Source: Halobacterium sp. DL1 (GTDB lineage: Archaea > Halobacteriota > Halobacteria > Halobacteriales > Halobacteriaceae). Taken from it: a stretch of 64,000 nt of DNA. How positions within the stretch are numbered: the stretch's first letter is position 1; each line of letters starts with the position of its first letter. The stretch is from assembly GCA_000230955.3 (NCBI GenBank), contig CP007060.1, positions 992,001 through 1,056,000 of the forward strand, read 5' to 3'. Position numbers and translations under genes: made by a program. The notes under the pieces are model-generated. The model ran no database searches. It was not told the DNA's origin and saw only the letters and a list, made by a program, of their open reading frames with translations. Shown one piece after another: positions 1 to 64,000 of the stretch.

Positions 1-249
1 CAGCGACACCTTCCCGATGGGGGTCGGCTCGTCGCCGTCCTCGAGGCAGACGAGCAGACCGACGTTCAGCGGGTCGTCCTCGTGGCCCTCGATGCTGGAC
101 TCCGCCTCGGACTCGTTCTCCGGTCTGTTCAACCCCAGCGAGACCCCGACCTCCGGATGGTTGTGGCCGCGCTGGATGAACTCGGCGTCCGCGCGCTCGA
201 CCGGGCGGAGGGTCACCCGGTCGCCGCGCCGAAACACTGCACCTGGCAT
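1..249 (-). CDS. GNAT family N-acetyltransferase (partial, N-terminal part)
   Basis: The reverse strand opens with ATG at 249 and reads without a stop to the window edge, giving 83 residues of the N-terminus. The text contains RRGDRVTLRPVERADAEFIQ and later a KVSL strand, the usual opening of RimJ/RimL-type GNAT acetyltransferases (first beta strand, an alpha helix starting at the 'DAEFIQ' segment, then beta strands 2-4). These enzymes move an acetyl group from acetyl-CoA to an amine, often a protein N-terminus. The acetyl-CoA binding motif (R/Q-x2-G-x-G/A) lies outside the window, so activity and substrate cannot be judged. The family call is fairly firm; the specific role is unknown. Confidence 0.75.
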   Translation of the reverse strand, partial: MPGAVFRRGDRVTLRPVERADAEFIQRGHNHPEVGVSLGLNRPENESEAESSIEGHEDDPLNVGLLVCLEDGDEPTPIGKVSL

Positions 250-302
250 GTGTGCGGCATCTCAGCCCCGGCCTAAATCCGTTCCGAGAGAATGGTTCGC
301 AT

Positions 303-989
303 TCACTCGGGCGCCGCGGAGTCCGGCGTTATCCGACGTTCCTCGGGGGCCTCGCCGTCGGTCACTGCGACCGTTCCGTCGGTGCTCGCACTGGGCAACA
401 CGACAGACGCACCAGCGAGCAGCGGAGCGACGACGCCTGCGATTACGGTGCCTGGATGCGAGAGCGGCGCGCGCAGCGCCACGGCATCATCTTCGTCGAG
501 GTCCGCGGCCACGGACTCGGCTGCAGTTACCGCTTCGCCGTGAGTCACGCCCGGCAGCAGCTCTGTCTCGGCCGTCACGGATGGCTCCGGGAACGCCGGG
601 TTCTCGCTCCAGACGTCCCGCTCGAAGTACATCCACGACGGGTCTGCCGGCGGCGCGCCCCAGCCCACGCGTTGGCCACCTGGCGGGAGGTCGTACTCGC
701 CAAGCTGTCCGGTCGGACCGGCGAGCAGGCGCGCTACGACGACGAAGTCAGGGTCGAACGTAACCGTCGAGCCCAGCAGCGCAGCGCCCAGAAAACTGTG
801 CAGCGCAGCCGGTTCCGGGACGTCGAGCACGGCGACCCCCGCGTCCTCCCGGACGCCGCGGTGTCGAAGCGCGTTCCCCGTCTTGTACACCCGCGAGCGC
901 GTTTCCCGGGCGCTGTGGACGCGCTCCGCCTGAATCGCCGGTCGGCCGGGGTCGTCCAGCGCCGCCACGACGTCGGCGAGCGTCTCCAT
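303..989 (-). CDS. Reduced AMP-ligase/acyl-CoA synthetase-like protein
   Basis: A 228-residue protein starting at ATG 989; a TTG two codons upstream is possible but less likely. Its first 75 residues (VHSARETRSRVYKTGNALRH, then 'GVAVLDVPEPAALHSFLGAA') look like the N-terminal Rossmann-like segment of AMP-dependent acyl-CoA synthetases. The C-terminal part (SHPGTVIAGVVAPLLAGASV) resembles the segment where those enzymes bind the acyl substrate. The adenylate-binding P-loop (S/T-x-G-T-T-G-x-P-K) and the C-terminal lid domain are absent, so it is unlikely to ligate anything by itself. It could be a remnant or a regulatory paralog. It diverges from nothing obvious and stands alone between the acetyltransferase and dnaJ. 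Confidence 0.6.
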   Translation of the reverse strand: METLADVVAALDDPGRPAIQAERVHSARETRSRVYKTGNALRHRGVREDAGVAVLDVPEPAALHSFLGAALLGSTVTFDPDFVVVARLLAGPTGQLGEYDLPPGGQRVGWGAPPADPSWMYFERDVWSENPAFPEPSVTAETELLPGVTHGEAVTAAESVAADLDEDDAVALRAPLSHPGTVIAGVVAPLLAGASVVLPSASTDGTVAVTDGEAPEERRITPDSAAPE

Positions 990-1360
990 GCTCAACTATC
1001 GGTGCGTCGCCGGCAAACGCCTTCCGGGTCGGGGCTGACAGACGGCACTTCCGTTCGCGGGGCGGCGTGCCGTGCTCCGTGGTCGGCGCTCGCGGTTTGC
1101 CGCTCGTCGAGTGCGCCTGACGCCCCGCGGCAGTTCTCAGTTCACGGCCGGCGATGGTCCCGCTCTGGTACTTCAACCTACGCAAGGAATCGGACAGCGT
1201 CCCCGAGCGAGCGGTTCGAAGAACCCGAGTGAAGTGGTTCACTCCGCGAACGAAGTGAGCGGAGGCCGACGAGCCCCCGAAGGGGGGTGAGGAGTGCTTT
1301 TTCCGCAAGTTTTTGCCAGCGAGGCGCAGCGGAGCCGCGCCGAGCGCAGCAAAAAGTGCT
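990..1360. other. Intergenic region rich in inverted repeats and T-tracts
   Basis: No convincing gene was found in these 371 bases. It holds AGTGAA (1228-1233) paired with TTCACT (1238-1243), and CTCCGC (1242-1247) paired with GCGGAG (1259-1264). T5 runs lie at 1298-1302 and 1310-1314. On the other strand a T5 run (1351-1355 as A5) follows the dnaJ stop directly and probably terminates dnaJ. Archaeal terminators are T-tracts with or without hairpins, so the region probably terminates transcription in both directions. Confidence 0.45.
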
Positions 1361-2503
1361 TCAGAAGGAGCTTTTCAGCTTCTCGAAGAACCCCTGGTCG
1401 ACGTCGATTTCCTCGCCGCCGGCTTCCGCGAACGCTTCGAGGGCCTCGCGTTGCTCCTCGTTGAGCGAGTCGGGCGTGACGACCTGGACGGTGACGTAGA
1501 GGTTCCCGTGGCCGCGACGGCGGAGACGGGGCATCCCCTTCCCTTTGAGGCGGAACGTCTCGCCGCTCTGCGTGCCGGCTTCGAGGTCGAAGGAGGCGGC
1601 GCCGTCGAGCGTCGGCACCTCGATGTCGTCGCCGAAGACGGCCTGCGGGAAGGAGACGGCGTGGCGGTGGTGGAGGTCGTCGCCCTCGCGCTCGAAGTCC
1701 GGATGCTCTTCGACCTCGACCTCGACGAGGAGGTCGCCGTTCGGGGCGCCCTTGTCGCCGGGCGCGCCCTCGCGTTCCATGCGGAGGGTCTGCCCGGAGC
1801 GGATGCCAGCGGGAACGTCGACGGTGAGTGTGGCTTCTTTGCGGACCTGGCCCTGACCACTGCAGGTCGAACACGTCTCGGAGTGGAGTTCGCCGTCGCC
1901 GCCGCAGCGCGAACACTCCTGGGTCTGCTGGACGCGGCCGAGCGGGGTCTGGCGGACCTGCGTCACCTGCCCGTGGCCGTCGCACTGCGGGCAGGTTCGG
2001 ACGTCGGCGTCCTCGGGGTAGCCGGCGCCGTCGCAGTCCGGGCAGCGTTCGGGCCGCCGGACGGTCACCTGCTTCTCGACGCCCTCGTAGGCCTCCTCCA
2101 GGTCGATACCGAGGCGCGTGCGGAGGTCGCGGCCCTGCTGGGGGCGCTGCTGGCCGCGGCCGCCCCCGCCGCCGAAGAACTGCTCGAAGATGTCGCCCAT
2201 GCCGCCAGCGCCCCCGGCGCCGCCGAACGGGTTGCCCTGGCCGGCGCCCGCACCACCACCGGCGCCGCCGCGCTTCTCGGCCTCCTCGTACCGATCGTGG
2301 CCGAGTTGGTCGTACTGCTGGCGCTTCTCCTCGTCGGTCAGCACGTCCTTTGCTTTCTGTATCTTCCGGAACTTCTCCTCGGCGTCCGGGTCGTCGTTCA
2401 CGTCTGGGTGGTACTCCGACACCTTCTCGCGGTAGGCCTGCTGTATGTCCTCGTCGCTGGCGTCCCGACCCACGCCGAGCACCTCGTAGAAGTCCTCGCT
2501 CAT
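1361..2503 (-). CDS. dnaJ: Molecular chaperone DnaJ (Hsp40)
   Basis: DnaJ delivers unfolded clients to DnaK and stimulates its ATPase. The 380-residue protein has all class I parts in order. The J domain (about 1-70) carries the YHPDVN loop with the HPD tripeptide. It is followed by a Gly/Phe-rich linker with GGAGGGAGAGQG and FGGAGG runs. The zinc domain has four CxxCxGxG repeats (CPDCDGAG, CPQCDGHG, CSRCGGDG, CSTCSGQG, about 145-215), and two C-terminal client-binding beta domains end the protein. ATG at 2503 is chosen because MSEDFYEVLG is the normal DnaJ N-terminus; a ten-codon upstream extension exists but is not J-domain sequence. dnaK and grpE lie further downstream in the window, on the same strand, separated from dnaJ by a gene on the opposite strand. 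Confidence 0.96.
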   Translation of the reverse strand: MSEDFYEVLGVGRDASDEDIQQAYREKVSEYHPDVNDDPDAEEKFRKIQKAKDVLTDEEKRQQYDQLGHDRYEEAEKRGGAGGGAGAGQGNPFGGAGGAGGMGDIFEQFFGGGGGRGQQRPQQGRDLRTRLGIDLEEAYEGVEKQVTVRRPERCPDCDGAGYPEDADVRTCPQCDGHGQVTQVRQTPLGRVQQTQECSRCGGDGELHSETCSTCSGQGQVRKEATLTVDVPAGIRSGQTLRMEREGAPGDKGAPNGDLLVEVEVEEHPDFEREGDDLHHRHAVSFPQAVFGDDIEVPTLDGAASFDLEAGTQSGETFRLKGKGMPRLRRRGHGNLYVTVQVVTPDSLNEEQREALEAFAEAGGEEIDVDQGFFEKLKSSF

Positions 2504-2627
2504 TCGTTGTACGCTCCTACTGGGCTGAGACACTTGAAAAGAACGGGTTGCGGAGCGGACGTTCCAGCGGGCGTACTGAACCTCGTTTCAGGGAACCTCC
2601 AAGTGCGTGTGCCACCTCTTCACGCAC

Positions 2628-4388
2628 ATGGCCGCAGAACCCGACGACATGCGCCCCGTCGCGTCGCGAGCCGAACTCGACGAAGAGGGACGGATGGTCG
2701 TCACCGAGGACGGGCAGGCCATCGCGCTCTTCTCCCACGAGGGCGAGGTGTACGCCGTCGACAACCGCTGTCCGCACATGGGGTTCCCGCTCACGCGCGG
2801 GACCCTCGACGACGGCGTGCTGACTTGCCACTGGCACCACGCCCGCTTCGAACTCGAGGAGGGCGACACCTTCGACCCGTGGGCGGACGACGTGCAGACC
2901 TTCCCCGTCGAAATCCGGGACGGCGAGGTGTACCTCGACCCCGACCCCCCACGAACCGTCCCCCCGAACGTCCACTGGCGGAACCGACTCGCCGATGGCC
3001 TCCACGAGAACCTCTCGCTCGTGATGGCGAAGGCCGTCGTCGGCCTCGACGACGAGGACGAGGGGTTCCACACGCCAATCGAGACGGCCGTCGACTTCGG
3101 GACGAAGTACCGGGTGGCGGGCTGGGGGCGCGGACTCACCACGCTGGGCTGCACCGCGAACCTCTACTCGCAGGTCGGCGGCCGCGACAAGCGCCGCGCC
3201 ATGTTCACCGGCGTCCGCGAGGTGGCCGACGACTGCGCGGGCGAACCCCCGCGGTTCCAGCAGTACGCCTTCGAGAACCGGGACCTCTCGAAGGACCGCC
3301 TCGAATCCTGGTTCCGGGAGAGCGTCGAGGTCCGGGACGACGACGGCGCCGAACGCTGCCTGCTCACGGCTGTCGCCTGTCTCGACCCCGAGGACGTCGC
3401 CGACATCGTGTTCACCGCGGCGACCGACTCCCTATACCTGAACGGTGGGCACACGGTCGACTTCCTGAACAAGGCGTTCACGACGCTGGACCACGTCGGG
3501 TGGCACGGCGACGGGGAGGACCCGAACGCGGCGAAAGTCCTCGCTTCCACGGTCGACCAACTGACCGACGCCACCCGTTCGGAGGAGCTGTCGTCGTGGC
3601 GCACCCCTGTCGACGTCGCCGAACTGGTGTTCGCCGTCCACGAGCGCCTTCCCGACCTCGTCGCGGCGGGCGATGGGAAGGAGTGGGACGAACCGGTGGC
3701 GTTCGTCGAGGAACTGCTCGTCGACGACCCGGAGCACGTCGTCGACGCGCTCACCGGGGCCATCCGTGAGGGCGCGACACAGACGGAGCTCGCGGACGCC
3801 GTCGCGCGCGCCGCGACCCGCCGTGTCGCCTGGTTCGCCACCAACAACGAGTTCTCGGACTGGAACACGGTCCACCACACGTTCTCGTACGCGAACGCCG
3901 TCTTCGAGGCGACCCAGCGCACCGACGCGACGGCGCTCTACCGCGGCTGCTTCGACGCCGCCATCTCCATCTATCTCGACCGCTTCCTCAACAGTCCGCG
4001 CGCGCCGCTCCCGACGCCCGACGACTCTGACCGCGACCCCGCCGACGTCCGCGAGGACCTCCTCGCGTGCTTCGACGAACAGGGACAGGTGAACAGTGCG
4101 GCGACACTCGTTTCCGAGCACTTCGACGCCGGCGGCGACGTGGATGACCTGAAGCGCGCGCTGGGACGTGGGCTCCTCCGGGAGGACGCCGGCTTCCACA
4201 CCATCCAGAACGTCGAGGGGCACTTCGCGCGCCACGACGCCGTCGACGACGCGTGGGAGAAGCGACTCGCGCTGATGGCCGCCGCCCGCTACATGGCCGC
4301 GCACTTCCCGACGCGCCGCTCGAACGAGCAGACGTTCTCCATCGCTACGCGGCTCCACCGCGGCGAGAAGCTCCACGAGGCGGAGTGA
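2628..4388 (+). CDS. Rieske [2Fe-2S] domain fused to a large helical C-terminal domain
   Basis: A 586-residue protein. Residues 1-105 are a Rieske domain: the two metal loops are CPHMGFPL (about 48) and CHWHHARF (about 67), giving the Cys-His/Cys-His ligand set. It is of the ferredoxin/NirD-like kind that passes electrons to a partner domain. The remaining 480 residues are predicted helical, not a Rieske-oxygenase catalytic domain that I recognise. They contain several His-rich patches: HHTFSYANAVFEATQ (about 415), FHTIQNVEGHF (about 523) and RYMAAHFPTRRS (about 555). These could bind a metal or cofactor, and the His pattern is loosely like questin-oxidase-type helical oxygenases, which is only a guess. 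ATG 2628 gives a clean Rieske start. There is no signal peptide or membrane segment, so it is probably cytoplasmic. It sits alone between dnaJ and dnaK on the opposite strand. Confidence 0.8.
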   Translation: MAAEPDDMRPVASRAELDEEGRMVVTEDGQAIALFSHEGEVYAVDNRCPHMGFPLTRGTLDDGVLTCHWHHARFELEEGDTFDPWADDVQTFPVEIRDGEVYLDPDPPRTVPPNVHWRNRLADGLHENLSLVMAKAVVGLDDEDEGFHTPIETAVDFGTKYRVAGWGRGLTTLGCTANLYSQVGGRDKRRAMFTGVREVADDCAGEPPRFQQYAFENRDLSKDRLESWFRESVEVRDDDGAERCLLTAVACLDPEDVADIVFTAATDSLYLNGGHTVDFLNKAFTTLDHVGWHGDGEDPNAAKVLASTVDQLTDATRSEELSSWRTPVDVAELVFAVHERLPDLVAAGDGKEWDEPVAFVEELLVDDPEHVVDALTGAIREGATQTELADAVARAATRRVAWFATNNEFSDWNTVHHTFSYANAVFEATQRTDATALYRGCFDAAISIYLDRFLNSPRAPLPTPDDSDRDPADVREDLLACFDEQGQVNSAATLVSEHFDAGGDVDDLKRALGRGLLREDAGFHTIQNVEGHFARHDAVDDAWEKRLALMAAARYMAAHFPTRRSNEQTFSIATRLHRGEKLHEAE

Positions 4389-4468
4389 ACGGAAGAGAGA
4401 CGTGGCCGCGAGAATAGCGTGAGAGCGTCACTTGGCCGACTGCTCCGTTACTGCTCGTCATCGTCTAA

Positions 4469-4500
4469 TTCAGAAACCTCGATTCCGCTCGGTTTCTGAA
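4469..4500. terminator. 10-bp perfect hairpin between convergent genes
   Basis: TTCAGAAACC (4469-4478) pairs perfectly with GGTTTCTGAA (4491-4500) across a 12-base loop. It lies between the 3' ends of the Rieske gene and dnaK, which converge here, so it is a natural candidate for a bidirectional 3'-end or terminator structure. There is no long T-tract, so intrinsic termination is inferred from position only. The rest of 4389-4552 holds weaker GC-rich repeats and no gene. Confidence 0.45.
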
Positions 4501-4552
4501 ACTACGGAAGACTCGCTACGCTCGCTTTCCGAGCCGACGACTCGTCAGACGC

Positions 4553-6436
4553 TTACGCGTCTTCCTCGTCGTCGACGTCCTCGAAGTCGGCGTCGACGAA
4601 GTCCTCGGGGTCGGCGCCCTCGCCGGGGCCGCCGCCCATGCCGCCCGCGCCGGCCGCGCCCGCACCGCCGGCGCCCGCTGCGCCGGCCTGGGCCTCCTGC
4701 TGGTAGGCCTGCTTGCCGATCTCCTGGAGCGACTTGCTGAGGCTCTCGGTCGCGGCCTCCAGCTCTTCGGCGTCGGCGTCCTCGTCGTCGAGGACCTCCT
4801 CGACGCTCTCGATCTCCTCGCGGACGTCGGACTCGAGGTCGTCGTCGACCATCTCCTCGTTCTCCTCGAGGAGGTTCTCGGCGCGCTGGACCGCGCTCTC
4901 GGCCTCGTTGCGGGCTTCGATACGCTCGCGGCGCTGCTCGTCCTCCTCGGCGTGCTCCTCGGCCTCCTCCTGCATCTGGTCGATCTGGTCGTCGGAGAGG
5001 CCGGCGCCGCCCTCGATGGTGATGGATTCGGCGTTGCCCGAGCCCTTGTCCTCGGCCTCGACGTTGACGATGCCGTCGGCGTCGATCTCGAAGGAGACCT
5101 CGATCTCGGGGACGCCCGCGGGGGACGGCGGGATGCCTGAGAGGTGGAAGTCACCGAGGAACTCGTTCTCGTCGGCGATCTCGCGCTCGCCCTGGAAGAC
5201 GCGGATCTGGACGTTCGTCTGGTTGTCCGCGGCGGTCGTGAACACCTTCGAGGCGGTCGTCGGGATGGCGGTGTTCTTCTCGATGAGGCGCTCGAAGAGG
5301 CCGCCCTTCACTTCGATACCGAGGCTGAGCGGCGTGACGTCGACGAGCACGATGTCGTCGACCTCGCCGGAGAGCACGCCGCCCTGGACCGCCGCGCCGA
5401 GCGCGACGGCCTCGTCGGGGTTGACGTTCTTCTTCGGTTCCTGGCCGACGAGTTCGGTGACCTTCTCCTGGACCTGGGGCATCCGCGTGGAGCCGCCGAC
5501 GAGGATGACCTCGTCGATGTCGCCCTTCGAGAAGCCGGAGTCTTCGAGGGCCTGCTCCGTCGGGCCGACGGTGCGCTCGATGAGGTCCTCGGTGAGGTTC
5601 TCGAACGTGGCGCGCGTGAGGTCCTGCTCGAGGTGGACCGGGCCGGAGTCCGTCGCCGTGACGAACGGGAGGTTGATGGTCGTCTCCTTGCGTGATGAGA
5701 GTTCGATCTTCGCCTCTTCCGCGGCGTCTTTCAGGCGCTGGAGGGCCTGGCGGTCCTCGCGGAGGTCGATGCCGTGGTTGTTCTCGAACTCCTCGGCGAG
5801 GTGGTCGATGATGGCCTCGTCCCAGTCGTCGCCGCCGAGGTCGTTGTCGCCGTTCGTGGCGACGACCTCGTAGACGCCCCCGCCCAGGTCGAGGATGGAG
5901 ACGTCGAACGTACCGCCCCCGAGGTCGTAGACGAGGACGGTCTGGTCGGACTCGTCGTCGAGGCCGTACGCCATCGACGCGGCGGTCGGCTCGTTGATGA
6001 TGCGCTCGACCTCGAAGCCGGCGATCTCGCCGGCGTCCTTCGTGGCCTGACGCTGTCGGTCGTTGAAGTACGCAGGAACGGTAATGACGGCCTTCTCGAC
6101 GTCGTGGCCGAGATACTCCTCGGCGTCACGCTTGATCTTCTGGAGGATCATCGCCGAGAGCTGCTCGGGCGTGTACTCCTCGCCGTCGAGTTCGACCGTG
6201 TAGTTCTCCTCGCCCATGTGCCGCTTGATGGACGCGATGGTCTCGTCGGGGTTCTGGACCGCCTGGTTCTTCGCGGGTTTGCCGATGAGGCGCTCGCCGT
6301 CGTCGAACGCGACGACCGACGGTGTCGTTCGGTCTCCCTCTCCGTTGACGATGATCTCGGGGTCGCCGCCCTCCATCACCGCGAACGCGCTGTTCGTGGT
6401 GCCAAGGTCGATGCCCAGAATCTTCTCGCTTGCCAT
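4553..6436 (-). CDS. dnaK: Molecular chaperone DnaK (Hsp70)
   Basis: The ATP-dependent Hsp70 chaperone of the cytoplasm, 627 residues, about the normal family length. The nucleotide-binding domain starts with [11 protein letters not shown] (phosphate 1 loop) and has [13 protein letters not shown] (phosphate 2) and [15 protein letters not shown] (adenosine site). The substrate domain follows the [14 protein letters not shown] linker region. The C-terminal lid ends in a Gly/Ala/Met-rich tail ([16 protein letters not shown]) and an acidic end. ATG 6436 gives the standard N-terminus. A TATA-like box 28-34 bases upstream fits a nearly leaderless transcript. grpE lies upstream on the same strand, 170 bases away, with its own likely promoter. 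Confidence 0.98.
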
Positions 6437-6463
6437 GTTACCCGGATGTAAGCCGCGTTTTCC

Positions 6464-6470
6464 CTTTAAA
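6464..6470 (-). promoter_or_regulatory. TATA-like box of dnaK
   Basis: On the reverse strand the sequence TTTAAAG lies about 28-34 bases before the dnaK ATG, the usual spacing for a haloarchaeal promoter with a very short leader. It stands out as AT-rich in GC-rich surroundings. No experimental start site is known here. Confidence 0.5.
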
Positions 6471-6606
6471 CCTTGCTAGTGATACCGACTACCACGACTG
6501 CGCTACGCGCCTTCATCGTGCGGTTTCCGGGATATCTCGCCGACCTAGCCGGCGGATTTATGATGAACCAGTGGGCCATCGCACCGCCGTCCTGCGGTCG
6601 CCGCTA

Positions 6607-7200
6607 CTACTTGCCGCTACTCCCGTCGCTCACCGTGACCTGCGCCGTTCGGAGCACCTTCCCGCCCATCTCGTAGCCCGACCGGTAGAGCTCTGCGACT
6701 GTTCCCTCGGGTTCGTCGGAATCGACCCGCATCATCACCTCGTGGCGCTGCGCGTCCACGTCCGCACCCGGGTCCGGCGCTATCTCCTCGACGCCCTCCG
6801 AGTCGAGCACGCGGTCGAACTCGTTGCGCGTCAGTTCGACGCCCTCGCGGAGTCCGTCCGCGTCGCCGCTGTCCTCGTCGAGCGCCCGGTCGAGGTTGTC
6901 CCGCACGTCGAGCATGCGCTCGACGAGGTCCTCGGTGGCGCGCTCGCGAATCTCGTCCTGCCGGCGCTTCGCGCGCTGCTTGTAGTTCTGGAAGTCCGCC
7001 TGCTTGCTCTGGAGGCGCTCGGTAAGGTCCTCGACCTCCGCCTCGGCGTCCGCCAGCTCGCCCTCCAGTTGGGCCACCTCGTCGCCGAGGTCCGCGTCGT
7101 GCTCGCGGACGCGGGCTGCCAGCGTCTCCGACTCCGCTCCCCGGTCCACGTCCTCGTCGGCGTCCGCCTCCCCGGCGGCCTGCTCCGCGTCGTTGCTCAT
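6607..7200 (-). CDS. grpE: Nucleotide exchange factor GrpE
   Basis: GrpE releases ADP from DnaK and so resets the chaperone cycle. The 197-residue protein has an acidic tail, then a long coiled coil (about 35-95, Leu/Glu heptads ending in QSKQADFQNYKQRAKRRQDE). A four-helix dimer segment follows (RMLDVRDNLDRAL, EGVELTRNEFDRVL), then the beta domain (RHEVMMRV, GTVAELYRSGYEMGGKVLR). The FxNYKxR motif and the GYxxxxxxLRxAxVxV ending are family hallmarks. Start at ATG 7200. It lies upstream of dnaK on the same strand, though the 170-base gap suggests separate promoters. Confidence 0.96.
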   Translation of the reverse strand: MSNDAEQAAGEADADEDVDRGAESETLAARVREHDADLGDEVAQLEGELADAEAEVEDLTERLQSKQADFQNYKQRAKRRQDEIRERATEDLVERMLDVRDNLDRALDEDSGDADGLREGVELTRNEFDRVLDSEGVEEIAPDPGADVDAQRHEVMMRVDSDEPEGTVAELYRSGYEMGGKVLRTAQVTVSDGSSGK

Positions 7201-7289
7201 ACTGGGGGAAACGGGCGCGCGGATTTACGGATTTCGGGACGCGCGCGACGGCCAGAACAACTATCGGTCGGAACTGCGTCCGTGGCCGC

Positions 7290-7466
7290 GTGGCAGACGA
7301 ATTCGAACTCAAGCAGACCGGCGTCGTCTCCGGCCTCGTCATCGGGCTGGGCGTCGCCGCCGCCATGTTCGTCGCCGCGGACAGCGTCGCGCTCGCACTC
7401 GCCGTCGGTCTCGGCATGGGTGCGGTGTTCGCCGTCGCGCTGAGTTCCGGCCAGTCCGACGACTAA
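7290..7466 (+). CDS. Small two-helix membrane protein
   Basis: A 58-residue ORF from GTG 7290 to TAA 7466. After a short acidic start (MADEFELKQTG) it has two hydrophobic stretches, roughly residues 12-30 and 32-52 (small residues: Gly, Ala, Val), then a polar tail SGQSDD. The GC-ending codons and the position, divergent from grpE and 26 bases ahead of xpb, support a real gene. No function can be assigned; small proteins of this kind are common and uncharacterised in haloarchaea. Confidence 0.6.
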   Translation: MADEFELKQTGVVSGLVIGLGVAAAMFVAADSVALALAVGLGMGAVFAVALSSGQSDD

Positions 7467-7492
7467 TTACGCCCCGTTACGTACGGTCGGCC

Positions 7493-8845
7493 GTGACGGT
7501 CCGTCTCGCGTTCGAGGACGGGACGCTCCGCGTCGAGAGCGACGGCCAAGACTTCCCGGACCTCGAAGCCCTCCCAGGGGTCGAGTACGACGAGCGCACG
7601 GAGACCGGTCGCGCACCAGCCCACCGCTACGCCGACGTCGTCGACTACCTCGACCACCGGGACATCCCCTTCGAGGACGACGCGCTCGCCGCGGACCCGC
7701 TCGACGTCGCGTCGGCCTACGAACTCCGGGACTACCAGCGCGACGCGCTCGACGCCTGGGAGGCAAACGACCGCCGGGGCGTGCTCGAACTCCCCACCGG
7801 TTCCGGGAAGACGGTTATCGGGCTGAAGGCCATCGAAGCCGTGGGACAGAGCGCGCTCGTCGTCGTCCCGACCATCGACCTGCTCGTCCAGTGGAAGCGC
7901 GAACTCGCCCGGGAGTTCGACTGCGACATCGGCCAGTTGGGCGGCGGCGAGCAGACTGTGGGCCCGGTGACGGTCGCGACGTACGACTCCGCGTACCTCC
8001 GCGCGGACGACCTGGGTGACCGGTTCGCGCTCGTCGTCTTCGACGAGGTCCACCACCTCGGCGGCGAGGGGTTCCGCGACATCGCCCGGATGCTGGTCGC
8101 GCCCGCCCGGATGGGCCTCACCGCGACGTTCGAGCGCCCGGACAACGCCCACGTCGTCATCGCGGACCTCGTCGGCGACGCCGTCTACCGCATCTCCGCG
8201 GACGACCTGGCAGGCGAGCACCTCGCGGCGTACGACGTCAAGCGCATCGAGGTGCCGCTCACCGACGCGGAGCGCGAGCGCTACGAGGACGCCCAGGGCA
8301 CGTTCACGAACTACCTCCAGCAGTCGAGCGTGCAGTTGCGCTCGGGCAGCGACTACCAGGAACTCGTCAAGCGCTCGGGCACCGACCCCCGGGCGCGGGA
8401 GGCGCTACTCGCCAAGCAGCGCGCCCGCCGCATCGTCCGGGAGAGCGACGCCAAGGTCGCGGAACTGCAGAAGATTCTCGACCGCCACCGTCGGGACAGG
8501 GTCATCGTGTTCACGGCGTCGACAGACCTCGTCTACCGTCTCTCCGAGCGGTTCCTGCTGCCGGCAGTCACCCACGAGACGGGCGCCCCCGAACGCCGTG
8601 AGATTCTCGAGAAGTTCCGGGACGGGACGTACTCGCGGGTCGTGACCGCGAACGTCCTCGACGAGGGCGTCGACGTGCCGGACGCGAACGTCGCGGTGGT
8701 GTTCGCGGGCAGCGGGAGCGAGCGGGAGTTCACGCAGCGACTCGGGCGCGTGCTGCGGCCGAAAGACGACGGTGGCCGGGCACTGTTGTACGAACTGGTG
8801 AGCGCGGACACCGCAGAAGAGCGCGTCGCCGACCGCCGTCGTTAG
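7493..8845 (+). CDS. xpb: XPB/Rad25-type DNA repair helicase
   Basis: Superfamily 2 ATP-dependent DNA helicase related to eukaryotic XPB; in archaea it works with the nuclease Bax1. The 450-residue protein shows motif I ELPTGSGKTVIGLKA (about 100), motif Ia VVVPTIDLLVQW, motif II DEVHH (an unusual DEVH box typical of XPB), motif III GLTATFERPD, motif V DEGVDVP and motif VI QRLGRVLRPKD (about 420). The Damage-recognition-like N-terminal domain covers about 1-90. The GTG at 7493 begins VTVRLAFEDGTL, a good N-terminus; anything further upstream is out of the coding pattern. Bax1 lies downstream at 9260, separated by a gene on the opposite strand. Confidence 0.92.
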   Translation: MTVRLAFEDGTLRVESDGQDFPDLEALPGVEYDERTETGRAPAHRYADVVDYLDHRDIPFEDDALAADPLDVASAYELRDYQRDALDAWEANDRRGVLELPTGSGKTVIGLKAIEAVGQSALVVVPTIDLLVQWKRELAREFDCDIGQLGGGEQTVGPVTVATYDSAYLRADDLGDRFALVVFDEVHHLGGEGFRDIARMLVAPARMGLTATFERPDNAHVVIADLVGDAVYRISADDLAGEHLAAYDVKRIEVPLTDAERERYEDAQGTFTNYLQQSSVQLRSGSDYQELVKRSGTDPRAREALLAKQRARRIVRESDAKVAELQKILDRHRRDRVIVFTASTDLVYRLSERFLLPAVTHETGAPERREILEKFRDGTYSRVVTANVLDEGVDVPDANVAVVFAGSGSEREFTQRLGRVLRPKDDGGRALLYELVSADTAEERVADRRR

Positions 8846-9189
8846 TCCTCCTCGATGCTCACGCTCGGGTTGAAGTTCTCGATCTCCGAGAACTGGACGT
8901 CGTAGGTGATGTTGATTATCGTCGAGGAGTGGGCGTCGAGGGACACCTGTCGCACCTTCGTCGACGCCTCGCCGTTCAGGTCGCTGTTGATGTACACGGT
9001 GCCCGAAGCCTCCCGGCTGCTGGGGTTCGAGACGGTAACCACGTAGACGAGCGAGCCGTCCTCGCCCTCCTCGAAGTTCGAGTCCGCTACCTCGAGGACG
9101 TTCTCGTCGCGACCCCGGCGCAGACAGCCCGCGACCGCGAGGGTGACGCCGGCGGCCGCCGCGCGTCCGAGCAGAGTCCGCCGCTTCAT
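8842..9189 (-). CDS. Tat/lipobox secreted lipoprotein
   Basis: A 115-residue protein whose N-terminus MKRRTLLGRAAAAGVTLAVAGC (shown split: 'MKRRTLLGRAAAAG' then 'VTLAVAGC') combines a twin-arginine motif with a lipobox (LAVAGC). It is therefore probably exported folded and lipid-anchored outside the membrane. The mature part is a small beta-rich domain (VYVVTVSNPSSREASGTV, VSLDAHSSTIINITYDV), like the FxLYD/NEW-type add-on domains of archaeal lipoproteins. ATG 9189 is chosen because it places the signal at the very start; an upstream 26-residue extension is not signal-like. It lies antisense between xpb (4-base overlap at the 3' ends) and bax1, to which it is divergent. Function unknown. Confidence 0.7.
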   Translation of the reverse strand: MKRRTLLGRAAAAGVTLAVAGCLRRGRDENVLEVADSNFEEGEDGSLVYVVTVSNPSSREASGTVYINSDLNGEASTKVRQVSLDAHSSTIINITYDVQFSEIENFNPSVSIEED

Positions 9190-9259
9190 ACCCTCCGGTT
9201 CCGGCGTGTCGGCAAGTATCTTCTGCATCCTTTTGTGGGCGGCGAGCGTAGCCGGCGCC

Positions 9260-10762
9260 GTGCTCACGAAGGACCTCCTCCGCGTGTCCCGCGCGGGCGG
9301 CGGCTATCAGCCCCAGTTCGCCGGGGCCGACAGCGAGGCGCTCGCCGCCAGCGTCCTCGGGACGTTTCAGGGACACGTCGGGGAGGAGCGGGGCGTCCTG
9401 CGCGACGCGCTCGCGGACCTCGAGGCAGACGCCGAGGACTTCAAACTCGTGCGCGGCCTCGCCCACCTCGTCGAGCGCGACGCCACGTTCGCCGTCGAAG
9501 CCCCCCTCGACCCCGAGAGCGCGCGCCGCGCCGCCTTCACCGCAGCGGAGGACGTCGGGGTCGTCACCGCCGACGAACGGGAGGCCGCGCTCGCCGCCGC
9601 CGCGGAGCGCTTCCCGGGCGACCCGACGCCCGACGCCCTCGCCGAGTCGCTGTACGCCGACCGGGAAACTCGCGAGGTCCTCGTCGAAGTCGCGCCGCGC
9701 TGGTCGCCCGCCGAACTGGTCGCCCAGTACAACCTCTCGCTCGCCCAGACGGCGCTGTTCGACGCGACGGAGGTCCGCGTCGAGTCGACGGACCCGCGCT
9801 CGCTCGTCTCGGCGGTCAAACGCCTGGGGCTGCTGTACGAGGTCATTCCCACGGACGAGGGGCGAAAAGTCGTTCTGACAGGGCCGGACGCGCTGTTCCA
9901 CAACACCCGGCGGTACGGCACCAGGTTCGCTCGCGTGCTCCGGGCGGTCGCGACCGCCGACGAGTGGCGCCTGGAGGCGACCATCGACGACCGCGGGACG
10001 GAGCGCCTGCTGGTGCTCACCGGCGAGGACGTCTCGGTCCCGGACGCCGACCCCGTCGCCGAGGTGTCCTTCGACAGCGACGTCGAGCGGGAGTTCGCGA
10101 CGCGCTTCGACTCGCTGGACCTCGACTGGACGCTCGTCCGCGAACCCGACGTACTCGCGGCGGGTGACCGCCTGATGGTGCCCGACTTCGCCTTCGAGTA
10201 CGACTACGGCGACGCCCGCGTCTACTTCGAGATCATGGGGTTCTGGACGCCGGAGTACGTCGAGAAGAAGCTCGCCCAGTTGGAGGATACCGACGAGACG
10301 CTGCTGGTCGCCGTCGACGCGAGCCTCGGCGTCGGCGAGGAGATCGCGGCCCGCGACCACCGCGTCGTCGAGTACACCGGGTCCGTGCGAGTCAAGGACG
10401 TCGTGGACGCGCTCCGGGAACTGGAAGCCGACCTCGTGGCCGCGAACGCCGCGGACCTCCCCGACGAACTCGTCCCCGACGCCGACGTCGTGACGCTCGG
10501 GGACCTCGCCGCTACCCACGGCGTCAGCGAGGACGCGGTCGAGGCGAAGTCGTTCCCGGCGCACGAGCGCGTCGGCCGGACGCTCGTTCGGCCCGCGGTG
10601 CTCGACGCCGTCGCCGCCGAACTGGAGGTGGGGCTCTCCCGCGCCGAAGCCGAAACCACCCTTGACGACTCTGGCATCGAGGACGCCAGTGCCGCGCTCT
10701 CCCGTCTCGGTTACCGCGTCGAGTGGGAGGGGCTAGGTGGTGGGACGCTCCACGAAAAATAA
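9260..10762 (+). CDS. bax1: Bax1-type nuclease, partner of XPB (DUF790)
   Basis: Bax1 (DUF790) is the structure-specific endonuclease that binds archaeal XPB in a proposed nucleotide-excision pathway. The 500-residue protein from GTG 9260 begins [20 protein letters not shown], the family N-terminus. The nuclease core includes VPDFAFEYDYG and YFEIMGFWTPEYVEKKL (about 310-335); the Asp/Glu residues there match the PD-(D/E)xK-like centre described for Bax1. A helix-turn-helix-like tail (LGDLAATHGVSEDAVEAKS) follows. It is in the same orientation as xpb but 414 bases downstream, with a lipoprotein gene on the other strand between them, so it needs its own promoter. Confidence 0.9.
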   Translation: MLTKDLLRVSRAGGGYQPQFAGADSEALAASVLGTFQGHVGEERGVLRDALADLEADAEDFKLVRGLAHLVERDATFAVEAPLDPESARRAAFTAAEDVGVVTADEREAALAAAAERFPGDPTPDALAESLYADRETREVLVEVAPRWSPAELVAQYNLSLAQTALFDATEVRVESTDPRSLVSAVKRLGLLYEVIPTDEGRKVVLTGPDALFHNTRRYGTRFARVLRAVATADEWRLEATIDDRGTERLLVLTGEDVSVPDADPVAEVSFDSDVEREFATRFDSLDLDWTLVREPDVLAAGDRLMVPDFAFEYDYGDARVYFEIMGFWTPEYVEKKLAQLEDTDETLLVAVDASLGVGEEIAARDHRVVEYTGSVRVKDVVDALRELEADLVAANAADLPDELVPDADVVTLGDLAATHGVSEDAVEAKSFPAHERVGRTLVRPAVLDAVAAELEVGLSRAEAETTLDDSGIEDASAALSRLGYRVEWEGLGGGTLHEK

Positions 10763-10767
10763 TCTAT

Positions 10768-10795
10768 AGAGGTTATATCTAGAAACATAACTTCT
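10768..10795. promoter_or_regulatory. AT-rich imperfect palindrome upstream of the satD-like gene
   Basis: AGAGGTTAT (10768-10776) is an 8/9 inverted match to ATAACTTCT (10787-10795) in an AT-rich stretch of about 50 bases that contrasts with the GC-rich genome. It is 29-56 bases upstream of the satD-like ATG and covers the place expected for the promoter, so a regulator binding here could control the operon. The satD-like protein itself carries a helix-turn-helix, so autoregulation is one option. Confidence 0.45.
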
Positions 10796-10823
10796 AAGTG
10801 TTATACTGTCGTCGGTGAGTGTG

Positions 10824-11450
10824 ATGCCGACTCGCTACGTCGTCCTCGGCGACGTCGTCGGTTCCCGGCGCATCGAGGACCGCGGCGCGTTCGGGAACCG
10901 ACTCGTCGACGCCTGTGCGGCAGTCACCGAAGACCACGCCGACGCGTTCGACGCGCCGCTGGAACCCCTGAAGGGCGTCGACGAAGTCGGCGGGGTGCTC
11001 GTCGACCCGGCGCCCCTGTACGACATTATCGACGACCTGCGCGAACGCCTCCACCCCCAGGAACTCCGGGTCTCCGTCGCCGCGGGGGCTGTCGACGTCG
11101 GCCTCGACACCGGCGAGGTTTCCCGAATGGACGGGCCGGCGTTCCACCGCGCCGACGAACTCCTGGCCGACCTCGGAACGTCGCCGCTGCGCGTCGCGTT
11201 CGACTTCGACCAGGCACCCCTCGACGGCGCGCTCGCCGACGAGGTGAACCTCCTCTTCCTCCTGAAGGCGCGGTGGACGGACCGACAGCGCCGCGTCGTC
11301 GACGCCTACCGGGACGCCGACTCGCAGGCCGCAGCGGCCGACAGCCTCGGCGTCTCCCAGTCAGCGGTCTCGCAGGCGCTCTCCCGCGCGTCGTGGCCGG
11401 CCATCCGGGAGATTGAAACCAGATTGCAACGAACGTTCCGCGCAGTATGA
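10824..11450 (+). CDS. SatD-like protein with C-terminal helix-turn-helix
   Basis: A 208-residue protein. Residues 1-100 (YVVLGDVVGSRRIEDRGAF, 'RVSVAAGAVDVG', 'GPAFHRADELL') match the SatD family, first named in Streptococcus acid tolerance and with no known biochemistry. The C-terminal 55 residues (RRVVDAYRDADSQAAAADSL then GVSQSAVSQALSRA) form a sigma70-r4/LuxR-like helix-turn-helix, so the protein probably binds DNA. ATG 10824 is preferred to GTG 10815. Its stop overlaps the next gene by 4 bases (ATGA), which indicates translational coupling with the membrane protein. An AT-rich palindrome lies just upstream. Confidence 0.75.
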   Translation: MPTRYVVLGDVVGSRRIEDRGAFGNRLVDACAAVTEDHADAFDAPLEPLKGVDEVGGVLVDPAPLYDIIDDLRERLHPQELRVSVAAGAVDVGLDTGEVSRMDGPAFHRADELLADLGTSPLRVAFDFDQAPLDGALADEVNLLFLLKARWTDRQRRVVDAYRDADSQAAAADSLGVSQSAVSQALSRASWPAIREIETRLQRTFRAV

Positions 11451-11818
11451 GCGCGCTCCCGTTCGCCGCCACGGCTGAACACCTCGTCATCGCCGCTGCG
11501 GGCTACGCCGTACTGCTCGCCACCAGCGGCTTCGTCGTCACGCGCGCGCTGGGGCTGGTGCCCTCGGAGGACGACGTGCCGACCGGCCGCGAACGGGACG
11601 TCGGCGTGCTCATCGGGAAGTGCGAGAACGTCCTCACGCTCACGTTCGTCCTCGCCGGCGCGTTCACGGCGCTCGCCGTCGTGTTCGCCGCGAAAGGCAT
11701 CGTCCGCAAGGACGACATCGAGAAGAACAGCCTCTTCTACCTCGCCGGGACGCTCGTCAACCTCACCTACTCCGTGCTCGTCGGCGTCGCCGTAACCGTC
11801 GCTATCGCGGCGCTCTGA
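11447..11818 (+). CDS. Four-helix membrane protein coupled to the satD-like gene
   Basis: A 123-residue integral membrane protein. Hydrophobic helices lie at about 10-32, 62-82 and 100-122; a polar loop (PSEDDVPTGRERDVGVLIGK) separates the first two. The sequence FAAKGIVRKDDIEKNSLFYL suggests a cytoplasmic amphipathic link. It begins inside the satD-like stop codon (ATGA overlap), so both are likely made together. SatD-like genes in bacteria also have a membrane partner (SatE), but I see no clear sequence match, so the analogy is by context only. No transport signature is visible. Confidence 0.65.
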   Translation: MSALPFAATAEHLVIAAAGYAVLLATSGFVVTRALGLVPSEDDVPTGRERDVGVLIGKCENVLTLTFVLAGAFTALAVVFAAKGIVRKDDIEKNSLFYLAGTLVNLTYSVLVGVAVTVAIAAL

Positions 11819-11821
11819 AGC

Positions 11822-12325
11822 CTAGAGGTCCCGCTGTTTGCCCTTCGGCACCATCGACTTCAGTTCGCCGTGCGTGAACAGGCCGACGCCGATGGGTTCG
11901 ACGCCGCCCGCGAGTTCGTGGGCGACGACGAGGTAGCCCCAGTCGCCGTCCCACTCGAGTTCGAGGTCCTCGCCCGCAGCGAAGCGCTTCGCGCGCTCGT
12001 CGTCGAGTTCGAGGACGTTCTTCGTGGCCGCGCGGCCGAAGCGCTGGACGGCGTCCGTCGTCGGCTTCCAGTGCTCCTGGCGCGTGCGCAGCAATTTCAG
12101 GCCGAGCGCCTCGATGGGAACCGGCCCCTCGAGGTCGTAGGGGAGGCCCCAGACCTTCCCTTTGCCCTTCTCCCAGAGCGTGTACCCCTCGAACGTGTCC
12201 TCGGGGACGCCGAAGCGCTGCACCCACCAGTCCACGACCGCCTGCCGGGTGGGCCGCCCCTCGACCTCGCGGTCGGCGCCGGACTCGGGCAGTCGGTCGA
12301 AGCGCCGGCCGTTGTTGTCTCTCAC
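11822..12325 (-). CDS. PUA-like RNA-binding protein linked to an rRNA m5C methyltransferase
   Basis: A 167-residue protein starting at GTG 12325, whose start overlaps the stop of the upstream methyltransferase by 4 bases (GTGA). The last 100 residues (PIEALGLKLLRTRQEHWKPT, 'QRFGRAATKNVLELDDERA', 'GVGLFTHGELKSMVPKGKQ') resemble the pre-PUA/PUA tail that follows the catalytic domain in NSUN/RsmF-type methyltransferases. The N-terminal part ('RQAVVDWWVQRFGVPEDTFE') is typical of the haloarchaeal version. It probably binds the rRNA and helps the upstream enzyme choose its cytosine, as a separate chain in place of a fused domain. The start is fixed by the overlap; earlier ATGs lie inside the upstream gene. 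Confidence 0.75.
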   Translation of the reverse strand: MRDNNGRRFDRLPESGADREVEGRPTRQAVVDWWVQRFGVPEDTFEGYTLWEKGKGKVWGLPYDLEGPVPIEALGLKLLRTRQEHWKPTTDAVQRFGRAATKNVLELDDERAKRFAAGEDLELEWDGDWGYLVVAHELAGGVEPIGVGLFTHGELKSMVPKGKQRDL

Positions 12326-13233
12326 GCCGTCACCTCCAGTTTCGCGGCGAAGAACCCGCCCGTGTCGTTGAGGTGGGGGTAGTAGCGCCGCGTCTTCGTC
12401 AGCGACTCGTCGTAGGCCTCGTCGTCCCACTCGGTGAGTCCGGGCGCAGACGTCAGGCCGGTGTCGAAGTCGACGAGTCGGCAGTCCGCCGCGTCGAGGA
12501 CGGCGTCGACGACGGCCTCGTTCTCCTCGGGGGCGAACGTGCACGTCGAGTAGACCACGCTGCCGCCCTCGCGGGTGAGTTCGACGGCGCGCTCGAGGAT
12601 GTCCGACTGGAGTCGGCCGAGGTTCCGGCTGGCCGACGCGCCCGCGCTCTCAAGGGCGTCGGGGTTCTTCCGAATCGTCCCCTCGCAGGTGCAGGGGGCG
12701 TCCACGAGCGCGGCGTCGAAGGCGTCCACGTTCGGGAACGCGTCGAGAGTCGTACGGCGGGCGTCCCCGTTCGTCACCGCCGCCGACGTGACGCCGAGGC
12801 GGTCGCAGTTCCCCCGGAGTGCGGAGAGCCGTCCGAGGTTGTCGTCGTTCGCGACCACCAGCCCCCGATCGTCTATCTCGGCGGCGAGCTGCGCGGTCTT
12901 GCCGCCGGGCGCCGCACACGAGTCCCAGACCACGTCGCCGGGCTGGGGGTCGAGCACGGCGGGCGGGACCGAGGAGACCTCCTCCTGGCCGTGCATCCAG
13001 CCGTGGACGTACGGCCACGTGTTGCCGGGCTTGTCGGTGTCCAATTCGAGGACGCCCCGGTGCCAGTCGCGGCGCTCCACGCCGACCCCCTCGTCGTCGA
13101 GGGCCTCGACCACGCGGTCGGTCGTCGCCTTGATCGGGTTCACGCGGACCGTCGTCGGCAGCGGGCGCTCGCAGGCGTCGAGGAACGCGTCGAAGTCGTC
13201 GATGATCGGCTCGTACCGCGAGAGCGCGTCCAT
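12322..13233 (-). CDS. RsmB/NOP-family rRNA (cytosine-5) methyltransferase
   Basis: Uses S-adenosylmethionine to methylate C5 of a cytosine, most likely in rRNA. The 303-residue protein has the SAM motif VVWDSCAAPGGKTAQLA (about 110), then motif IV DAPCTCEGTIRKNP (about 182) and motif VI VVYSTCTFAPEENE (about 240). The two cysteines (in PCT and TCT) are the release and nucleophile residues of this family. A short N-terminal segment (DDFDAFLDACERPLPTTVRV) is the family's pre-domain. Start at ATG 13233. No PUA domain is attached; a PUA-like protein is encoded immediately downstream with a 4-base overlap. Confidence 0.93.
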   Translation of the reverse strand: MDALSRYEPIIDDFDAFLDACERPLPTTVRVNPIKATTDRVVEALDDEGVGVERRDWHRGVLELDTDKPGNTWPYVHGWMHGQEEVSSVPPAVLDPQPGDVVWDSCAAPGGKTAQLAAEIDDRGLVVANDDNLGRLSALRGNCDRLGVTSAAVTNGDARRTTLDAFPNVDAFDAALVDAPCTCEGTIRKNPDALESAGASASRNLGRLQSDILERAVELTREGGSVVYSTCTFAPEENEAVVDAVLDAADCRLVDFDTGLTSAPGLTEWDDEAYDESLTKTRRYYPHLNDTGGFFAAKLEVTA

Positions 13234-13338
13234 TGCACCCCGGTAGGCCCGAGGGCGGTTTGTGGCTTGCGCTCCAGACGCCCACCCGCTCGCCCCGTCT
13301 GCCCCGGCTTTATGCTACGGCCGTGCCAACGCTCGACC

Positions 13339-14085
13339 ATGGCTCAAGTCCGCGTCAAGTCCGAACTGGACCTCGACTCCCCGACGCTCGTGGAGGGCCT
13401 CCCCGGAATCGGCCTCGTCGGCAAGATCGCCACCGACCACCTCGTCGACACCCTCGACATGACCTACGTCGCCAGCGTCGACTGCGCGAGCATCCCGCAG
13501 GTCACCATCTACGACGAGGGCGCCCGCCACGTCCTCCCGCCCGTCCGCATCTACGCGAACGAGTCCGAGGACGTCCTTGCGCTCCAGAGCGATGTCCCCA
13601 TCTCCCGGGGCGGCGGCGACGAGTTCGCGGAGTGCATCACGGCGTGGCTGCAGGACAACGACGTCACGCCGCTGTACCTCAGCGGCCTCCCCCAGGCCGA
13701 CTACGAACCCGGGGACGTCCCCGAGGTCTTCGGCATCGGCACCGGCGACGCCGTCGCGCGTCTCGACGATCTGGACGTCGGCCGGCCCCCCGAACGCGGC
13801 ATCGTCGGCGGGCCCACGGGCGCCCTCATCAACCGCGCCGGCGAGTACGGCCTCGACGCCATCGGCCTTGTCGTCGACTCCGACCCCCAGTTCCCCGACC
13901 CCGCCGCCGCCAAACACCTCATCCAGGACGCCATCGAACCGCTCTCCGGCGTCGACGTCTCCACCGAGGACCTGGTCGAGCACGCCGAGGACATCCGCGA
14001 CCAGAAAGAGCAGTTCGCCCAACGCATGCAGGAGGCCAACGAGGAGGAGTCGACGCAAGCACAGCCGATGCGGATGTTCCAATAG
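13339..14085 (+). CDS. PAC2-family proteasome assembly chaperone homolog
   Basis: A 248-residue protein from ATG 13339. It opens TLVEGLPGIGLVGKIATDHL, the PAC2-fold signature (purine-nucleoside-phosphorylase-like fold), and later has VFGIGTGDAVARL and GGPTGALINRAGEYGLDAIG. PAC2-like proteins in archaea are proposed to aid 20S proteasome assembly; direct proof in haloarchaea is limited. A short coiled tail (EHAEDIRDQKEQFAQRMQEA) may mediate oligomer contact. A second, divergent paralog lies at 55746, and PAN is encoded in the same window. This gene is divergent from the methyltransferase; a T5 run (14092-14096) follows its stop. Confidence 0.85.
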   Translation: MAQVRVKSELDLDSPTLVEGLPGIGLVGKIATDHLVDTLDMTYVASVDCASIPQVTIYDEGARHVLPPVRIYANESEDVLALQSDVPISRGGGDEFAECITAWLQDNDVTPLYLSGLPQADYEPGDVPEVFGIGTGDAVARLDDLDVGRPPERGIVGGPTGALINRAGEYGLDAIGLVVDSDPQFPDPAAAKHLIQDAIEPLSGVDVSTEDLVEHAEDIRDQKEQFAQRMQEANEEESTQAQPMRMFQ

Positions 14086-14298
14086 TACCTTTTTACTCGT
14101 CGGGTGCGCGCCGAGCGCGCACCGCTCCTCGCAAAAAGCTACGCTAAAAACTTCCCGCGCTCCCTCCGGTCGCGCGGCGAACCGCGACCCTTCCGGGGTC
14201 TTCGACCCGCTCGGGTCGCGGATGCTCGACCGCTGGTTGGTCGTTCTGCTCGACCCGGTTCGCCAAGAGTTATCAGGACCCGCGTTGCCCGTTGAGGT
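14086..14298. terminator. Hairpin-rich 3' region with T-tract
   Basis: The T-tract CCTTTTTACT follows the PAC2 stop by a few bases. A perfect 8-bp stem GGTGCGCG (14103-14110) with CGCGCACC (14116-14123) comes next. Further downstream are CGACCCG/CGGGTCG and CGACC/GGTCG stems. I find no gene in these 213 bases. The T-tract is the likely terminator; the last 40 bases must carry the aminotransferase promoter. Confidence 0.5.
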
Positions 14299-15420
14299 AT
14301 GTCAGAGTTCTCGGCGCGGGTAGAGCAGGTATCCATCAGCGGCATCCGGGAAGTGTTCGAGGCGGCGGGTGAGGACGCCATCAACCTCGGTCTGGGACAG
14401 CCGGACTTCCCGACACCAGAGCACGCGCGACAGGCGGCCGTGGACGCCATCGAGTCCGGGAAAGCCGACGGCTACACGTCGAACCGCGGGACGCCCGAAC
14501 TCGTCGACGCTATCGTCGAGAAGCACGCGCGCGACCAGGGGGTCGACGTGGCTCCAGAGGGCGTCATCGCCACTGCGGGAGGGAGCGAGGCGCTCCACAT
14601 CGCGCTCGAAGCCCACGTCGACCCCGGTGAGGAGGTGCTGTTCCCGGACCCCGGCTTCGTCTCCTACGACGCGCTCACCCGCATCGCTGGCGGCGAACCA
14701 GTGGGGCTCCCGCTGCGCGACGACCTGACTCTCGACCCGGCCACCGTGGAGGAGCGCATCACCGACGACACGGCGGCGTTCATCGTCAACAGCCCGTCGA
14801 ATCCGACCGGCGCGGTGCAGACGCCCAACGACATGCGGGAGTTCGCGCGCATCGCCGACGAACACGACGTGCTCTGCATCAGCGACGAGGTGTACGAGCA
14901 CATCGTTTTCGAGGGCGAGCACCGCTCCCCGATCGAGTTCGCGGAGACCGACAACGTGGTCGTCGTCAACGCCTGCTCGAAGACGTACTCGATGACCGGG
15001 TGGCGACTGGGCTGGATCGCCGCCAGCGAGCGCCGCGCGGAGCGGATGCTGCGCGTCCACCAGTACGCCCAGGCCTGTGCCAGCGCGCCGGCCCAGTACG
15101 CAGCGGAGGCCGCGCTCTCGGGCCCGCAGGGCGTCGTCGACGAGATGGTCGCGTCGTTCCAGGAGCGCCGCGACGTGCTCCTCGACGGCCTCGAGGAGAT
15201 GGGCCTGGAGGTACCGACGCCCCACGGTGCGTTCTATGCGATGCCAAAGGTCCCCGACGGCTGGGTGGACGAGGTGCTCGACCGCGGCGTCGTCGTCGTC
15301 CCCGGCAGTGCGTTCGGCGACGAGGGCGAGGGGTACGTCCGCATCTCCTACGCGACGGACATGGCCGAAATCCGGGACGCACTCGACGCGATGCGCGAAG
15401 CGACGGCGGCTGTGACGTAG
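14299..15420 (+). CDS. Class I/II pyridoxal-phosphate aminotransferase
   Basis: Fold-type I aminotransferase, 373 residues, of the aspartate/aromatic aminotransferase group. Markers: GLGQPDFPTPEHARQAA (N-terminal), YTSNRGTPELVDAI, TAGGSEALHIALEAHV (PLP phosphate region), VNSPSNPTGAVQT (the Asn-Pro pair of the cofactor pocket), SDEVYEHIVFEG (Asp/Tyr contacts) and NACSKTYSMTGWRLGW, whose Lys at about 228 forms the Schiff base; ending GYVRISYATD with the substrate-carboxylate Arg. It moves an amino group between an amino acid and 2-oxoglutarate; the actual substrate is not readable from sequence. Start ATG 14299 gives a normal N-terminus. Alone on this strand, with no operon partner. Confidence 0.92.
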   Translation: MSEFSARVEQVSISGIREVFEAAGEDAINLGLGQPDFPTPEHARQAAVDAIESGKADGYTSNRGTPELVDAIVEKHARDQGVDVAPEGVIATAGGSEALHIALEAHVDPGEEVLFPDPGFVSYDALTRIAGGEPVGLPLRDDLTLDPATVEERITDDTAAFIVNSPSNPTGAVQTPNDMREFARIADEHDVLCISDEVYEHIVFEGEHRSPIEFAETDNVVVVNACSKTYSMTGWRLGWIAASERRAERMLRVHQYAQACASAPAQYAAEAALSGPQGVVDEMVASFQERRDVLLDGLEEMGLEVPTPHGAFYAMPKVPDGWVDEVLDRGVVVVPGSAFGDEGEGYVRISYATDMAEIRDALDAMREATAAVT

Positions 15421-15566
15421 CCCGGCGGCGGGTCAGATTCGTCGACGACCTCGAGTGTAGACGACGCCCGTTCGACTGTCTCCCCTGTTTTCTCTGCTCG
15501 GCGACCGGCGAGAAAGACCGTACCCGGCCCTGACAGTTATCCGGTCGCCAGCCCAACGGTACGTGT

Positions 15567-16418
15567 ATGCACCTCGCACGGCACAGCGGGGGGTGGCGCG
15601 GCGACGCTGCCGCGCTCGCTTCCCAGGTTCACCCCGTGTTCATGCTCCCACCGCTCGCGGCGTCGGGGTTCGGCGCGGTGCTCGCCGGCGAGTTCACCCT
15701 CGACGTCGCGGCCGTCCACCTCGCCGCGATGTTCTTCGCAGTGTACACCGCGCACGTCAAGGACGGACTGGTGGACTTCCACGTCCGCGGGGAGGACGAC
15801 GACCACCCGCTCACGGAGCGGGGCTGTCTCACCGCCATCCGCGGCGCCAGCGCGGCCTTCTTCGCGTGCGCGGCGGCGCTGTGGTGGGCCGTCGGCGCGG
15901 GCGCACTCCTACTCGTCCTGCCGCCTTGGCTCATCGCCTACCACCACGCCCCGCAACTAGATACGAACCCAGTCACGACGACGACGGGCTACCCGCTGGG
16001 CATCGCGTTCTCGCTGCTCGGGGGCTACTACGTCCAGACAGGGGCGCTCGGAGTGCGACCACTCGCGTTCGCCGCCGTCCTGCTCGTCCTGCTGGCCGGC
16101 GTAAAGGTCGTCGACGACTCCCAGGACTACGACTACGACCGCTCCATCGGGAAACACACCGTCGCCGTCGTGCTCGGCGAACAGGGCGCCCGCCGGGTCG
16201 CGTTCGCGCTGATGGGCGCCGCGATGGTCGGCGTCGTCGCGTTCGTCGCGTTCGCCGTCTTCCCGCCGAGCGCCGTCGCCGCCGTCGCCGCATTCGGCGC
16301 CGTCGCCGCGTTCGCCGCCCGCGCCGACCCGGAGATAGCCACCATGCTGCTCGTTCGGGGCTGCTACGTCTTCCTCGCGGTGCTCGTCGCCGCGGTCTGG
16401 TTCCAGCCGCTCGCCTGA
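15567..16418 (+). CDS. UbiA-family membrane prenyltransferase
   Basis: A 283-residue integral membrane protein with about eight hydrophobic helices. The two Asp-rich motifs that bind prenyl-diphosphate through magnesium are present. The first is KDGLVDFHVRGEDDDHPL (about 70), a variant of N-x3-D-x3-D in the usual place. The second is KVVDDSQDYDYDRSIGKHTV (about 178). UbiA enzymes attach isoprenoid chains to quinone, chlorophyll, haem or lipid head groups; which one here cannot be told. The Asn of the first motif is replaced (YTAHVKDGLVD), which is worth noting. It stands alone, 146 bases after the aminotransferase. Confidence 0.85.
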   Translation: MHLARHSGGWRGDAAALASQVHPVFMLPPLAASGFGAVLAGEFTLDVAAVHLAAMFFAVYTAHVKDGLVDFHVRGEDDDHPLTERGCLTAIRGASAAFFACAAALWWAVGAGALLLVLPPWLIAYHHAPQLDTNPVTTTTGYPLGIAFSLLGGYYVQTGALGVRPLAFAAVLLVLLAGVKVVDDSQDYDYDRSIGKHTVAVVLGEQGARRVAFALMGAAMVGVVAFVAFAVFPPSAVAAVAAFGAVAAFAARADPEIATMLLVRGCYVFLAVLVAAVWFQPLA

Positions 16419-16419
16419 G

Positions 16420-16427
16420 ATTTAAGT
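16420..16427 (+). promoter_or_regulatory. TATA-like box for a leaderless membrane-protein gene
   Basis: ATTTAAGT at 16420-16427 directly follows the UbiA stop and sits about 23-30 bases before ATG 16450. This is the spacing for a transcript that starts at or next to that ATG. It supports 16450 as the start although the downstream reading frame is offset. Confidence 0.5.
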
Positions 16428-16449
16428 GCGGTCGGGAGTCTGTCTGCGC

Positions 16450-16841
16450 ATGAACGGCTGGCAGTCCTCGGCGGCAGCGTCGTCGCCGCGACGGCCGTCA
16501 CGCTCGCAATCGTCGGTGCCGGAACGCCGGAGCGCGTCGCGGTCGCACTCCTGATAGCGGGCGTGCTGACGGGCGCGGCGAGTCGGTCGTTCCAGTCCGA
16601 GTTCCTCGACGCGTTCGCCGCCGGCACCCTCGGGTTCGCGGTCGCGGTCACCGTCGTCTCCTTCGGGTTCGGCGGGGTCGGCGCGGCCAACGACATCTAC
16701 GGCTCGCGCTACAACTTCGGTGTGCTGCTCTACCTCGCTGCAGTCGCGTTCTCGCCCGTGCCGGGGCTCTGTGCCGCCCTCGGTGGGGGCGTCGGCGCGC
16801 GCCTCCGGTACGCGGTGCGTGACCACGCGGACGGCGCGTAG
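16450..16841 (+). CDS. Small membrane protein, apparently frameshifted near its start
   Basis: From ATG 16450 the frame runs only 34 codons and stops at 16552. The protein-like frame begins one base later, near 16458. It reads LAVLGGSVVAATAVTLAIVG, then PERVAVALLIAGVLTG, then continues to 16841 with two more membrane helices (about FAAGTLGFAVAVTVVSFGF and VLLYLAAVAFSPVPGLCAA). This is a four-helix haloarchaeal membrane protein of the DUF5518 kind (tentative). Adding one base in the GGC codon at 16456-16458 would give MNGLAVLGG. So a one-base deletion, real or from sequencing, is likely. Without repair, only GTG 16563 would start an in-frame 92-residue protein lacking two helices. Confidence 0.6.
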
Positions 16842-16879
16842 ACGGTGCGCTCAAGGGAGTGTAGTGCCACGCTCCCGCC

Positions 16880-17653
16880 ATGACCGACTGGCTGGAGGAC
16901 GACGCCCTCGCCGACCAGTACGAGGACTCGTCGAATCTCGCCGCCCGGCAGGTGGTACACGCCCGCTTCTCGACGGCCGAGCAGTCCCGCCACGAGTGGC
17001 TGTTCGACCAGTTCGACCTCCCCGCCGATGCGGACGTGCTCTCACTCGGCGCCGGCCAGGGCGTCCTCTGGGCGACCAACGCCGACCGCATCCCCGCTGG
17101 CTGGGACGTCACCGTCACCGACGCCTTCCAGGGGATGGTGTTCGACGCGATGGAGACCCTGGAGGAGGTCGACCGCGAGTTCCACTTCGACGTCGTGGAC
17201 GCCTGCGATATTCCCTACCCCGAGGACTCCTTCGACGCCGTCACCGCCAACCACGTCCTCTCCCACCTCGACGACGCCGACCGGGAGACCGCGCTCGCCG
17301 AGACCCGGCGCGTCTTGCGACCTGGCGGCGTCTGTTACGCGTCGACGAACGGCGAAGCGAATCTCCGGGAACTGTTCGGCGTCGCCGGCGAGTTCGGGGA
17401 GCTGCCGGACACGCTGGCGTTCTCCCTGGAGAACGGCGGCGACCAGTTTCGAGGGGCGTTCGACGACGTGGAACTGCGTCGCTTCGACGACGAACTCAGG
17501 GTCACTGCCCCCGAACCACTGGTCGCCTACGCGCTCTCGCTACCGGGGTACGAACCGTCGGACGCTCACGAACTGGGCCGCGCGTTCCGCGAGCGCGTCG
17601 GCGACGACGCGATGCGCGTGACTAGGGACGTCGGCGTCTTCGTGGCGCGCTGA
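16880..17653 (+). CDS. Class I SAM-dependent methyltransferase
   Basis: A 257-residue Rossmann-fold methyltransferase. Motif I is VLSLGAGQGVLWATNADRI (about 55), the acidic motif II is VTVTDAFQGMVFDA, motif III is DVVDACDIPYPEDSFDAV, and motif IV/post-I is NHVLSHLDDADRETALAETR then RVLRPGGVCYAST. This is the UbiE/COQ5-like small-molecule type (Methyltransf_11). No substrate is indicated. ATG 16880 gives MTDWLEDDALADQYED, a good acidic start. It lies 39 bases after the frameshifted membrane gene and 40 before a RidA-like gene, all on one strand, so co-transcription is possible. Confidence 0.88.
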   Translation: MTDWLEDDALADQYEDSSNLAARQVVHARFSTAEQSRHEWLFDQFDLPADADVLSLGAGQGVLWATNADRIPAGWDVTVTDAFQGMVFDAMETLEEVDREFHFDVVDACDIPYPEDSFDAVTANHVLSHLDDADRETALAETRRVLRPGGVCYASTNGEANLRELFGVAGEFGELPDTLAFSLENGGDQFRGAFDDVELRRFDDELRVTAPEPLVAYALSLPGYEPSDAHELGRAFRERVGDDAMRVTRDVGVFVAR

Positions 17654-17693
17654 CCGTCGAAGGCTTTTCCGGCTCTCGTCGGGAATCTCTCCT

Positions 17694-18236
17694 ATGCGCA
17701 AGACTCTGCTCGGCCCCGGTGCCGGCACCGTCGACTCCGCGGAACTCGACCACGCCGTCCACTCCGTCGGCGTCGCGACCGAGCACGACGGGTACACGCG
17801 CGTCTGCCTCTCCGGGGTCGCCTCCCGGGAGTCTGGTTTCGAGGCGCAGGTCCGCGACGTCCTCGACTTCGTGGGGCGCGTGCTCTCGGACGTCGGCGGC
17901 ACGTTCGACGACGTGGTGACGATGCGCTGGTACGTGGAGGCCGATAGCCTCGACCGGGCGTCCCAGGGGACCATCCACGAGGTTCGCGCGGAGTTCTTCG
18001 AGGCGCCACACTACCCCGCGAGCACGATGGTGGGCGTGGCGAGCGTCCTCGGCGAGACGGCGGTGCTCGAACTGGAGGTGGAAGCGGAGATTCCGGACGA
18101 GGACTGGCAGGTCGACGCGTTCGTCGGCGAGGACCGCGAGGAGATGTCCGAGGACGCCGCCAGAGAGATGCTCACGAGCGAGTCGGATGCCGGGAGTGAG
18201 CCGGCGCCAGGGGGCGAGCCGGACGCAGACGAGTAG
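17694..18236 (+). CDS. RidA/YjgF-like protein with an acidic tail
   Basis: A 180-residue protein whose residues 30-130 follow the RidA/YjgF fold: FVGRVLSDVGGTFDDVVTMR, WYVEADSLDRASQ, and YPASTMVGVASVL with the conserved P-A-x-x-x-V-G segment. RidA proteins deaminate reactive enamine/imine intermediates as trimers. The usual Arg/Asn catalytic site (R-x-x-x near the P-A-R-x motif) reads PAS-T here, so activity is uncertain. The last 50 residues are disordered, rich in Asp/Glu/Gly. Start ATG 17694. It converges with the OBG-type GTPase, whose stop is 6 bases away. Confidence 0.75.
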   Translation: MRKTLLGPGAGTVDSAELDHAVHSVGVATEHDGYTRVCLSGVASRESGFEAQVRDVLDFVGRVLSDVGGTFDDVVTMRWYVEADSLDRASQGTIHEVRAEFFEAPHYPASTMVGVASVLGETAVLELEVEAEIPDEDWQVDAFVGEDREEMSEDAAREMLTSESDAGSEPAPGGEPDADE

Positions 18237-18241
18237 AGCGC

Positions 18242-19423
18242 CTACTTCGCCGTCGAGACGATCTTCACCACGTCGCCCTCTTCGAGTTCGTAGCTCTCGC
18301 CGACCTCCCGGTTCGTCTTCGCGTTCACCGCGTGGAGGTAGCCGTCGCCGATGTCCGAGTGGACGGCGTACGCGAGGTCCACGGGCGTCGACCCGGAGTC
18401 GAGGAGGAAGGCGTCCGGCAGGACGGTGCCCGTCCCGTCGGTCCACTTCGACTGGTCCTGGACGGGGAACGCCGTCACCATCCCGAGCAGGTCGTAGACC
18501 GCGTAGTCCAGGCCCTGCTGGACGCCGGTGCCGCCGTACTCGGCCATCGTCTCGCGGAGCTCTTCGAGGGTCTCCCGCTGCTCGTCGCTCACGTCGCCCG
18601 TGATGTCGAACGTCTCGTCGCCGGGGTCGTAGTCGACCACGCCCGCGTCGGCGCCGCGGCGGAGCGCGAGTTCGCCCTGGGCCGTCGCCGGAATCACGGG
18701 CTTGTCGAGGTCCAGCAGTCGCTGGACGTTCTCCTCGGGAGCGAGGTCTATCTTGTTCGCCACGACGACGATGGGTTTCGTGCGCTCGCGGACGCCACGG
18801 GCCAGCGCCTCGCGGTTCTCGTCGGTCCACTGCATCGGGTCGTCGGGGTAGTCCACCTCGCGGAGGACGGCCGCAACCTCGTGTTCGCTCGCGCCGAACC
18901 CCGTCATCATCTCGGTGACGGCCTCCTCGATGTCGAAGCCCGGTGAGCGGGACTGGCGCTCGACGCTCTCCCAGTTGTCCGCGATGATGCCCGCCAGCCA
19001 GAGGTCCATCTCTGTCTCCACGAAGTCGATGTCCTCGACGGGGTCGTGGCTCCCTGGTTCGACGGGTTCGCCCTCGGCGTTCGTCGCGCCCGCCGCGTCC
19101 ACGACGTTCACGATGACGTCCGCGTTCGTGAGTTCGTCGAGGAACTGGTTGCCGAGGCCGCGGCCCTCGTGAGCTCCCGGCACGAGTCCAGCCACGTCCA
19201 GCAGTTCAACGGGAACGTAGCGCTTCCCGTCGTGGCAGTGCTCGTGCCCGCAGCGCTCCTCGCGGGTGAGACACGGGCACTCCGTGCGGGCGTGGGTGAC
19301 GCCGCGGTTCGCGTCGATCGTGGTGAACGGGTAGTTCGCGATGTCCACCTCCGAGCGAGTCGCCGCGGTGTAGAACGTGGACTTGCCGGCGTTTGGCTTC
19401 CCGGCAAGCGCGATAGAGAGCAT
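18242..19423 (-). CDS. OBG/YchF-related GTP-binding protein with TGS domain
   Basis: A 393-residue P-loop GTPase of the archaeal OBG group. G1 is GKPNAGKSTFY (about 8), G3 DVAGLVPGAHEGRGLGNQF, and G4 VVVANKIDLAP. NKxD predicts GTP specificity, unlike bacterial YchF, which has NxxE and prefers ATP. After the G1 region an insert with ECPCLTREERCGHEHC looks like a Cys/His metal knuckle, a known feature of archaeal members. The C-terminal 75 residues (DLAYAVHSDIGDGYLHAV, 'YELEEGDVVKIV') are a TGS domain that probably contacts ribosome or RNA. ATG 19423 gives MLSIALAGKPNAGKST, the usual start. It is divergent from the CNNM gene. Confidence 0.9.
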   Translation of the reverse strand: MLSIALAGKPNAGKSTFYTAATRSEVDIANYPFTTIDANRGVTHARTECPCLTREERCGHEHCHDGKRYVPVELLDVAGLVPGAHEGRGLGNQFLDELTNADVIVNVVDAAGATNAEGEPVEPGSHDPVEDIDFVETEMDLWLAGIIADNWESVERQSRSPGFDIEEAVTEMMTGFGASEHEVAAVLREVDYPDDPMQWTDENREALARGVRERTKPIVVVANKIDLAPEENVQRLLDLDKPVIPATAQGELALRRGADAGVVDYDPGDETFDITGDVSDEQRETLEELRETMAEYGGTGVQQGLDYAVYDLLGMVTAFPVQDQSKWTDGTGTVLPDAFLLDSGSTPVDLAYAVHSDIGDGYLHAVNAKTNREVGESYELEEGDVVKIVSTAK

Positions 19424-19528
19424 ACCAACCGATAGCGCCACCGCGGAAGAATGGCTTTCGGTTGGCCGACTCCCGCCGACCGAGGGTCGCCAAAAGACGT
19501 TTCCAGACGCTGTGTCAACGTCGAGACG

Positions 19529-20653
19529 ATGAACACTGTCGAGCTCACGGCGCGTCTGCTCGCGGGTGTCGGTCTCATCTTGACCAACGGTTTCTTCGTC
19601 GCAATCGAGTTCGCGCTGACGCGGGCCAGACAGTTCACGGAGTCGGAGTTCGTCGACGGGAACGCCGCCCTGGAGCGGGCCTGGGAGATGACCCAGAGCC
19701 TCGAGATCTACCTGACGACCTGCCAGGTCGGCATCACGGCCTCCAGCATCGCGGTCGGCATCGTCGCGGAGCCCGCGCTGGCCGCGCTGTTCGAACCACT
19801 GTTCGCGGAGACGTGGCTCGCGTCGGTCGGCGCCGGCGCGCTCATCGCGTTCCTCGTCATCAACCTCGTCCACCTCACGCACGGCGAGCAGACGCCGACG
19901 TACCTCGGCGTTGAGCGCTCGCGAATGGTCTGCAGATACGGCGCGGCCCCGCTCTACTGGTTCAACTGGGCCATCTCGCCCATCATCACGCTCGGCGACT
20001 ACGTGGCGAAGGGGACGCTGCGGCTGTTCGGCGTCGAGATGACTGGCGCGTGGCTGGAGACCGAGGAGGACGTCATCGAGACGCGCGCCCAGCTCCACAG
20101 CCGCGTCGAGGACGTCCTCGAGGAGGGCGAACTCAGCGACGAGCGCCTCGACGAGGTCATCAGCGCGCTGGAGGCCGGCACCACGACCGTCGACGAGGTG
20201 ATGGTCGACGTCGACGACGTCGTGTTCCTCTCGACGACGGACTCGGTAGCGGAGAACGTGGACCGACTGGAGTCGGCCCAGTACACGCGCTACCCGCTCG
20301 TCGGGGAGACGCCCGAGGAGTTCGAGGGCATCGTCTACGTCCCCGCCGTCGTCGAACACCTCGAGGAGCTCCGCGCCGGCGAGCTATCGTTCGCGGACGT
20401 CGCCGTGCCGCCGATGACCGTCACCGCGGACGCGACGGTCAGCGACGCCGTCGACCAGTTCCAGGTCGAACACCAGGAGCTCGCGCTGGTGTTCTCGGAG
20501 GGGAACGTGGTCGGCCTCCTGACCGCGACGGACGCCTTCGAAGCGGTGATGGGGGAACTGGAGGACCCGCTCGACGACGCGGTCGAAGACGAGGACGTGG
20601 AGAGCGGCCGACCGGACGACCGCCGGGGCGACGCCTCGGGAGCCGACGACTGA
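19529..20653 (+). CDS. CNNM/hemolysin-family membrane protein with CBS domains
   Basis: A 374-residue protein. An N-terminal CNNM (DUF21) membrane domain has about four helices (LTARLLAGVGLILTNGFFVA to about 150; motif EIYLTTCQVGITASSIAVG). It is followed by a cytoplasmic part with a linker EDVLEEGELSDERLDEVI and two CBS motifs (TTTVDEVMVDVDDVVFLST and 'AVPPMTVTADATVSDAVDQF'). CNNM/CorC proteins export or regulate Mg2+ (or Co2+) in bacteria and animals, and CBS domains sense nucleotides. Start ATG 19529, after a 106-base gap. The acidic end (about 355-374) is haloarchaeal decoration. No co-transcribed neighbour. Confidence 0.88.
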   Translation: MNTVELTARLLAGVGLILTNGFFVAIEFALTRARQFTESEFVDGNAALERAWEMTQSLEIYLTTCQVGITASSIAVGIVAEPALAALFEPLFAETWLASVGAGALIAFLVINLVHLTHGEQTPTYLGVERSRMVCRYGAAPLYWFNWAISPIITLGDYVAKGTLRLFGVEMTGAWLETEEDVIETRAQLHSRVEDVLEEGELSDERLDEVISALEAGTTTVDEVMVDVDDVVFLSTTDSVAENVDRLESAQYTRYPLVGETPEEFEGIVYVPAVVEHLEELRAGELSFADVAVPPMTVTADATVSDAVDQFQVEHQELALVFSEGNVVGLLTATDAFEAVMGELEDPLDDAVEDEDVESGRPDDRRGDASGADD

Positions 20654-20665
20654 CGGAGACGGCTC

Positions 20666-20956
20666 TCAGAAGCGGGTGACGCGCCGGACCGCACTGCCGA
20701 CCGCGCCGACCAGCAGGAAGACGCCGAGGACGACCCACCCGAGGTCGAGGAGGAGGTTCAGCGGCGTGTACCCCCAGCCACTGAGCGCGCCGCCGAGGAC
20801 GGTGAGCCAGCCGTAGGTGCCCGCGAGCAGCGAGAGGAGGCCGACGGTCGCGACGAGGCTCTCCCGCCACAGCGTCAGTCCCACGCCTAGCGGCGTCTCC
20901 GGGGTCGCGGTCGGTGCTACGTCGCCGTGCGCTTCGCTGGAGGGCGAATCGGGCAT
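20666..20956 (-). CDS. Small membrane protein, two helices
   Basis: A 96-residue protein with an acidic, Ser/Pro-rich cytoplasmic start (about 1-30) and hydrophobic helices at about 34-56 (LVATVGLLSLLAGTYGWLTV) and 68-90 (LLLDLGWVVLGVFLLVGAVG), ending in basic RRVTRF. The charge pattern puts the C-terminus inside. I recognise no family. It converges with the CNNM gene, 12 bases apart, so both use the short spacer for their 3' ends. Confidence 0.65.
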   Translation of the reverse strand: MPDSPSSEAHGDVAPTATPETPLGVGLTLWRESLVATVGLLSLLAGTYGWLTVLGGALSGWGYTPLNLLLDLGWVVLGVFLLVGAVGSAVRRVTRF

Positions 20957-20986
20957 GCTGTAGACTGAACGGAGAAGGGACTAAAA

Positions 20987-21853
20987 TTATTCGGCGTCGC
21001 GGTCGGCGCCGCTGCCGAGGCGCATCTCACCGGTCGCGCGGATGACGCCGTCGACCTCCGCACCCTCGTGAATCTCGACGTCGTGGCCGGAGACGTCGCC
21101 GAGGACGACGGCGCCGTCCTCGACGCGGACGTCGCCCTCGCGGGTGGTCACGTCGCCGTGGATCTTCGTGCCGGAGCCGACGACCACCTCGTCCTGGGCG
21201 CGCAGGCTCCCGAAGATGTTGTTGTCGCGGCCGACGTCGATGGCGGTCGCGCGGATGTTGCCGTGGAGCCGGCAGTCGTCGCCGATGGTGGCGGGCGTCG
21301 AGACGCGCCACGCGTCGTCGGAGACGCTCGCCGAGCGGGGGATGCGCAGCGGGTCGAGGTCGCCGTCGGTGGCGAGTTCGTCGACCAGTTCCTGGGCCTG
21401 CTCCTCCTCGCCGAGCCGGAGCAGGTGGGTGAGGTACATCACGAAGAACGTGATCGTCGGCATCGGGTTCCGGATGACGATCCACCCCGAGGCCTCGAAC
21501 CCCTCCTCGATGTCGACGTCGTCGCCGATGTCGAGGTCGCCGCCGACGACGAGGCGGCCCGTGATGTGGGCGCGCTCGCCGAGGTAGGCGTCCTGACCGG
21601 CGAGGACGTTGCCGTCGACCTCGCACCACATGTCGAGTCGACAGTCCGCCTCCGCCTCGATGTCGCCGTCGACTGAGACACGCTCGCCCGCGACGACGTT
21701 CCGGCCGCGAACCCCGAGTTCCACCGCGGACTGGCCGCCGACGAGCACGTCGCCGTCGGTGACCAGGTCGTGTTCCTCGACGGTCGTGCCGTCGGGGACG
21801 ACGAGTTCGTCGATGGGGTTCGTGCCGAGCACACGCGCCCCGAGTTCCCGCAC
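20987..21853 (-). CDS. Bactofilin-like polymer-forming cytoskeletal protein
   Basis: A 288-residue protein made of repeating short beta turns (for example GDVLVGGQSAVELGVRGRNV, 'GRLVVGGDLDIGDDVDI', 'SGTKIHGDVTTREGDVRVED'), the right-handed beta-helix of bactofilins. They self-assemble into filaments without nucleotide. In haloarchaea bactofilin relatives (halofilins) are cell-shape factors. A hydrophobic helix (NPMPTITFFVMYLTHLLRLG, about 130) interrupts the helix repeats and may bind membrane. Start is GTG 21853, preceded by AT-rich TTTATTG. Polymerisation is inferred from the fold only. Confidence 0.8.
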   Translation of the reverse strand: MRELGARVLGTNPIDELVVPDGTTVEEHDLVTDGDVLVGGQSAVELGVRGRNVVAGERVSVDGDIEAEADCRLDMWCEVDGNVLAGQDAYLGERAHITGRLVVGGDLDIGDDVDIEEGFEASGWIVIRNPMPTITFFVMYLTHLLRLGEEEQAQELVDELATDGDLDPLRIPRSASVSDDAWRVSTPATIGDDCRLHGNIRATAIDVGRDNNIFGSLRAQDEVVVGSGTKIHGDVTTREGDVRVEDGAVVLGDVSGHDVEIHEGAEVDGVIRATGEMRLGSGADRDAE

Positions 21854-21947
21854 GGCAATAAACCCCGCGAGAACGCAAGCCGGCCGTCAGACGCCGGGCC
21901 GCCCGCCGGACGGCGGACTTTTGTCCACCCGCCCGATAGCGTACGCC

Positions 21948-22145
21948 ATGACGACCCTCTCGTTCGAGGACGACGGCGTAGACGTCGTCTACGACGGCAC
22001 GGAGTTCCACATGGAGAAGGAACTCATCGAGGACGCCACCCAGAAGAACTACCACGACGTCACGGACCACGAGGTGCTCAAACTGGTCGAGAAGAACCCC
22101 TCGCTGTCGGGCGAACCCCGCCGCATCGGCGACATCGTCGACTGA
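21948..22145 (+). CDS. DUF5800-type small acidic protein
   Basis: A 65-residue protein (MTTLSFEDDGVDVVYDGTEF, 'KELIEDATQKNYHDVTDHEV') that matches my memory of the haloarchaeal DUF5800 family, highly conserved and of unknown role. It is all cytoplasmic with no membrane segment. The ATG at 21948 is preceded by a short AT-richer stretch. It is divergent from the bactofilin gene, 94 bases apart. Confidence 0.75.
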   Translation: MTTLSFEDDGVDVVYDGTEFHMEKELIEDATQKNYHDVTDHEVLKLVEKNPSLSGEPRRIGDIVD

Positions 22146-22196
22146 CGAGAGCCACCTGATGGCAACATTTACGTCGGTCGCCCGGAACGATTCAGT

Positions 22197-22334
22197 ATGA
22201 GCGCTGCCCGCGACGAGTTCGACCACCCCTCCTGGTCGACCGCACTCGCCACGTTCCTCAGCTACGGCCTCGTCCTGCTGGCGATGACAGTTCTGCTGTT
22301 CCTCGTTCCGTACGGCATCTTCCGGTTCCTGTAA
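22197..22334 (+). CDS. Single-helix small membrane protein
   Basis: A 45-residue ORF from ATG 22197 to TAA 22334. Short polar start (MSAARDEFDHPSWST), then a hydrophobic helix from about 17 to 43 with no polar tail (ends IFRFL). The GC-ending codon pattern and the AT-rich sequence just upstream (CATTTACGTC at about 22165) make it likely real. Function unknown; such short haloarchaeal membrane proteins are common. Confidence 0.6.
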   Translation: MSAARDEFDHPSWSTALATFLSYGLVLLAMTVLLFLVPYGIFRFL

Positions 22335-22452
22335 CCGCGTCTCTCCCGGTCTCCCTGGTCGGAGGGGATGGACACGCCGAACTGCGTGTCTCAGGGTCGA
22401 CCCCGGACCAGGCCTGAAAACATATACCACTCCTACAGGTACGGTAGCGTGC

Positions 22453-22875
22453 ATGTCTCGGCAAGCCCTCCAAGTGCTCGTCGTCGCGGCCCTCCTCGCC
22501 TTCGCGGGGTGCACGGCTGGCGGCCAGACGGCGACCACGACGACGACCACAGCGACGCCGACGACCTCGCAGACCACTGTTCCGCAGGCGGAGTGCGTCC
22601 CGTTCTCGCTGGAGAACGAGGACGACGCGAGTCACAGCGTCCATCTCGTCGTCAGTAACGGGTCCGAAGTGGTCTACGACGACGCCGTCACGATAGCCCC
22701 GGGAACCGAACGACAGGTTACGACCCTCACTGGCCAGGGGACGACCTACCAGATCGAGGCCACGATGGACGGCGCTACCTTCGAGCGGAACGTCACCCTG
22801 AACCCGGGACTCCTGGAGAGCGGTGTCGCCGTCAACGAGTCCGGGGCGTTCGAGTACGTGTACCTCGTCAACTAG
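22453..22875 (+). CDS. Secreted lipoprotein with beta-rich domain
   Basis: A 140-residue protein. The signal ends in a lipobox (ALLAFAGC, about residues 13-20), followed by a Thr-rich linker (TTTTTTATPTTSQTTV, likely O-glycosylated) and a beta-sandwich-like domain (VHLVVSNGSEVVYDDAVTIA). It is probably exported and lipid-anchored to the membrane outer face. The domain has the look of small unknown-function domains attached to haloarchaeal lipoproteins. It stands alone ahead of the flavin/Fe-S dehydrogenase. Confidence 0.7.
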   Translation: MSRQALQVLVVAALLAFAGCTAGGQTATTTTTTATPTTSQTTVPQAECVPFSLENEDDASHSVHLVVSNGSEVVYDDAVTIAPGTERQVTTLTGQGTTYQIEATMDGATFERNVTLNPGLLESGVAVNESGAFEYVYLVN

Positions 22876-22984
22876 CTCCCGTATCGACTGCCCGCTCTCC
22901 CCGCCCGCGGACTCCGGAACTCGACTCCGCTTCGCCGCTTTGCCCCATCGTGACACTATGTTCGCGACCCGTGGTTTGGCAGAC

Positions 22985-22993
22985 ATTAACAAT
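22985..22993 (+). promoter_or_regulatory. TATA-like element that points to a GTG start
   Basis: ATTAACAAT at 22985-22993 lies 25-33 bases before GTG 23018, the distance for a leaderless transcript. It lies inside the open reading frame that would result from starting at ATG 22958, where third codon positions are often A or T. This supports the shorter protein. Confidence 0.5.
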
Positions 22994-23017
22994 CAGGAGC
23001 GCGTAGCACAACAGGTT

Positions 23018-26000
23018 GTGGCCACGGACGACACCGACCTCAGCGACTACGGGGCGTTCCGGGACGCCCGCGGACACGCCCACCCGGACGCGGCGGAGTA
23101 CGCCGACCTCGCCGCCGAACTCCGAGACACGGTGGACGGCGAAGTGCGATTCGACGAGTACGCCCAGGTGCTGTACGCGACGGACGGCAGCATCTACGGC
23201 GCGCGTCCCGCCGGCGTCGTGCTACCGAGGCACGCCGAGGACGTCCAGCGCACTGTCCGCGTCGCCGCCGGGCACGACGTGCCGGTGCTCCCCCGGGGTG
23301 CCGGGTCGTCGCTCGCCGGGCAGGCGGTCGGCCCCGGCTGCGTGGTCGTGGACACGAGCAAGTACATGGACAGCATCGTCGACGTGGACCTCGGGTCGCA
23401 GCGAGCGACCGTCCAGCCGGGCGTCGTGCAGGACGACCTGGACGCCCACCTTGCCGACCACGGCCTCAAGTTCGCGCCCGACCCGGCCTCCTCGAACCGC
23501 GCGACAATCGGCGGCGGCATCGGGAACAACTCCACGGGCGCCCACTCCGTCCGCTACGGCATCACCGACGCCTACGTCGAGGAACTCGACGTGGTGCTCG
23601 CCGACGCCTCCAGGCTCCACGCTCGCGAGGTCGTCCTCGACTCGCCGGAGTGGGACGCCATCGTGGAAAAGGAGGACCGAGAGGCCGACATCTACCGCAC
23701 GGTCCGCCGCCTCGTCGAGGAGAACGAATCGGAGATAGCCGACCGCTACCCCGAACTGAAGCGCTGCGTCTCCGGCTACAACCTCCAGAAGGTCGTCTAC
23801 GAGACCGACGACGGCGAGCGCGCAATCAACCTCGCGAAACTCCTCGTCGGCGCCGAGGGGACGCTCGGCGTCGTCGTGGAGGCGACACTCGACCTCGTCA
23901 GCGTCCCGGACGAGACGGCGGTGGCGCTCTACTGCTTCCCCGACCTCGTGAGCGCGATGGAGGCCGTCCCGGTCGCCCTCGACCACGACCCGAGCGCCGT
24001 CGAACTGATGGACGACGAGGTGTTCCGCCTCGCCGCCGACTCCGCGGAGTACGCCGCCTACGCCGAGCCGATACCCGACGACTGCACGGCCGCGCTGATG
24101 GTGGAGTTCGACTCGGAGGTCCAGCCAGACCTCCGGGTCGCCGTCGACGCGGCCACCCGCGAGTTCGTCGACGACGGCGCCGCCTTCGACGCGCTGGAGG
24201 CCTTCGACTCGGACAGACAGGCCGACCTGTGGAAACTCCGGAAGGCCGCCATCCCGCTGCTGATGAGCCTTGAGGGCGACCCCAAGCCCTACCCGTTCAT
24301 CGAGGACGCCTCCGTCCCGCCCGCCGAACTCGCAGAGTACGTCCGGGAGTTCCAGGCGGTGCTCGAGGACCACGGCACCTCGGCGGCCTACTTCGCGCAC
24401 GCCGGGGCCGGGACCCTCCACGTCCGCCCGATTCTGAATCTCAAGGACGGCGAGAGTGTGGAGACGATGCGCGCCATCACCGAGGTCGTCACCGACCTCG
24501 TGCTCGACCACGGCGGCGCGTTCTCCGGCGAGCACGGCGACGGCCTCGCGCGCACCGAGTTCAACCCGAAGATGTACGGTCCGGCGCTCTGGGCCGCGTT
24601 CAAGGAACTCAAGTCGGCCTTCGACCCGCAGTGGCTGCTGAACCCGGGGAAGGTCGTCTACCGCGACAAAGGCGACGTGGCCGACGCCGAAAGCCTCCGC
24701 GAGGGCGAACCGGCGGACGTCCGCGAGCGACTCCGCTACGGCCAAGACTACCAGTCCGTCGAACCGCAGACCGAACTCGACTTCGACGACGACGGCGGGT
24801 TCGCTCACCTCGTCGAACTCTGCAACGGCTGCGGGACGTGCCGGCAGACCGACTCGGACGTGATGTGCCCGACGTACCGCGCGTCCCGCGACGAGATGGA
24901 GACCACCCGGGGGCGGGCGAACCTCCTGCGGGCCGCCATCTCCGGTGACCTCCCGGAGGACGAACTGTACACCGAGCGGTTCCAGGAGGAGGTGCTGGAC
25001 CTCTGCGTCGGCTGCAAGGGCTGTGCGAGCGACTGCCCGACGGGCGTCGACCTCGCGAAGTTGAAGGCCGAGGCCAAACACCAGTACCACGAGCGCGAGG
25101 GCTCCGGTCTCCGCGAGCGCCTGTTCGCCGACGTCCACCGGCTCTCCGCGTGGGGGAGTCGGTTCGCGCCACTCTCGAACTGGGCGACGGCACTCCCGGG
25201 CACGGACTGGGTCGCCGACCGGGCGCTCGGCATCGCGCCGGAGCGCGACCTGCCGACGTTCCAGCGGACGACGTTCACCGACTGGTTCGACGCCCGGGAC
25301 GTCGGGCCACCGGCCGACCCCGCAGACCGCGTCCTGCTGGTCCCCGACACGTTCACCGAGTACACCCACCCCGAGGTCGGGAAAGCCGCGGTGCGCGTGC
25401 TGGAAGCCGCGGACGTCCGCGTCGACGTTGCCGACGCCCGACCGTCCGGACGTCCGGCGTACTCACTGGGCTTCCTGGACCGCGCGAAAGACCGCGCCGG
25501 AGCGAACGTCGACGCCCTCGCGCCCACTATCGAGGACGGCTGGACGCCAGTGTTCGTGGAACCGGCAGACGCCGTGATGGTGCAGGACGAGTACAGCGAC
25601 CTCCTGGACGGAGCGGCTGTCGACACCGTGGCGGGCGCCACCCGGGGCGTCATGGAGTATCTCGACCGCGAGCGCGCGGACGAACGTCTCGACTTCGGGG
25701 CGTCCCAGGAGTCCCTGGCCTACCACGGCCACTGCAACCAGAAGGCCATCGGGACGGACCACCACGCGGTGGGCGTGCTGCGACGCGCTGGCTACTCGGT
25801 CGACCCAGTAGATTCGACGTGCTGCGGGATGGCCGGGAGCTTCGGCTACGAAGCCGAACATTACGACCTCTCGCAGGCCATCGCCGACGACCTCGTGGAG
25901 AAGGTCGGGGCGAGCGACGGCGACACCGTGGTCGCGCCGGGCACGTCCTGTCGGACGCAGTTAGGGGACCGCGGCGACGCGGGTCGACCGCGACACCCCG

Positions 26001-26053
26001 TCGAGGCGGTTTTGGCGGCGCTGGGAGGACGGAAGAGACCGGAGAGAAGCTGA
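23018..26053 (+). CDS. FAD-linked dehydrogenase with C-terminal Fe-S (GlpC-like) domain
   Basis: A 1011-residue fusion (start GTG 23018) resembling D-lactate/2-hydroxyacid dehydrogenases. Residues about 40-240 hold the FAD-binding_4 domain (VLPRGAGSSLAGQAVGPGCV, 'GGGIGNNSTGAHSVRYG'). About 250-530 is the substrate/FAD-oxidase C domain, ending HAGAGTLHVRPILNL and SGEHGDGLARTEF. About 590-680 holds two 4Fe-4S clusters (CNGCGTCRQTDSDVMCPTYR and CVGCKGCASDCPTGVDL). The remainder is a CCG-type domain (ending TCCGMAGSFGYEAEHY, with 'HGHCNQKA'). It likely oxidises a 2-hydroxy acid and passes electrons through the clusters to a membrane quinone or partner. An upstream ATG (22958) would add 20 residues with poor codon use, so it was not chosen. 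Confidence 0.9.
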   Translation: MATDDTDLSDYGAFRDARGHAHPDAAEYADLAAELRDTVDGEVRFDEYAQVLYATDGSIYGARPAGVVLPRHAEDVQRTVRVAAGHDVPVLPRGAGSSLAGQAVGPGCVVVDTSKYMDSIVDVDLGSQRATVQPGVVQDDLDAHLADHGLKFAPDPASSNRATIGGGIGNNSTGAHSVRYGITDAYVEELDVVLADASRLHAREVVLDSPEWDAIVEKEDREADIYRTVRRLVEENESEIADRYPELKRCVSGYNLQKVVYETDDGERAINLAKLLVGAEGTLGVVVEATLDLVSVPDETAVALYCFPDLVSAMEAVPVALDHDPSAVELMDDEVFRLAADSAEYAAYAEPIPDDCTAALMVEFDSEVQPDLRVAVDAATREFVDDGAAFDALEAFDSDRQADLWKLRKAAIPLLMSLEGDPKPYPFIEDASVPPAELAEYVREFQAVLEDHGTSAAYFAHAGAGTLHVRPILNLKDGESVETMRAITEVVTDLVLDHGGAFSGEHGDGLARTEFNPKMYGPALWAAFKELKSAFDPQWLLNPGKVVYRDKGDVADAESLREGEPADVRERLRYGQDYQSVEPQTELDFDDDGGFAHLVELCNGCGTCRQTDSDVMCPTYRASRDEMETTRGRANLLRAAISGDLPEDELYTERFQEEVLDLCVGCKGCASDCPTGVDLAKLKAEAKHQYHEREGSGLRERLFADVHRLSAWGSRFAPLSNWATALPGTDWVADRALGIAPERDLPTFQRTTFTDWFDARDVGPPADPADRVLLVPDTFTEYTHPEVGKAAVRVLEAADVRVDVADARPSGRPAYSLGFLDRAKDRAGANVDALAPTIEDGWTPVFVEPADAVMVQDEYSDLLDGAAVDTVAGATRGVMEYLDRERADERLDFGASQESLAYHGHCNQKAIGTDHHAVGVLRRAGYSVDPVDSTCCGMAGSFGYEAEHYDLSQAIADDLVEKVGASDGDTVVAPGTSCRTQLGDRGDAGRPRHPVEAVLAALGGRKRPERS

Positions 26054-26068
26054 GACCGCTGGGGCGAG

Positions 26069-27286
26069 TTACGCGTACGTCCGGGACGGCTCGGCGGTCG
26101 TCGCCTCGGTGTCCTGCTCGAGTTTGTCGCGGGCGTTCCGGAAGTCCGCCATCGTGATCTGCTGGCGGTCGTCGCGGATGGCGAACATCCCGGCCTCCGT
26201 GCAGATGGCCTTGACGTCCGCGCCCGAGAGGTCGTCGGTGTCCGCGGCGAGCGCCGCGAAGTCGACGTCGTCGGCGACGTTCATCTCGCGGGTGTGGATG
26301 CGGAAAATCTTCTCGCGGCCCTCGACGTCCGGGTTCGGCACCTCGATGAGGCGGTCGAAGCGGCCCGGGCGGAGGATGGCGCGGTCGAGCATGTCGAAGC
26401 GGTTGGTGGCGGCGATGATGCGGATGTCGCCGCGCTCGTCGAAGCCGTCCATCTCGCTGAGGAGCTGCATCATCGTGCGCTGGACCTCCGCGTCGCCGCT
26501 CGTCTTGGAGTCCGTGCGCTTCGACGCGATGGCGTCGATCTCGTCGATGAAGACGACGGCCGGCTCGTGGTCGCGGGCGACCTGGAACAGGTCGCGGACG
26601 AGCTTCGCGCCCTCGCCGATGAACTTGTGGACGAGCTCGCTGCCGGCCATCTTGATGAACGTCGCGTCCGTCTGGGCGGCGACGGCCTTCGCCATCAGCG
26701 TCTTCCCGGTGCCGGGCGGGCCGTGGAGCAGGACGCCGCTCGGCGGGTCGATGCCGACCGTCTCGAACAGCTCGGGGTCGCGCATCGGCAGTTCGACCGT
26801 CTCGCGGACCTCCCGGAGCTGTTCGTCGAGGCCGCCGACGTCCTCGTAGCCGACGTCGGGGGACTGCTCGACCTCCATCACGCGGGCGCGGACGTCGGCC
26901 TCGTCGTCGAGGCGTTCGACGACGGACAGCGAGTTGTTGACCGCGACGCGGGCGCCCGGTTCGAGCTCCTCGCGGAGCGAGTCGGTGACCTCGGTGAGCG
27001 CCTCCTGGTTGTTGCCGTGCTGTTTGATCACGACGCCCTCGTCGTTGAGCTCCTGGACGGTGGCGACGAACAGCGGCGACTGCTTGAGCTTCTTGTTCTC
27101 GTGGGTGAGTCGCTCGAGTTTCTGCTGGTACTTGTTGTTCTCGGCGTTGGCGTCGAGGAGCCGGTCTCGCATCTCCTCGTTGTCGTCTTCGAGGTCCGAG
27201 AGCCGCTCCTCGAGTGCCTCGATCTTCTCCTGCTGTGAGGCGCTCTCCTCGTAGGGCAACTCGGCGTCCTCAACGGTCTCGGTCAT
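26069..27286 (-). CDS. pan: Proteasome-activating nucleotidase PAN
   Basis: AAA+ ring that unfolds substrates and opens the 20S proteasome. The 405-residue protein has an N-terminal coiled coil (about 10-75: QQEKIEALEERLSDLEDDNE), an OB domain, Walker A HGPPGTGKTLMAKA (about 190), Walker B VVFIDEIDAIAS and the second region of homology (FDMLDRAILRPGRFDRLIEV, with Arg fingers). The final residues RTYA carry the penultimate Tyr of the HbYX motif; the preceding Thr is not strictly hydrophobic. The start is ATG 27286; a GTG one codon earlier is also open. The upstream spacer holds a tandem repeat. Two PAC2 homologs elsewhere in the window fit a proteasome role. Confidence 0.95.
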   Translation of the reverse strand: MTETVEDAELPYEESASQQEKIEALEERLSDLEDDNEEMRDRLLDANAENNKYQQKLERLTHENKKLKQSPLFVATVQELNDEGVVIKQHGNNQEALTEVTDSLREELEPGARVAVNNSLSVVERLDDEADVRARVMEVEQSPDVGYEDVGGLDEQLREVRETVELPMRDPELFETVGIDPPSGVLLHGPPGTGKTLMAKAVAAQTDATFIKMAGSELVHKFIGEGAKLVRDLFQVARDHEPAVVFIDEIDAIASKRTDSKTSGDAEVQRTMMQLLSEMDGFDERGDIRIIAATNRFDMLDRAILRPGRFDRLIEVPNPDVEGREKIFRIHTREMNVADDVDFAALAADTDDLSGADVKAICTEAGMFAIRDDRQQITMADFRNARDKLEQDTEATTAEPSRTYA

Positions 27287-27313
27287 CACGGGTCGGTAAG
27301 GCGCTGGTTCATA

Positions 27314-27359
27314 AGAGGCTTCGGGTGGTCGTAGTGAGAGGCTTTAGGTAGTCGTAGTG
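27314..27359. repeat. Tandem 23-bp direct repeat in the PAN promoter region
   Basis: Copy 1 (27314-27336) begins AGAGGCTTCGGG and copy 2 (27337-27359) begins AGAGGCTTTAGG; both end TCGTAGTG and differ at three positions. They abut without a gap. Read on the reverse strand, they sit just upstream of a TTATGAA box about 25 bases before the pan start. They may be a doubled regulator site or a simple duplication. Confidence 0.6.
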
Positions 27360-27433
27360 GTGCGACGGACAAATTACTGCAATGCATTTTCAATAGCGAA
27401 ACCATTATCTAAGTGCATTCAGTATGGGTGGGT

Positions 27434-27676
27434 ATGAGCGCCACCACAATCGACGCCGACACGGTCGAAGCCCTCGAAGACCTGCCACCCAGCGCGAAGC
27501 TGGTCGCCAAGGTCCTGGAGTACAACGACACCCTCACCCAGAGCCAGCTCGCCGAGGAGACCCTGCTGCCCGCCCGCACCGTCCGGTACGCGCTCACCCG
27601 CCTCGAGGAGCAGGACGTCGTCGAGTCCCGCTTCTCCTTCTCCGACGCCCGCAAGCGCATCTACACGCTCGCCTGA
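27434..27676 (+). CDS. Winged-helix DNA-binding protein (MarR-like)
   Basis: An 80-residue protein from ATG 27434. Residues 15-75 form a winged helix: KLVAKVLEYNDTLTQSQLAE, then EETLLPARTVRYALTRLEEQ (recognition helix) and VESRFSFSDARKRIYTL (wing). The stand-alone small winged helix suggests a local transcription regulator. It is divergent from PAN across a 147-base spacer whose AT-rich centre likely holds both promoters, so it may act on PAN or on itself; that is inference. Confidence 0.75.
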   Translation: MSATTIDADTVEALEDLPPSAKLVAKVLEYNDTLTQSQLAEETLLPARTVRYALTRLEEQDVVESRFSFSDARKRIYTLA

Positions 27677-27795
27677 GCGGCGCCACACCCTCTCCCGACG
27701 TTCTCCTGCAGCCGCTTCGCCGCGCCCCGTCGCTACCGCCAGACCGAGCGAAGCGCCGAAGCTTTATCCGACGTACCGCTACACCTCTACAGCAA

Positions 27796-29004
27796 ATGGT
27801 TCGCGTCATCCACACGGGGGACACCCACCTGGGCTACCGCCAGTACCACTCCCCCGAGCGCCGCGAGGACTTCCTCGAGGCCTTCCAGTCAGTCGTCGAC
27901 GACGCCGTCGAGGCGGACGTCGACGCGGTCGTCCACGCGGGCGACCTCTATCACGACCGGCGCCCCGGCCTCCGGGACATCCTCGGCACCATCTCCGTCC
28001 TCCGTCCGCTCCGCGAGAACGACATCCCGTTTCTCGCCATCGTCGGCAACCACGAGGGGACCCGCGACGCCCAGTGGCTCGACCTCTTCGAGACGCTGGG
28101 GCTCGCCGAACGCCTCGACGAGAGCGGCCGACGAGTCGGCGACACTGTCTTCTACGGCCTGGACTACGTCCCGGAGTCCAGGCGCCCCGACCTGGACTAC
28201 CAGTTCGACGAGCATGACGCGGAGAACACGGCACTCGTCTCCCACGGCCTGTTCACGCCGTTCGCCCACGCCAACTGGGACCTCGACGAGGTGCTCCGGG
28301 AGTCGAACGTCGACTTCGACGCGGTGCTGCTCGGCGACAACCACAACCCCGGGACCAAGCAGATCGGGGACACCTGGGTGACCTACTGCGGGTCCACCGA
28401 GCGCGCCAGCGCCAGCGAGCGCGACGCCCGCGGCTACAACCTCGTCGACCTGGACGGCGAGGTAACCATCTCGCGGAAGGGCCTGGACACCCGCGACTTC
28501 GTCTTCGTGGACCTCGACCTGGGCCCCGAGGACGGCACCGCCTACGTCCGCGAACGAGTCCGGGAGCACGACGTCGAGGACGCCGTCGTCGTCGTCACTG
28601 TGGAGGGCGACGGCGAGACAGTGACGCCAGCAGAGGTCGAGCGCCTCGGCGACGAGCGGGGCGCGCTCATCACGCGGGTCAACGACCGCCGTGAGATCGA
28701 GACGGCGGAAGACGTGGAAGTGTCGTTCGCGGACCCGGACGACGCGGTCAGGGAGCGCGTCCGCGAGATGGGACTCAGTGAGGCGGGCCTCGACATCGAC
28801 GACGCGGTACGGGACCCAGAACTGGCGGAGTCGAACGTACGCGACCGCGTCCGGCAGCGCGTCGAGGCCGTCCTGGACGGTGATGACGACGACTCGGCTG
28901 GAGAGACCGCCGACACAGCGGACCCGGAGACGCCGGAGGACCCGAACGCGGGCGAGGAGCCCGACGACCAGGCGCAGGCGACGACCATGGAGGAGTTCCA
29001 GTGA
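27796..29004 (+). CDS. mre11: DNA double-strand break repair nuclease Mre11
   Basis: Mn-dependent 3'-5' exonuclease/endonuclease that processes DNA ends with Rad50. The 402-residue protein has all five phosphoesterase motifs: [14 protein letters not shown] (about 6), [14 protein letters not shown] (about 45), [13 protein letters not shown] (about 77), [13 protein letters not shown] (about 150) and [12 protein letters not shown] (about 180). The C-terminal 80 residues are acidic and disordered ([12 protein letters not shown]), as in haloarchaeal Mre11. ATG 27796 is the natural start. Its stop overlaps the rad50 start by 4 bases (GTGA), so the complex is made from one transcript. Confidence 0.95.
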
Positions 29005-31664
29005 GGTTCACGCGCGTCTCCCTGCGGAACTTCAAGTGCTACGAGGACGCGAACGTCCACCTCGACCCCGGCGTCACTGTCATTCACGGGCTCAACGGCA
29101 GCGGGAAGTCGAGCCTGCTGGAGGCCTGCTTCTTCGCGCTGTACGGCGCGACGGCCCTCGACAGGACTCTCGAGGAGATCGTCACCATCGGCGCCGAGGA
29201 GGCCGAGATCGACCTCTGGTTCACGCACGCCGGCGACGACTACCACATCTATCGGCGCGTCCGGAACACCGGCGAGCGCGCGTCCACGCCGGACTGCACC
29301 CTGGAGACGCCGTCTGGGACCATCGACGGCGTGACCGACGTGGAGGACCACGTCACCGGGCTCCTGCGGATGGACGCGGAGGCGTTCGTCAACTGCGCGT
29401 ACGTCCGCCAGGGCGAGGTGAACAAGCTCATCAACGCCTCCGCGAGCACCCGACAGGCGATGCTCGACGACCTCCTCCAGCTCGGGAAACTCGAGGACTA
29501 CCGCCAGCGCGCCGGGGACGCCCGACTCGGCGTCGAGGACGTCAAGAGCAACGTCGAGGGGAAACTCGACGGCCTCGAATCACAGATCGAGGCCAAGGAG
29601 GACGAAGACCCCCACGAGAAGCTCGCCAGTCTGAAGTCCGAACTCGCGGACGTGACCGGGGACGTCGAGCGCTTCGAGGAGCAGCGCGACAGCGCACGAG
29701 AGACCCTCGAAGACGCCGAGGACGTCCTCGAACGCTTCGAGGAGAAGCGCGAGGAACTCGACGACGTCACTGACACCATCTCGAACCTCCGGGAGACTAT
29801 CGCAGAGACCGAGTCGGAGCGCGAAGACCTCGCCGCGCAGGCGGCCGACCACCGCGAGCGCGCCGCCGAACTGGACGACGAGGCGGCCGAACTGCTCGCC
29901 GAGACGGACCTCGCGGACGCCGATGCGGACGCGGTTGAAGCGAAACGCGAGGACCTCGTCGCGGAGCGCGAGGCCGTCACCGAGCAGATATCCGAGGTGG
30001 CACCAGACGTGTCGAAGTTCCAGACCGAGGCGGAGAACGCCGCCGAGCGCGCCGACGACATGGAGGAGCGCGCGGAGTCGCTCCGCGAGGAGGCCGCGGA
30101 ACTCGAAGCGGAGGCAGAGGAAGCCGAGGAAGCCCGCGAGGAGGCCGAGGAGCGAATCGCCGAACTGGACGCGGCCATCGAGGACGCGAAAGCGGCGTTC
30201 GACGAGGCTCCAGCCGACTTCGGCGACGCCGAGACCCACCTCGACTCCGTCGAAGCCGACCGCGAGGACCTGCGGGAGCGCCGCGAGGACGTCAGCGGCG
30301 ACCTGCAGTCAGCCCGGGACCGCGTCGCGGAGGCCGAGGAGCTACTGGACGCCGGGAAGTGCCCCGAGTGCGGGCAGCCCGTCGACGGGTCCCCGCACGT
30401 CGACGGCGTCGAGGAGTACCGCGAGCGCGTCACGGACCTGGAGTCCCAACTGGAGTCCGTCGACGAGGACGTCGAGGACGTCCAGGCCCGCATCGAGCGC
30501 GCCGAGGCGCTCGTCGAGCGCGAGGGCGACGTCGCCGACCACGACCAGAACCGCGAACTCGCGGTCGAACGCCGCGACGACCGCACGGAAGCGGTCGAGG
30601 AGGCGCGCGCCGACGCCGAGGAGGCCCGCGAGGAGGCCGACGAACTCGCCGACGAGGCGGCGACGGCCCGCGAGGAAGCCGAGGCGAAGCGGGAGGCGGC
30701 CGACGCCAAGCGCGAGGAACTCGCGGACCTCAACTCGCGGCAGAGCGGCCTGAAGGAACGCGTCGAGCGCCTCGGCGACCTGGCGGACGTGCTCGACGAC
30801 GCCGACGACCACCGGACCGAGGCAGAGCGTCTCGCGGAGAAGCGCGCGGACCTGGCCGACCGCAACGAGGAGCGCCGGGAGCGCCTCGAGGATCTCCGGG
30901 AACGCAAGCGCACGCTGGAGAGCGAGTTCGACGAGGACCGCATCGAGCAGGCGAAGGCCGACAGGGAGCGCGCCGCGGACTACCTCGAAAAGGTGGAACC
31001 GAGACTCGAGAAACTGTACGAGGAGCGCGACGACCTGCAGGGCCGCATCGGCGCCGCTGAGAACGCCATCAAGGAACTGGAGGCGCTCCGCGAGCAGCGC
31101 GAGGCCGTCGCCGAGCGGCACGCGGAACTGGAGGCCATCCACGACGAGGTGTCGGAACTGGAGTCGATGTACGGCGACCTGCGCGCGGAGCTCCGCCAGC
31201 AGAACGTGACGAAGCTCGAGCGCCTCCTCAACGAGACGTTCGAACTCGTCTACCAGAACGACTCCTACGCGCGCATCGAACTCTCCGGGGATTACGAGCT
31301 GACGGTGTACCAGAAGGACGGCGAGGCGCTCGAACCCGACCAGCTCTCCGGCGGGGAGCGCGCGCTGTTCAACCTCAGCCTGCGGTGTGCCATCTACCGG
31401 TTGCTCGCGGAGGGCATCGAGGGCGAGGCGCCGCTGCCGCCGCTCATCCTCGACGAACCGACCGTCTTCCTCGACTCCGGGCACGTCTCCCAACTCGTGG
31501 AGCTCGTGGAGTCGATGCGCCGCCTCGGCGTCGAACAGATCGTCGTCGTGAGCCACGACGAGGAGCTCGTGGACGCCGCCGACGACGTGGTCCGCGTCGA
31601 GAAGGACGCCACGTCGAACCGCTCGCGCGTGGTGCGCGACGAGGCCGGACTGCCCGCGGACTGA
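29001..31664 (+). CDS. rad50: DNA double-strand break repair ATPase Rad50
   Basis: SMC-like ATPase that pairs with Mre11 to bridge DNA ends. The 887-residue protein starts at GTG 29001. Walker A is [18 protein letters not shown] (about 30). Two long acidic coiled-coil arms follow, meeting at the zinc hook CPECGQPV (Cys about 454 and 457) that dimerises two molecules. The C-terminal half has the ABC signature [14 protein letters not shown] (about 790), Walker [14 protein letters not shown] and the H-loop [12 protein letters not shown]. The arms use many Glu/Asp/Arg heptads, as in halophiles. It is translationally coupled to mre11. Confidence 0.96.
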
Positions 31665-31680
31665 TTCTCGGTCGCTTCGA

Positions 31681-32103
31681 CTACTCGCGGAGGGCCTCGA
31701 TGCCGCGCTCGCCAGCCGCCGTGAGCGCGTAGCCGCGTTCGCCCGCAACCATCGTCTCCTCGACGAGCCCAGCGGCACGGAACTCCGTCAGGCCACCGAC
31801 CATGTCGCTCTCGCAAACGTCGTAGGCCGCGAGCATCTCGCGGGCGGCCAGCGGGCCGCGGTCCGCGAGGTCGACGAGCAGACCGAGGTGCCAGTCGGCG
31901 TGGCAGGCGCGGACGACCTGGCGGGACTCCTCCGGGACGGCGGTGGCGAGCGCGTCGAGTGGTGATTCGCCGCCCGCGGGTTCGAGGTCGTCGTTCGGCA
32001 GGTGGCGGCGTTCGCCGGTCTCCGGGTCGCGGACGAGGCTGCTGTCGCCGCTCTCCTTGAGGAGGACGTACAGCGACCCGTCGTCGTCGCGGACCGTTCG
32101 CAT
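31681..32103 (-). CDS. Winged-helix-like small protein, haloarchaeal conserved hypothetical
   Basis: A 140-residue protein starting at ATG 32103. The first 45 residues (MRTVRDDDGSLYVLLKESGD, then 'PETGERRHLPNDDLEP') form a short beta domain, and the last 75 (ADWHLGLLVDLADRGPLAAR, 'CESDMVGGLTEFRAAGLVEE', 'GERGYALTAAGERGIEALRE') look like a winged helix. It may be a DNA-binding regulator. It converges with rad50 (17 bases apart) and is followed upstream, on the same strand, by two short genes. The family role is unknown to me. Confidence 0.65.
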   Translation of the reverse strand: MRTVRDDDGSLYVLLKESGDSSLVRDPETGERRHLPNDDLEPAGGESPLDALATAVPEESRQVVRACHADWHLGLLVDLADRGPLAAREMLAAYDVCESDMVGGLTEFRAAGLVEETMVAGERGYALTAAGERGIEALRE

Positions 32104-32164
32104 GGGTCGAACAAGCAGTTGCGCCGCGTTAGGGTTTGCGTTCGCCCGGTCGACGTCGGTGCGG

Positions 32165-32443
32165 TCACTCCTCGCCGGCGTAGGCGCGGTACTTGTAGTA
32201 ACCGTAGGCGGTCAGAATCACGCTCGCAGCGACGAGACTCCCGCCGGTGTCCCACTGGCTGCGGAAGACGGCGAGCATCGCGCCGACGCTGCCGGCCATC
32301 AGCGCGACGTTGAAGACGACGACGAGCAGCCAGAACTGCCGCTGGAGTTGCGGGTCTGCGTCTGATTCGTCCGGGATGTCGACGGAGGGCGCGAGCTCGC
32401 GCTCGGCCTCGGACTCCTCGTTCCCGAACAGGTCGTCTAACAC
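32165..32443 (-). CDS. Small membrane protein
   Basis: A 92-residue protein starting at GTG 32443. The acidic start (LDDLFGNEESEAERELAPSV) precedes two hydrophobic helices (about 36-58, FWLLVVVFNVALMAGSVGAM; and 68-86, SLVAASVILTAYGYYKYRA). Conserved and uncharacterised in haloarchaea as far as I recall. It is co-oriented with the winged-helix gene, 61 bases downstream of this one. Confidence 0.65.
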   Translation of the reverse strand: MLDDLFGNEESEAERELAPSVDIPDESDADPQLQRQFWLLVVVFNVALMAGSVGAMLAVFRSQWDTGGSLVAASVILTAYGYYKYRAYAGEE

Positions 32444-32482
32444 GGCCGAAAATCGGGGGCGGCGGTGGAAAAGCGTTGCCTC

Positions 32483-32677
32483 TCAGAGTGTGTCGCCGAG
32501 CGACACAACGTCCGTTGCTTTGAGCCACGCGAGCGGATTCTGCGCGTCGTAGAATACGACGCCGTCCTCTGTGTCGTAGGACTCCACGTCGTCTCGGGCA
32601 TCCGTGCCCTCGGGCAGCTGTGGGACTTCGTTCTGGCGGTTCGCGTCGCCCGCTGCGTGGTCAGTCACGTCTGTCAC
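32483..32677 (-). CDS. DUF7331-type small acidic protein
   Basis: A 64-residue protein from GTG 32677: VTDVTDHAAGDANRQNEVPQ, then 'EDGVVFYDAQNPLAWLKATD'. The central VVFYDAxNPLAW motif matches the haloarchaeal DUF7331 family as I remember it. A TATA-like TTATA about 31 bases upstream of the GTG fits a leaderless transcript and rules against an upstream start in low-quality codons. Function unknown. It is divergent from polB, whose ATG is 105 bases away, so both promoters lie in that spacer. Confidence 0.65.
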   Translation of the reverse strand: MTDVTDHAAGDANRQNEVPQLPEGTDARDDVESYDTEDGVVFYDAQNPLAWLKATDVVSLGDTL

Positions 32678-32781
32678 CTCGAACTTTGGTAAGGTGTAAC
32701 ATGGTATAAGCCTTCCCCCACCGACCGATTTCGCCGGGCGGAAGGGCGAGTTTTTAGGGTGGACAGTCGAATGACCCAGCA

Positions 32782-35472
32782 ATGAGCAACACGGACCTCT
32801 CCCAGTTCATGCACGAGGGCGGGGAGTCGGGCGAGGAGTCGCCCGACGAAGACGTCGTGCGCGCCGAGGCCGAGGTGGTCGCCGGCGACGCCGACCCGGT
32901 CGTGACCGAGATAGTCAACGCGGAGGCCGACGCGCTCCCGGACGCCGACGGCGACGTCGAACTGATGGTGACACAGGTCGACTACACCGTCGAGGGGAGC
33001 GGCGACCGAGAGCGGCCGGTCGTCCACGTGTTCGGCCGCACCGCCGACGACGAGGCCGAGCACGTTCGCGTCCACGGCTTCCGACCGTACTTCTACGCGC
33101 CGACCACGAACCTGGCGGAGGACGACCTGACCGACGACACCATCACCGGCTCCGAGGACGGCTACGAGTCGATTCGGGGCGAGGAACTCACGAAGATCTT
33201 CGGCCGGACGCCGCGGGACGTCGGGAACATCCGCGACCGCTTCGACCACTACGAGGCTGACATCCTCTTCCCGAACCGCCTGCTCATCGACAAGGACATC
33301 ACGAGTGGCGTCCGCGTCCCTGCGCGCCGCGCCGACGACGGCGCGCTCTACGTCCACCACGACGAGATCGCGGCCTGCGACGTCGACGCGAATCTCCGCG
33401 TCAACACGTTCGACATCGAGGTCGACGACCGTCACGGCTTCCCCGAGGAGGGCGAGGAACCGGTCGTCTGTCTCGCCAGCCACGACTCCTTCCGTGACGA
33501 GTACATCGTCTGGCTGTACGAGGCGCCCGACGCAACCACCGACTCGCCGACGGACCTCGCGGGCCACGACCTGCTCGACGAGGACGCCGAGGCGGACGTG
33601 CGCGTCTTCGAGACGGAGGAGGCGATGCACGAGGCGTTCATGGACTACATCGTCGAGACGGACCCGGACGTGCTCACCGGCTGGAATTTCGACGACTTCG
33701 ACATGCCGTATCTCGTCGACCGCCTCGACGTGCTCGGGATGGAGTCCGACCGCCTCTCCCGCGTAGAGGAGGTGTGGACCTCCGGCTGGGGCGGGCCGAA
33801 CGTGAAGGGGCGCGTCGTCTTCGACCTGCTGTACGCCTACCAGCGCACGAAACGCTCGGAACTCGACTCCTACCGCCTCGACGCAGTCGGCGAACAGGAA
33901 CTCGACGTCGGGAAGGAGCGCTACGCGGGCGACATCGGTGACCTCTGGGAGGACGACCCCGAGCGCCTCCTTGAGTACAACCTCCGGGACGTCGAACTCT
34001 GCGTGGAGATCGACCGCAAGCAGTCCATCGTGGCGTTCTGGGACGAGGCCCGCAAACTGGTGGGCTGTAAACTCGAGGACGCGACGACCCCCGGCGACGC
34101 GGTCGACATGTACGTCCTCCACAAGGCGTTCGGCGAGTTCGTCCTCCCTTCGAAAGGACAACAGGAGGCCGAGGAGTTCGAAGGCGGTGCCGTCTTCGAC
34201 CCCATCACCGGGGTGAAGGAGAACGTCTCCGTGCTCGACCTGAAGAGCCTCTACCCGATGTCGATGGTGACCATCAACGCCTCGCCGGAGACGAAGGTCA
34301 ACCCCGAGACGTTCGACGGGGAGACCTACCAGACACCGACTGGCGTCCACTTCCGGAAGGAGCCCGACGGCATCATCCGGGAGATGGTCGACGAACTGCT
34401 CACCGAGCGCGACGAGAAGAAGGGGCTCCGCGACGACCACGACCCGGACTCCGAGCCGTACGCCCGCTACGACCGCCAGCAGGCCGCCGTGAAGGTCATC
34501 ATGAACAGCCTCTACGGCGTCTTCGGCTGGGACCGCTTCCGCCTCTACGACCGGGAGATGAGCGCGGGCGTCACGTCGACGAACCGGGAGGTCATCTCGT
34601 TCACGGAGGACGCCGCCAACGACTTCGGCTACGAGGTGGCCTACGGCGACACCGACAGCGTGATGCTCGAACTCGGCAGCGAGCTCTCGAAGGCGGAAGC
34701 CATCGAGACGTCCTTCGACATCGAGGACCACATCAACGGCGCCTACGACGAGTTCGCCGCCGAGCAACTGAACGCCGACGAGCACCGCTTCCAGATCGAG
34801 TTCGAGAAGCTCTACCGGCGGTTCTTCCAGGCGGGGACGAAGAAGCGCTACGCCGGCCACATCGTCTGGAAGGAGGGCAAAGACGTCGACGACATCGACA
34901 TCACTGGCTTCGAGTACAAGCGCTCGGACATCGCGCCAATCACTAAGGAGGTCCAGAAGCGCGTCATCGAACTGGTCGTCGTGGAGGGCGACGTCGACGG
35001 CGTCGAAGAGTACGTCCACGACGTCATCCAGGACTTCCGCGAGGGGAAGGTCGACCTCGACGACATCGGCATCCCGGGCGGCATCGGCAAGCGCCTCGAC
35101 AACTACGACACGGACACCGCGCAGGTCCGGGGCGCGAAGTACGCGAACCTCCTGCTGGGGACGAACTTCGACCGCGGGTCGAAACCCAAGCGCCTCTACC
35201 TCGCGAAGGTTCACCCCGAGTTCTTCCGCCGCGTGGAGGACGAGCGTCCGAAGATGAACGAGGACCCGCTCTACGTCGAGTTCAAGACCGACCACGACGT
35301 CATCTGCTACGAGTACGCCGACCAGATTCCCGACGAGTTCGAGGTGGACTACGACGTGATGCTCGACAAGACGCTGAAGGGCCCCATCGAGCGCATCCTC
35401 CAGGCGCTGGACGTCTCCTGGGAGGAAGTCAAGACGGGACAGACCCAGACCGGACTCGGCAGTTTCACCTGA
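32782..35472 (+). CDS. polB: Family B replicative DNA polymerase (PolB)
   Basis: DNA polymerase of 896 residues with proofreading. The N-terminal part is acidic. Exonuclease motifs are NTFDIEVDD (Exo I, about 210), WNFDDFDMPYL (Exo II, about 295) and YNLRDVELC (Exo III, about 400). Polymerase motifs are LDLKSLYPMSMVTINASP (A, about 485), KVIMNSLYGVFG (B) and AYGDTDSVML (C, about 622). A thumb domain and basic-to-acidic C-terminus follow. No intein is present at motif A or C, although many haloarchaeal polB genes carry them. Start ATG 32782 follows 105 bases of spacer with a TTTTTAGGG promoter-like stretch. Confidence 0.96.
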   Translation: MSNTDLSQFMHEGGESGEESPDEDVVRAEAEVVAGDADPVVTEIVNAEADALPDADGDVELMVTQVDYTVEGSGDRERPVVHVFGRTADDEAEHVRVHGFRPYFYAPTTNLAEDDLTDDTITGSEDGYESIRGEELTKIFGRTPRDVGNIRDRFDHYEADILFPNRLLIDKDITSGVRVPARRADDGALYVHHDEIAACDVDANLRVNTFDIEVDDRHGFPEEGEEPVVCLASHDSFRDEYIVWLYEAPDATTDSPTDLAGHDLLDEDAEADVRVFETEEAMHEAFMDYIVETDPDVLTGWNFDDFDMPYLVDRLDVLGMESDRLSRVEEVWTSGWGGPNVKGRVVFDLLYAYQRTKRSELDSYRLDAVGEQELDVGKERYAGDIGDLWEDDPERLLEYNLRDVELCVEIDRKQSIVAFWDEARKLVGCKLEDATTPGDAVDMYVLHKAFGEFVLPSKGQQEAEEFEGGAVFDPITGVKENVSVLDLKSLYPMSMVTINASPETKVNPETFDGETYQTPTGVHFRKEPDGIIREMVDELLTERDEKKGLRDDHDPDSEPYARYDRQQAAVKVIMNSLYGVFGWDRFRLYDREMSAGVTSTNREVISFTEDAANDFGYEVAYGDTDSVMLELGSELSKAEAIETSFDIEDHINGAYDEFAAEQLNADEHRFQIEFEKLYRRFFQAGTKKRYAGHIVWKEGKDVDDIDITGFEYKRSDIAPITKEVQKRVIELVVVEGDVDGVEEYVHDVIQDFREGKVDLDDIGIPGGIGKRLDNYDTDTAQVRGAKYANLLLGTNFDRGSKPKRLYLAKVHPEFFRRVEDERPKMNEDPLYVEFKTDHDVICYEYADQIPDEFEVDYDVMLDKTLKGPIERILQALDVSWEEVKTGQTQTGLGSFT

Positions 35473-35519
35473 ACGCCGGGCCGTCAGTTGTCCCCGAACC
35501 GTGCCAATTCTTCGCTAAT

Positions 35520-35537
35520 CGAAAACTCCTGTTTTCG
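35520..35537. promoter_or_regulatory. Perfect 18-bp palindrome upstream of the suf operon
   Basis: CGAAAAC (35520-35526) and GTTTTCG (35531-35537) form a perfect inverted repeat with a 4-base TCCT spacer. The same stretch also allows an AACTCCT/AGGAGTT pairing (35524-35530 and 35546-35552). The element sits about 70 bases before sufC ATG and about 35 bases upstream of the likely TATA box (TTATA, about 35571). A dimeric regulator binding there would act as an activator or a repressor. Confidence 0.55.
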
Positions 35538-35609
35538 TTTCCAAAAGGAGTTGCCGAAAATGCGTAACCGTTATAGGGCGCTCGCGCCTTGTCTAGGATG
35601 ACCTAATCG

Positions 35610-36515
35610 ATGGCTACGCTAGAACTCAAAAACGTACACGCGGAAGTGGCAGAGGACGGCGGGGAGCAGATCCTCAACGGGGTCGACCTCGAGGTCCCGT
35701 CGGGCGAAATCCACGCCCTGATGGGCCCGAACGGCTCCGGGAAGTCGACCACGTCGAAGATCGTCGCCGGCCACCCGGCCTACGACGTCACCGAGGGGGA
35801 AGTGCTGCTCCACCTCGAGGAGGGCGACTTCGGAGACGTCGAGATCCCCGAGGACAAGCGAACGTGGAATCTCCTCGAACTGGAGCCGAACGAGCGCGCC
35901 GCGCTCGGCATCTACCTCGGCTTCCAGTACCCCGCCGAAATCGAGGGCGTCACGCTCGTCAACTTCCTCCGCACCGCGCTGAACGCGAAACTCGAGGAGC
36001 GAGACGACCTCCTCTTCGGCGAGGACGAGGAAGCCGACGAAGACGAGGAGGGCTACGAGACCTCCCCGATGGAGGGCCCCGCCGACGAGGGCGAAGTCAG
36101 CGTCGCCGACTTCCAGGAGCTCCTCTCCGAGAAGATGGAGCTGCTGGACATGGACGAGTCGTTCGCCACGCGCTACCTCAACGCCGGCTTCTCCGGCGGC
36201 GAGAAGAAGCAGAACGAGGTTCTGCAGGCTGCAGTCCTCGAGCCGAGCATCGCCGTGCTCGACGAGATCGACTCCGGGCTCGACATCGACCGGCTCCAGG
36301 ACGTCGGCGCCGGCATCAACGCACTGCGCGACGAGCAGGACGCCGGCATCCTCCAGATCACCCACTACCAGCGCATCCTCGACTACGTCGAGCCCGACCG
36401 CGTCCACATCATGCTGGACGGCAAGATCGCCATGGAGGGCGACGCGGAGCTCGCCGAGCGGCTAGAGGACGAGGGCTACGACTGGGTCCGCGACCAGGTC
36501 TACGGTACGGCCTAA
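35610..36515 (+). CDS. sufC: Fe-S cluster assembly ATPase SufC
   Basis: ABC-type ATPase that powers the SufBCD scaffold for building Fe-S clusters. The 301-residue protein has Walker A MGPNGSGKSTTSKIVAG (about 35), the ABC signature FSGGEKKQNEVLQAAV (about 192) and Walker B VLDEIDSGLDIDRLQD. It is longer than bacterial SufC (about 250) because of an acidic insert (FGEDEEADEDEEGYETSP, about 135-155), a haloarchaeal feature. Start ATG 35610. It leads the operon sufC-sufB-sufD, with 7 and 1 base gaps. A perfect palindrome is located upstream. Confidence 0.96.
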   Translation: MATLELKNVHAEVAEDGGEQILNGVDLEVPSGEIHALMGPNGSGKSTTSKIVAGHPAYDVTEGEVLLHLEEGDFGDVEIPEDKRTWNLLELEPNERAALGIYLGFQYPAEIEGVTLVNFLRTALNAKLEERDDLLFGEDEEADEDEEGYETSPMEGPADEGEVSVADFQELLSEKMELLDMDESFATRYLNAGFSGGEKKQNEVLQAAVLEPSIAVLDEIDSGLDIDRLQDVGAGINALRDEQDAGILQITHYQRILDYVEPDRVHIMLDGKIAMEGDAELAERLEDEGYDWVRDQVYGTA

Positions 36516-36522
36516 CACAATC

Positions 36523-37953
36523 ATGAGTTCAGACCAAGACCACCTCGAAGAGACAGACACCGAGGCCCGATTCGAGTTCAAGAAGGAGGAGAGTTCCGCC
36601 TTCAAGTCCGAGAAGGGCCTCAACGAGGAGACCATCCGGCTCATCTCCGACGACAAGGACGAGCCGGACTGGATGCTCGAGCGCCGTCTGCGCGCGCTCA
36701 AACAGTACCAGAAGATGCCGATGCCGACGGACTGGCCGGGACAGCCCGACCTCTCCGAACTCGACATCGAGGAGATCGTTCCGTACATCCGCCCCGACGT
36801 CGACAAGCGCGCCGGCGTAGACGACTGGGAGGAGCTCCCCGAGGAGATCCGGGACACCTTCGAACAGCTGGGTATCCCCGAGGCCGAGCGCGAGGCGCTC
36901 TCCGGCGTCGGTGCCCAGTACGAGTCCGAAGTCGTCTACCAGAACATGCAGGAGCGCTGGGAGGAGAAGGGCGTCGTCTTCTGCAACATGGACGAGGCCG
37001 TCCGGGAGTACCCGGAGATCGTCAAGGAGCACTTCATGACGAAGTGCGTGCCGCCGAGCGACAACAAGTTCGCGGCGCTCCACGGCGCCGTCTGGTCCGG
37101 CGGGAGCTTCGTCTACGTCCCCGAGGACGTGACGGTGAACATGCCCGTGCAGGCGTACTTCCGGATGAACTCGGAGGGCATGGGCCAGTTCGAGCACACG
37201 CTCATCATCGCCGAACCCGGCAGCGAGGTCCACTACATCGAGGGCTGTTCCGCGCCGAAGTACGGCACCCACAACCTCCACTCCGGCGGCGTCGAGGTGT
37301 TCGTCAAGGAGAACGCCCACGTGCAGTACTCAACCGTCCAGAACTGGTCGAAGAACACGTTCAACCTCAACACGAAGCGCGCCATCGCCGAGGAGAACGC
37401 CACGATGGAGTGGGTCTCCGGTAGCATGGGTTCGAAGGCGACCATGCTCTACCCGAGCACCATCCTGAAGGGCCGCGGCGCGACGGACAACCACATCACC
37501 ATCGCGTTCGCGGGCGAGGGCCAGGACATCGACACCGGCGCGAAGGTCTACCACAACGCACCGGACACGAAGTCCACCATCGAGTCGAAGTCCATCGCGA
37601 AGGACGGCGGCCGCACGAACTACCGCGGCCTCGTCCACATCGCGGACGGCGCGGAGAATTCCTCGACGTCCGTGGAGTGCGACGCGCTGATGTTCGACAA
37701 CGAGTCCACCAGCGACACCATGCCGTACATGGAGATCAACGAGTCGAAGGTGGACGTCGCCCACGAGGCGACCGTCGGCAAGATCGGGGACGAGGACGTC
37801 TTCTACCTCCAGTCCCGCGGTCTCGACGACGACGACGCCAAGCAGATGATCGTCGCGGGCTTCATCGAGCCCATCACGGAGGAACTGCCCATCGAGTACG
37901 CGGTCGAGCTCAACCGCCTCATCGAACTCGAGATGGAGGGGAGTCTCGGATAA
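36523..37953 (+). CDS. sufB: Fe-S cluster assembly scaffold SufB
   Basis: SufB is the scaffold on which the nascent cluster forms, in a complex with SufC and SufD. The 476-residue protein has the N-terminal helical part (EETIRLISDDKDEPDWMLER), then the beta-helix core (VPEDVTVNMPVQAYFRMNSE, 'PGSEVHYIEGCSAPKYGTHN', 'SSTSVECDALMFDNES'). It keeps the C-terminal segment GFIEPITEELPIEYAVELNR that contacts SufC. The Cys in IEGC and in SVEC are candidate cluster ligands. It lies 7 bases after sufC and immediately before sufD, so it is co-transcribed. Confidence 0.96.
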   Translation: MSSDQDHLEETDTEARFEFKKEESSAFKSEKGLNEETIRLISDDKDEPDWMLERRLRALKQYQKMPMPTDWPGQPDLSELDIEEIVPYIRPDVDKRAGVDDWEELPEEIRDTFEQLGIPEAEREALSGVGAQYESEVVYQNMQERWEEKGVVFCNMDEAVREYPEIVKEHFMTKCVPPSDNKFAALHGAVWSGGSFVYVPEDVTVNMPVQAYFRMNSEGMGQFEHTLIIAEPGSEVHYIEGCSAPKYGTHNLHSGGVEVFVKENAHVQYSTVQNWSKNTFNLNTKRAIAEENATMEWVSGSMGSKATMLYPSTILKGRGATDNHITIAFAGEGQDIDTGAKVYHNAPDTKSTIESKSIAKDGGRTNYRGLVHIADGAENSSTSVECDALMFDNESTSDTMPYMEINESKVDVAHEATVGKIGDEDVFYLQSRGLDDDDAKQMIVAGFIEPITEELPIEYAVELNRLIELEMEGSLG

Positions 37954-37954
37954 C

Positions 37955-39169
37955 ATGAGCACGCAGATTCACAAGGACATCTCCGAAGAGACGGTCCGTC
38001 AGCTCGCCGCCGAGCGCGACGAGCCCGAGTGGCTCCTTCAGACCCGCCTGGACGCCCTCGACGCGCTCGACGACCTCGACTACCCGAACGTCATCCAGAC
38101 GCCCGGTCGGAAGTGGACGAACCTCGAGGACCTCGACTTCGAGGCTCTCGTCGACCCGCTCACCCAGACCGAGGACAAAGACCAGGTCGGTCCCGAGGAC
38201 GCCCGCGTCGAGTCGTTCCACGACGCGCTCCAGGACGACGACCTCGCCGAACTCGTCGAGGAGAAATTCGGCAGCGTCGTCGACCCCCAGCAGAACCGCC
38301 TGAACGCGCTCTCCACGGCGCTGTTCACGACCGGGACGGTCATCTACGTCCCCCAGAACGTCGACGCCGAGGACGTCAAGATTCGGACGTCGATGAACTC
38401 CCGCTCGCTGTTCAACTACACGCTCGTCGTCACGGAGAAGAACTCCTCGGTGACCATCCTGGAGCGCCAGGACACCGGCGAGGAGGTCGACGGTGAGCGC
38501 TACTACAGCGGCATCGTCGAGGTCGACGCGGGCGAGAACTCCTACGTCCAGTACGGGAGCCTGCAGGACTTCGACCAGCAGACGTACAACTACACCAACA
38601 AGCGCGGCGACGCCGGGACCTACAGCACGGTGAACTGGATCGAGGGCAACCTCGGCTCCCGGCTGACGAAGACGAGCGTCTCCACGGAGCTCAACGGCGA
38701 CTCCAGCGAGACGAAGATCGTCGGCGCGTTCTTCGGCCACGACGACCAGCACTTCGACCTCGACGCGAAGGTCTGGCACCGCGCCGAGCACACGACTGCG
38801 GACCTCGTCACCCGCGGCGTCATCGACGACCACGCCCGCTCCGTCTACGAGGGCGTCCAGGACGTCGGCCCTGACGCGTGGGACACGAGCTCCTACCAGC
38901 GCGAGAACACGCTGATGCTGAGCGACGAGAGCGAGGCCGACGCCTCCCCGAAGCTCATCATCAACAACCACGACACCGAGGCCTCCCACTCCGCGACGGT
39001 CGGCCAGATCGACCAGGAGGACCTCTTCTACATGCAGAACCGCGGCGTCCCCGAGCAGGCCGCCACCAACATGCTCGTCGAGGGCTTCTTCGTCCCCGTC
39101 CTCGAGGAGGTCGAGGTCGACGAGCTCCGCGAGGACCTCGAAGCGCGCATCCACGAACTGCTCCGGTAA
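37955..39169 (+). CDS. sufD: Fe-S cluster assembly protein SufD
   Basis: SufD partners SufB in the SufBCD complex and is thought to help iron entry. The 404-residue protein begins with the shared SufB-like helix (ISEETVRQLAAERDEPEWLL), has the beta-helix core (TGTVIYVPQNVDAEDVKIRT, 'HRAEHTTADLVTRGV', 'SHSATVGQIDQEDLFYMQNR') and the C-terminal 'QAATNMLVEGFFVPVLEEVE'. It starts one base after sufB ends and closes the operon. Unlike SufB, no clustered Cys is visible. The following TTAAGT box at about 39190 starts the next transcript. Confidence 0.95.
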   Translation: MSTQIHKDISEETVRQLAAERDEPEWLLQTRLDALDALDDLDYPNVIQTPGRKWTNLEDLDFEALVDPLTQTEDKDQVGPEDARVESFHDALQDDDLAELVEEKFGSVVDPQQNRLNALSTALFTTGTVIYVPQNVDAEDVKIRTSMNSRSLFNYTLVVTEKNSSVTILERQDTGEEVDGERYYSGIVEVDAGENSYVQYGSLQDFDQQTYNYTNKRGDAGTYSTVNWIEGNLGSRLTKTSVSTELNGDSSETKIVGAFFGHDDQHFDLDAKVWHRAEHTTADLVTRGVIDDHARSVYEGVQDVGPDAWDTSSYQRENTLMLSDESEADASPKLIINNHDTEASHSATVGQIDQEDLFYMQNRGVPEQAATNMLVEGFFVPVLEEVEVDELREDLEARIHELLR

Positions 39170-39221
39170 CCCTCCCCGGAGGGAACCGCTTAAGTCGCGC
39201 TCTCCCCGACTACCGAACAAC

Positions 39222-39311
39222 ATGAGAGGTATCGCTCGCGAGGTGTCCCGCGGGAGGCCACCCGCAGCCGTACACCGGACCCCAGACGCGTCGACGGGGG
39301 ACTCGCTGTGA
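39222..39311 (+). CDS. Short upstream ORF overlapping the ferritin-like gene
   Basis: A 29-codon ORF (MRGIAREVSRGRPPAAVHRT, ending in DASTGDSL and TGA 39309-39311) whose stop overlaps the GTG start of the next gene (39308) by 4 bases. A TTAAGT box about 30 bases upstream of the ATG fits a leaderless transcript, so ribosomes starting at the 5' end would enter this ORF first and then re-initiate. The basic composition (six Arg) is unlike a normal haloarchaeal protein, suggesting a leader peptide rather than a protein. Confidence 0.45.
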   Translation: MRGIAREVSRGRPPAAVHRTPDASTGDSL

Positions 39312-39802
39312 GCTCCGTCGCCGCGCGCGTGGACTCCGACCAGCAGCTCGCGCGCCTCCTCCAGATCGGTGTCGTCCTCGAGGAGGTCGTCGAAGCCCGC
39401 GCACACCGCCACTACCAGACGCTGCCCGCCGACGAGCGCGACGACGACATCGAGGACCTGCTCTCCCACGCCAGCGAGGAGTCCGCCGAACACCGCCGGC
39501 TGCTGGAGTCGCTCATCGAGGAGTTGAACGCCGAGAGCATCCCCTTCGAGGACGTGAAGGACCTCGTCGCCCAGAGCTACGGGAAGACCGGCCCGGAGGA
39601 CTTCGACGGCGTGCTGTACGACCAGCTACACGGCGAGGAGACCGCCTACAAGTTCTACGACGACCTCCTCGACGCGGTCGAGGCGAGCGACGCCGAGTTC
39701 GGCGTGGACCGCACGGAGCTCCTCGAGACGCTACGCGCTATCCGCGAGGCGGAGGCTGGCGGCGTCGAAGCGGTCGCGAAACTGATGGAGGACCGCGCAT
39801 GA
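39308..39802 (+). CDS. Ferritin-like helical protein
   Basis: A 164-residue all-helical protein from GTG 39308: QLARLLQIGVVLEEVVEARA, DDIEDLLSHASEESAEHRRL, 'EETAYKFYDDLLDAVEAS', 'ELLETLRAIREAEAGGVE'. The four-helix bundle with E-x-x-H (ESAEH) and E-rich helices fits the ferritin-like/rubrerythrin-type superfamily, which binds di-iron and handles peroxide or iron storage. The start is set by homology memory (xxVAARVxSDxQLARLLQ) and by the 4-base overlap with a short upstream ORF. It overlaps sirR by 4 bases and follows the suf operon, consistent with an iron role. Confidence 0.75.
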   Translation: MSSVAARVDSDQQLARLLQIGVVLEEVVEARAHRHYQTLPADERDDDIEDLLSHASEESAEHRRLLESLIEELNAESIPFEDVKDLVAQSYGKTGPEDFDGVLYDQLHGEETAYKFYDDLLDAVEASDAEFGVDRTELLETLRAIREAEAGGVEAVAKLMEDRA

Positions 39803-40233
39803 ACACGGCAGACCAGTACCTCAAGACGATCTTCCTCGTCGAACAGCTCCACGACGGGCCGGCGGCAACCGGCGAACTCGCCGACCGCCTCGGCGTCAGC
39901 CCCGCGAGCGTCAACGAGATGATCGGCAAACTCGAAGAGCGCGGCCTCGTCACCCACGAGAAGTACAAGGGCGCGAGCGTCACCGACGACGGCGAGGCGC
40001 TCGCCCGCGAGGCGCTCCAGACGTACTGCATCCTCGAGCGCTTCCTCGCGAACGTCCTTGACGTCGATGACTTCCGGGCGGAGGCCCGCCAGCTCGAGCC
40101 GGTCATCGACGAGACGGTCGCCGACCGCCTCGACATGATCATCGACCGCGAACCGCAGTGCCCGGACTGCTTCGACGCCGACGAGGACGCGTGCGAACTG
40201 CTCGTCGAGGAGCGCGTCGAGGCCGACGACTGA
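39799..40233 (+). CDS. sirR: SirR/DtxR-family metal-dependent transcription regulator
   Basis: A 144-residue repressor-like protein. It has a winged helix (LKTIFLVEQLHDGPAATGEL, then RLGVSPASVNEMIGKLEERG, about 5-60), then a metal-binding/dimer domain with ligand candidates in CILERFLANVLDVD, RQLEPVIDETVADRLDMIID and the Cys pair CPDCFDADEDACEL. It lacks the SH3/FeoA tail that the second regulator at 48831 has. Fe2+ or Mn2+ would trigger DNA binding. It overlaps the ferritin-like gene by 4 bases, so regulator and target are co-expressed. The sirR name fits the Halobacterium gene near mre11-suf. Confidence 0.85.
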   Translation: MNTADQYLKTIFLVEQLHDGPAATGELADRLGVSPASVNEMIGKLEERGLVTHEKYKGASVTDDGEALAREALQTYCILERFLANVLDVDDFRAEARQLEPVIDETVADRLDMIIDREPQCPDCFDADEDACELLVEERVEADD

Positions 40234-40300
40234 CCGCTGCTCGTTCCACGTTCACTCCGTCTGAGTGGGTGTTTTCCCCGTTGGCCGTCTATCCCCCACT

Positions 40301-41044
40301 ATGGACTGCCCGACGTGTGGCAAGACGCTCGCCACCGAGCAAGGAATGCGCCAGCACCACACCAAAGTCCACGCCGACCCTCTTCCCAACCGCACGTGCG
40401 ACGACTGCGGCGTCGAGTTCTACGACCCGAAGGCACGCCGGACGTACTGTGAGGGCTGCTACTCGGAGAGCGGCAGAAAGAACGGCAACTACGCTGACGC
40501 AACAGAGCGAGCGGAGTGTCGACTCTGCGGGAATGCCTTCGAGTACTACCCGTCGAACAAGAACGGTGTCTACTGCTCCGAGTGCGTGGCCAACGCGGAC
40601 GGCCTGCTCCCCGAGGATGGCTCCCCGGAGACGAAGGTCGAGGTGGCCTGCGAACACTGTGGGTCGACACTGGCGCGGCATCCATCGCGGGTTGAGTCCG
40701 CGTCGTACGGTGCGTTCTGTGACCTCGAGTGTTACGGGGAGTGGTTGTCCGAGAACGTCGCCGGGGCGGACCACCACCAGTGGGAGGGTGGAACGATCCC
40801 GTACGGCCCCGCGTGGTGGGAGGTTCGCCGGATGGCGCTGGAACGTGACGACTACGAGTGCCAGAACTGTGGTGCCGGAGTCGCAGAACTCGGCCGTAAC
40901 CCGGACGTCCACCACATCGAACCTGTCCGGGAGTTCGAGGACCCCGAAGAGGCCCACCGGCTGGACAACGTGGTCTGTCTGTGTCGGCCCTGTCACCGCC
41001 GCATCGAGGATGGCGACCTTGCCCTCCCCGTCGACAAACCCTGA
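40301..41044 (+). CDS. HNH endonuclease-like protein with multiple zinc fingers
   Basis: A 247-residue protein. Residues 1-26 are a C2H2-like finger (CPTCGKTLATEQGMRQHH, with a final KVH). Next come three zinc-ribbon-like pairs (CDDCGVEF/CEGC, CRLCGNAFEYY/CSEC, CEHCGSTL/CDLEC). The last 80 residues are an HNH nuclease fold (YECQNCGAGVAEL, VHHIEPVREFED, RLDNVVCLCRPCHRRIED), with the conserved His-His, Asn and Cys zinc ligands. It could cut DNA or act as a mobile nuclease. It is flanked by SirR and by tRNA-Gln, and its codon third positions look slightly less GC-rich than neighbours. Function is not known; the HNH call is firm. Confidence 0.8.
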   Translation: MDCPTCGKTLATEQGMRQHHTKVHADPLPNRTCDDCGVEFYDPKARRTYCEGCYSESGRKNGNYADATERAECRLCGNAFEYYPSNKNGVYCSECVANADGLLPEDGSPETKVEVACEHCGSTLARHPSRVESASYGAFCDLECYGEWLSENVAGADHHQWEGGTIPYGPAWWEVRRMALERDDYECQNCGAGVAELGRNPDVHHIEPVREFEDPEEAHRLDNVVCLCRPCHRRIEDGDLALPVDKP

Positions 41045-41101
41045 AGAGCAATCTTATTGTGTGCCAGTCCGCTACCGACTGATGGAGACCCGTCGTGGTG
41101 A

Positions 41102-41120
41102 GTAAACGTTGGGCGTTTAC
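41102..41120. terminator. Perfect 7-bp hairpin between the HNH gene and tRNA-Gln
   Basis: GTAAACG (41102-41108) pairs with CGTTTAC (41114-41120) across a TTGGG loop. It is about 57 bases past the HNH stop and 31 before the tRNA. It may end the HNH transcript or be an operator. The AT-rich TTTGGATAAAAC stretch just downstream (41135-41146) is the probable tRNA promoter. Confidence 0.45.
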
Positions 41121-41150
41121 GAACCCCGCGGCGATTTGGATAAAACGAGA

Positions 41151-41253
41151 AGTCCCGTGGTGTAGCTGGCCAATCATCTGGGCCTTTGGACCGGTGCGGG
41201 TTCGCGCGCCGGGAAGTCAGCCCAGGACGGCGGTTCGAATCCGCCCGGGACTA
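41151..41253 (+). tRNA. tRNA-Gln(TTG) with a 29-nt intron
   Basis: The acceptor stem AGTCCCG (41151-41157) pairs perfectly with CGGGACT (41246-41252), with discriminator A at 41253. The T arm is GGCGG-TTCGAAT-CCGCC (41229-41245). The anticodon arm is TGGGC (41179-41183) and GCCCA (41220-41224), with loop CTTTGG + A; the anticodon TTG reads CAA glutamine. Between loop positions 37 and 38 lies an intron at 41190-41218. The bulge-helix-bulge is canonical: a 4-bp CTTT/GAAG helix between 3-base bulges GGA and TCA, with cuts GG^A and TC^A. The splicing endonuclease would remove the intron. Confidence 0.93.
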
Positions 41254-41741
41254 TAGTCAAAACGGCACGAATCCTCCATTCCGCGGTGATACGCGGCGCG
41301 GGTCCCAGCAATCTGGGACGGAACTTGTGCGACAGAGATCTGTTCCCGGTTCGCGGTCCCGTCGGCCGGCGACGTCGGGGTGGTGCCGACCTCGACGCCG
41401 TTGACGAACACCTCGTTGGGCTTCTCGACGCCGCGTGCCATGAACGCGAGGCCCGCGGCGTCGGCGTCCGCCTGCGCGGCGGTCAGCTTGAACGATGTCT
41501 CGAAGCGCGTTCGTCGTCCCGAGGCCTGGAAGCGGGAGTTCGCTGACCCCGAATAGTTGCCGTCGCCCAAGTGGACGAGGTCGTGCCTGATGACGACTGT
41601 CTCGTCGGGGGCCGCCGACCGCCGGCCACGCGCGATCGCGGCAACCGCCGTTCTACTGCCACCGCCCCGCGACAGGCCCAGCCCCGCCCCGAGGGCCGCC
41701 AGCACCGTCCGCCGCGGCACCCTCCCGAAATGTCGCCCCAT
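41217..41741 (-). pseudogene. Truncated Tat-exported protein gene running into tRNA-Gln
   Basis: From ATG 41741 the reading frame gives a twin-arginine signal (PRRTVLAALGAGLGLSRG), then a beta-rich domain (VVIRHDLVHLGDGNYSGSAN, 'FETSFKLTAAQADADAAGLA', 'EVFVNGVEVGTTPTSPADGT'). It resembles a secreted haloarchaeal family of unknown function. After about residue 135 the homology-like pattern ends and the frame continues through junk into the 3' end of tRNA-Gln on the other strand. This fits a gene whose 3' part was lost when DNA next to the tRNA was rearranged. It could still be translated, but the last 35 residues are not native. Confidence 0.6.
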
Positions 41742-41900
41742 GGATAATTGGTCTGCGCGAATAAGTCAAACGTGTTGTCACTCGAGTGGTCGCCACACCG
41801 CCGCCAGACCGCCCGTACGGCGCCCCATCGACCTTCAGGGCCCGACTGAATCGGGTAGCAACCTGCTACCTTTTGCGGTGGCTCCACTACCCAGTCGTGC
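41742..41900. other. Divergent promoter spacer
   Basis: The AT-rich stretch AATTGGTCTGCGCGAATAAGTCAAACG at the 41741 side fits a promoter for the truncated Tat gene. CTACCTTTTGCG at about 41868 is a TATA-like candidate for the DUF2270 gene. No gene was seen. Confidence 0.35.
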
Positions 41901-42575
41901 ATGTCAGAGGACGGTTCACCGGCACGGTATGGGCGCGGCTCCGAGGAGTCGACCGACGCACAGGAGGGGGTTTCCCGCGTCGACGACATCACGCCACAGT
42001 TCTACCGGGGTGAGGTCGAACGGACGACGGCCTGGCGGTCACGGCTGGACCAGACGACGAACTGGGCCGTCGTGGTCGTCGCCGCGATTCTGACGTGGGC
42101 GTTCTCGAGTTCGGACAACCCCCACTACGTCCTCCTCATCGGCGTGTTCGCCGTCGCGGCGTTCCTCGTCATGGAAGCCAACCGGTACCGGGAGTACGAC
42201 GTCTGGCGGGACCGGGTGCGGACGATTCAGACGGACGTGATCGCCGAACAGTACGACCCCTCCGAGACGCCGTCGAGGGAGTGGCGGAGGGAACTCGCCG
42301 AGCAACTCCGCACACCGACGTTCTCTATGTCCTTCCGCCGGGCCCTGGCTCACCGGCTCCGTCGGACCTACCTCTACCTGCTGTTGATCCTCCTGGTCTC
42401 GTGGGTGATGCGGATCACCGTCTTCGAGTCGGGCCAGGGCTGGCGACAGAGTGCGTCGATACTCGGGACGCCGGGGATCGTCGTCGTGGGGGCCATCGCG
42501 GTGTTCTACGCCGTCATCATCGGCATCGCGCTGTTCTCGGCGATGGGGTCACGGGTCCGGGAGTTCGAGACCTGA
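41901..42575 (+). CDS. DUF2270 membrane protein
   Basis: A 224-residue protein with an acidic cytoplasmic start (about 1-40) and the motif ITPQFYRGEVERTTAWRSRL, which I associate with the haloarchaeal DUF2270 family. Four hydrophobic helices follow: AVVVVAAILTWAFS, YVLLIGVFAVAAFLVM, LYLLLILLVSWVM and VVGAIAVFYAVIIGIALFSA; a basic/acidic loop (EANRYREYDVWRDRVRTIQT) lies between the second and third. No function is known. Start ATG 41901. Confidence 0.75.
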   Translation: MSEDGSPARYGRGSEESTDAQEGVSRVDDITPQFYRGEVERTTAWRSRLDQTTNWAVVVVAAILTWAFSSSDNPHYVLLIGVFAVAAFLVMEANRYREYDVWRDRVRTIQTDVIAEQYDPSETPSREWRRELAEQLRTPTFSMSFRRALAHRLRRTYLYLLLILLVSWVMRITVFESGQGWRQSASILGTPGIVVVGAIAVFYAVIIGIALFSAMGSRVREFET

Positions 42576-42615
42576 GCCCTGGTTCATACCTCTGCGTCGC
42601 TCTCATTTGTGACGC

Positions 42616-43617
42616 TCACAGCGACGCGCCGTGCTCCTGGTGGAATACGTCGAGGGCGGCTTTCAGCGACCCGATGACGATGGGGCCGAAGAAGATGCCC
42701 ATGAAGCCGATGACGTAGATGCCGCCGAGCACGCCGATGATGATGATGCTGGGGTTGAGCTGGGCGTAGTGGTCGACGACGATGGGGCGGAGGTAGTCGT
42801 CGGAGATGCCGACGACGATGGTGCCGTAGACGAACAGCGCGAGGGCGGCGACCGGTTCGTTGACGAGGAAGAGGTAGGCCGACGCCGGCCCCCAGACGAG
42901 GAACGAGCCGACGATGGGGAGCAGCGAGAGCACGACCATCACGGCCGTCCAGAAGAAGGCGTTCGGGATGCCCGTGAGGACGAGGCCGATTCCCGCGATG
43001 CCGCCCTGGATGGCGGCGACGAGGACGTGGCCGAGGAGGACCGCCCACAGGATGTTTCGGAACTCTCCGTGGAGTTCGTCCTGGACGTGGTCGGGGAGGG
43101 GGAGTCGGTCGCGGAGCCACTGCTGGAAGGTGTCGGCGTCCCTGAGGAAGTAGAAGAGGAGGAACAGCGCCAGTCCGATGCCGATGACCGTGTGCGTGAC
43201 AGTCCCTACGAGACCGAGGATGCTGTCGAAGGCGCTCGGGCCGATGTCGGAGGCGGCCGCCCGCAGCGTCCCCGCGAGGTCGACGGGCTCCCCGGTCAGT
43301 CGCGCGAGGGATTGTTCCACGCCGGCGATGTCGAGTTCTCCGGCCTGGATGCGCTCGAGGAGCGTGGTCCCCTCGACGAGCACCACTCTGAGCACGTACA
43401 GCAGCGGAAGGATGATGGTGACGCTCGCCAGGAGCACGATGGTGGCCGCCGCGAACCCCGGCTTCATCACCGTCTCGAGGCGTTTCTGTGCCGGCATCAG
43501 GACGAACCCCAGGAACACGGACAGCAGGAAGTAGTTGAGGAAGGGGAGCACGAGGAACACCGACAGTGCCAACAGGACCAGGACCACGGACAGCAGGAAC
43601 GCACGCGTCCAGTTCAT
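42616..43617 (-). CDS. AI-2E family transporter (PerM-like)
   Basis: A 333-residue integral membrane protein with about eight helices. The AI-2E/TqsA signature is visible in LNYFLLSVFLGFVLMPAQKR, LALFLLFYFLRDADTFQQWL (about 165) and IAGIGLVLTGIPNAFFWTAV, and in the C-terminal GVLGGIYVIGFMGIFFGPIV. Members move small molecules such as the quorum signal AI-2, or Na+/H+, and in halophiles the substrate is unknown. Start ATG 43617. It converges with DUF2270 (40 bases) and is divergent from the histidine-kinase gene. Confidence 0.88.
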   Translation of the reverse strand: MNWTRAFLLSVVLVLLALSVFLVLPFLNYFLLSVFLGFVLMPAQKRLETVMKPGFAAATIVLLASVTIILPLLYVLRVVLVEGTTLLERIQAGELDIAGVEQSLARLTGEPVDLAGTLRAAASDIGPSAFDSILGLVGTVTHTVIGIGLALFLLFYFLRDADTFQQWLRDRLPLPDHVQDELHGEFRNILWAVLLGHVLVAAIQGGIAGIGLVLTGIPNAFFWTAVMVVLSLLPIVGSFLVWGPASAYLFLVNEPVAALALFVYGTIVVGISDDYLRPIVVDHYAQLNPSIIIIGVLGGIYVIGFMGIFFGPIVIGSLKAALDVFHQEHGASL

Positions 43618-43785
43618 GACAGTTCGTTCGCTCTCGCGGCTGAAAAGCCCCGGTGTCCGTTCCGGCCCGAACGCGCTCGGTGCCCCAGTCGTCGCGCGTC
43701 GACGGAGAGGTTGTGGTCAGAACGTGACAACGACCGCACGACTACCGTACAAACACTGATAGTGCGGGACCGTGACGGGCCGACA

Positions 43786-45659
43786 ATGGACGACTCGATC
43801 CGCGTCCTCCACGTCGACGACGAACCCGGGCTCGCAGAGGTGGCGGCCGAGTTCCTCGAGCGGCAGGACGACCGCATCGAGGTGGTCATACGGCAGCGAG
43901 CGATGGGCTCGACCGGCTCGCCGATGGCGGCGTCGACTGCGTCGTCTCGGATTACGACATGCCGAGGATGAACGGCCTGGAGTTCCTCGAGGTGGTCCGG
44001 GCGGACGACCCGAACCTGCCGTTCATCCTGTTCACCGGGAAGGGTTCGGAGGCCGTCGCGAGCGATGCGTTCTCGGCGGGCGCGACGGACTACCTCCAGA
44101 AGGAACGGGGGACGGACCAGTACACAGTGCTGGCCAACCGCGTGCTGAACTACGTCGAGACAGCCCGTGTGGAGACCCACCGCAAGCGCCAACTGAACGC
44201 GATGGAGGCGGCCGAGGAGGGAATCAGTATCCTCGACGAAGACGAGCGGTTCGTCTACGTGAACCAGGCCTACGCGGACCTCTACGGCTACGACCCAGAG
44301 GAGCTGATTGGGGAGCACTGGTCGTTTCTCTACCCAGAGGAGGACGTGGCAGTCGTCCGCGAGGAGGTGCTGCCGACCCTGTACGAAGAGGGGAACTGGC
44401 ACGGGAAGACGACCGGCCGCCGCGCGGACGGCACGACGTTCGTCGAGGACCACACGCTGGCGACGACCGACCGCGGAACGCTCGTCTGTACGGTCCGAGA
44501 CGCCACCGAGCGGGGGGAACACGGGCGCGCGCTGGCCGCGCTCCACGACGCAGCCAGCGACCTGGAGGCAGCCGACAGCGAGGCGGCGGTGTACGAGATA
44601 CTGCTCGACGCCGCGGAGGGCATCCTCGACTTCGACCTGGTCGCGGTGGACGTCGTCGAGGACGACGCGCTCGTCCAGCGGGCGTGGACGCTGGACCTCG
44701 AGACGGAGGGCTACTTCGAGCGGACGTCCCTCGACGAGGACACGTTCGCGACCCGCTCGCACCACCGACAGGAGACCATCCTCGTCGACGACCTCCGCGA
44801 GTACGACATCACGCCGGCCGACCCCGAGTACCGCTCGGCGCTGACCGTGCCGATAGCCGACCGCGGGACGTTCCAGGCGGTCTCCCGAGACACGGGCGCG
44901 TTCGACGAGGCCGACCGTGACCTCACGGAGTTGCTCGTGGACCACGCACGAGAGGCGTTGACGCGTCTCGAACGCGAGCGGGAGCTTCGGGAGCGCACGC
45001 GGGCCCTGGAGCGACAGAACGACCGCCTCGAGGAGTTCGCCACCATCGTCAGCCACGACCTCCGCACGCCGCTCAACGTTGCCGAGGGCCGCCTCCAGCT
45101 CGTCAGGGAGCAACACGACAGCGAACAGCTCGACGCGATCGACGACGCCCTGGACCGGATGGCGACGCTCATCAACGACACGCTGACCCTCGCCCGGCAG
45201 GGCCAGCTAGTCACCGACCGGGAGACCGTCGACCTCACCGAACTGGTCACCCAGTGCTGGGGCCGGGTCGCGACCCCCGGGGCCACCCTCGACGTCGTCG
45301 AGGATGGGTCGGTCCAGGCCGACGGGGCGCGCCTCCAGCAGGTGCTCGAGAACCTCCTCCGCAACGCCATCGACCACGCCGGCGAGTCGGTGACGGTCCG
45401 GGTCGGCGCCCTCGACGACTGCAACGGCTTTTACGTCGAAGACGACGGCCCCGGAATCCCCGCGGACGACCGCGAGAGGGTCTTCGAGCGCGGGCACACG
45501 ACCAGCGAGGACGGCACCGGCTTCGGCCTCGCCATCGTCGCGGAGATCGTCGACGCGCACGGCTGGACGGTCGAGGTCACCGAGAGCGAGGCCGGCGGCG
45601 CGCGCTTCGAGATCTCCGGCGTCGACGTGCGCTCGTGTCCGGCGGTCGCGGACGATTAG
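43786..45659 (+). CDS. Receiver-PAS-GAF histidine kinase, frameshifted in the receiver domain
   Basis: Two frames encode one protein. From ATG 43786: MDDSIRVLHVDDEPGLAEVA (receiver domain with DD pair), until about 43885. Then the frame is lost and its ORF stops at about 43971. A second frame takes over (AASDGLDRLADGGVDCVVSD, 'YDMPRMNGLEFLEVV') and runs to 45659. It keeps the phospho-acceptor Asp in SDYDMPR and the K of FTGKGSE. Then come PAS (EEGISILDEDERFVYVNQAY), GAF (SEAAVYEILLDAAEGILDFD), HisKA (ATIVSHDLRTPLNVAEGRLQ, His at about 45055) and HATPase (LENLLRNAIDHA, EDDGPGIPADDRERVFERG) domains. A one-base deletion near 43885-43895 would explain this. Confidence 0.8.
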
Positions 45660-45795
45660 CGCCGGTCCCGCCCGACTCGGCGGCTGTTCCTGCCTGACAG
45701 ACGGTCTGGGGTGGTGTTTCGGGTAGTACCGACCCGTGACGTGGCCCGAGCAACTAAGTGAAATGGGACCGATTCTTCCGGTGGAGTTCCAGACA

Positions 45796-45990
45796 ATGGC
45801 AACCGGCACGGTCGACTTCTTCAACGATCAGAAGGGTTACGGCTTCATCGAGACCGACGAAACGGACGACGACGTGTTCTTCCACATGGAGGACGTCGGC
45901 GGCCCGGACCTCGAGGAGGGTCAGGAAGTCGAGTTCGACATGGAGGACGCGGAGAAGGGGCCCAGGGCGACGAACGTCACGCGCCTGTAG
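45796..45990 (+). CDS. cspA: Cold-shock protein (CspA-like)
   Basis: A 64-residue OB-fold protein with the RNP1-like motif KGYGFIET (about 17) and RNP2-like VFFHMEDV; single-stranded nucleic acid binding by RNA chaperones of the Csp family. ATG 45796 begins MATGTVDFFNDQKGYGFIET, the usual start, and an upstream extension in-frame is not coding-like. A CTAAGTG stretch about 40 bases before the start may be the promoter. The gene follows the kinase by 136 bases with no other gene between. Confidence 0.93.
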   Translation: MATGTVDFFNDQKGYGFIETDETDDDVFFHMEDVGGPDLEEGQEVEFDMEDAEKGPRATNVTRL

Positions 45991-46014
45991 GCGCGACTCT
46001 CTGTTTCTTTGGCC

Positions 46015-46170
46015 TCACGAACGGGTGGCGCGAGCCTCGCGGACGTCGTTCCCGTCGCGGACCATGTCGGGACAGTCAGGGCAGACGCGGGGTCGTTCCA
46101 CACCCGGCGGGGTGAATACGCGGGCGTAATCCTTCGTCACGAACGCCCCACAGTTCTTGCATTCGACCAT
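46015..46170 (-). CDS. Small Cys-rich protein (DUF7563-like)
   Basis: A 51-residue ORF from ATG 46170 to a TGA at 46015-46017: MVECKNCGAFVTKDYARVFT, then 'VERPRVCPDCPDMVRD'. Two CxxC pairs (ECKNC, VCPDC) form a zinc ribbon. The layout matches the haloarchaeal DUF7563 family as I remember it. It converges with cspA (25 bases). Its AT-rich upstream (ATATATGC, about 46196-46204) fits a promoter. A role in nucleic acid or protein contact is likely but unknown. Confidence 0.7.
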   Translation of the reverse strand: MVECKNCGAFVTKDYARVFTPPGVERPRVCPDCPDMVRDGNDVREARATRS

Positions 46171-46293
46171 CTCGTGTAGGAGCAAACGCACGTCCGTATA
46201 TATGCTTTGTGTGGATTATTACTACGTGAATAAAACAAGGGGCGTGCACGCGTGAAACGAACGACATAACCGTCCTCACGCCCTCTCTCTGGT

Positions 46294-46593
46294 ATGGACG
46301 GGACAGTCGACTCGCTTCCGAATCGACCGCTCCGGGAGGCCGAAGTGGCGGGGCTCAACCACGCCGACGCGTTCTCACTGGTCGTCCCCGTGAACCGCGA
46401 GGAGGCGGTGGAGGCGGACACTCGCGAACCCGTGGTCATCACCGAGAAACTGATTCTCGGCACCGACGACTGGGTGAAGGGGTTGGTGTACGACGACGGG
46501 TGGGTCGCGGTCGAATCGGTAGCCATCGAGAATCCCGACGAGGAGCGCTTCGACGCGATGCGTGACTGTGAGGCCGCTGTCGCGAGCTACTAG
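46294..46593 (+). CDS. Conserved haloarchaeal hypothetical protein
   Basis: A 99-residue acidic protein from ATG 46294 (DSLPNRPLREAEVAGLNHAD, 'EEAVEADTREPVVITEKLIL', 'DDWVKGLVYDDGWVAVESVA'). No membrane segment, no metal motif. The strand/turn-rich pattern suggests a small beta-alpha fold. I do not recognise a family. The ACATAACCG stretch about 25-30 bases before the ATG fits a promoter. It lies alone between DUF7563 and the HD gene. Confidence 0.6.
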   Translation: MDGTVDSLPNRPLREAEVAGLNHADAFSLVVPVNREEAVEADTREPVVITEKLILGTDDWVKGLVYDDGWVAVESVAIENPDEERFDAMRDCEAAVASY

Positions 46594-46731
46594 GCGGCGA
46601 ACGGGGCTGCGAGGCGGCCTGCTCGACTCTGGCGCGCGTTTTACTCTGGGCCGCCGGAGCGGTCGCTGTGGCCATCTTGAACAACCTGGCCTGCAAAAGG
46701 CCTAAGAGCGAAACAAGCGTTCGTTCAGGTA

Positions 46732-46785
46732 ATGACAGAGACAGAACGCCACGAACTGGAGGAGAGACTGTGGGCGTCGAGATAA
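46732..46785 (+). CDS. Short upstream ORF overlapping the HD-domain gene
   Basis: A 17-codon ORF (MTETERHELEERLWASR, TAA at 46783-46785) in another frame, overlapping the GTG start of the HD gene by 16 bases. A CCTAAGAG box about 30 bases upstream of this ATG fits a leaderless transcript, so ribosomes may load here first. Its composition is protein-like (acidic), so a translated leader, or the trace of a frameshifted N-terminus of the next gene, are both possible. Confidence 0.4.
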   Translation: MTETERHELEERLWASR

Positions 46786-47444
46786 AGGAGTCGCCCGTCT
46801 CGGACTCACAGTTCGACGAGATGGCCGCCTTCGTCCGCGACTACCTGGCGGCGAGCGTGGAGAACGAGGACGACGGCGGGCGGATGCGCTGGTACCCGTG
46901 GCACTCCGCGGAGTACCGGTTCAACCACATCCTGAACGTCGTCGACATCGGCGAACGCATCGCCGACGAGGAGGGTGCCGACGTCGACGTGGTCCGGGTT
47001 GCCGGACTGTTCCACGACATCGCGAAACTCGAAGCCGACCAGGAGAAACACGCGACGGAGGGCGCCCGTATCGCCCGCAAGTATCTGGAGACGCACGGCG
47101 AGTTCGCGCCGTCGTTCGTCGACCAGGTGTGCAGCGCCGTCGAACAGCACTCCCACCAGGGCGACCTGACGGACCTCACGCTCGAGGCCCGGTGTCTCGT
47201 GGAAGCGGACATGCTCGACAAGGCCGGCGCGAACGGCGCAGCGCTGATGCTGCTCCGGATGGGTTACGAGGCTCGCACGCACGTCGACGCCGCCGAGATG
47301 GTCGGCCGCGTCCTCGAGCGCAGCGACGAGGCGGCCGAGCGCGTCGAGAGCGACACCGCCGAGTCAATCGCCTACCAGCGCCGCAAGCGCGTGCGGTGGT
47401 TCAAGGAGTGGCTCGAGGCCGAAGTCCCCGAGATGGGCGACTAG
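46770..47444 (+). CDS. HD-domain metal-dependent phosphohydrolase
   Basis: A 224-residue protein starting at GTG 46770 (VGVEIKESPVSDSQFDEMAA). The HD superfamily ligands are visible: HSAEYRFNHILNVVDIGERI (His), LFHDIAKLEADQEKHATEGA (HD pair at about 92) and VEQHSHQGDLTD, with Asp later in EADMLDKAGANGA. HD enzymes cleave phosphate from nucleotides or related small molecules using two metals; the substrate is unknown. A related haloarchaeal protein, as I recall it, starts GVEI, supporting the GTG. The stop overlaps the convergent LysE gene by 4 bases. Confidence 0.82.
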   Translation: MGVEIKESPVSDSQFDEMAAFVRDYLAASVENEDDGGRMRWYPWHSAEYRFNHILNVVDIGERIADEEGADVDVVRVAGLFHDIAKLEADQEKHATEGARIARKYLETHGEFAPSFVDQVCSAVEQHSHQGDLTDLTLEARCLVEADMLDKAGANGAALMLLRMGYEARTHVDAAEMVGRVLERSDEAAERVESDTAESIAYQRRKRVRWFKEWLEAEVPEMGD

Positions 47445-48073
47445 AGGCCCACCGCGGTCCGTAGGAACGAGAGGCCGAACAGCGCCAGCACCGCCGCGCT
47501 GACGTAGGCGACGCTCTTCCCGAGCGCGTCGACGCGCTCGCCGGCCGCGCGCAGTGACGCCGGGAAGACGATTATCCACAGCAGGATGCCCGCGAAGAAG
47601 CCGGCGACCGTGAGCACGCCGTTGGCCGCCGACAATTCGAGGCCGAAGGCGGCTATCTCGCCGGGGTTCAGCAGGCCGACGCCAGCGGTCAGCCACCAGG
47701 TTATCTGGTAGGGGTTAGCGAGCGCGAGCGCGAACGCTTTCCGGAAGCCGCGGCCGTCGGCAGCTTCGGCCTCGGAGAACGATCCGGCGTCGCGGACCGC
47801 GCCGTACGCGTAGTAGAGCATCAAGACGCCGCCGACGCCCACCATCACCGCGCGCACGGTCGGCGCGTTCTCGATGAACGCCACGACGCCGACGAGCGCG
47901 AGCACGAAGAAGCAGGCGTCAGCCGTCATCGCGCCCAGCCCCGCGGCGAACCCCGATTTCCAGCCGCGGGCAACGCTCTCCTCGGCGATGACGGCGTTCA
48001 TCGGCCCCGGCGGCGCGGCCAGCGAGAGCCCCAGCGCCACGCCGGCGAACAGGGAGACGGCGGCGTCGAACAC
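47441..48073 (-). CDS. LysE-family amino-acid exporter
   Basis: A 210-residue protein with six predicted helices, starting at GTG 48073. LysE markers include LSLAAPPGPMNAVIAEESVA (first-helix PGP motif, about 18), LALANPYQITWWLTAGVGLL (NPY motif, about 115) and the basic/acidic middle loop. RhtB/LysE members export amino acids such as lysine or threonine, using the proton gradient. The NPY/PG motifs are intact. It converges with the HD gene and is co-oriented with GDT1, 38 bases apart. Confidence 0.85.
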   Translation of the reverse strand: MFDAAVSLFAGVALGLSLAAPPGPMNAVIAEESVARGWKSGFAAGLGAMTADACFFVLALVGVVAFIENAPTVRAVMVGVGGVLMLYYAYGAVRDAGSFSEAEAADGRGFRKAFALALANPYQITWWLTAGVGLLNPGEIAAFGLELSAANGVLTVAGFFAGILLWIIVFPASLRAAGERVDALGKSVAYVSAAVLALFGLSFLRTAVGL

Positions 48074-48111
48074 GCGCGAACGGTACGGGTGGGCGGACTA
48101 AAGCCCCCCGG

Positions 48112-48834
48112 TCACGGCAGGACGGACGCGAACGCGATGGCGTCGACGACCTGGGTGGCGGCCGCGACGACGCGCTCCCAGATGGAGACGTCGAAGAAGA
48201 CGGTGAGGAAGGTGTCGAACGCGAAGAAGAAGAACAGCACCGCGGAGAAGACGTGCGAGCGCCGGGCGTCGAACGTGCTCGCGAACCGGTGGAAGAACGT
48301 GGCGTTGAGGATGCTGACCGGGATGATGGCGAGCATCTCGCCAACCCAGATGGCGGGCGTCGGTCCGTAGTCGGCGGCCAACCCGATGGTGACGAGCTGG
48401 GTCTTGTCGCCGAACTCGCCGAGGAACATCATCGCGAAGATGGGGAGGAACCCGCCGAAGTAGCGGGGCAGGCGCCGGCCGAGGAGCGAGACGTTCTGGA
48501 AGCGACCGTCGAGGGCCACCAGGCCGCCGTCGCTGGACAGCGGCCCGTCGGCGCCCTTCTCGGGCATCGAGCGGAGCAGCAGGACGCCGAACACGACGAA
48601 CAGCACGCCCGTCGCGGCGTCGAGGTAGACGCCGGGTATCGCGCTCGCCAGGGCACCCCCGACGGCCACCTCGATGGCGGTCCAGATGGCGAACGCACTC
48701 CCCGCGGCCGCGACGACGATCCTGGGGTCGTACTTCGTGCTGAGGCCGGCGATGATGAACTGCACCTTCTCGCCGGGAAGCACCGCGAGCTGTGCGGCGA
48801 ACGCGACGCCCGCTATCTCGAGGAACGTGCTCAC
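48112..48834 (-). CDS. TMEM165/GDT1-family cation transporter
   Basis: A 240-residue membrane protein with about six helices, starting at GTG 48834. The family has two copies of E-x-G-D-K/R-T/S. Here the second is canonical (MMFLGEFGDKTQLVTIGLAA, about 140), but the first reads LAVLPGEKVQFIIAGLS, lacking the Glu and Gly-Asp of the norm. GDT1 proteins move Mn2+ or Ca2+ in exchange for protons. The gene start overlaps the MntR-like regulator stop by 4 bases (GTGA), so it is probably under its control. This suggests a manganese role. Confidence 0.85.
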   Translation of the reverse strand: MSTFLEIAGVAFAAQLAVLPGEKVQFIIAGLSTKYDPRIVVAAAGSAFAIWTAIEVAVGGALASAIPGVYLDAATGVLFVVFGVLLLRSMPEKGADGPLSSDGGLVALDGRFQNVSLLGRRLPRYFGGFLPIFAMMFLGEFGDKTQLVTIGLAADYGPTPAIWVGEMLAIIPVSILNATFFHRFASTFDARRSHVFSAVLFFFFAFDTFLTVFFDVSIWERVVAAATQVVDAIAFASVLP

Positions 48835-49508
48835 ACGTCGCTCACCTCGGGCTCGACGGGGCGCACGCGCAGCGACGTGGCGACCCGCTCGGGGAGGTGG
48901 ACGAGTTCGCCGTCGATGCGCACGACGAACATCCCGATGGGCGCCCGCTCGACGAGTTCGAGTTCGATGCCGGGTTCGACGCCAGCGTCAGCGAGGTAGC
49001 GCAGTTCCTCGTCCTCGCGGTCGCTGACGCGCGCGACGACCAGTTGGTCGCCCTCCGCGTGGTCCGCGAGGACTTCGGTGTCCGCCTCCGTCGGCGGTTC
49101 GAGGTCCTCGCCGGGGATGGGGTCGCCGTGGGGGTCGACCGTGGGGTCGCCGAGTTTCTGGGCGAGGCGCGCCTCGAACTCCTCGGAGATGTGGTGTTCG
49201 AGGGCGTCGGCCTCGTCGTGGACCTCGTCCCACTCGTAGTCGAGGTGGTCGGCGAGGAACGCCTCCAGCAGGCGGTGGTGGCGCAGCACCTCGATGGCGA
49301 CCGTCTCGCCCTCGGCGGTGAGTTCGACGCCCTTGTACTTCTCGCGGGTCAGGAGGCCTCGCTCGGTGAGTTTCTCGACCATGCTGGTCACCGTCGGCGG
49401 CGTCACGTCGAGGTGGTCGGCGATGGCGGAGGTGCGAACGGGCGGCCCCTGGTCGCGCTGGAGCGTGTAGATCGCCTTCAGGTAGTCCTCCATCACGTCC
49501 GAGAGCAT
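48831..49508 (-). CDS. MntR/DtxR-like regulator with FeoA-type C-terminal domain
   Basis: A 225-residue regulator: winged helix (MEDYLKAIYTLQRDQGPPVR, then HLDVTPPTVTSMVEKLTERG, about 1-65), a dimer/metal domain (LRHHRLLEAFLADHLDYEWD, 'EADALEHHISEEFEARLAQK'), then an SH3-like FeoA domain (about 145-215, LRYLADAGVEPGIELELVER). Ligands in the E-x-H and D-E residues suit Mn2+ or Fe2+. The ATG at 49508 begins MLSDVMEDYL; the ATG at 49493 is a second option. It leads an operon with GDT1 by a 4-base overlap, so it probably represses transport when metal is high. Confidence 0.85.
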   Translation of the reverse strand: MLSDVMEDYLKAIYTLQRDQGPPVRTSAIADHLDVTPPTVTSMVEKLTERGLLTREKYKGVELTAEGETVAIEVLRHHRLLEAFLADHLDYEWDEVHDEADALEHHISEEFEARLAQKLGDPTVDPHGDPIPGEDLEPPTEADTEVLADHAEGDQLVVARVSDREDEELRYLADAGVEPGIELELVERAPIGMFVVRIDGELVHLPERVATSLRVRPVEPEVSDV

Positions 49509-49560
49509 CTTCGTACCACGTGTTTGAGCCGTCTAATCCTTAGGTTTGGTGGATGGTGGA

Positions 49561-49755
49561 CTACCGTGTCGCGTCCGAGCGGCGCACCAGGAACGTCCCG
49601 ACGACCACGCCGACGGTGATGGTGCCCGCGCGGAGCGCCGCCTCGTCGACGGGGTCACTGAACGCGACGGTGCCGACGACGAAGGCGGTGACGAGCGCGA
49701 CGGCGCCCGCTGCGAGCGCGAACGCGAGCGGCGAAGACAGGTCGAACGTCGTCAT
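49561..49755 (-). CDS. Small two-helix membrane protein
   Basis: A 64-residue protein from ATG 49755. Two hydrophobic stretches (about 10-30, LAFALAAGAVALVTAFVVGT; and 42-58, GTITVGVVVGTFLV) are separated by an acidic turn (SDPVDEAALRAG). The C-terminus RRSDATR is basic. I recognise no function. It lies co-oriented upstream of the MntR-like gene (53 bases). Confidence 0.6.
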   Translation of the reverse strand: MTTFDLSSPLAFALAAGAVALVTAFVVGTVAFSDPVDEAALRAGTITVGVVVGTFLVRRSDATR

Positions 49756-49815
49756 TGCCGGAGCGTCTCGAGGAGCGGCTATAAAAATCGGGGCGTGGCC
49801 GTCGGAGCTGCGAAC

Positions 49816-51009
49816 TCAGATGCCCTTGCTCATCAGGTGCGAGCGGATCACGTCGGCGTCCTTGTTGCCGCTGCCGGTGTTCATGATGACGACGGTGTCG
49901 TCGGGGCCGAACGCGCCATCGTCGGCGAGTGCCGAGGCGCCGGAAGCGGCCGCCGCGCACGTCGCGCCCATCTCCAGTCCCTCGTGCTGGGCGACGAGCA
50001 CCGCGGCGTCGAGAATCGCCTCGTCGCTCGTCGCCACCGCGCCCCCGTCGCTCTCGCGGAGCGCGTCGAGGATCCACGGGCTGGCGCCGGGGTCGGGAAT
50101 CTCGATGCCGCCACAGATGGTGTCCGGGGTGTCCCACGGTTCGTGGACGTCACGGCCCTCCTGGAACGCTCGGACGACGGGCGCGCAGCCCTCGGCCTGC
50201 GCGGCGTACATCGCCGGCAGGTCGTCGGTGAGGCCCAGGTCGCGGAACTCCTTTGCGGCCTTGTGCATGCCAACGAGGCCGACGCCGCCGCCGGTCGGGT
50301 AGACGATGTGGTCGGGGGCCTCCCAGTCCAGTTGCTCGACGACCTCGTACAGCATCGTCTTCTTTCCCTCGTGGCGGTACGGCGTGACGAACGTCTTCAC
50401 GGAGTACCAGTCGTCGTGGTCGTCCATCGCGTCCTGGTAGGCCGCGCCCGCGTCACCGATGCGACCCTCGACGATGGTCATGTCGCCGCCGTGGACGTTC
50501 ACCATCGCCTTGTTGGTGAACCCCGAGCGCGACGGGAGGAAGACGTGGGAGTCGATGCCCGCGCGGGCGGCGTACGCGGCGGCCGACTGTCCCGCGTTCC
50601 CCGCGGAGTTCAGCGCCACGTCGCTGGCGCCGTGCTGGGCGGCCGCGGTCATCGCGAGGGTCTGCCCGCGGTCCTTGAACGTCCCCGTCGGGTTGCGGCC
50701 CTCGTCCTTGATGAGCACGCGACCGACGCCCATCTCGTCGGCGAGTTTCGGGCAGTCGACGAGCGCCGTCGCACCCTCGTCCATCGACACCGCGGCGTCG
50801 CGGGTGAACGGGAGCAGTTCCTCGTAGCGCCACATCGAATCGAAGCGCCGCGACTCGAACTCCTCTGGCGAGACGTCGATGGCCTCGTAGTCGTACGTCG
50901 GGTCGAGGATGCCACCGCAGTCCGGGCAGCGGTGGGTCGCCGTCTCGGCGTCGAACGTTTCCTCGCAGTCCACGCAGGTGAGCCCCTGGAACGCCGGCGT
51001 CGTCTCCAT
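49816..51009 (-). CDS. thrC: Threonine synthase
   Basis: Converts O-phosphohomoserine to threonine with PLP. The 397-residue protein has an N-terminal zinc ribbon (LTCVDCEETF, HRCPDCGGI), typical of archaeal and plant-type ThrC. The catalytic Lys motif is NPTGTFKDRGQTLAMTAAAQ (about 125), the PLP pocket NSAGNAGQSAAAYAARAG, the phosphate loop PTGGGVGLVGMHKAAKEFR and the C-terminal MNTGSGNKD. Start ATG 51009 gives METTPAFQGLTCVDC. Some paralogs (cystathionine/serine dehydratase type) resemble it, but the zinc ribbon and length fit ThrC. It is divergent from the flavin oxidoreductase, 106 bases apart. Confidence 0.88.
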   Translation of the reverse strand: METTPAFQGLTCVDCEETFDAETATHRCPDCGGILDPTYDYEAIDVSPEEFESRRFDSMWRYEELLPFTRDAAVSMDEGATALVDCPKLADEMGVGRVLIKDEGRNPTGTFKDRGQTLAMTAAAQHGASDVALNSAGNAGQSAAAYAARAGIDSHVFLPSRSGFTNKAMVNVHGGDMTIVEGRIGDAGAAYQDAMDDHDDWYSVKTFVTPYRHEGKKTMLYEVVEQLDWEAPDHIVYPTGGGVGLVGMHKAAKEFRDLGLTDDLPAMYAAQAEGCAPVVRAFQEGRDVHEPWDTPDTICGGIEIPDPGASPWILDALRESDGGAVATSDEAILDAAVLVAQHEGLEMGATCAAAASGASALADDGAFGPDDTVVIMNTGSGNKDADVIRSHLMSKGI

Positions 51010-51115
51010 GCGCGGGGGTTGGTGGGCGGGGAGAAAAGGACTGTCCCTTCGAGGGTCGCGGCCAATCACCCACGGGAGCCCCAGGTTCATGGCGTCGGCC
51101 GCGGAACAACCGAGT

Positions 51116-52387
51116 ATGACTGATACGCGGGTCGTGGTCGTGGGCGGCGGCCTCGCCGGCCTGGTCGCGGCGCGACACCTCGCCGAGGACGGCTGCGACG
51201 TCACGCTGTACGAGCGCGACCCCGACGTCGGTGGGCGCGTGCGCTCGACGCACGCCGACGGCTTCACGTTCGACCGCGGCTTCCAGGTGCTGTTCACCGC
51301 CTACCCCGCGGCGAAACGAGAACTCGACTACGGCGCGCTCGACCTCCGGGCGTTCTCACCCGGTGCGGTCATCTGCCGTGAGGACGAGCGCTCCGTGCTC
51401 GCCGACCCGCTCCGTGACCCGACCGCGCTCACGGAGTCGCTGTTCAATCACGAGGTGACGACCCTCGACAAACTCCGGACGGTGCGCCTCGCCGCGGAAC
51501 TCCGCCGGACGGCCGTGGCCGACATTTTCGACGCCCCGGACGCCACAATCGAGCAGTCCCTCTACGGCCGGGGGTTCTCCCAGCAGTACGTCGAGAACTT
51601 CGTCCGCCCCTTCTACGGCGGCATCACGCTCGACCGGACGCTGTCGACGTCGAAGCGAGTCTTCGAGTTCACGTTCAAGATGCTCGCCGAGGGAAAGACC
51701 GTCGTCCCCGCCGACGGGATGGGCGCCATCTCGGCACAACTCGGGGACCGCGCGGTGAACGCCGGCGTGGACCTTGTCACTGGCACGCCCGTCGAGCGCG
51801 TCGAACCCGAGGACGGCTCTGTGTCGGTCCGCGTGCCCGGCGAGACGGTCGAGGCGGACGCCGTGGTGGTCGCCGCCGACCCCCGGTCCAGCAGGGACCT
51901 GACCGGCGTCGAGGCCATCCCGACGGAGGCGCGAGGCTGTGTCACCCAGCAGTTCGCCGTCCCCGCCGGCCACCCACTCGGCGCCAGCGACCGCATCCAC
52001 CTCAACGCCGCGGGAGAGGTGCCCAACACTGTCGCCCCGATGTCCGGCGTCGCCCCCGACTACGCGCCCGACGACCGGGAACTCGTCGCCGCGACGACCG
52101 TCGGCCGCCGGGACGAGTCGGACTCGGACCTGGAGATGCAGACCCGCGAGACGCTCGCGAACTGGTACCCTGCGGCGTCGCTCCGGGAGTTCGAACTGCT
52201 CCGGACGGACCGCATCGACTTCGCGCAGTTCGCCCAGCCGCCGGGCGTCCACCAGCGCCTGCCGGACACACGCGACCCCGAGGGGTCGGTCTACCTCGCC
52301 GGGGACTTCACGCACGGCTCCTCGATACACGGCGCCCTGGATAGCGGGCGGGTCGCGGCCCGCGCGGTCCGGGCGGACCTACAGTAG
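51116..52387 (+). CDS. FAD-dependent amine oxidase/phytoene-desaturase-like oxidoreductase
   Basis: A 423-residue flavoprotein. The N-terminal dinucleotide motif is RVVVVGGGLAGLVAARHLAE, with Glu at YERDPDVGGRVRS. The family signature GGRVRSTHADGFTFDRGFQV places it with amine oxidases, protoporphyrinogen oxidases and carotenoid desaturases. The C-terminal FAD motif is YLAGDFTHGSSIHGALDSGR. Haloarchaea make bacterioruberin and need several such desaturases, but no carotenoid gene is adjacent, so the substrate is open. Start ATG 51116. It converges with the phosphoesterase, with a 9-base overlap. Confidence 0.88.
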   Translation: MTDTRVVVVGGGLAGLVAARHLAEDGCDVTLYERDPDVGGRVRSTHADGFTFDRGFQVLFTAYPAAKRELDYGALDLRAFSPGAVICREDERSVLADPLRDPTALTESLFNHEVTTLDKLRTVRLAAELRRTAVADIFDAPDATIEQSLYGRGFSQQYVENFVRPFYGGITLDRTLSTSKRVFEFTFKMLAEGKTVVPADGMGAISAQLGDRAVNAGVDLVTGTPVERVEPEDGSVSVRVPGETVEADAVVVAADPRSSRDLTGVEAIPTEARGCVTQQFAVPAGHPLGASDRIHLNAAGEVPNTVAPMSGVAPDYAPDDRELVAATTVGRRDESDSDLEMQTRETLANWYPAASLREFELLRTDRIDFAQFAQPPGVHQRLPDTRDPEGSVYLAGDFTHGSSIHGALDSGRVAARAVRADLQ

Positions 52388-53080
52388 CCCCCGGAGGTCA
52401 GCGAGCGCGGGGAACCCGAGCGCCTCGTCCTCGCTCACCACTATCGGTCGGAAACCGTCGGGTTCTGCGAGCAGCGGCGAGACGGCCGCGCCGTCGGTGA
52501 GTCCGTTGACGAGTGTCCCGGGCGCCAGGCGCGTGAACGCCGGCAGCACGAGCACGTCCCGTCCCTCGTGCTGGTCCGGTCCGTAGAGGAAGCAGGGCCG
52601 TCGCTGTCCCTCGATTTCCACCGCTGGATGCTGGTGGCCCACCACGTATCGCGTGGCGTCCACATGCGGGAGTTCGTGGCCGTGGCAGACCACGGTGCCG
52701 TCGTCGAGTTCCACGAACGACTCCGCGGCGACGTCGACCGCGTCCAGCATCGCGTCGTGGTTGCCTTCGACGATCCGGAGGGCCGCGCCGGCGTCGGCGA
52801 CGCCGGCCACGAGGTCATCGACGGTGTCCCGGACACCGTCGGGAACCGTGCCGTGGACGTGCAGCAGGTCGCCAGCGAACACGACCAGCTCTGGGGAGAA
52901 CTCCGCGAGCAGCGCGTCCAGGCGCTCCCGGAGGTCGTTGCGCTCGCCGAGCGGGAGGGCGACGTCGGAGGCGGCGTCTCTACCGACGTGGAGGTCCGCG
53001 AGCACGAGGGCGTCCGGGCCCGGGAGGTGGACGGCCCGCTCGCCGAACGCCGCCCACGGCGGAATGTCGCTCACGCCCAC
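52379..53080 (-). CDS. Calcineurin-like metallophosphoesterase (DNA ligase-associated type)
   Basis: A 233-residue phosphoesterase starting at GTG 53080 (or GTG 53074). Motifs: LADLHVGRDAAS (D-x-H, about 28), VVFAGDLLHVHG (GD, about 65), IVEGNHDAML (GNHD, about 98), VCHGHELPHV and VVGHQHPAVEIE (GHxH). These set up a two-metal centre. The small size and layout resemble archaeal phosphoesterases that travel with ligase or helicase genes. The substrate, whether nucleotide or protein phosphate, is unknown. It converges with the flavin gene and diverges from the winged-helix gene. Confidence 0.85.
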   Translation of the reverse strand: MGVSDIPPWAAFGERAVHLPGPDALVLADLHVGRDAASDVALPLGERNDLRERLDALLAEFSPELVVFAGDLLHVHGTVPDGVRDTVDDLVAGVADAGAALRIVEGNHDAMLDAVDVAAESFVELDDGTVVCHGHELPHVDATRYVVGHQHPAVEIEGQRRPCFLYGPDQHEGRDVLVLPAFTRLAPGTLVNGLTDGAAVSPLLAEPDGFRPIVVSEDEALGFPALADLRGLL

Positions 53081-53152
53081 ACGTGGGGGCTCCGGGGAGT
53101 TAGCTGCGGCGGTCACCGATGCGGTTTTGGCACAGCGGTGAGACGGGCCGGT

Positions 53153-53935
53153 ATGGTCGACGTCCTCGCCGACAAGCGCACGGCCACGCGCTTTCGCATC
53201 CTCGTCGAGATCGCGGACCGGCAGCCGGCCGTGAGCCAGGGTGAGATCGCGGACGCCGTCGGCGTCACCAGCCAGGCGGTCTCCGAGTACATCCGGGAAC
53301 TCGTCGAGGACGACCTCGTCACGAAGGAGGGGCGCTCGCGGTACAGCGTCACGAAGGAGGGCGTGGACTGGCTGCTCCGCACCTCGGCGGACGTCCGCCG
53401 GTACGCCGACCGGGTCTCCGAGGACGTGCTCGGCGCGGTCCAGGAGGACGCCGCCGTCGCCACCGCGGCCGTCGACTCCGGCGACACGGTCACTCTCGAG
53501 ATGCGGGACGGCCTCCTCCACGCCACGCCGGGCGGGGAGGGGCCAGCGACTGGCGTCGCCACAACCGACGCCGCCGCCGACGAGGAGGTCGGCGTCACCG
53601 GCTTCGAGGGCATCATCGACCTCGACCCCGGTGAGGTCACCGTCTATCAGGTGCCCTCGGTGCGCTCGGGCGGCAGCGACGTCGTAGACACGGAACGGCT
53701 CCGTGCCGCCGTTGCGGACGCCGACATTGTGCTCGCCGCGGGCGTCGAGGCTGTCGTCGCGCTCCGCAGGGTGGACACCGAACCCGGTGTGACCTTCGCC
53801 GCGGGCGAGGTCGCCGCCGAGGCCGCCAGCCGCGGCCAGCGAGTGGTCGTCGTCGCCGTCGCGGACCAGCTCGGCCGCGTCACCGACCCGCTCCGGGACG
53901 CGCCCGCGAACTACCGCGTGGCCGACCTCACGTAG
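53153..53935 (+). CDS. Winged-helix regulator with a C-terminal ligand-binding domain
   Basis: A 260-residue protein. Residues 1-70 are a MarR-like winged helix (TATRFRILVEIADRQPAVSQ, then 'IADAVGVTSQAVSEYIRELV'). Residues about 105-255 form a separate alpha/beta domain (FEGIIDLDPGEVTVYQVPSV, 'RLRAAVADADIVLAAGVEAV', 'VVVVAVADQLGRVTD') of unknown type; I recall it as a haloarchaeal DUF7839-like domain. It presumably senses a metabolite and controls transcription. ATG 53153 is chosen; no neighbour operon is obvious. Confidence 0.78.
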   Translation: MVDVLADKRTATRFRILVEIADRQPAVSQGEIADAVGVTSQAVSEYIRELVEDDLVTKEGRSRYSVTKEGVDWLLRTSADVRRYADRVSEDVLGAVQEDAAVATAAVDSGDTVTLEMRDGLLHATPGGEGPATGVATTDAAADEEVGVTGFEGIIDLDPGEVTVYQVPSVRSGGSDVVDTERLRAAVADADIVLAAGVEAVVALRRVDTEPGVTFAAGEVAAEAASRGQRVVVVAVADQLGRVTDPLRDAPANYRVADLT

Positions 53936-53962
53936 CAGCCAGGTCGCGCTCGCCTCAGCGCG

Positions 53963-54562
53963 TCAGGACGCGGTCTCCTGGCGCGCCGCCGCGTACGCCT
54001 CTCGGACCGCCTCGAACGTCTCCCGGTCGCCGCCGTGGTCCGGGTGAACCTCCTTGATGCGCTCCCTGTACGCCGCCTTCACCTCCGCCTGACTGGCCGA
54101 CGGCGACAGGCCGAGCGTGGCGAAGGCGTCCCGCACGCTGTCCGTCTCCTCGTCCGCATCCTCTTCCGGGTCGCCGAACAACTCCTCCCGGTCCGGCGTC
54201 TCGAACGGGAGCCGGCCGCCGAGGTGACTTCCCGGCATCTCGTGTTCGGCGAGCACGACGTACGTGTTCGAGTTTCTGATGCGGAAGTAGTCCGGCGCGT
54301 CGAACGTGATGGCGACGTTCCGCCGCGGCAGATAGAACGCGACGTGGGTGCCGGCGACGAAGTGCTCCTCGGCGAACGGTTCGTCAATGGCGCGCAGGTA
54401 CTCCCGGATCTCCCGGCGGCGCTTCCACTCCCCGGAGCGCTCCCTCGCCGGTTTCACGGGTTCGGTCGGGTAGAGCCACTCGCCGAGGACGAACAGCGCC
54501 GCGGCCACCACCGAGGCCGCGCCTGCGATGAGCAGTCCCAGCGCCAGCCACTCCGGCAGCAC
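53963..54562 (-). CDS. Membrane-anchored J-domain protein
   Basis: A 199-residue protein from GTG 54562. A single helix (about 5-28, LALGLLIAGAASVVAAALFV) anchors it, followed by a basic/acidic middle domain (YLPRRNVAITFDAPDYFRIR). A C-terminal J domain (about 140-195) carries FATLGLSPSASQAEVKAAYR and EVHPDHGGDRETFEAV, with intact HPD. Such proteins recruit DnaK to the membrane. No zinc domain is present, unlike DnaJ at 1361. Partner DnaK is encoded about 48 kb away. Confidence 0.82.
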   Translation of the reverse strand: MLPEWLALGLLIAGAASVVAAALFVLGEWLYPTEPVKPARERSGEWKRRREIREYLRAIDEPFAEEHFVAGTHVAFYLPRRNVAITFDAPDYFRIRNSNTYVVLAEHEMPGSHLGGRLPFETPDREELFGDPEEDADEETDSVRDAFATLGLSPSASQAEVKAAYRERIKEVHPDHGGDRETFEAVREAYAAARQETAS

Positions 54563-54649
54563 GCCTAGGTGTGTGCGCTGATTGGGGAAGAATGGTTCGC
54601 CGCCTGTCGAGGTGGCGGCGTCGAACGACGGGAGCGGGAGGGGAGTGCG

Positions 54650-55468
54650 TTACTCCTGGGTGAGCGCCAGGTCCCCCCACGCGACCGTCTCCTGCTCGAC
54701 GACGTTCGCGGGGTCGAGTTCGGGAGCGCCGAGGACGCGCGTGATGTTCGGCGGCAGATTCCCGGGGGCCGACACGGTGAACGTCTCCGAGGAGAGGTCC
54801 GCCGACTCTGGATCGGCGACGACGACCCGCATCACCATCCCGAAGCCGAGGTGGGGGAGACAGAGGAGGTCGTAGACGCCGGGCGTCTCGAACTGGTAGA
54901 GCCACGACTCACCGCCGACGACTGGGGGTGAGGTGAACCCAACCACGTCTCCCGGAATACGGGTGGGAATCTGTATCTCCGGGTTGCTGTACTTCTCGTG
55001 GAACGCGGTGACGGTGTGCTCGCCGGAGGCGGAGAGGAAGTGGACGACACCGTCGGGCATCACGTGGAGGCCGACCGGGTCGAAGTAGAACTCGAAGGGG
55101 AACGCCTCGCCACTTTCCGGGTCGAGCGGGAAGTTCTCCTGGGGGCCCTCACCCTCGACGGTCACGAGTTCTACGACGGTGTCGATGTCGACACTCCCAG
55201 TCTCGTCGGCCGCCAGCGGGTAGCCCCACGTCGGGTCGATGAGGTCGTCGAAAAAGCTACTGTCGTCCCCGTTCTCCCCACCGCCGTTTTCGCCGTTCTC
55301 GCCCTCGCCGTCGTCGCCTTCGTCCTGGCTGTCCGCCCCGACGACGGTCGCTCCGCCGAGTCCGCCGATAGCGAGGGCCCCGCCGGTGACCTCCAGGACC
55401 GTCCGCCGCGACCAGTCTCTGAACGTGCTGTTCGTCTCGTCCGTCGGCGTGCTGGTGTCTCGGGACAT
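54650..55468 (-). CDS. Tat-exported cupredoxin (halocyanin-like blue copper protein)
   Basis: A 272-residue exported protein. The twin-arginine signal is DWSRRTVLEVTGGALAIGGL (about 15), followed by an acidic, Gly/Asn/Glu-rich linker (about 45-70). A beta-sandwich copper domain (about 95-235) follows. The likely type-1 copper ligands are His in GEHTVTAFHE and CLPHLGFGM with Cys, His and Met in the C-x2-H-x4-M pattern. It probably passes electrons at the outer membrane face. Length and linker fit halocyanins. Start ATG 55468; a TATA-like ATAACA lies about 35 bases upstream. Confidence 0.85.
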   Translation of the reverse strand: MSRDTSTPTDETNSTFRDWSRRTVLEVTGGALAIGGLGGATVVGADSQDEGDDGEGENGENGGGENGDDSSFFDDLIDPTWGYPLAADETGSVDIDTVVELVTVEGEGPQENFPLDPESGEAFPFEFYFDPVGLHVMPDGVVHFLSASGEHTVTAFHEKYSNPEIQIPTRIPGDVVGFTSPPVVGGESWLYQFETPGVYDLLCLPHLGFGMVMRVVVADPESADLSSETFTVSAPGNLPPNITRVLGAPELDPANVVEQETVAWGDLALTQE

Positions 55469-55745
55469 CCACAACACACGCCAACGCCCAGAGAAAATGT
55501 TATTCAGATTAATTTTCCCGTAGAAGTTCGCCTACATGAACCTCCTCCGCGGTAGTCACAACGATGACACACGTCCGCGGGAGCCAAGGCGACGCCGAGC
55601 CCCGGACGTGAATCAGCGACGCGGACACGGCTAAGCCATGATTCCGAGTCAGCGGATGCGCGGAAGGGCGGGGTTTATGAAACGAATCGGTCAGTTCGAC
55701 CGGTGCGGTGGGCGTGGGTCACCACTCGCACGCCTGTCGACGTCG
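55469..55745. other. Intergenic spacer with no convincing gene
   Basis: These 277 bases contain AT-rich promoter-like sequence for the cupredoxin (TTATTCAGATTAATTTT, about 55500-55516). The rest is of mixed composition, with short ORFs on both strands that lack the GC-ending codon pattern. I see no gene or clear RNA here. Confidence 0.4.
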
Positions 55746-56498
55746 CTACCCGATGTACCGCAGGTCCTCGTCGCCGGGGCTCGGCCCCTCCTCCATCTCG
55801 CGGAGGCGGCTGACGACTTCCTCCATCTCGTCGGCGCGGTCGTCAAGGGCCTCCTCGTCGACGTCGAAGCCGAGCATCCCCTCCAGCACCGCGAGAACGG
55901 CCTTCGCGGCCTTCGGGTCGACGAGGTAGCCCGACGTCTCGCCCATCAGACAGGCGGCGTCGAGGCCGCGTTCACCACCGAGACCGAGCAGCAGGCCACT
56001 GGAGCCGACGATGCCGCCCGCGCGCTCCTCGCTGCGGAACTCGACGCCCTCCTCCTCAAGGCGCTCCTTCTGGGCCTCGTTTGAGACGGCGCCGATGACG
56101 TCGTGCTCCTCGACGAGTTCGCCAGTCGGCACGCCGCCGAGCGCGTACAGTTCCTCCGCGCCGAACTGCTGGGCGACGTCGAGGAACGCCTCCGTCAGGC
56201 GGTAGTGGCCGACGTTGTCCTGGGCCTGGTGGTCGCCAGTCAGGACAAGCAGGTCCCGGCCCTCGGTGTCGACGGCGTACACCTCGGCGCACGCGAGCTC
56301 CGCGACGCTGTCGTCGTCGACGGTCACCTGCGGCGGAAAGTGTTCGGTGTGGATGCGGCAGACCAGTTCGCTGTCCGCCTGCTCGACCACGTGTTCGGAG
56401 ACGAGCTTGCCCACGTGCCCGACGCCGGGGAGCCCTTCGACGAACACCGGGTCGTCCAGTTCGGGCTCTGCCGCCCACGCGATGTCGATTTCGTCCAT
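55746..56498 (-). CDS. PAC2-family proteasome assembly chaperone homolog (paralog 2)
   Basis: A 250-residue protein beginning MDEIDIAWAAEPELDDPVFV and EGLPGVGHVGKLVSEHVVEQ, the PAC2 signature; later DLLVLTGDHQAQDNVGHYRL and GIVGSSGLLLGLGGERGLDA. It shares the fold with the protein at 13339 but is clearly diverged. It is the last gene of the operon rpl44e-rps27e-eif2a-nop10-PAC2, a linkage conserved in archaea, which hints at a role linking translation and proteasome assembly. The start ATG 56498 is 4 bases after the nop10 stop. Confidence 0.85.
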   Translation of the reverse strand: MDEIDIAWAAEPELDDPVFVEGLPGVGHVGKLVSEHVVEQADSELVCRIHTEHFPPQVTVDDDSVAELACAEVYAVDTEGRDLLVLTGDHQAQDNVGHYRLTEAFLDVAQQFGAEELYALGGVPTGELVEEHDVIGAVSNEAQKERLEEEGVEFRSEERAGGIVGSSGLLLGLGGERGLDAACLMGETSGYLVDPKAAKAVLAVLEGMLGFDVDEEALDDRADEMEEVVSRLREMEEGPSPGDEDLRYIG

Positions 56499-56502
56499 GT
56501 CT

Positions 56503-56685
56503 CTACGGGCGGCTGCGCACCTTAAGAGCGCGTCGGTAGCGTCCGTACGGGTCCTCGGGGTCGAACGGCGCGGGCGCGCTGTTCTCGGCGTCGGCGCCAC
56601 ACTCCGGACAACTCGCAGAAAGCGTGTACACCGGGCGGTCGTGGCGCTCGCGCCACGCCGAACACACCCGGATGTCGGACTTCAT
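56503..56685 (-). CDS. nop10: H/ACA RNA-protein complex protein Nop10
   Basis: A 60-residue component of box H/ACA guide complexes that place pseudouridine in rRNA. The C-terminal part is typical ([10 protein letters not shown], then [19 protein letters not shown]), which binds Cbf5. The N-terminal zinc pair is altered: the first CxxC seen in other archaea is replaced by [20 protein letters not shown], leaving one Cys plus a His. Start ATG 56685 overlaps the eif2a stop by 4 bases. The gene order is the classic archaeal one. Confidence 0.9.
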
Positions 56686-57482
56686 TCCTCGTCGAGCTGG
56701 CGCTCCCGGTGGAACGTTCCGGAGCCACCGAGGTCGCCGATCTTCGCGACGGCGCGGTCGGCGGCCGTCTCGAGTTGCGTCTCCGCGGTCTTGTAGTTCG
56801 GCGCCTGCACGCGGAGGCGGTACTCCGGCGCGCCGACGTACGTCACTTCGAGGTCGGCCTCGTCGGGCACCTCGCCGTTACCCTCGGCGGCCTGCAGCGC
56901 GGCCTTCACGTCGTCGACGCCGTCCGAATCCGGGGACGTCAGCGTCACGTAGCCCGTGACCGTGACGTACGGCACGGAGACGTTCTCGCGGGCCGTCTCG
57001 ACGACGGCCTCCTTCTCGTCCTCGGAGAGGTCGGCGTCCTCGAGGGCCTCGTAGCCGTGGATGGCGGCCTGCTCGAACCCCTCGTAGAGGCTGCCGAAGT
57101 CGCCGAGCAGCCCGTTGGCGATGCGGCGGAACTGGTCGTCGTCCATGTCCTCGCCGAACGCCAGCGTGAGCCACTTGTCGGCCTTCTGCTCGTTCTTCCA
57201 CTCCTGTATCTTGTCGGAGTGCTGGTGGTCGTTGACGTCCTTCAGCGAGAGGTCGATCTGCTGGGCGGACTCGTCTACGCCGAGCACCTTCGCGACGACG
57301 GTCTGGTCCTCGTTGACGTGGTCGCGGACGTTCTTGATCCAGCCGCTGGCCACTTCGCTGACGTGTACGAGGCCACGCTTCCCCTCGTACTCCTCGAGGT
57401 CGACGAACACGCCGAAGTCCTCGATGTCGTCGACCTTCCCGACGACGAGTTCGCCCTCCCCGGGCCAGCCGACGTACTTCAT
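56682..57482 (-). CDS. eif2a: Translation initiation factor aIF2 subunit alpha
   Basis: The alpha subunit of aIF2 helps deliver initiator Met-tRNA to the small ribosome subunit. The 266-residue protein has an N-terminal S1 OB domain ([40 protein letters not shown]), a helical middle (EKLKS-free; '[20 protein letters not shown]') and a C-terminal alpha-beta domain ([20 protein letters not shown]). Start ATG 57482 overlaps the S27e stop by 4 bases. The next gene, nop10, starts within its stop (ATGA). The initiator tRNA that it works with is encoded at 62299. Confidence 0.95.
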
Positions 57483-57652
57483 CTCGCCTCGACGGTGTCG
57501 ACGACCTCACCGGCGAGTTCCGCCTCGCCGCCGGTCGGTCGCGCGAGCGTCGTGCCGCAGACGGCGCAGGCGACCTCCGTGGAGGCCTTCCCGAAGACGA
57601 TCTGTTCGTTCTCGCAGTCCGGACAGACGACGGTGTAGAAGCGTCCCGCCAT
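57479..57652 (-). CDS. rps27e: 30S ribosomal protein S27e
   Basis: A 57-residue zinc-ribbon ribosomal protein. The two Cys pairs are [14 protein letters not shown] and [15 protein letters not shown]; the sequence [13 protein letters not shown] is the family start. It is the second gene of the operon, two bases after L44e, and overlaps eif2a by 4 bases. Start ATG 57652. Part of the small ribosomal subunit. Confidence 0.94.
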
Positions 57653-57654
57653 TG

Positions 57655-57936
57655 TCAGTCCTGAAGCACGAGGCGGCCGGTGCGCCATCCCTCGCGGAGG
57701 TGGGCTTTGCCACACTCGTTGCAGCGGTATTTGAGGTCCGTCTTCTTCGTCGGCTTGTTGCCGACCGGAACCTTCGAGAACCGGCCGTGGTTCCCGATGG
57801 AACGGTTCGCGCGCTTGGTGCGGCGAGCGTCCCACTTCATGCCGGAGGAACGGCCCGTTCGGACCTTCTCGACATCGAGCTGTTCGTGTGCATCGCAGTG
57901 CGGGCAGTAGCTGTTGAATCGGCGTGGCATCTCCAT
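57655..57936 (-). CDS. rpl44e: 50S ribosomal protein L44e
   Basis: A 93-residue zinc-binding protein at the E-site of the large subunit. Zinc pairs are [17 protein letters not shown] and [15 protein letters not shown]; the basic middle ([20 protein letters not shown], '[18 protein letters not shown]') binds rRNA and is unusually Lys/Arg-rich for this genome. ATG 57936 gives [14 protein letters not shown], the usual start. It leads the translation operon; its promoter shares a 122-base spacer with the divergent membrane protein gene. Confidence 0.95.
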
Positions 57937-58058
57937 AGGTAAGATCAGCTCTGTTACTGGCTGCTATGACGCGGTCGTTTAAAATCCGTTTGGTTCGGGG
58001 CGGCCGGATTCGCCCGACCACGCACAGCTTTTAGTCGCCGTCCTGTGAGCCTCCCGAT

Positions 58059-59336
58059 ATGCCCTCCCGCCGGTCGCTCGCCCTCTGTTCAGTCCTCGTC
58101 GTCGCCCTGCTCGCAGCGGTCGCCCCGACGACTGCCGCGCCGCCACCCGAAGACGTCTGTGGCGCCTGCGGGTCGCAGTTCGAGTCGGCCGTCGCGGACG
58201 CCGGCGGATCGGTGTCGGTCGCCGAGAGCGCCCTCGACGTGCAGGTGTTCGAGAACGGCAGCGCACGCGTCGTCGTGACGAACCGGCTCGCGGGCTCCGA
58301 CGGTGACTGGGTCGCAGACAACTCCGACGCTGTCGTCGGTGCGCTCGCGGGCCGCGGCGGTGGCCTCGCGCCCGTCCCAGCAGATGCGACCATCCAGGTC
58401 GTGGACGACCGCGTGACCGTGACGTACCGCTCGAACGACGTCGCGAGGACGACGGTGGGCGGCGTGGTGCTCGTCGACGCCTTCAGGGATACCGCGTCGT
58501 CGGGGTGGACGGTGAACGCCGACCGGTTCCGGCTGGCCGCGCCACCCGGTCACGCCGTCACCGCCGGCCCGGCCGCCACCGAGGACGGCGTCCTGACCGC
58601 GGAGCGGGGTGCGTCACTCCCCGCCGCGTTCGTCGCGTTCGCGCCCGACGACGGCGCCGTCTCGACTGTCGCGACACAGGTCGCGCTCGCCATCGAGACG
58701 GGACCACGGTTTCTCGCGAACGCGGCGCTCGTACTCGCCGTGCCAGTCCTCGCGCTCGCCGGACTCCTGCGGGGAGTCGACGCGCTCGCAGCCAGGGTGG
58801 GGGCGCCCCAGGACGCTACCAGCGTGGGTACTGCTGTGGCGCTCGGTAGCGCGGCCCTCCTCGTCGGCCTGGTGCTCTCCGGCCAGGCGACCACCTACTT
58901 CATGCTCCACGGCGCGACTCCGCTGTTCGCCGCGCTCACCGGGCTCGTGGTCGGCGGGCTCGCGGTGACCGACCGCGTCCACGACTGGCGAGCGTTCGCG
59001 GCCGCGGCCGTCGGCACGCCGCTCCTCCTCGGCGTGGTCGGCGCGGTCGTCGGGGCGAACGCGCACCCCGAGGTCGCGCTCCCGACCGTTGGTCGTGCGC
59101 TCGCCGCTGGCCTGCTCGCCGCGCAGCTCTGGACGTTCGCCGTCGTGGGAGCACTCGACGCGGCAGTCAGTGACTGGGTCAGGCTCGCGGCCGTCGTAGC
59201 ACCGCTCGTCGGCGTCGTCGCGCTGCTCGGCCCGGGCATCCTCCTGGCCCCGGTCGTGCTCCTCTGGCTCGTCGTCCTCGCGCTGTTCGGCCTGCCCGCC
59301 TACCTGGTCGGCGCAGCGCTCGCCACTCGAACGTGA
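58059..59336 (+). CDS. Exported membrane protein with N-terminal CxxC and eight-helix domain
   Basis: A 425-residue protein. A signal peptide (MPSRRSLALCSVLVVALLAA, about 1-25) precedes a CxxC pair (EDVCGACGSQFESAVADAG). A beta-rich exported domain follows (about 45-215, VQVFENGSARVVVTNRLAG). Eight or so membrane helices fill about 225-420 (LANAALVLAVPVLALAGLL, 'LLVGLVLSGQATTYFMLHG', 'APVVLLWLVVLALFGLPAYL'). The fold resembles sensor-like haloarchaeal proteins of unknown function. The CxxC may form a disulfide or bind metal. Start ATG 58059 follows a CTTTTAGTC box by about 28 bases. Confidence 0.7.
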   Translation: MPSRRSLALCSVLVVALLAAVAPTTAAPPPEDVCGACGSQFESAVADAGGSVSVAESALDVQVFENGSARVVVTNRLAGSDGDWVADNSDAVVGALAGRGGGLAPVPADATIQVVDDRVTVTYRSNDVARTTVGGVVLVDAFRDTASSGWTVNADRFRLAAPPGHAVTAGPAATEDGVLTAERGASLPAAFVAFAPDDGAVSTVATQVALAIETGPRFLANAALVLAVPVLALAGLLRGVDALAARVGAPQDATSVGTAVALGSAALLVGLVLSGQATTYFMLHGATPLFAALTGLVVGGLAVTDRVHDWRAFAAAAVGTPLLLGVVGAVVGANAHPEVALPTVGRALAAGLLAAQLWTFAVVGALDAAVSDWVRLAAVVAPLVGVVALLGPGILLAPVVLLWLVVLALFGLPAYLVGAALATRT

Positions 59337-59414
59337 ACCGCCGGAGCGCCGACGGCCTCGCTCGCGACGCGCGGCTTCGAAGCGTTTAATCGGGCGTGCT
59401 CCGAACCGGCGAGC

Positions 59415-59681
59415 ATGAGACGGCTCATCATCCACGGCGACCCCGGCGTGCGCCGTGACGCCATCATCGAGTACGAGGGCGAGGAGAAGGTCCTCTTCCA
59501 GGTGACGCGCAACGGCGACTGGCACGGTCCCGACGAGGTCCAGCTCTGGTGTGTCATGGGCGACGCCGAGGAACAGGAGGACTACGACAAACGCAACTAC
59601 ATCCCCCACTGGCTCGAGGTCGACACCGCGGACGCAGAGGACATCACGGTCATCAAGCGCGCCGGCGACCTCGCGGTCTAG
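59415..59681 (+). CDS. HAH_0734-family small protein
   Basis: An 88-residue acidic protein (MRRLIIHGDPGVRRDAIIEY, 'FQVTRNGDWHGPDEVQLWC', 'YDKRNYIPHWLEVDTADAED'). I recall it as the HAH_0734 family, conserved across haloarchaea, with no known function. No membrane or metal motif. The stop overlaps the convergent DUF2298 gene by 4 bases. A TTTAATCG stretch about 30 bases ahead of the ATG fits a promoter. Confidence 0.75.
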   Translation: MRRLIIHGDPGVRRDAIIEYEGEEKVLFQVTRNGDWHGPDEVQLWCVMGDAEEQEDYDKRNYIPHWLEVDTADAEDITVIKRAGDLAV

Positions 59682-62074
59682 TTCTGCGTCTCGACGAGTT
59701 CCGTCCGGTTCACCGCGTAGACGGTGACTGTCGTCGTCACGGTCGCCACCGAGATGCCGGGTTCGTCGACCATGTTCGCGACCTCGTAGCGCTCCTGCTC
59801 GACGGGTCCGACCCAGATGTAGTCGACCTCGTGTTTCCGGAGGAGCACCGCCCGCGAGACGGGGTCCTCCGTCTCGAACAGGATGTCCACGTCGCTGACT
59901 CGCGTGTAGTAGGCCTCGTCGCCCCGGTATATCGTCTCCTGAATCCACCCCGCGACGGTCGGTATCCCCGTCAGGCTGGCCTCCGGGTTCTGCCAGGAGT
60001 ACGGCGTCAGACCGGGCGCGGAGACGAGGTGTGGCTGGCCGGGTCTGTCGAGCAGCCACTCGATTGCCGCCGCCTCACCGGGCCGCTCGTCGTGGACGTA
60101 CTCCATCGCGTCGAGGGTCGGGTCGTCTATCTGTCCGAAGTGATTCGTCAGCGCCAGGCCGCCGTAAACCGACGCCGAGACCAGCAGGACGGCGACGAGT
60201 GCCGTCCCCGCGGCCGACCGCAGTCGAGCGTTCGAACCCACTCCTCGGCGGGCGAGCGAGGCGAGCGCCACGCCGGCCGCGACCGACCAGAGCGCCCACG
60301 CCTGCGCGTACACCTTGAACACCGTGTTGAACCGCTCCGGCGAGGCGTTGTCCGCGAGGTAGACGTACTCTACGAGCACCACGAGGCCAGCGCCCGCGAC
60401 GACCAGCACGCCCTCGAAACCGACCCGCGACCGGCGGCGCAGCAGCCACGCGCCGGCCACCAGCGGTCCGCCCAGCGCCACGCCGACGAAGTCCAGGGAG
60501 ACGCCAGCCACGACGAGGTCGAACGTCGCGGCCAGCGTGACGAGGAACACCGCGGCGACCCCTGCGAGCGCCCAGTCCCATCGGTCCCGGGAGCCGCGAG
60601 CGACGAGGTACGCGCCCAGCGAGACGAGGAACAGACCGTGGACGATGAGGAACGAGCCGAGCTGACTCGGCTCCGGGAGGAACGCCGGATTACGTTCGGC
60701 CGCGCCGAGCAGGAGGACGTTCCAGACGAACGGCCACACCACGGCTAGCGATAGCACAGCGACGACGACCGCCGCGCCCACGCCGAACGCGACGCGCTGG
60801 AGTACCGTCCCGACGCGTCCCCCTCGCTCGAACGGCCCGCGGAACCGCGCGGGGACGAGCGTGTGCGGCGACGGGTCGGCGAGGGCGACGGACAGCGCCG
60901 TCACGCCGAGCACCGTCGGGAAACTCCACGTGTTCACGGCCAGTATCGTCGCCGCCAGCAGCGGCATCGCGCCGAACAGGAGGCCGATCCGCCGCCGAGT
61001 GCGCTGGGCCGGGGTCCGGTAGTAGGCCAGGGCCACGCCAGCGACGAGGAACAGCACCGCGACGTCCATCATGTGGCCGTGCAGGTCGCCGTTCAGGTAC
61101 GCGAACAGCGGGAACTCGTTGATGCCCGTCTCCACGATGCGGCTCGCGTGCCAGCTGTCGAACGTGCCGGGCGTGATGGTCGGCGCGCGGCCCTCCCGTA
61201 TCCCTGCCGCCGCCACCAGATCCTCGACGAAACCGACCTTCGACGCCAGCAGGCGCACCGGGGTCAGGAGGTTGCTGGCGAAGCCGAAGACGAACGCGGC
61301 GAGCACGCCGGCACGGACCCGCCGCGAGCGCGTGACCGCGGCCGCCGCGAGCGCCACTGGGAACACTACCAGGTACCACGACACGCCGAACGCGACCAGC
61401 GCGAGCGCGAACACGACGCCCGCCACGGCGAGCGCCGTCGAACCGCGAACAGGCTCCGTCTCGTTTCCGTCGCTCGTGCTGGCCGCTATCGTGCTCGCGA
61501 GTCCGTACGCGCCGGTGACCGCCATCGCGTAGAACCCCGCGAGCGCGGGACTGTACGCGAACCGTCCCTCCGTCCCCGTCAGCAGCGACAGCGTCGCGGC
61601 CATCAGGTGGCCGCCGTAGTAGTAGATGACGCGTTCGCCCGCGAACCACATGTCCTGTGGCGGGAGCCGGTCCGCCCGCAGCAGGCTCTGCAGGATGCCG
61701 AAGTCGAGGAACTTCTCGCCCGCGAACGGGTGGACGCCGTCCGCCGCCGCGCGAATCGCTATCAGGAACAGGAACGCCACCGTGAACACCGCGACCACCT
61801 CCGCGTACGCACGGGCGTCGACCTCGATGCCGCCGCGAGCCAGCCACGCCGACGCCGCGAGCAGCAGTACCGCGACGCCAACCACGACCCACAGTCCGAA
61901 CGCGAGTTGCCCGACCCACAGCAGCGGCAGCGTCAGCAACACGAGGGCCGTCGGCATCGCCAGCGACGCCCCGCGGTCGGGCGCGTCCGGCAACACGCGC
62001 GCCGCGAACGGGAGACCCACGACCAGCAACACCTGGTAGAGGAGCCACCAGCGGACGACCACACCGTACTCCAT
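59678..62074 (-). CDS. DUF2298 multi-helix membrane protein
   Basis: A 798-residue membrane protein with about 12-14 helices, starting at ATG 62074. Signatures include AEVVAVFTVAFLFLIAIRAA, FLDFGILQSLLRADRLPPQD, MWFAGERVIYYYGGHLMAAT and HASRIVETGINEFPLFAYLN. The YYYGG/GHLM stretch marks the DUF2298 (YYY) family. The C-terminal 150 residues form an outside domain with GEAAAIEWLLDRPGQPHLVS. The family looks like glycosyltransferase GT-C membrane enzymes, so a role in surface glycan or lipid transfer is a reasonable guess; not proven. It converges with HAH_0734. Confidence 0.85.
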   Translation of the reverse strand: MEYGVVVRWWLLYQVLLVVGLPFAARVLPDAPDRGASLAMPTALVLLTLPLLWVGQLAFGLWVVVGVAVLLLAASAWLARGGIEVDARAYAEVVAVFTVAFLFLIAIRAAADGVHPFAGEKFLDFGILQSLLRADRLPPQDMWFAGERVIYYYGGHLMAATLSLLTGTEGRFAYSPALAGFYAMAVTGAYGLASTIAASTSDGNETEPVRGSTALAVAGVVFALALVAFGVSWYLVVFPVALAAAAVTRSRRVRAGVLAAFVFGFASNLLTPVRLLASKVGFVEDLVAAAGIREGRAPTITPGTFDSWHASRIVETGINEFPLFAYLNGDLHGHMMDVAVLFLVAGVALAYYRTPAQRTRRRIGLLFGAMPLLAATILAVNTWSFPTVLGVTALSVALADPSPHTLVPARFRGPFERGGRVGTVLQRVAFGVGAAVVVAVLSLAVVWPFVWNVLLLGAAERNPAFLPEPSQLGSFLIVHGLFLVSLGAYLVARGSRDRWDWALAGVAAVFLVTLAATFDLVVAGVSLDFVGVALGGPLVAGAWLLRRRSRVGFEGVLVVAGAGLVVLVEYVYLADNASPERFNTVFKVYAQAWALWSVAAGVALASLARRGVGSNARLRSAAGTALVAVLLVSASVYGGLALTNHFGQIDDPTLDAMEYVHDERPGEAAAIEWLLDRPGQPHLVSAPGLTPYSWQNPEASLTGIPTVAGWIQETIYRGDEAYYTRVSDVDILFETEDPVSRAVLLRKHEVDYIWVGPVEQERYEVANMVDEPGISVATVTTTVTVYAVNRTELVETQN

Positions 62075-62148
62075 TGACCGGACGAAGTCGACGCTTCGGC
62101 AAACGCTTTCGGGTTCGCGGCCGCAGTGGCCCGGACAACGCCGTTGTC

Positions 62149-62179
62149 GCAGGAGAGTAGTGGTAGGTGGATTTGAACA
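62149..62179 (-). repeat. Partial copy of the tRNA-Met 3' end (attachment-site-like)
   Basis: GCAGGAGAGTAGTGGTAGGT and the following GGATTTGAAC (62149-62178) match the region 62289-62319, which covers the 3' flank, acceptor arm and T arm of tRNA-Met, with about four differences and one gap. The copy has no other tRNA parts. On the plus strand at 62221-62244 there is also an inverted partial copy (ATTCAAATCTACGCCCGCAC). Such 3'-end duplicates are typical att scars of elements that integrate into tRNA genes. Confidence 0.5.
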
Positions 62180-62298
62180 GGTGAATAACGGTCCTCGCTC
62201 CGCTCGGCTGCGTCACTCAGGATTCAAATCTACGCCCGCACTACGTGGATGGAAACAACTGCGCAGACGAGACTGCGCAGTCGGTTTTGCAGGAGAAG

Positions 62299-62373
62299 TA
62301 GCGGGAGGTAGATTTGAACTACCGATCTCCGGGTTATGAGCCCGGCGGAATCTCCTGGCTATCCCATCCCGCT
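62299..62373 (-). tRNA. Initiator tRNA-Met(CAT)
   Basis: On the reverse strand: acceptor AGCGGGA with TCCCGCT, discriminator A, D arm GGATAGCC-like, anticodon arm CCGGG-CTCATAA-CCCGG with anticodon CAT, and T arm GTAGTTCAAATCTAC. The A1-U72 pair at the acceptor end and three G-C pairs next to the anticodon loop (GGG/CCC) are the marks of an archaeal initiator, not the elongator or Ile2 form. No intron. aIF2 alpha, which delivers this tRNA, is encoded about 5 kb away. Confidence 0.93.
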
Positions 62374-62441
62374 ACCTCTCCGTAACCCGGTCTTTCAGTT
62401 AAGGGTTCTGTTTCGGACGCCGTGTGGGGATTCTCCGCCCG

Positions 62442-63137
62442 CTACGCGGCGAGTTCGTCGAGGAGGGTCTGGGCCGCCGCTGCCGACGATTCGGGCCCGC
62501 GAGCCGTCACGAGGTCGCCGTCGACGGTGACACTCGTATCGCTGTCGAGTTCGGCGTCCCAGTCGCCGCCGGCAGCGACCACCTCCTCCTCGACCCAGTA
62601 GGGGAGCTTCCGGCCGTCCGGCATCCGGCCGTCGTCGTCGACGATGTCGGCCTCCCAGGCGTTCGGGAAGCCAGTCACTTCCCGCCCGTCGACGACGAAA
62701 CCGGCGTCCTCGTCGTGGGCTCTCGCCTCGCGGACCCACGCGAGGATGCCCACCGCGTGACAGACGACGAGGGCCTTCTCGCTGTCGCCACTGAGCGCGT
62801 TTCGCAGGACGCGTCGCGCGTCGCGGTCCTGGTTCACGTCCCACACGGTTCCGTGGCCGCCGGGGAACACGACCGCGTCGTAGTCCACGGCTTCGACGCG
62901 GGACGTCGGCCGCGGGGCGTTCAGTCGGTCGTCGGTCTCGTGGATTTCGCGCACGCGCTCGGCTGTCTCCTCGCCGACCTCCTCGGGGTCGACCGAGCGC
63001 TCGTCGAGGACCGGCGGGTCGCCGCTCGGCGTCGCGACGGTGATGTCGAAGCCCTCGCTGTCGAGGGTCGTCAGCGGCTCGATACACTCCTCGCCCCAGT
63101 AGCCGTGCTCGCTCACGACGAACAGTGCAGATGGCAT
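62442..63137 (-). CDS. DJ-1/PfpI-family protein (type 1 glutamine amidotransferase-like)
   Basis: A 231-residue protein of the Hsp31/DJ-1 class. The nucleophile elbow is ALVVCHAVGILAWVREA (Cys-His, about 125), with Glu in HGYWGEECIEPLTTLDSEGF (about 17) and the FPGGHGTVWDVNQDRDARRV loop. Hsp31-type members act as glyoxalase III/deglycases or chaperones. Without a clear third residue, the catalytic type cannot be set. Start ATG 63137. It stands between tRNA-Met and the purine phosphoribosyltransferase on the same strand. Confidence 0.87.
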   Translation of the reverse strand: MPSALFVVSEHGYWGEECIEPLTTLDSEGFDITVATPSGDPPVLDERSVDPEEVGEETAERVREIHETDDRLNAPRPTSRVEAVDYDAVVFPGGHGTVWDVNQDRDARRVLRNALSGDSEKALVVCHAVGILAWVREARAHDEDAGFVVDGREVTGFPNAWEADIVDDDGRMPDGRKLPYWVEEEVVAAGGDWDAELDSDTSVTVDGDLVTARGPESSAAAAQTLLDELAA

Positions 63138-63209
63138 GGCTGCTCACTAGTAGCCCCGGCAGACGGAAAAGCAGCCGACCACCCGCGAAGCCGTCCGACT
63201 CTGTGGGGG

Positions 63210-63776
63210 TTATCCGTCGCCGTGTTCGTCGACGATGACGACGTCGCCGTCGTCGACATCCACGTTGATGAGGGTCTTCACGTCGATGCCGCCCTCGTCG
63301 AGTTCGTTCGGGCCCGCCTTCTTGATGACCGCGACGACGTCGGCGACGTCCGCGCCGATGTGGTCGAGGGCGTCCGTGATGGCGCGCAGCGTCCCGCCGG
63401 TCGAGAGCACGTCGTCGAGGACCAGCACGCGGTCGCCCTCCGTGACGTCGTTGATGTACATCTCGTTCTCCGAGTAGCCCGTCTGCTGGCTCAGCGCGAC
63501 CTCGCCCGGGAGGCCGTACTCGCGCTTGCGGATGACGACCAGCGGGATGTCCGTCATCAGCGAGACGGCCGTGGAGATGTGGATACCCATCGCTGCGGGC
63601 GTGACGATCTTGTCGACGTCCTCCAGTTCGGCCTTCCGGATGATGCGGATGACGATCTCACGGAGGAGACTGGGTTCCAGCATCGGCACCCCGTCGCTGA
63701 TGGGGTGGACGAAGTAGTGGTAGCCGTCCTTCTCGATGATAGGGGCGTCCAGCAGGGACTGCTTGAGCCTCTCCAT
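63210..63776 (-). CDS. hpt: Hypoxanthine/adenine-type purine phosphoribosyltransferase
   Basis: Salvages purine bases using PRPP. The 188-residue protein has the PRPP loop [17 protein letters not shown] (about 125), the N-terminal [20 protein letters not shown] and [20 protein letters not shown]. The archaeal HPRT/APRT-like family (HGPRTase-like) is recognised from the whole sequence; base preference cannot be read directly. ATG 63776 is chosen: [20 protein letters not shown] is the usual start, and the upstream in-frame extension lacks coding signs. A GGAATAAAAGG promoter-like stretch sits about 20-30 bases upstream. Confidence 0.9.
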
Positions 63777-63970
63777 GCCGGGAATACTCTTGCCGGGAAT
63801 AAAAGGTGACGGAACGAGTCGGCTGCGCTCCACGCTCCCGCGACTCAGTCCACTCGCTCGACAGTCGTCGCGACGCTCGGAGCCCCGTTCCGCCACACGG
63901 GCGGCCCGGCCGGGGCTGCGTTCCAGCGGAGATTGAGAACTGTTAAGCGCCGCCCTCCGAAGGGTAATCT
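63777..63970. other. Divergent spacer at the window end
   Basis: No gene is seen. GTTAAGCG (63952-63959) lies about 15-20 bases before GTG 63971, a possible TATA-like box, and AATAAAAGG near 63800 suits the phosphoribosyltransferase promoter on the other strand. Confidence 0.35.
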
Positions 63971-64000
63971 GTGACACCGAACCCGGATCCTGCGGCAGTG
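63971..64000 (+). CDS. Possible start of a gene leaving the window
   Basis: GTG 63971 opens a frame ([10 protein letters not shown]) with GC-ending codons to the window end, and a TATA-like box precedes it. Ten residues are far too few to name a family. It may be the beginning of a divergently transcribed neighbour of hpt, or an accidental start. Confidence 0.3.

Follow-up and report, generated by a model that had tools for sequence, protein, structure and literature searches.

The window analyzed here is a stretch of 64,000 nucleotides from Halobacterium sp. DL1 (genome G000 below) in which ARAGORN detected a single tRNA gene, a tRNA-Met(CAT) that we read as the initiator on the basis of its A1-U72 start and the three G-C pairs of its anticodon stem. 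The gene and the array behind its 3′ end comprise the following features:

62298..62373, minus strand: initiator tRNA-Met(CAT), the anchor of the array (ARAGORN; Rfam RF00005, 60.5 bits at 62299-62373)
62179..62319, minus strand: complete cassette D1-A-I-B, 141 bp (fold; covariance model R1)
62299..62319, minus strand: D1, first direct core, tRNA nucleotides 53-73 from GTTC to the discriminator
62234..62296, minus strand: hairpin A, containing both CTGCGCAG arms (unit fold)
62222..62233, minus strand: I, inverted core, reverse complement of the T-loop part of D (fold; D-I pairing counted)
62179..62221, minus strand: hairpin B, related across cassettes of different tRNAs (R2 match; covariation)
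62156..62178, minus strand: D2, displaced older copy of the tRNA 3′ end, 20/23 identical
62130..62155, minus strand: probable start of a decayed second cassette, where CTCTCCTGCGACAACGG resembles the start of hairpin A (sequence)

A direct repeat at the tRNA 3′ end had been proposed in a sequence-only reading of this DNA and is real: positions 62156-62178 and 62297-62319 agree at 20 of 23 positions at a spacing of 141, and the similarity spans the region from the GTTC of the T-loop to the discriminator base plus two bases. The inverted partial copy reported with it is likewise genuine and integral to the unit, a 12-nt core at 62222-62233 that agrees at 11 of 12 positions with the reverse complement of the T-loop part of D and whose pairing with D reaches the acceptor part in the folded unit. 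In the sense of the tRNA, the order of the unit is D (GTTCAAATCTACCTCCCGCTA), hairpin A, I (GTAGATTTGAAT), hairpin B, and the next D. In the fold of the window unit, hairpin A is enclosed by pairing between D and I, the alternative being that I pairs with the next D around hairpin B. The ACTGCGCAG repeats form, within hairpin A, both arms of a hairpin whose 9-bp stem is perfect. Compared with shuffles, the fold has a z of -5.9 as RNA and -4.5 as DNA, with 0/200 shuffles as good in the latter case. R1, a covariance model from 24 units, scores the window cassette at 95.2 bits, the best match of the genome, and R2, a second covariance model of the segment I-B-D2, matches 62167-62233 over hairpin B at 64.1 bits (E 3e-14), the unit itself being part of both alignments. 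With Rfam on 61900-62600, the gathering score was reached by the tRNA alone and two sub-threshold matches were judged spurious. A sub-threshold match to Plastid-ycf2 on the antisense of the tRNA (62298-62373, plus strand) had 24.8 bits as compared with a gathering score of 65.7, and was judged spurious as well. Three ORFs were seen beside the array, which we take to be DUF2298-like, DJ-1/PfpI-like, and PRTase-like.

Within G000, the 3′ end of 17 of the 44 tRNA genes recurs (at least 18/21 nt) no more than 600 nt further downstream, the recurrence at Gly-CCC being doubtful, as compared with a chance control upstream of the 44 genes in which the best match was 15/21 to D and 16/21 to its reverse complement; by a second count, a unit follows 18/44 tRNA genes in G000 and 13/43 in a close relative. 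R1 gives 17 matches in this genome (E up to 1), 12 of which begin inside the 3′ end of other tRNA genes, and a shared unit plan is found behind Arg, Asn, Ala, Lys, Gly, Val, Met, Leu, Glu, Ser, and His tRNAs (11 isotypes in G000, the doubtful Gly-CCC and Pro-GGG repeats being excluded from the unit set). Units are 89-186 nt long with a median of 130 (124 of 146 units; extraction allowed 55-215 nt) and have the core GGTTCRAA, and most share the hairpin motifs CCCTGnnAGTCGCAGC ... GAGCGNAGCGAG ... GACCGTCTnnCTCCG ahead of the next GGTTC, with GCGNAGC-type mini-hairpins frequent within hairpin B; Lys and Gly-GCC units have a different type of hairpin B. In nine genomes of the genus, R2 (E up to 0.01) gives 11-34 matches per genome and 183 in total. 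About half of these, the best ones included, were inspected in 70 loci, and 80 of 85 matches lie behind a tRNA on the same strand in arrays of up to four units; 19 of 104 matches were left out before this count, 17 as opposite-strand shadows of listed hairpins and 2 as weak extras (L214 545-603 and L179 1072-1143). The other five comprise two in one tRNA-Val-like region (G010), one near a tRNA-Val acceptor fragment (G012), one in G000, and one in G001. At L190 753-823 (G000:C1:381552) an R2 match has no tRNA found nearby, and at L204 720-776 (G001) a hairpin-B-like match with core GTTCGAC / GTCGAGC follows a protein gene, with no tRNA, perhaps as a branch of cassettes with another core.

Copies in relatives with no larger element, which the sequence-only reading named as its own refutation, are largely what the tRNA-Met loci examined show: in a search of 59 genomes of the same order, 19 of 30 such loci, the window's own included, carry at least one unit, and a TnpB gene lies at two others of the 30, with boundaries that differ from those of the units. 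As many as four D follow one another at tRNA-Met, the spacing is 126-153 bp in 24 of 26 cases, and D variants tend, by eye, to follow each genome's own tRNA. The proposal that the copy arose through DNA inserting into the tRNA 3′ end is upheld, but not that an element was almost fully deleted, since the 141 bp are a complete structured unit; nor is the short DNA between the copies a deletion remnant, as the same kind of unit occurs one to four times in tandem behind many haloarchaeal tRNA genes.

Pairing was counted in A3, an alignment of 28 I-B-D2 segments of which 14 are from G000 (eight tRNA isotypes plus a non-tRNA unit described below) and 14 from tRNA-Met units of relatives; 6 of 34 segments were dropped (Asn, two Lys, Gly-GCC, His, and L004) and one was trimmed. 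Over 20 pairs, drawn like all those counted here from folds of the same sequences, 90.1% of 547 cells were standard-paired as compared with 76.5% after shuffling and at most 44.6% after sliding, and the covariation score was 0.381 as compared with 0.159 shuffled and at most 0.094 slid; two of five covariation measures were weaker, namely 11 both-side pairs (15/500 shuffles as high) and 32 further pair types (8/500). For the D-I and hairpin A pairs of 24 tRNA-Met units, the corresponding values were 90.3% as compared with 86.3% shuffled and at most 47.2% slid, with a covariation score of 0.154 versus 0.090 shuffled, and hairpin A pairs alone were formed in 76.6%; alignment A2 had 2 of 26 units dropped (L008_u1 for a long insert and L025_u2 as truncated). 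The structures were set by hand from single folds and then counted because RNAalifold found the I-D2 stem and part of B only, its use on the first alignment being limited because hairpin A aligns poorly. Base 57 of D and its partner in the unit's own I were A/T 75 times, G/C 32, A/C 12, G/T 2, C/T 2, and A/G once in 124 of 146 units, the 22 others being excluded for a weak I core or N. In the tRNA-specific part, complementarity was modestly higher to the unit's own tRNA (mean 4.90) than to others (4.21, sd of control means 0.09). This match of I to its tRNA could reflect selection for pairing or template-switch correction of quasi-palindromes.

One unit in G000 occupies a non-tRNA site, upstream of a gene that we read as biotin-carboxylase-like, where G005 has the exact uninterrupted site (...ACTGTCGGTTCGGAATCGTCCACG) and G000 reads ...ACTGTCGGTTCGAATCC...unit...CTCCGGTTCGGAATCGTCCACG. 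GGTTC is common to both junctions, and since this is the one non-tRNA site with a documented empty state, a 5-bp target duplication and a shared recombination core are indistinguishable here. At the same site G010 keeps only the first part of the G000 insertion, an internally deleted copy, and G011 has a different unit. The G000 unit resembles tRNA-Val-CAC cassettes over its full length, D included (72% over 149 nt, E 3e-17 in the set of 146 units), with all four best hits being Val-CAC, so D belongs to the cassette and travels with it. In G012, the non-tRNA site by the carboxylase-like gene (L141) has a long inverted repeat, GTTCGAACCCGCTCGTT...AACGAGCGGGTTCGAA, possibly a remnant composed of D and I.

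Eleven tRNAs carry a unit in just one of the two genomes G000 and G010, its close relative. Precise insertion fits six of these pairs (Asn, His, Arg-GCG, Arg-TCT, Gln-CTG, and Pro), in which, by anchored alignment (free-end alignment was judged unfair), the match of the empty flank to the sequence past the displaced D exceeds that of each of 300 shuffles as well as the match to the sequence past the filled tRNA; the Pro pair (Pro-GGG) is doubtful because G000 has a partial copy 31 nt on, and in the Asn pair the wrong junction was also above its shuffles (3 versus a maximum of 0), as compared with 31 for the right junction. The other five fit neither and are uninformative, with the wrong junction slightly higher in three of them, below the shuffled maximum, and they include the probable mispairings Ala-CGC, Gly-CCC, and Gly-TCC, where upstream identity is low. 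At Ser-CGA the sole unit of G010 has its homologue in the second of the G000 units, so the newer unit entered adjoining the tRNA; a new tRNA-proximal unit is seen by eye at Glu-TTC too, and polarity rests on these two cases. At Arg-CCT the unit has been exchanged for another. Nearest neighbors among the 146 units had the same anticodon in 60 cases (6.8 expected, maximum 16 in 1000 draws) and the same genome in 15 (9.5 expected, maximum 19). The anticodon clustering is in keeping with a cassette persisting only at tRNAs that its D restores, with vertical descent at the same tRNA contributing. As a weak hint, D differs at 4/231 positions and the rest of the tRNA at 3/570 in one-filled pairs; in no-unit pairs the counts are 3/420 and 23/1159, 15 of the 23 being in one intron-containing tRNA. 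In these comparisons of genomes, units are there or missing as entire blocks, the former 3′ end of the tRNA sits displaced downstream, and newer units adjoin the tRNA. At this level we consider it shown that a structured element bearing a tRNA 3′ end has inserted as a whole unit, anchored at tRNA genes.

R2 (E up to 1e-4) matched 51 of 294 genomes of the phylum, all from the window's order and representing 51 of the 53 order genomes listed, and 0 of the 241 other genomes of the phylum, 223 of which are not itemised and are taken as outside the order because the output lists genomes by kinship. The exact consensus pattern was found in 42 stretches of a named genome collection, with haloarchaeal titles save for ‘uncultured archaeon A07HB70’ and a ‘Euryarchaeota archaeon’ MAG; in 37 the pattern follows an annotated tRNA of the same orientation, and by eye the remaining five are four with a tRNA cut by the locus end or masked as N and one with a tRNA-Gly-like fragment. 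An R2 match was absent in five (G035, G061, G296, G332, and G335) of 12 haloarchaeal genomes picked for weak R1, one strict pattern had no match in viral contigs, and one unit as blastn query had none in plasmids and phages. The R1 search of the class gave 382 of 391 genomes, a figure not counted as proof because scoring was limited to 8 candidates per genome and tRNA-Met sequence is part of R1.

In integrons, the short cassettes end in an imperfect palindrome with an inverse core and a core, they stand in tandem arrays, insertion is polar at a fixed anchor, a short core suffices at secondary sites, and the core site of attC is GTTRRRY. The units are similar in having inverse core, imperfect palindrome, and core in that order, with structure kept over sequence (the 20 pairs of A3, 90.1% paired), and in forming tandem arrays with anchor-proximal entry of new cassettes (Ser-CGA, and by eye Glu-TTC). 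They differ in their GGTTC(R)A core, in being gene-less, in being anchored at a tRNA gene rather than attI, and in that the cassette bears a tRNA 3′ end. Integrons have an IntI-type integrase gene next to the attachment site; beside the unit arrays no integrase was seen. We consider it likely, with a probability of about 0.72, that the units are non-autonomous, integron-cassette-like mobile elements with the universal T-loop GGTTC as core, which a putative recombinase moves in trans and whose D re-ends the tRNA. The cassette would move as a circle or an equivalent intermediate by site-specific recombination at GGTTC, its D would become the new tRNA 3′ end, and the I-B-D segment, when folded, would serve as a recombination site in the manner of attC. 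A cassette would survive in a tRNA gene only if its D gave back a working tRNA, so that tRNA-specific cassette lineages would result. The enzyme would most likely be a tyrosine recombinase, as in the larger elements at the same tRNA sites. A bolder claim, that this is a new class of recombination system with a structure-recognised cassette pool, a GGTTC core, any tRNA gene as platform, and a tRNA 3′ end as cargo, is tentative and in our judgment somewhat short of an even chance.

Insertion of the units resembles that of tRNA-integrated elements in rebuilding the tRNA 3′ end and leaving a partial copy downstream (the six fitting pairs, one of them doubtful), and the tRNA-Val end of G010 is used by both; those elements, unlike the units, are kilobases long with an integrase, whereas the units are ~140 bp, non-coding, without a recombinase, and found at many isotypes. 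The SNJ2 integrase is reportedly the subject of a paper by Wang from 2018. Tyrosine-integrase integrative elements at archaeal tRNA genes include the SNJ2 and HSTV2 families (PMC8371274). At tRNA-Val-CAC of G010 (L273, G010:C1:523600-526700) there is a ~2 kb element with a 28-bp att and a tyrosine recombinase at 878-1912, which matches Phage_int_SAM_5 at the cut-off and by eye has the R..HxLR..Y residues, and an older cassette lies beyond the distal D of this element. Relatives of the L273 integrase were found by tblastn in 4 loci of the collected set, 3 of them being one G010 element, and in 178 of 194 genomes of a class sample (E up to 1e-15); the zero-unit genomes G035 and G061 have such relatives, and G069, with its 16 units, gave no match at E<=1e-15; this integrase was rejected as sole driver on those grounds. 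This imperfect tracking counts against the integron-like model, as do the 28-bp identity of att, longer than the cassette core, the single non-tRNA site with a documented empty state, the two weaker covariation measures, the finding of no recombinase gene linked to the cassettes, which carry no gene, the five uninformative pairs, and the 26 of 44 tRNA genes in G000 without a unit. An R2 match of at least 28 bits was present at 10 of the 30 best integrase loci, by eye just past the distal D of the element in six (L358, L359, L363, L365, L368, and L384); L367 has its own tRNA-Phe, and in L380 and L381 the match is on the other side of the integrase gene. The sites are thus common to elements and units. 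The element end by the start of the integrase in L358, and perhaps that in L387, is similar to hairpin B with its core (30.5 and 28.1 bits), weakly hinting at machinery common to both.

An alternative explanation could be single-stranded DNA transposition by a Y1/HUH enzyme of the IS200/IS605 type, with PATE-like units inserted 3′ of GGTTC and I as a guide pairing the cleavage sites beside hairpin B. The order guide, hairpin, cleavage site resembles that of the IS608 right end, and hairpin B often has the GCGNAGC-type mini-hairpins, but we know of no IS end that carries a tRNA 3′ end as the cassettes do. Y1_Tnp had no match (E<=0.001) in 4 of 9 genomes, including the unit-rich G002 (30 units) and G012 (21 units); its presence does not follow unit number, and a Y1 transposase was rejected as driver for this reason. 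TnpB-like genes at the tRNA-Met 3′ end in G007 (L274, 2293-3567) and G017 (L275) lend this explanation some support, the former having a Cas12f1-like TNB domain (E 1e-17) and the latter being judged by its sequence only. In both elements the left end restores the acceptor-stem CCTCCCGCTA and the right end is ...GTTCA/CCTCCCGCTA, as if they were specialised on tRNA-Met, but their boundary within the tRNA differs from that of the units, and they were rejected as autonomous partner. Small, transposase-free mobile repeats (MITEs, PATEs, and SMRs) are familiar from haloarchaea, and PATEs have near-end palindromes, some appearing to be derived from IS605 ends, yet the available part of PMC3119063, on which this rests, mentions no tie to tRNA, no tRNA 3′ end, and no gene-anchored tandem arrays. 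Hairpin B, directly before the right junction, is a near-terminal palindrome as in PATEs; in contrast to classical MITEs, the units have no terminal inverted repeats, with direct GGTTC cores at both ends and the inverted core internal. Overall we regard transposition of this type as unlikely.

The remaining alternatives are poorer still. A cis-acting structured RNA under selection, whether tRNA trailer, attenuator, or sponge, with tandem copies from unequal crossing-over, would account for the strong base-pair covariation, and I could sequester the T-arm, given that D pairs with I, and no T-arm forms, when tRNA and unit are folded together. DNA hairpins and template-switch correction of quasi-palindromes would be expected to yield covariation too, however, and the RNA explanation is made improbable by presence, number, and sequence that vary between close relatives at many tRNAs, by units at fewer than half of the G000 tRNA genes, and by the non-tRNA unit with a clean empty site in a relative. 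That the units are what remains of conventional tRNA-integrated elements or proviruses after loss of their core, as the sequence-only reading had it, is highly improbable: larger tyrosine-integrase elements do lie at the same tRNA ends with units beyond, and tRNA remnants as direct repeats of such elements are described in the part available of PMC7921747, but units behind tRNAs of 11 isotypes within one genome, like those of other genomes, have the same architecture, often stand in tandem, and have related hairpins that covary, several precise filled/empty pairs differ by exactly one unit, and the uniform unit and its insertion as a whole at the non-tRNA site already disfavor it. The slimmest chance goes to a process without any mobility, in which the repeats only duplicate locally in tandem or undergo recA-type recombination; it would explain near-identical neighbors such as two units in L029 and two at Glu-TTC of G009, but could not place the first unit behind a tRNA that had none, or a unit of Val type away from tRNA genes, and is contradicted already by the non-tRNA insertion.

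If the integron-like reading is true, a mobile gene-less cassette would follow the 3′ end of a large share of haloarchaeal tRNA genes and would probably have supplied that end, and Archaea would possess an integron-like device built on the most conserved piece of tRNA. It would become testable how mobile DNA spreads over many tRNA genes without killing them and which recombinase moves structured DNA. Were the new-class reading also true, tRNA genes throughout an archaeal class would be continually re-ended, possibly protecting them against larger elements that integrate at the same site. We did not recognise the units as described in the open full-text literature, including the available main-text parts of PMC3119063, PMC8371274, PMC7921747, and PMC3402447. 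In Haloferax gibbonsii, tRNA remnants are reported directly beside full copies, in the available part of the paper without explanation, unit, hairpins, or mobility (PMC7921747). These partial tRNAs are probably the same phenomenon, and the cassettes could explain the ‘partial tRNAs’ reported beside full haloarchaeal tRNA genes. As a minor observation, genome G198 has two initiator-type tRNA-Met loci (L125 and L126), each with its own cassette, in which by eye the arms of hairpin A differ while their pairing is kept.
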